Assembly (NCBI GenBank): GCA_003696125.1
Contig: RFHZ01000358.1
Coordinates: 1 to 7,843, forward strand
Reading direction: 5' to 3'
Origin: Nitrospinota bacterium
Lineage (GTDB): Bacteria > Tectomicrobia > Entotheonellia > J063
Length of the DNA stretch: 7,843 nt
The position numbers and the translations under genes are program-made. Shown one piece after another: positions 1-7,843 of the stretch. Numbering within the stretch: the first letter of the stretch is position 1; every line of letters starts with the position of its first letter. The notes beneath the pieces were generated by a model. That model had not been told where the DNA came from. It made no database searches and worked only from the letters and a program-made list of their open reading frames with translations.

Positions 1-320
1 CAGACGACATTGAGGGCGGTTACCGGCCTGCCCCCCATCGCGTACACGTCGCTCAAGGCATTGGCCGCGGCGATCTGGCCGTACGTATAGGGATCATCCA
101 CGATCGGGGTGAAGAAGTCGATCGTCTGCACCAGGGCGAGATCGTCTCGTACCTTATAGATACCTGCATCGTCGGCCGTGCTGATGTCGACGAGCAGGTT
201 GGGATCATTCTGTAGGGGCAAATCTTGCAGCGCCTTGCCCAGCACCGCCGGGCTCATCTTCGACGCTCAGCCCGCACACGCGACCATGCTGGTCAAACGC
301 CAGCGGTCTTGCTTTCGCAT
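1..320 (-). CDS. selD: Selenide, water dikinase SelD, selenocysteine form, N-terminal part
   Basis: SelD makes selenophosphate from selenide and ATP; this is the selenium donor for selenocysteine and selenouridine. Reading from ATG at 320 gives 106 codons before the window edge, open except for one TGA at codon 18 (269-267). The reading CAG-U-ASK (15-21) aligns with E. coli SelD GAG-C17-GCK20: the UGA sits exactly at catalytic Cys17 and Lys21 matches Lys20. Family positions continue unbroken past the TGA: DDAGIY (50-55), [12 protein letters not shown] (66-77) and [16 protein letters not shown] (84-99), with Asp51, Asp68 and Asp91 in the metal/ATP-binding positions. The second cysteine of the E. 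coli motif is Ser20 here. GGAG at 330-327 is 6 bases before the ATG. I infer a functional selenoprotein, not a broken gene, because conservation is equal on both sides of the UGA and a SECIS-like hairpin follows. The C-terminal two thirds lie outside the window. Confidence 0.93.
229..269 (-). promoter_or_regulatory. Bacterial SECIS-like element after the selD UGA
   Basis: In minus-strand RNA the UGA (269-267) is followed 13 nt later by a hairpin. GCCCGG (253-248) pairs with CUGGGC (242-237) in six pairs including one G-U, and the loop is CGGUG (247-243). The loop starts 19 nt after the UGA and has G at its second position. Both fit the usual bacterial SECIS pattern: in-frame, just downstream, apical loop roughly 16-37 nt away, early loop G for SelB. 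A lower helix AGCG (267-264) with CGCU (232-229) would close the element next to the UGA. The hairpin lies in coding sequence, as expected for bacteria. Folding was done by eye. Confidence 0.75.
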
Positions 321-380
321 AGGCTACTCCTGCCTGCTGATACAGCCACCATCTTCGATTGGGTAACGGATACTGCCTGT

Positions 381-399
381 GGTTCCCTCCCGGGAAACC
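381..399 (-). other. Stem-loop in the predicted selD leader
   Basis: GGTT-CCC (381-387) pairs with GGG-A-AACC (392-399) with one bulged base and a TCCC loop. It falls about 8-26 nt after the predicted selD transcription start. A 5' mRNA-stabilising or regulatory role is inference; it could also be a chance GC-rich inverted repeat. Confidence 0.35.
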
Positions 400-412
400 G
401 GATACTCGGTAT

Positions 413-441
413 ATGATATCGTAGTGCTCCTCGATTTACAA
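413..441 (-). promoter_or_regulatory. Predicted sigma70-type promoter of selD
   Basis: Minus strand: -35 TTGTAA (441-436, 4 of 6 consensus), 17-base spacer, -10 TATCAT (418-413, 5 of 6). The start would be near 406, giving a leader of about 86 nt before the selD ATG at 320. It lies back to back with the promoter of the plus-strand AcoX-like gene. Confidence 0.5.
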
Positions 442-465
442 GACACTTTTGGCCCAGGTGTCCCA

Positions 466-494
466 TTGACCTTTCCGGCAGGGCATGCTATGGT
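466..494 (+). promoter_or_regulatory. Predicted extended -10 sigma70-type promoter of the AcoX-like gene
   Basis: -35 TTGACC (466-471, 5 of 6), a 17-base spacer and -10 TATGGT (489-494) preceded by TG at 486-487, the extended -10 arrangement. The predicted start is near 501, 56 bases before the ATG at 557. Confidence 0.6.
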
Positions 495-501
495 AGGCAT
501 A

Positions 502-520
502 GAGGAAGGGAACCTTCCTC
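502..520 (+). other. Perfect stem-loop at the predicted 5' end of the AcoX-like mRNA
   Basis: GAGGAAGG (502-509) and CCTTCCTC (513-520) form a perfect 8-bp stem with a 3-base GAA loop. It starts almost at the predicted transcription start (about 501). No T-run follows, so it is not an intrinsic terminator. A 5' stabilising hairpin is the simplest inference. Confidence 0.45.
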
Positions 521-556
521 CCCGTATCCCCCAATAGAGGAGCAGAGACCGGTTCG

Positions 557-1537
557 ATGAGCAGTGTCGGAATCATCGCCAATCCCGAGTCGGGAAGAGA
601 CATCCGCCGCCTGGTGGCCCATGGCTCTATCTTCGACAACTACGAAAAGGCCAACATCGTGCGTCGGGTGCTGTTGGGACTGGAAGCGGTCGGGGTGGAG
701 CAGGTCTGGCTGATGCCGGACGCCTTTGGCATCGGGCAACGGGCCCTTGACGGACTCCGGCTCCGGCTCAGGGTCTCCCTGCTCCCGATGCCCACCACCT
801 TTACCGCTGCCGATTCGCACCTGGCCACGTGCCTGATGGCAGAGAGGGGAGTGGGGTGCATCATCACCCTGGGAGGTGATGGGACCAACCGCATCGTGGC
901 CAAGGCCAGGAGCGCTGTCCCCCTCCTCCCCATTTCTACCGGGACGAACAACGTCTTTCCCCGCATGATCGAGGGGACCGTTGCCGGGCTGGCTGCCGGC
1001 CTGGTGGCGCGAGGACTTGCCCCAGAAGCGGTGGATAGTGTCCCCTGCCTGGAGATACGGCGGGAGCGGGGTCCAGAGGATATGGCGCTGATCGATGCTG
1101 CCGTGTACGACGAGCCGTTCGTGGCGGCACGAGCCCTTTGGGACATGCACAAGCTCAAAGCCGTTGTCCTGGCCAGGGTAGAGCCCGGCAGCATCGGCCT
1201 CTCCTCCATCGGAGCCCATCTGCTGGCGCACGACCAGGAGGAGAAGGGACTCTATATCCGTACCGGGAGCGGGGGACGGCAGGTGCTGGCCCCGGTGGCC
1301 CCCGGCCTGGTGCAGAGCGTACCGGTCAGCGAGTATCGTATCCTGTGTCCAGGAGAGACGGTGGTCATGGGGCAGTCCCGGCCCGCCGTTCTGGCCCTGG
1401 ATGGAGAACGGGAGATCGAACTCCGGGCCGGAGAGCGGGTCTGGGTGCGCCTGAGCGCTGCCGGACCGCGTGTGGTCGATGTACGGAAAGCGATCACCGC
1501 TGCGGCAGGTGCCGGTGTCTTCCTGCGGTCCGACTAA
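557..1537 (+). CDS. AcoX-like / ATP-NAD kinase-fold protein
   Basis: This 326-residue protein has the NAD kinase/diacylglycerol kinase-type nucleotide-binding core. IANPESGRDIRR (7-18) is the AcoX-type N-terminal loop, GGDGTNR (106-112) is the hallmark nucleotide-binding motif, and STGTNNVFP (127-135) is the second conserved segment. LDGERE (281-286) near the end resembles the C-terminal DG element of NAD kinase-fold proteins. Length and motifs fit the AcoX family, named from acetoin-degradation operons, where its substrate has not been established to my knowledge. No acetoin dehydrogenase genes are present here; the gene has its own promoter and stands alone, so a role in acetoin use is not supported by context. 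It is longer than, and distinct from, canonical NadK. GAGGAG (537-542) is 14 bases before the ATG, a long spacing, but no in-frame start lies closer. Its stop is two bases from that of the convergent phosphodiesterase gene. Confidence 0.85.
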   Translation: MSSVGIIANPESGRDIRRLVAHGSIFDNYEKANIVRRVLLGLEAVGVEQVWLMPDAFGIGQRALDGLRLRLRVSLLPMPTTFTAADSHLATCLMAERGVGCIITLGGDGTNRIVAKARSAVPLLPISTGTNNVFPRMIEGTVAGLAAGLVARGLAPEAVDSVPCLEIRRERGPEDMALIDAAVYDEPFVAARALWDMHKLKAVVLARVEPGSIGLSSIGAHLLAHDQEEKGLYIRTGSGGRQVLAPVAPGLVQSVPVSEYRILCPGETVVMGQSRPAVLALDGEREIELRAGERVWVRLSAAGPRVVDVRKAITAAAGAGVFLRSD

Positions 1538-1539
1538 AC

Positions 1540-2304
1540 TCACCTGGGGGAGAGCAAGGATGAGGAAAAGGTTCTCATCTCCTCCTGCAGTCGATCCGGG
1601 TATTTGGTAATGATCCCATCGACCGATTCGCGCAGGAGTCGACGCATGGTCCGGCGATGGTTAACCGTCCAGATGAAGAGCCGGGTTCGGGTGGCCTTGA
1701 TCTGGCGAATCACGGTCCGGGTGGCGCGTAACCAGTACAGGATATAGGTGGCACGGAGTTGCTGGACCTGGGAGAGGAGGGCAGGAGAATAGTGACGCGT
1801 GATCAACCCTATGGGTAAGGAGGGTGCCTTCCGGTGAATCTCGACCAGGAGGCGGGCATCAAAGGAGGAGAGGAGGACTTCATCTGCGGTGAGGTGATAC
1901 ATCCGGATCAGGTGTAAGACCTTGTCTACGATACCGGGATAACCGGGGAAGGGATTCTTGATCTCGATGTCCAGTCCCACCTTTCCCCGGCAGAGCTCGA
2001 TCACCTCCCGCAGGGTCGGCACCCGTTCCCCGGCAAAGGCCCTGTGGAACCAGGACCCGGCGTCAAAGCTCTGGATAGAGGAGAGGGGAAGCGCTCTGAC
2101 CGTTCCCCGGCCGTTGGTCGTCCGGCGCAGATCCGGATCGTGGAGCACGACCAGCTCGCCGTCCCGGCTCAGGTGCACGTCGAGTTCGATCATATCGGCT
2201 CCGATGGCCATGGCGGCCTGAAAGGCAGCAAGGGTATTCTCCGGGGCAACCCCGGAAAACCCTCGATGGGCGATCACAAGCGGTTTTGTCCTGTCCCCTG
2301 GCAT
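1540..2304 (-). CDS. Glycerophosphodiester phosphodiesterase (GlpQ/UgpQ family)
   Basis: It hydrolyses glycerophosphodiesters, the deacylated phospholipids, to glycerol 3-phosphate and an alcohol, using a divalent metal on a TIM barrel. From the ATG at 2304 it is 254 residues. Family motifs are intact: AHRG (12-15) with His13/Arg14, PENT (21-24), ELDVHLSRDG (40-49) with metal ligands Glu40 and Asp42, LHDP (54-57) with catalytic His55, DIEIK (112-116) with Glu114, and the C-terminal WTVN and DGIITKYPD. No signal peptide or membrane segment is seen, so the cytoplasmic UgpQ type fits better than periplasmic GlpQ. A TTG at 2313 would add three residues; GAGG sits 3 bases before the ATG, while GGAGG lies 15 bases before the TTG, so neither start is ideal. 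The conserved region begins well after both. No transporter gene is adjacent. Confidence 0.93.
   Translation of the reverse strand: MPGDRTKPLVIAHRGFSGVAPENTLAAFQAAMAIGADMIELDVHLSRDGELVVLHDPDLRRTTNGRGTVRALPLSSIQSFDAGSWFHRAFAGERVPTLREVIELCRGKVGLDIEIKNPFPGYPGIVDKVLHLIRMYHLTADEVLLSSFDARLLVEIHRKAPSLPIGLITRHYSPALLSQVQQLRATYILYWLRATRTVIRQIKATRTRLFIWTVNHRRTMRRLLRESVDGIITKYPDRLQEEMRTFSSSLLSPR
1559..1579. terminator. Possible stem-loop at the convergent gene junction
   Basis: GATGAG-G-AA (1559-1567) pairs with TTCTCATC (1572-1579), with one bulged G and an AAGG loop. It lies 22 bases past the AcoX-like stop and inside the last codons of the phosphodiesterase gene. There is no T-tract on either strand, so terminator activity is doubtful; it is listed because it is the only hairpin I found at this junction. 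Confidence 0.25.
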
Positions 2305-2343
2305 GATCCTCAACGCTAGAATTCGAATCCTCCGCGGAGAAGG

Positions 2344-2362
2344 AAACCCTGCTCCCGGGTTT
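2344..2362 (-). other. Stem-loop in the predicted phosphodiesterase leader
   Basis: AAACCC (2344-2349) and GGGTTT (2357-2362) form a perfect 6-bp stem with a 7-base loop. On the minus strand it lies about 13-31 nt after the predicted start near 2374. The perfect palindrome CTCCGCGGAG (2330-2339) follows it in the same leader. Either could be an operator or a 5' mRNA structure; the sequence does not decide. Confidence 0.35.
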
Positions 2363-2380
2363 GGCCTGTTCCAATTATAT

Positions 2381-2409
2381 CCTATAGCGGTTCATGGCGT
2401 ATTTGTCAA
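2381..2409 (-). promoter_or_regulatory. Predicted sigma70-type promoter of the phosphodiesterase gene
   Basis: Minus strand: perfect -35 TTGACA (2409-2404), 17-base spacer, -10 TATAGG (2386-2381, 4 of 6). A perfect TATAAT also occurs at 2379-2374 but would be 24 bases from the -35. The start would be near 2374. I found no equally good promoter for the opposite gene; TTGGCC (2361-2366) with TATAGC (2383-2388), spacing 16, is a weak plus-strand candidate sharing the same TATA. Confidence 0.55.
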
Positions 2410-2427
2410 CCTGTACACCGTTCCTTT

Positions 2428-2448
2428 TCACCAGGGAGAGGCTGGTGA
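2428..2448 (+). other. Stem-loop upstream of the amidohydrolase gene
   Basis: TCACCAG (2428-2434) and CTGGTGA (2442-2448) make a perfect 7-bp stem with loop GGAGAGG. It ends 20 bases before the gene's GGAGG ribosome site. The purine-rich loop is itself Shine-Dalgarno-like. Possible translational control or an inverted-repeat operator; function unproven. Confidence 0.35.
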
Positions 2449-2468
2449 CAGGGAGCAATGCAAGCAAA

Positions 2469-2473
2469 GGAGG
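2469..2473 (+). promoter_or_regulatory. Ribosome binding site that sets the amidohydrolase start
   Basis: GGAGG, within AAAGGAGG, is 5 bases before the ATG at 2479. It lies inside the longer open frame that begins at 2458, which argues against the 2458 start. The ATG at 2476 is only 2 bases away and would be too close. Confidence 0.7.
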
Positions 2474-2478
2474 GCATG

Positions 2479-3630
2479 ATGTACGAGCTTTTGTTGAAAG
2501 GTGGACGGGTACTTGATCCCACACAGGGACTCGATGAGGAACTCGATGTGGCCCTGGCCGGGGGGAAGGTGGCCAGGCTGGCTCCCCGCATCCCGGCAGA
2601 AGAGGCGAAAGAGGTGCTGGAAGTCCCGGGAAAACTCGTCACCCCGGGCCTCATCGACATGCATGTCCATGTCTTTGCCGGGGTCTCCCATTACGGGGTA
2701 GACGTCGATCCGGGATGTCTGGCCAAGGGAGTGACCACGGCTCTCGATGCCGGATCGGCCGGATCACAGACCTTCCCCGGTTTCCGGCGCTATATCATCG
2801 ATGTCTGTGCCACGCGTCTCTTTGCCCTGCTGAACATCTCCGCCATCGGCATGGTGACCGGCATGGAATCCACCCCCGCCGTGGGTGAACTGGAAGAGAT
2901 CCGCTACCTTCACACCGGGGCTGCCATCCAGACCATCGAGGAGAACCGGGACGTGATCCTGGGGGTCAAGGTCCGTCTCAGCAGCTACCTGGCCCGGGAC
3001 GGCCAGAACGAACGGCAGGCGCTGAAACTCGCCCGTGAAGCAGCCGATGCCGTCCAGCTCCCCCTGATGATCCATACCCCTGACTCCTCGCTCCCCCTCG
3101 AAGACATCCTGGCCATGATGAAGGAAGGGGATATTTTGACCCACTGCTTTCACGGCCGGAGGGCAGGCATCCTCGATGAACGGGGCAAGGTGAGAGGAGC
3201 GGTGCGCAAGGCCATAGAGCGAGGCGTGCTTCTCGATGTCGGTCATGGGGTAGGGAGCTTTACCTTCCAGACCGCCACCACAGCGATGGCCCAGGGGATC
3301 ATGCCCTCTACCATCAGCAGCGACCTGCACCGGTACAACATCAACGGACCGGTCTTTGACCTGGCCACCACCGTCTCCAAGTTTCTCCTCTTAGGCGTCC
3401 CCCTGGACGAGGCCTTGAAGCGGGTCACCACCCATCCGGCCCGGGCCTTGAAGATGGAGGGACAGATCGGAACCCTTAAGGAGGGGGCAGAAGGGGATGT
3501 GGCGGTCTTTGAGCTGGCCGAAGGGGAGTTCTCCTTTGTGGATACGGCCGGGGAGGAACGGATCGGCCATCAAAAACTGATCCCGGTACACGTCATTCGA
3601 GGAGGAAAGATTTATCGAAAAGGGAATTAA
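2479..3630 (+). CDS. Amidohydrolase/deacetylase-family metallohydrolase
   Basis: A 383-residue TIM-barrel metal hydrolase of the amidohydrolase superfamily, closest in style to the dihydroorotase-like EF_0837/Atu3266 group often annotated as amidohydrolase/deacetylase. Visible metal-site residues: DMHVHV (60-65) with His62 and His64 after strand 1; Lys164 in GVKVR as probable carboxylated bridging lysine; His199 in MIHT; His222 and/or His225 in THCFHG; and Asp282 in SSDLH as the probable catalytic acid/base. The N-terminal MYELLLKGGRVLDP and the C-terminal GTLKEGAEGDVAVFEL are the usual small beta-sandwich parts. The substrate cannot be read from sequence; N-acyl amino or hydroxy acid derivatives or cyclic amides are possible. 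It is not a clear pyrimidine-pathway PyrC. The stop is 18 bases before the acyl-CoA dehydrogenase start and contiguous with its ribosome site, so the two are probably cotranscribed. Confidence 0.88.
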   Translation: MYELLLKGGRVLDPTQGLDEELDVALAGGKVARLAPRIPAEEAKEVLEVPGKLVTPGLIDMHVHVFAGVSHYGVDVDPGCLAKGVTTALDAGSAGSQTFPGFRRYIIDVCATRLFALLNISAIGMVTGMESTPAVGELEEIRYLHTGAAIQTIEENRDVILGVKVRLSSYLARDGQNERQALKLAREAADAVQLPLMIHTPDSSLPLEDILAMMKEGDILTHCFHGRRAGILDERGKVRGAVRKAIERGVLLDVGHGVGSFTFQTATTAMAQGIMPSTISSDLHRYNINGPVFDLATTVSKFLLLGVPLDEALKRVTTHPARALKMEGQIGTLKEGAEGDVAVFELAEGEFSFVDTAGEERIGHQKLIPVHVIRGGKIYRKGN

Positions 3631-3635
3631 GCGAT

Positions 3636-3640
3636 GGAGG
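3636..3640 (+). promoter_or_regulatory. Ribosome binding site that sets the acyl-CoA dehydrogenase start
   Basis: GGAGG, extended to GGAGGTGA (3636-3643), is an exact anti-Shine-Dalgarno match 8 bases before ATG 3649. It overlaps the alternative ATG at 3634, which has only AAGGG about 10 bases upstream. Confidence 0.75.
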
Positions 3641-3648
3641 TGACGGAC

Positions 3649-4812
3649 ATGGAGTTTCGTGTGCCCGACGAGATCAAGGAATTGAAAAAGGTGGTACGCC
3701 GCTTTGTGGAAGAGGAGTTACGCCCCTTAGAGCGGGAAGTGGAAGAGAAGGGCGTCTCACCAGAATTGCGGAAGGCTTTGACGAAAAAAGCGGTAGATCT
3801 GGGGATTTACGCTCTGGCCATGCCCAAAGAGTACGGGGGAGGGGGATTGGGACTGCTGGGACAGGTGATGATCGCCGAGGAGATGGGACGGATTCACCCC
3901 TCGCTCCGTTTTGTCGTGTCCGACGGGGACCAGATGGTGCTGCACTGGGGCACGGAAGAGCAGAAGCAGCGCTACCTCGTTCCGGTCATCCGCGGGGAGA
4001 AGATCCCGGCCATCGGCATGACCGAACCGGATGCGGGTTCAGACATCTCCATGATCAAGACCACGGCGGTGCGAGACGGTGATCACTGGATCCTCAACGG
4101 CACCAAGCACTTTACCACCTACGCCGATATCGCCGACTACATCAAGGTCTTTGCCGTGACCGACAAGAGCAAAGGGGCACGCGGAGGGATCACCTGCTTC
4201 CTCGTCGATACCGATACACCGGGATTCCGGGTGACCAAGGTCTTCGATTCCATTGCCCGGAGTCTCCATGTCTGCGAAGAGGTGTTCGAGAACTGTATCG
4301 TCCCGCATGAGAACGTCCTGGGCGGAGTCGGGCAAGGACATAAGGTCTTTGGGACCACGTACGCCATGAACCGGGGACGGTACGGCGGTTTCTGTGTCGG
4401 TATTGCCGAATACCTGCTGGAGAAGTGCCGGGATTACGCCAAGCAGCGCGTCCTCTTCGGGGAGCCGATCGCCAATCGACAGGCGATCCAGTGGATGCTG
4501 GCCGATACGGCCATCGATATCTATGCCACCCGCATGATGACCTATAACTTTGCCTGGCGTTACGACCAGGGGATGGATGTGCGCCATGAGTCCTCCATGG
4601 TCAAGACCTTTGCCGTGGAGATGGTGGGGAGGGCTGCTGACCGGGCCATCCAGATCCACGGGGGGATGGGCTTGATGAAAGATCTCCCCTTTGAACGGAT
4701 CTACCGGGAGGTGCGAGCCCTGCGCATCGCCGGAGGGACCACCGAGATCCAGCGGATGATCATCGCCCGCAACATCCTGCGGGGACACGTCTCCACCGGC
4801 TATAATATCTGA
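3649..4812 (+). CDS. Acyl-CoA dehydrogenase family flavoprotein, atypical active site
   Basis: A 387-residue, full-length FAD-dependent acyl-CoA dehydrogenase fold protein. Landmarks: MPKEYGGGG (58-66), FAD/substrate segment MTEPDAGSDI (124-133), KHFTTYADIADY (153-164), RVLFGEPIANRQ (267-278), QIHGGMGLMKD (335-345) and C-terminal AGGTTEIQRMIIARNIL (361-377). Aligned by eye to medium-chain enzyme numbering, the Glu376 position is Gly362. The alternative base position on helix G (isovaleryl-CoA dehydrogenase Glu254) is Asn241, so neither usual catalytic glutamate is present. Asp92 and Asp94 (VVSDGDQM) lie where the substrate pocket is expected. This resembles the situation described for cyclohex-1-ene-1-carboxyl-CoA dehydrogenase, which uses an aspartate base; that assignment is a hypothesis. 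An ATG at 3634 would add five residues. The partner electron-transfer flavoprotein is not in the window. It appears to be the second gene of an operon with the amidohydrolase. Confidence 0.93.
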   Translation: MEFRVPDEIKELKKVVRRFVEEELRPLEREVEEKGVSPELRKALTKKAVDLGIYALAMPKEYGGGGLGLLGQVMIAEEMGRIHPSLRFVVSDGDQMVLHWGTEEQKQRYLVPVIRGEKIPAIGMTEPDAGSDISMIKTTAVRDGDHWILNGTKHFTTYADIADYIKVFAVTDKSKGARGGITCFLVDTDTPGFRVTKVFDSIARSLHVCEEVFENCIVPHENVLGGVGQGHKVFGTTYAMNRGRYGGFCVGIAEYLLEKCRDYAKQRVLFGEPIANRQAIQWMLADTAIDIYATRMMTYNFAWRYDQGMDVRHESSMVKTFAVEMVGRAADRAIQIHGGMGLMKDLPFERIYREVRALRIAGGTTEIQRMIIARNILRGHVSTGYNI

Positions 4813-4817
4813 GAACA

Positions 4818-4849
4818 GAGGGGGGCATCCGGTGGGATGGTCCCCCCTC
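4818..4849 (+). terminator. Strong hairpin ending the amidohydrolase-dehydrogenase operon
   Basis: GAGGGGGG (4818-4825) pairs perfectly with CCCCCCTC (4842-4849). Inside, CATCC (4826-4830) pairs with GGATG (4835-4839) around a GGTG loop, with two bulged bases at 4840-4841. It starts six bases after the dehydrogenase stop. There is no immediate T-tract, so it may act with Rho or as a 3' stabiliser rather than as a textbook intrinsic terminator. Confidence 0.55.
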
Positions 4850-4861
4850 CGAGATATGTAC

Positions 4862-4890
4862 TTGCAATTCTCCTCCCTCTCTTCTAGAAT
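4862..4890 (+). promoter_or_regulatory. Predicted sigma70-type promoter of the larE cluster
   Basis: -35 TTGCAA (4862-4867, 4 of 6), 17-base spacer, -10 TAGAAT (4885-4890, 5 of 6); predicted start near 4897. It follows the terminator-like hairpin directly and gives a leader of about 124 nt. A start here would exclude the upstream in-frame extension of larE. Confidence 0.5.
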
Positions 4891-4903
4891 ACCCACAGGA
4901 GGA

Positions 4904-4930
4904 CTCGCACCTGTCAAACTGGTCGGCGAG
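4904..4930 (+). other. Stem-loop in the larE leader
   Basis: CTCGC-ACC (4904-4911) pairs with GGT-CG-GCGAG (4921-4930), eight pairs with a 2-base bulge and a 9-base loop, about 8-34 nt after the predicted start. The rest of the leader (4931-5020) is purine-rich, with a small hairpin GGCTG/CAGCT (4976-4990). I could not match it to a riboswitch class I know. Confidence 0.35.
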
Positions 4931-5020
4931 GAGGAGCAGGGAAGTGGCGGGAAAGAGGATCAGAGCGATAATCGAGGCTGGAGAGCAGCTTTGCATAGCA
5001 GATGGAGGCAGAGGACGTCC

Positions 5021-5848
5021 ATGAAAACAACGCAACAGAAGTTCGAGCATCTCCGGACCATTCTCCGGGACATGGGGAGGGTCATCGTGGCCTTCTCCGG
5101 CGGGGTGGATAGCACCTTTTTACTCAGCGTGGCACATAAGGAACTCGGTGACAACGTCCTGGCCGTCACAGCGAAATCCCCCAGTTATCCGAACAGTCAA
5201 CTCCAGGAAACCCTGGCCCTGGCCCGCAAGCTCGGGGTGAAGCACCGGGTGATCGATACCGCGGAGATGGAGCGGGAGGAGTACAGGCGGAACGCCCCCA
5301 ACCGCTGCTACTTCTGCAAAACAGAACTCTTTACCCATCTGCGACGCATCGCGGAGAGCGAAGGGTATCCCTATATCGTGGAAGGATCGAATCACGACGA
5401 CATCGGTGACTTTCGACCCGGCATGAAAGCGGCCGAGGACCATCAGGTAAGGAGTCCCCTGAAAGAGGCGGGGTTGACCAAGGCCGAGATTCGCCAGCTC
5501 TCTAAGGAGGCCGGGCTCCCCACCTGGAATAAACCGGCTCTCGCCTGTCTCTCTTCCCGCATTCCCTATGGGGAAGCGGTCACGGTAGAAAAGCTCTCCA
5601 TGATCGAGCAGGCGGAAGATTTCCTGCGGGAGAAGGGGTTTACCCAGCTCCGGGTCCGCCATCATGGGGACATCGCCCGCATCGAGGTGCCGCGCGAGGA
5701 CATTCCCCGTTTCTGGGAAGGGGATAATGCCGACCAGATCGCGGCCCGGTTGAAGCAGATCGGGTACAGATACGTCACCATCGATCTGCAGGGCTATCGC
5801 TCGGGCAGCATGAATGAAGTGTTGAAGCTCAAGCTGTTACAAGCCTAG
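5021..5848 (+). CDS. larE: LarE-type ATP-dependent sulfur transferase, three-cysteine form
   Basis: LarE adenylates the pyridinium biscarboxylate intermediate of the nickel-pincer nucleotide cofactor and inserts sulfur to form thiocarboxylates; the cofactor serves lactate racemase (LarA) and relatives. This 275-residue protein matches LarE length. The PP-loop is SGGVDS (26-31); TAKSP (50-54) and EGSNHDDIGD (121-130) are conserved. Cys176 in KPALACLSSR (171-180) falls at exactly the number of the sacrificial cysteine of Lactobacillus plantarum LarE. Cys96 and Cys99 in CYFCK are the only other cysteines. This three-cysteine set matches LarE proteins reported to hold a [4Fe-4S] cluster and act catalytically, such as the Thermotoga maritima enzyme; cluster binding here is inference. 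The frame is open back to 4832, but the start at 5021 is set by GAGGA (5011-5015) 5 bases upstream and by the position of the PP-loop. No larA, larB or larC is nearby. Confidence 0.9.
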   Translation: MKTTQQKFEHLRTILRDMGRVIVAFSGGVDSTFLLSVAHKELGDNVLAVTAKSPSYPNSQLQETLALARKLGVKHRVIDTAEMEREEYRRNAPNRCYFCKTELFTHLRRIAESEGYPYIVEGSNHDDIGDFRPGMKAAEDHQVRSPLKEAGLTKAEIRQLSKEAGLPTWNKPALACLSSRIPYGEAVTVEKLSMIEQAEDFLREKGFTQLRVRHHGDIARIEVPREDIPRFWEGDNADQIAARLKQIGYRYVTIDLQGYRSGSMNEVLKLKLLQA

Positions 5849-5852
5849 CACC

Positions 5853-6101
5853 ATGATACGCTATATCTTCCTGCTGGCCATAGGGTACCTGGTCTATACC
5901 CTGCTCAAGGGGGTCTTTCGTTCCTCCCCTCCTTCTCCTCCCGGCGGGGAAGAAACACCTGTTGAGGATGAAATGGTCAAGGATCCGGTTTGCGACACCT
6001 ATATTCCCCGTTCCATGGCTATTACCAAGACCCGTGGGGGTGTGGTATACTACTTCTGCAGCCAGAAATGTGCTGAGGAGTTTTCCCGTCACCAGACATA
6101 A
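5853..6101 (+). CDS. Small membrane-anchored TRASH/YHS-type metal-binding protein
   Basis: An 82-residue protein. Residues 2-22 form an N-terminal hydrophobic helix (IRYIFLLAIGYLVYTLL), probably an uncleaved anchor, followed by a proline/glycine-rich linker (24-32) and a zinc-ribbon-like domain. DPVCDTYIPR (44-53) and YYFCSQKCAEEF (66-77) give Cys47-x21-Cys69-x3-Cys73, the TRASH spacing C-x19-22-C-x3-C. It resembles the small PP0621-like proteins found beside housekeeping genes in many Proteobacteria. Metal binding is likely, but the metal and role are unknown. It starts 4 bases after the larE stop with no clear ribosome site, so translation is probably coupled to larE. With larE upstream, a part in metal supply or sensing is conceivable but not shown. 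Confidence 0.85.
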   Translation: MIRYIFLLAIGYLVYTLLKGVFRSSPPSPPGGEETPVEDEMVKDPVCDTYIPRSMAITKTRGGVVYYFCSQKCAEEFSRHQT

Positions 6102-6107
6102 ACACCT

Positions 6108-6113
6108 TATAAT
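6108..6113 (+). promoter_or_regulatory. Possible -10 element before lepB
   Basis: A perfect TATAAT lies 28 bases before the lepB TTG start, in the only short gap of the larE-lepB cluster. No convincing -35 is found at 15-18 bases and there is no extended -10 TG, so independent lepB transcription is only possible, not supported. Confidence 0.3.
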
Positions 6114-6141
6114 CCCTGTCAACAAAGGAGAGTAGCTTACC

Positions 6142-6852
6142 TTGGAAGAGAAGAAGAAATCGGTCTATCGAGAGTATATCGAGTCCATCGTCATCGCCGT
6201 TGTCCTGGCCCTGTTGATCCGCACCTTTGTGGTGCAGGCCTTCAAGATCCCCTCCGGCTCCATGATCCCCACCCTCCTCATCGGCGATCACATCCTGGTC
6301 AACAAGTTTGCCTACGGGGTGAAGGTTCCCTTTACCGATTACCGGTTCCACTTCTTCGGCCTGCTGGATACCGTTCCCCAGCGAGGGGACATCATCGTCT
6401 TCCTCTTCCCCCAGGACCCTTCCCGTGATTTCATCAAACGGGTGATCGGCCTGCCTAACGAGCAGGTCGAGATCCGTGATAAACGGGTATACATCAACGG
6501 GGAACTGCTGGAAGAACCGTATGCGATCTATGAAGACACGACCATCCAGCCCAAAGATCTCTCCCCCCGTGACAACTACGGCCCCGTTATCGTGCCGGCC
6601 GGTCACCTCTTCATGATGGGGGATAACCGGGATAACAGCATGGACAGCCGCTTCTGGGGATTTCTGGATATCCGGAAGATCAAAGGGAAGGCCTTCATGG
6701 TGTACTGGTCCTGGAACGGGAGCAAACCGGTTCGCCAGGCCTGCTACAACCTGACCCGATCCTTCCCCTGGCTTGTCAGAGCTCCTGCAGCCTGGTCCTG
6801 TCAGATCGTCGAACGGATCCGCTGGGATCGGATCGGGAAACTGCTGCATTAG
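6142..6852 (+). CDS. lepB: Signal peptidase I
   Basis: LepB cuts signal peptides from exported proteins on the outer face of the cytoplasmic membrane using a Ser/Lys dyad. This 236-residue protein has one N-terminal membrane helix (about 14-34), then SGSMIPTL (38-45) with nucleophile Ser40, FIKRVIGLP (97-105) with general base Lys100, and box E GDNRDNSMDSRFWG (160-173). The sequence MVYWSW (186-191) and the terminal RWDRIGKLLH (227-236) are the usual family ending. A connecting segment of about 35 residues (192-226) separates them. The start is TTG at 6142: an in-frame TAG at 6133-6135 blocks extension, AAAGGAG (6124-6130) lies 11 bases upstream, and the next start would remove most of the membrane helix. 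The last 77 bases overlap the convergent rsmA gene. It is probably cotranscribed with larE and the TRASH protein. Confidence 0.95.
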   Translation: MEEKKKSVYREYIESIVIAVVLALLIRTFVVQAFKIPSGSMIPTLLIGDHILVNKFAYGVKVPFTDYRFHFFGLLDTVPQRGDIIVFLFPQDPSRDFIKRVIGLPNEQVEIRDKRVYINGELLEEPYAIYEDTTIQPKDLSPRDNYGPVIVPAGHLFMMGDNRDNSMDSRFWGFLDIRKIKGKAFMVYWSWNGSKPVRQACYNLTRSFPWLVRAPAAWSCQIVERIRWDRIGKLLH

Positions 6853-7648
6853 ACGACAGAGAGGAAAAGAGGAGATTACTCAGGCGGGCAAAGTCTTCTA
6901 AAGAGAGGGTCTCGGCCCGTCGCCTCTCTTCAATACCCGCCTGCACCAGCACCTCCCGTAGGGTCTGCTCGCTGACCCGTGTTCCCAATACCTGTTTCAG
7001 GCTGTTTTTTACCGTTTTCCGGCGATGGGCAAAGGCCGCCTTTATCGTCCGGATAAAGCTCGCTTCCTGCTCGATCACCACCGGAGGGGTACGGTAGGGG
7101 ACCAGCTCCAGGAGGGCAGAGAAGACCCGGGGACGCGGGGAAAAAGCGGTGGGAGGAATCCGAAAGCAGATGCGGGCCCGGGCCCTGTATTGCACGAGCA
7201 GGCTCAATACCCCGTACTCTTTCCCTCCTGGTCCGGCCACGATCCGTTCCGCCACCTCTCTCTGTACCGTGAGCAAGAGACGGGAAAAGGCAGGACCGTA
7301 GCCCAGCAGCTTCAGGATCAGGGGAGAGGCGATATTATAGGGGAGATTGGCCACCACCTTGGCCGGCTGGGGTAGCGAGGCATAGGGGAAGGCCAGGGCA
7401 TCGGCGTGGTAGAGGATAAACCTCTCCTGGGAGGCAAAGCGGGACCGGAGCAGGGTGACGAGTTCCTGGTCCAGCTCAATGGCAAAGACCCTTCCCCCTT
7501 GCTGCAGCAGGGCTTCGGTCAGCTTCCCCGTTCCCGGCCCGATCTCTATGATCACCTCCTCGGGTTGAATATCGGCCGTCTCCACAATCTTACGAATAAA
7601 GGCCGGTTCGACCAGGAAGTGTTGTCCCAGGTGCTTTTTCGGCTTCAT
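6776..7648 (-). CDS. rsmA: 16S rRNA adenine dimethyltransferase RsmA (KsgA)
   Basis: RsmA dimethylates two adjacent adenines in helix 45 of 16S rRNA (A1518 and A1519 in E. coli) with S-adenosylmethionine, late in 30S assembly. The 290-residue protein shows KKHLGQHFL (4-12), SAM motif I EIGPGTGKLT (35-44), acidic Glu58 in AIELD, HADAL (81-85) with Asp83, catalytic motif IV NLPYN (101-105), FSPRPRVFS (169-177) and AAFAHRRKTVKNSL (204-217). The family core ends near DFARLSNLL (252-260). About 30 extra serine/arginine-rich residues follow, and the last 24 codons plus the stop are antisense to lepB; this tail is probably non-functional. No Shine-Dalgarno is visible before ATG 7648: AGG is only 2 bases away, and upstream lies the heptamer tract, which has therefore replaced the normal leader. 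The tract contains no stop codon in this frame up to where I followed it. Confidence 0.95.
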   Translation of the reverse strand: MKPKKHLGQHFLVEPAFIRKIVETADIQPEEVIIEIGPGTGKLTEALLQQGGRVFAIELDQELVTLLRSRFASQERFILYHADALAFPYASLPQPAKVVANLPYNIASPLILKLLGYGPAFSRLLLTVQREVAERIVAGPGGKEYGVLSLLVQYRARARICFRIPPTAFSPRPRVFSALLELVPYRTPPVVIEQEASFIRTIKAAFAHRRKTVKNSLKQVLGTRVSEQTLREVLVQAGIEERRRAETLSLEDFARLSNLLFSSLSSNAAVSRSDPSGSVRRSDRTRLQEL

Positions 7649-7651
7649 GCC

Positions 7652-7816
7652 TAATGAGTAACGAGTGATGAGGACTGAGGACTGAGGACTGAGTAATGAG
7701 TGATGAGTAATGAGTAATGAGGGATAAGTAATGAGTAATGAGTAATGAGTGATGAGTAATGAGTAATGAGTGATGAGTAATGAGTAATGAGTAACGAGTA
7801 ACGAGTGATGAGTAAG
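7652..7816. repeat. Heptanucleotide tandem repeat tract (GAGTAAT family)
   Basis: From 7656 to 7809 there are 22 uninterrupted, in-phase 7-mers. GAGTAAT occurs 9 times, GAGTGAT 5, GAGTAAC 3, GAGGACT 3 (consecutive, 7670-7690), GAGGGAT 1 and AAGTAAT 1. A partial unit TAAT (7652-7655) leads in, and GAGTAAG (7810-7816) ends the tract. Within it, GAGTGAT-GAGTAAT-GAGTAAT recurs as a 21-bp higher-order unit at 7698, 7747 and 7768. There are no spacers, so it is not CRISPR. It resembles the short tandemly repeated repetitive sequences with 7-bp units known from cyanobacteria and other genomes. It ends three bases from the rsmA ATG. Confidence 0.97.
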
Positions 7817-7819
7817 TCC

Positions 7820-7843
7820 TCTGTGCCTGTGTGCCTTTGTGCC
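7820..7843. repeat. Octanucleotide tandem repeat (TNTGTGCC), cut by window edge
   Basis: Three adjacent 8-mers follow the heptamer tract after a three-base join: TCTGTGCC (7820), TGTGTGCC (7828) and TTTGTGCC (7836), varying only at the second base. The array reaches the last base, so its true length is unknown. Confidence 0.75.

Follow-up and report, generated by a model that had tools for sequence, protein, structure and literature searches.

Of all bacterial selenoproteins, the selenocysteine (Sec)-containing selenophosphate synthetase, Sec-SelD, is one of the two with the widest distribution (PMC1794560, PMC13188914), and the evolutionary history and the bSECIS elements of the Sec-containing synthetases (Sec-SPS) have been treated before (PMC4561486). 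Also the change from Sec to Cys in SelD and the occurrence of SelD fusions are already described. Bacterial selD genes commonly have a UGA codon at the catalytic site, as has been known for a long time, and the gene discussed here is a further example. With a probability of approximately 97%, it represents the 5'-terminal third of an unremarkable bacterial selD gene of the Sec form, encoding selenophosphate synthetase, in which UGA specifies selenocysteine at codon 18.

The selD fragment and its in-frame UGA

The window, i.e., the whole stretch of DNA that was analysed, corresponds to an entire contig of 7843 bp (G000:C684). Its minus strand contains, from 320 to 1, the first 106 codons of selD, starting with an ATG at 320-318 that is preceded at 6 nt by the ribosome-binding-site-like sequence listed in Table 1. 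Since the end of the contig is the end of the window, selD is truncated by the contig boundary and not by mutation. Translation of this segment yields a sole in-frame TGA at codon 18, and the frame is otherwise open to the contig end. A preliminary description of this DNA had located the one TGA in the frame from ATG 320 at the position of the catalytic Cys17 of E. coli SelD, and both the translation and the alignment with a solved SelD chain agree with this assignment: U18 is aligned to C17 of chain 3u0o, gap-free through the loop. This chain is that of E. coli SelD. The active-site motif in the N-terminal loop, AGUASK, contains Sec in the (Sec/Cys)-xxK pattern typical of the SelD family.

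Strong conservation of SelD on both sides of the UGA, which had also been claimed, is evident from the profile search. The fragment matches positions 1-102 of the 311 positions of TIGR00476 and exceeds the cut-off of 125 bits with only a third of the SelD protein present. The AIRS N domain (PF00586) is partly present; the remainder of the complete AIRS N and C domains lies beyond the contig. The missing 3' part of selD is absent from every other contig of the assembly (G000); hence, the C-terminal two thirds lie outside the assembly, and they may carry further lesions. That there would be no further in-frame stop holds up to the contig end, and the complete genes of two relatives discussed below contain only this UGA.

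Several other features of the window are worth recording. An ATP-NAD kinase-like protein without NCBIfam match is encoded at 557-1537 (+), divergently from selD. The convergent lepB (+) and ksgA (-) genes overlap at their ends by 77 bp (6776-6852), and a 7 bp tandem repeat, TAATGAG, is present in ~23 copies immediately upstream of the ksgA start (7652-7815).

Table 1. Coordinates of the selD-related features in the window
Feature	Position	Strand	Basis
selD, first 106 codons	1..320	-	TIGR00476, 136-143 bits; 76%/75% identity to selD of G003/G004 over 104 residues
bSECIS-like hairpin GCCCGGC-GGU-GCUGGGC, within the coding sequence	237..253	-	predicted fold; synonymous-recoding test
Sec-type UGA codon, at the position of Cys17 in E. 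coli SelD	267..269	-	translation; 111-sequence alignment; 3u0o alignment
AGGAG, ribosome-binding-site-like, before ATG 320	327..331	-	read directly in the sequence

SelD homologues and the downstream hairpin

Homologues were collected from other whole genomes and 80 public contigs and aligned after reading through TGA. As the sample consists of the best matches to the protein of the window and the best profile matches, it is no census. Of the 111 aligned sequences, window sequence included, 90 have UGA at this column and the remaining 21 have Cys; no other residue occurs. For the fragment, the proposed comparison with Sec-containing SelD proteins turned out as anticipated. Such alternation of Sec and Cys among homologues, combined with homology at both sides of the UGA, is characteristic of bacterial selenoproteins.

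Four genomes of the same class are particularly informative. Two of them, G003 and G004, contain a full-length selD gene in which a UGA at the site equivalent to codon 18 is the only stop within the gene. The other two, G001 and G002, encode SelD without UGA (locus L047 and G002:C1:1729909-1730826, respectively) in frames that are 775 and 853 codons long, and selB and tRNA-Sec are nevertheless present. Of these two proteins, the active-site residue was read in G001 only; it is a Cys, in the motif CGGCGAK. By their long frames, these proteins resemble the NADH-SPS fusions described previously (PMC4561486). The SelD of the window belongs to the same family as those of G001 and G002, and selB and tRNA-Sec occur in all three genomes, whereas the SelD proteins of G001 and G002 are long-frame proteins without UGA. 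It is conceivable, though rather doubtful, that SelD in this poorly sampled class alternates between two types, one with Sec and one with Cys in a long fused frame, with no loss of Sec decoding. If so, the class could reveal what keeps or removes the dependence of SelD on itself.

Downstream of the UGA, a stem-loop with G at the start of the loop, as in bSECIS elements, is predicted within the coding sequence (Table 1). Its apical loop, GGU, begins at a distance of 21 nt from the UGA. When the peptide was recoded synonymously 1000 times, just five of the variants folded as stably as the hairpin of the window (z -3.3). When compared with dinucleotide shuffles, the hairpin was unexceptional (z between -1.3 and +0.5), and those of G003 and G004 were unexceptional in the synonymous-recoding test. 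When paired by eye, both relatives show an equivalently placed hairpin that retains GGU in the apical loop and has changed pairs in the stem, which is GCCCC/GGGGC in G003 and has an inner A-U pair in G004 where the window has G-C. By a rule demanding at least 4 pairs, a loop start at 14-37 nt, and G in the first two loop positions, a bSECIS-like fold was predicted for 77 of the 90 UGA forms vs. 9 of the 21 Cys forms.

Genes for selenocysteine decoding in the genome

The preliminary description had deduced that the organism decodes Sec and that selA, selB, and selC should be found elsewhere in the genome. All three, the set expected for a bacterial selenoprotein, were indeed detected in the assembly: selA (560 bits) and selB (386 bits) are adjacent on one contig with a GC content of 58.7%, and tRNA-Sec was identified with 74 bits, above the cut-off, and with anticodon TCA (ARAGORN). 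The assembly (4.18 Mb in 990 contigs) is an estimated 94.8% complete with 8% contamination. Because of this contamination, the co-residence of the selA, selB, and selC contigs with the window rests on binning, on their similar GC content (56-59% vs. 58.9% for the window), and on the fact that all four same-class genomes also possess selB and tRNA-Sec. A second selD, which in an intact Cys form would have spoken against the earlier proposal, was not found in the assembly, where other AIR-synthase-like matches remained far below the cut-off. No plasmid match was found.

The genome contains at least two Sec-type UGA genes beyond selD, both short and GrdB-like, with in-frame TGA in the contexts LVPA-U-PLCHQSVGL and LTPA-U-ALCNRSVGL. 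These genes (L152, G000:C960:13077-13433; L154, G000:C937:3814-4383) contain a UxxC motif, and their products are probable selenoproteins of the same genome. A paralogue on contig C905 (L153) has Ser in place of Sec. The idea that SelD is the sole selenoprotein, with Sec decoding mainly serving itself, was rejected in view of the two GrdB-like genes. Another GrdB-like gene, in G004 (L145, on C34), has a TGA at PAT-U-GTG; its homologue in the present genome (L146, on G000:C138) ends at the contig edge before the position of the TGA.

Other candidate destinations of selenium were sought in the same genome. There is no mnmH/ybbB gene for a role in tRNA selenouridine, and no TGA in any TIGR01591 match that would indicate a Sec-containing formate dehydrogenase; in the two formate dehydrogenases whose sequences were read, the catalytic residue is Cys. 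Also FlpD contains no TGA, and neither does any of the nine AhpC-TSA matches, as a Sec peroxiredoxin would. Several AhpC-TSA (peroxiredoxin-like) genes in G003 and G004 have one in-frame TGA each, suggesting a larger selenoproteome in those genomes.

Alternative readings and relation to known systems

Could translation simply begin downstream of the UGA? Gene callers would choose ATG 257, a start past the UGA being one of the outcomes foreseen in the preliminary description, and the listing of open reading frames indeed gives 3..257. The product would be a SelD without its N-terminal catalytic loop and hence without the catalytic residue, whereas conservation reaches upstream to ATG 320, with its RBS-like sequence; such a start is very improbable. 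Even a little less credible is a dead gene, in which a Cys codon was lost by a chance nonsense mutation. A single base change suffices to convert TGC or TGT into TGA, and selD is incomplete in the assembly. However, the UGA sits at the one column where 90 of the 111 sequences have it, same-class relatives carry it in complete genes, and a pseudogene would leave the Sec machinery and the other UGA-containing selenoprotein genes without any selD to serve them. The least plausible explanation by far, to the point of being negligible, is a genome-wide reassignment of TGA to a standard amino acid, for instance Trp, in the manner of genetic codes 4 or 25. It would account for a frame that remains open through a TGA, but of seven window genes tested, three have TGA as their stop codon, which refutes this reading, and the position is that of a catalytic Cys/Sec rather than of Trp or Gly. 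The genome, moreover, contains a canonical tRNA-Sec and SelB. As TGA ends ordinary genes of the window, recoding applies and not a changed code.

In the Sec reading of codon 18, the UGA would be decoded by SelB and tRNA-Sec, both encoded elsewhere in the genome, and SelB would be directed to it by the bSECIS hairpin that follows shortly after the codon, within selD itself. Sec would thus be placed at the active site, in the flexible N-terminal loop of SelD. The enzyme would then convert selenide and ATP into selenophosphate, which SelA would use to produce Sec-tRNA-Sec. The circle would thereby be closed, with SelD required for its own synthesis. Control of selD expression by selenium is implied by this wiring; autoregulation would be a logical consequence of the enzyme's need for Sec.

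The observations have implications chiefly for annotation, as standard gene callers would start selD past its catalytic residue, and they extend the known range of Sec-decoding bacteria by a single lineage from a sparsely sampled class. Compared with E. coli SelD (Cys17, 3u0o), the protein belongs to the same enzyme family, with a Sec-type UGA here where E. coli has Cys. The present copy ends at a contig edge and, among the features compared, does not differ from known Sec-containing SelD (TIGR00476; Zhang et al., 2006, PMC1794560; Mariotti et al., 2015, PMC4561486): they share the catalytic UGA, the UxxK motif, the bSECIS-like hairpin, and the selA, selB, and selC genes.
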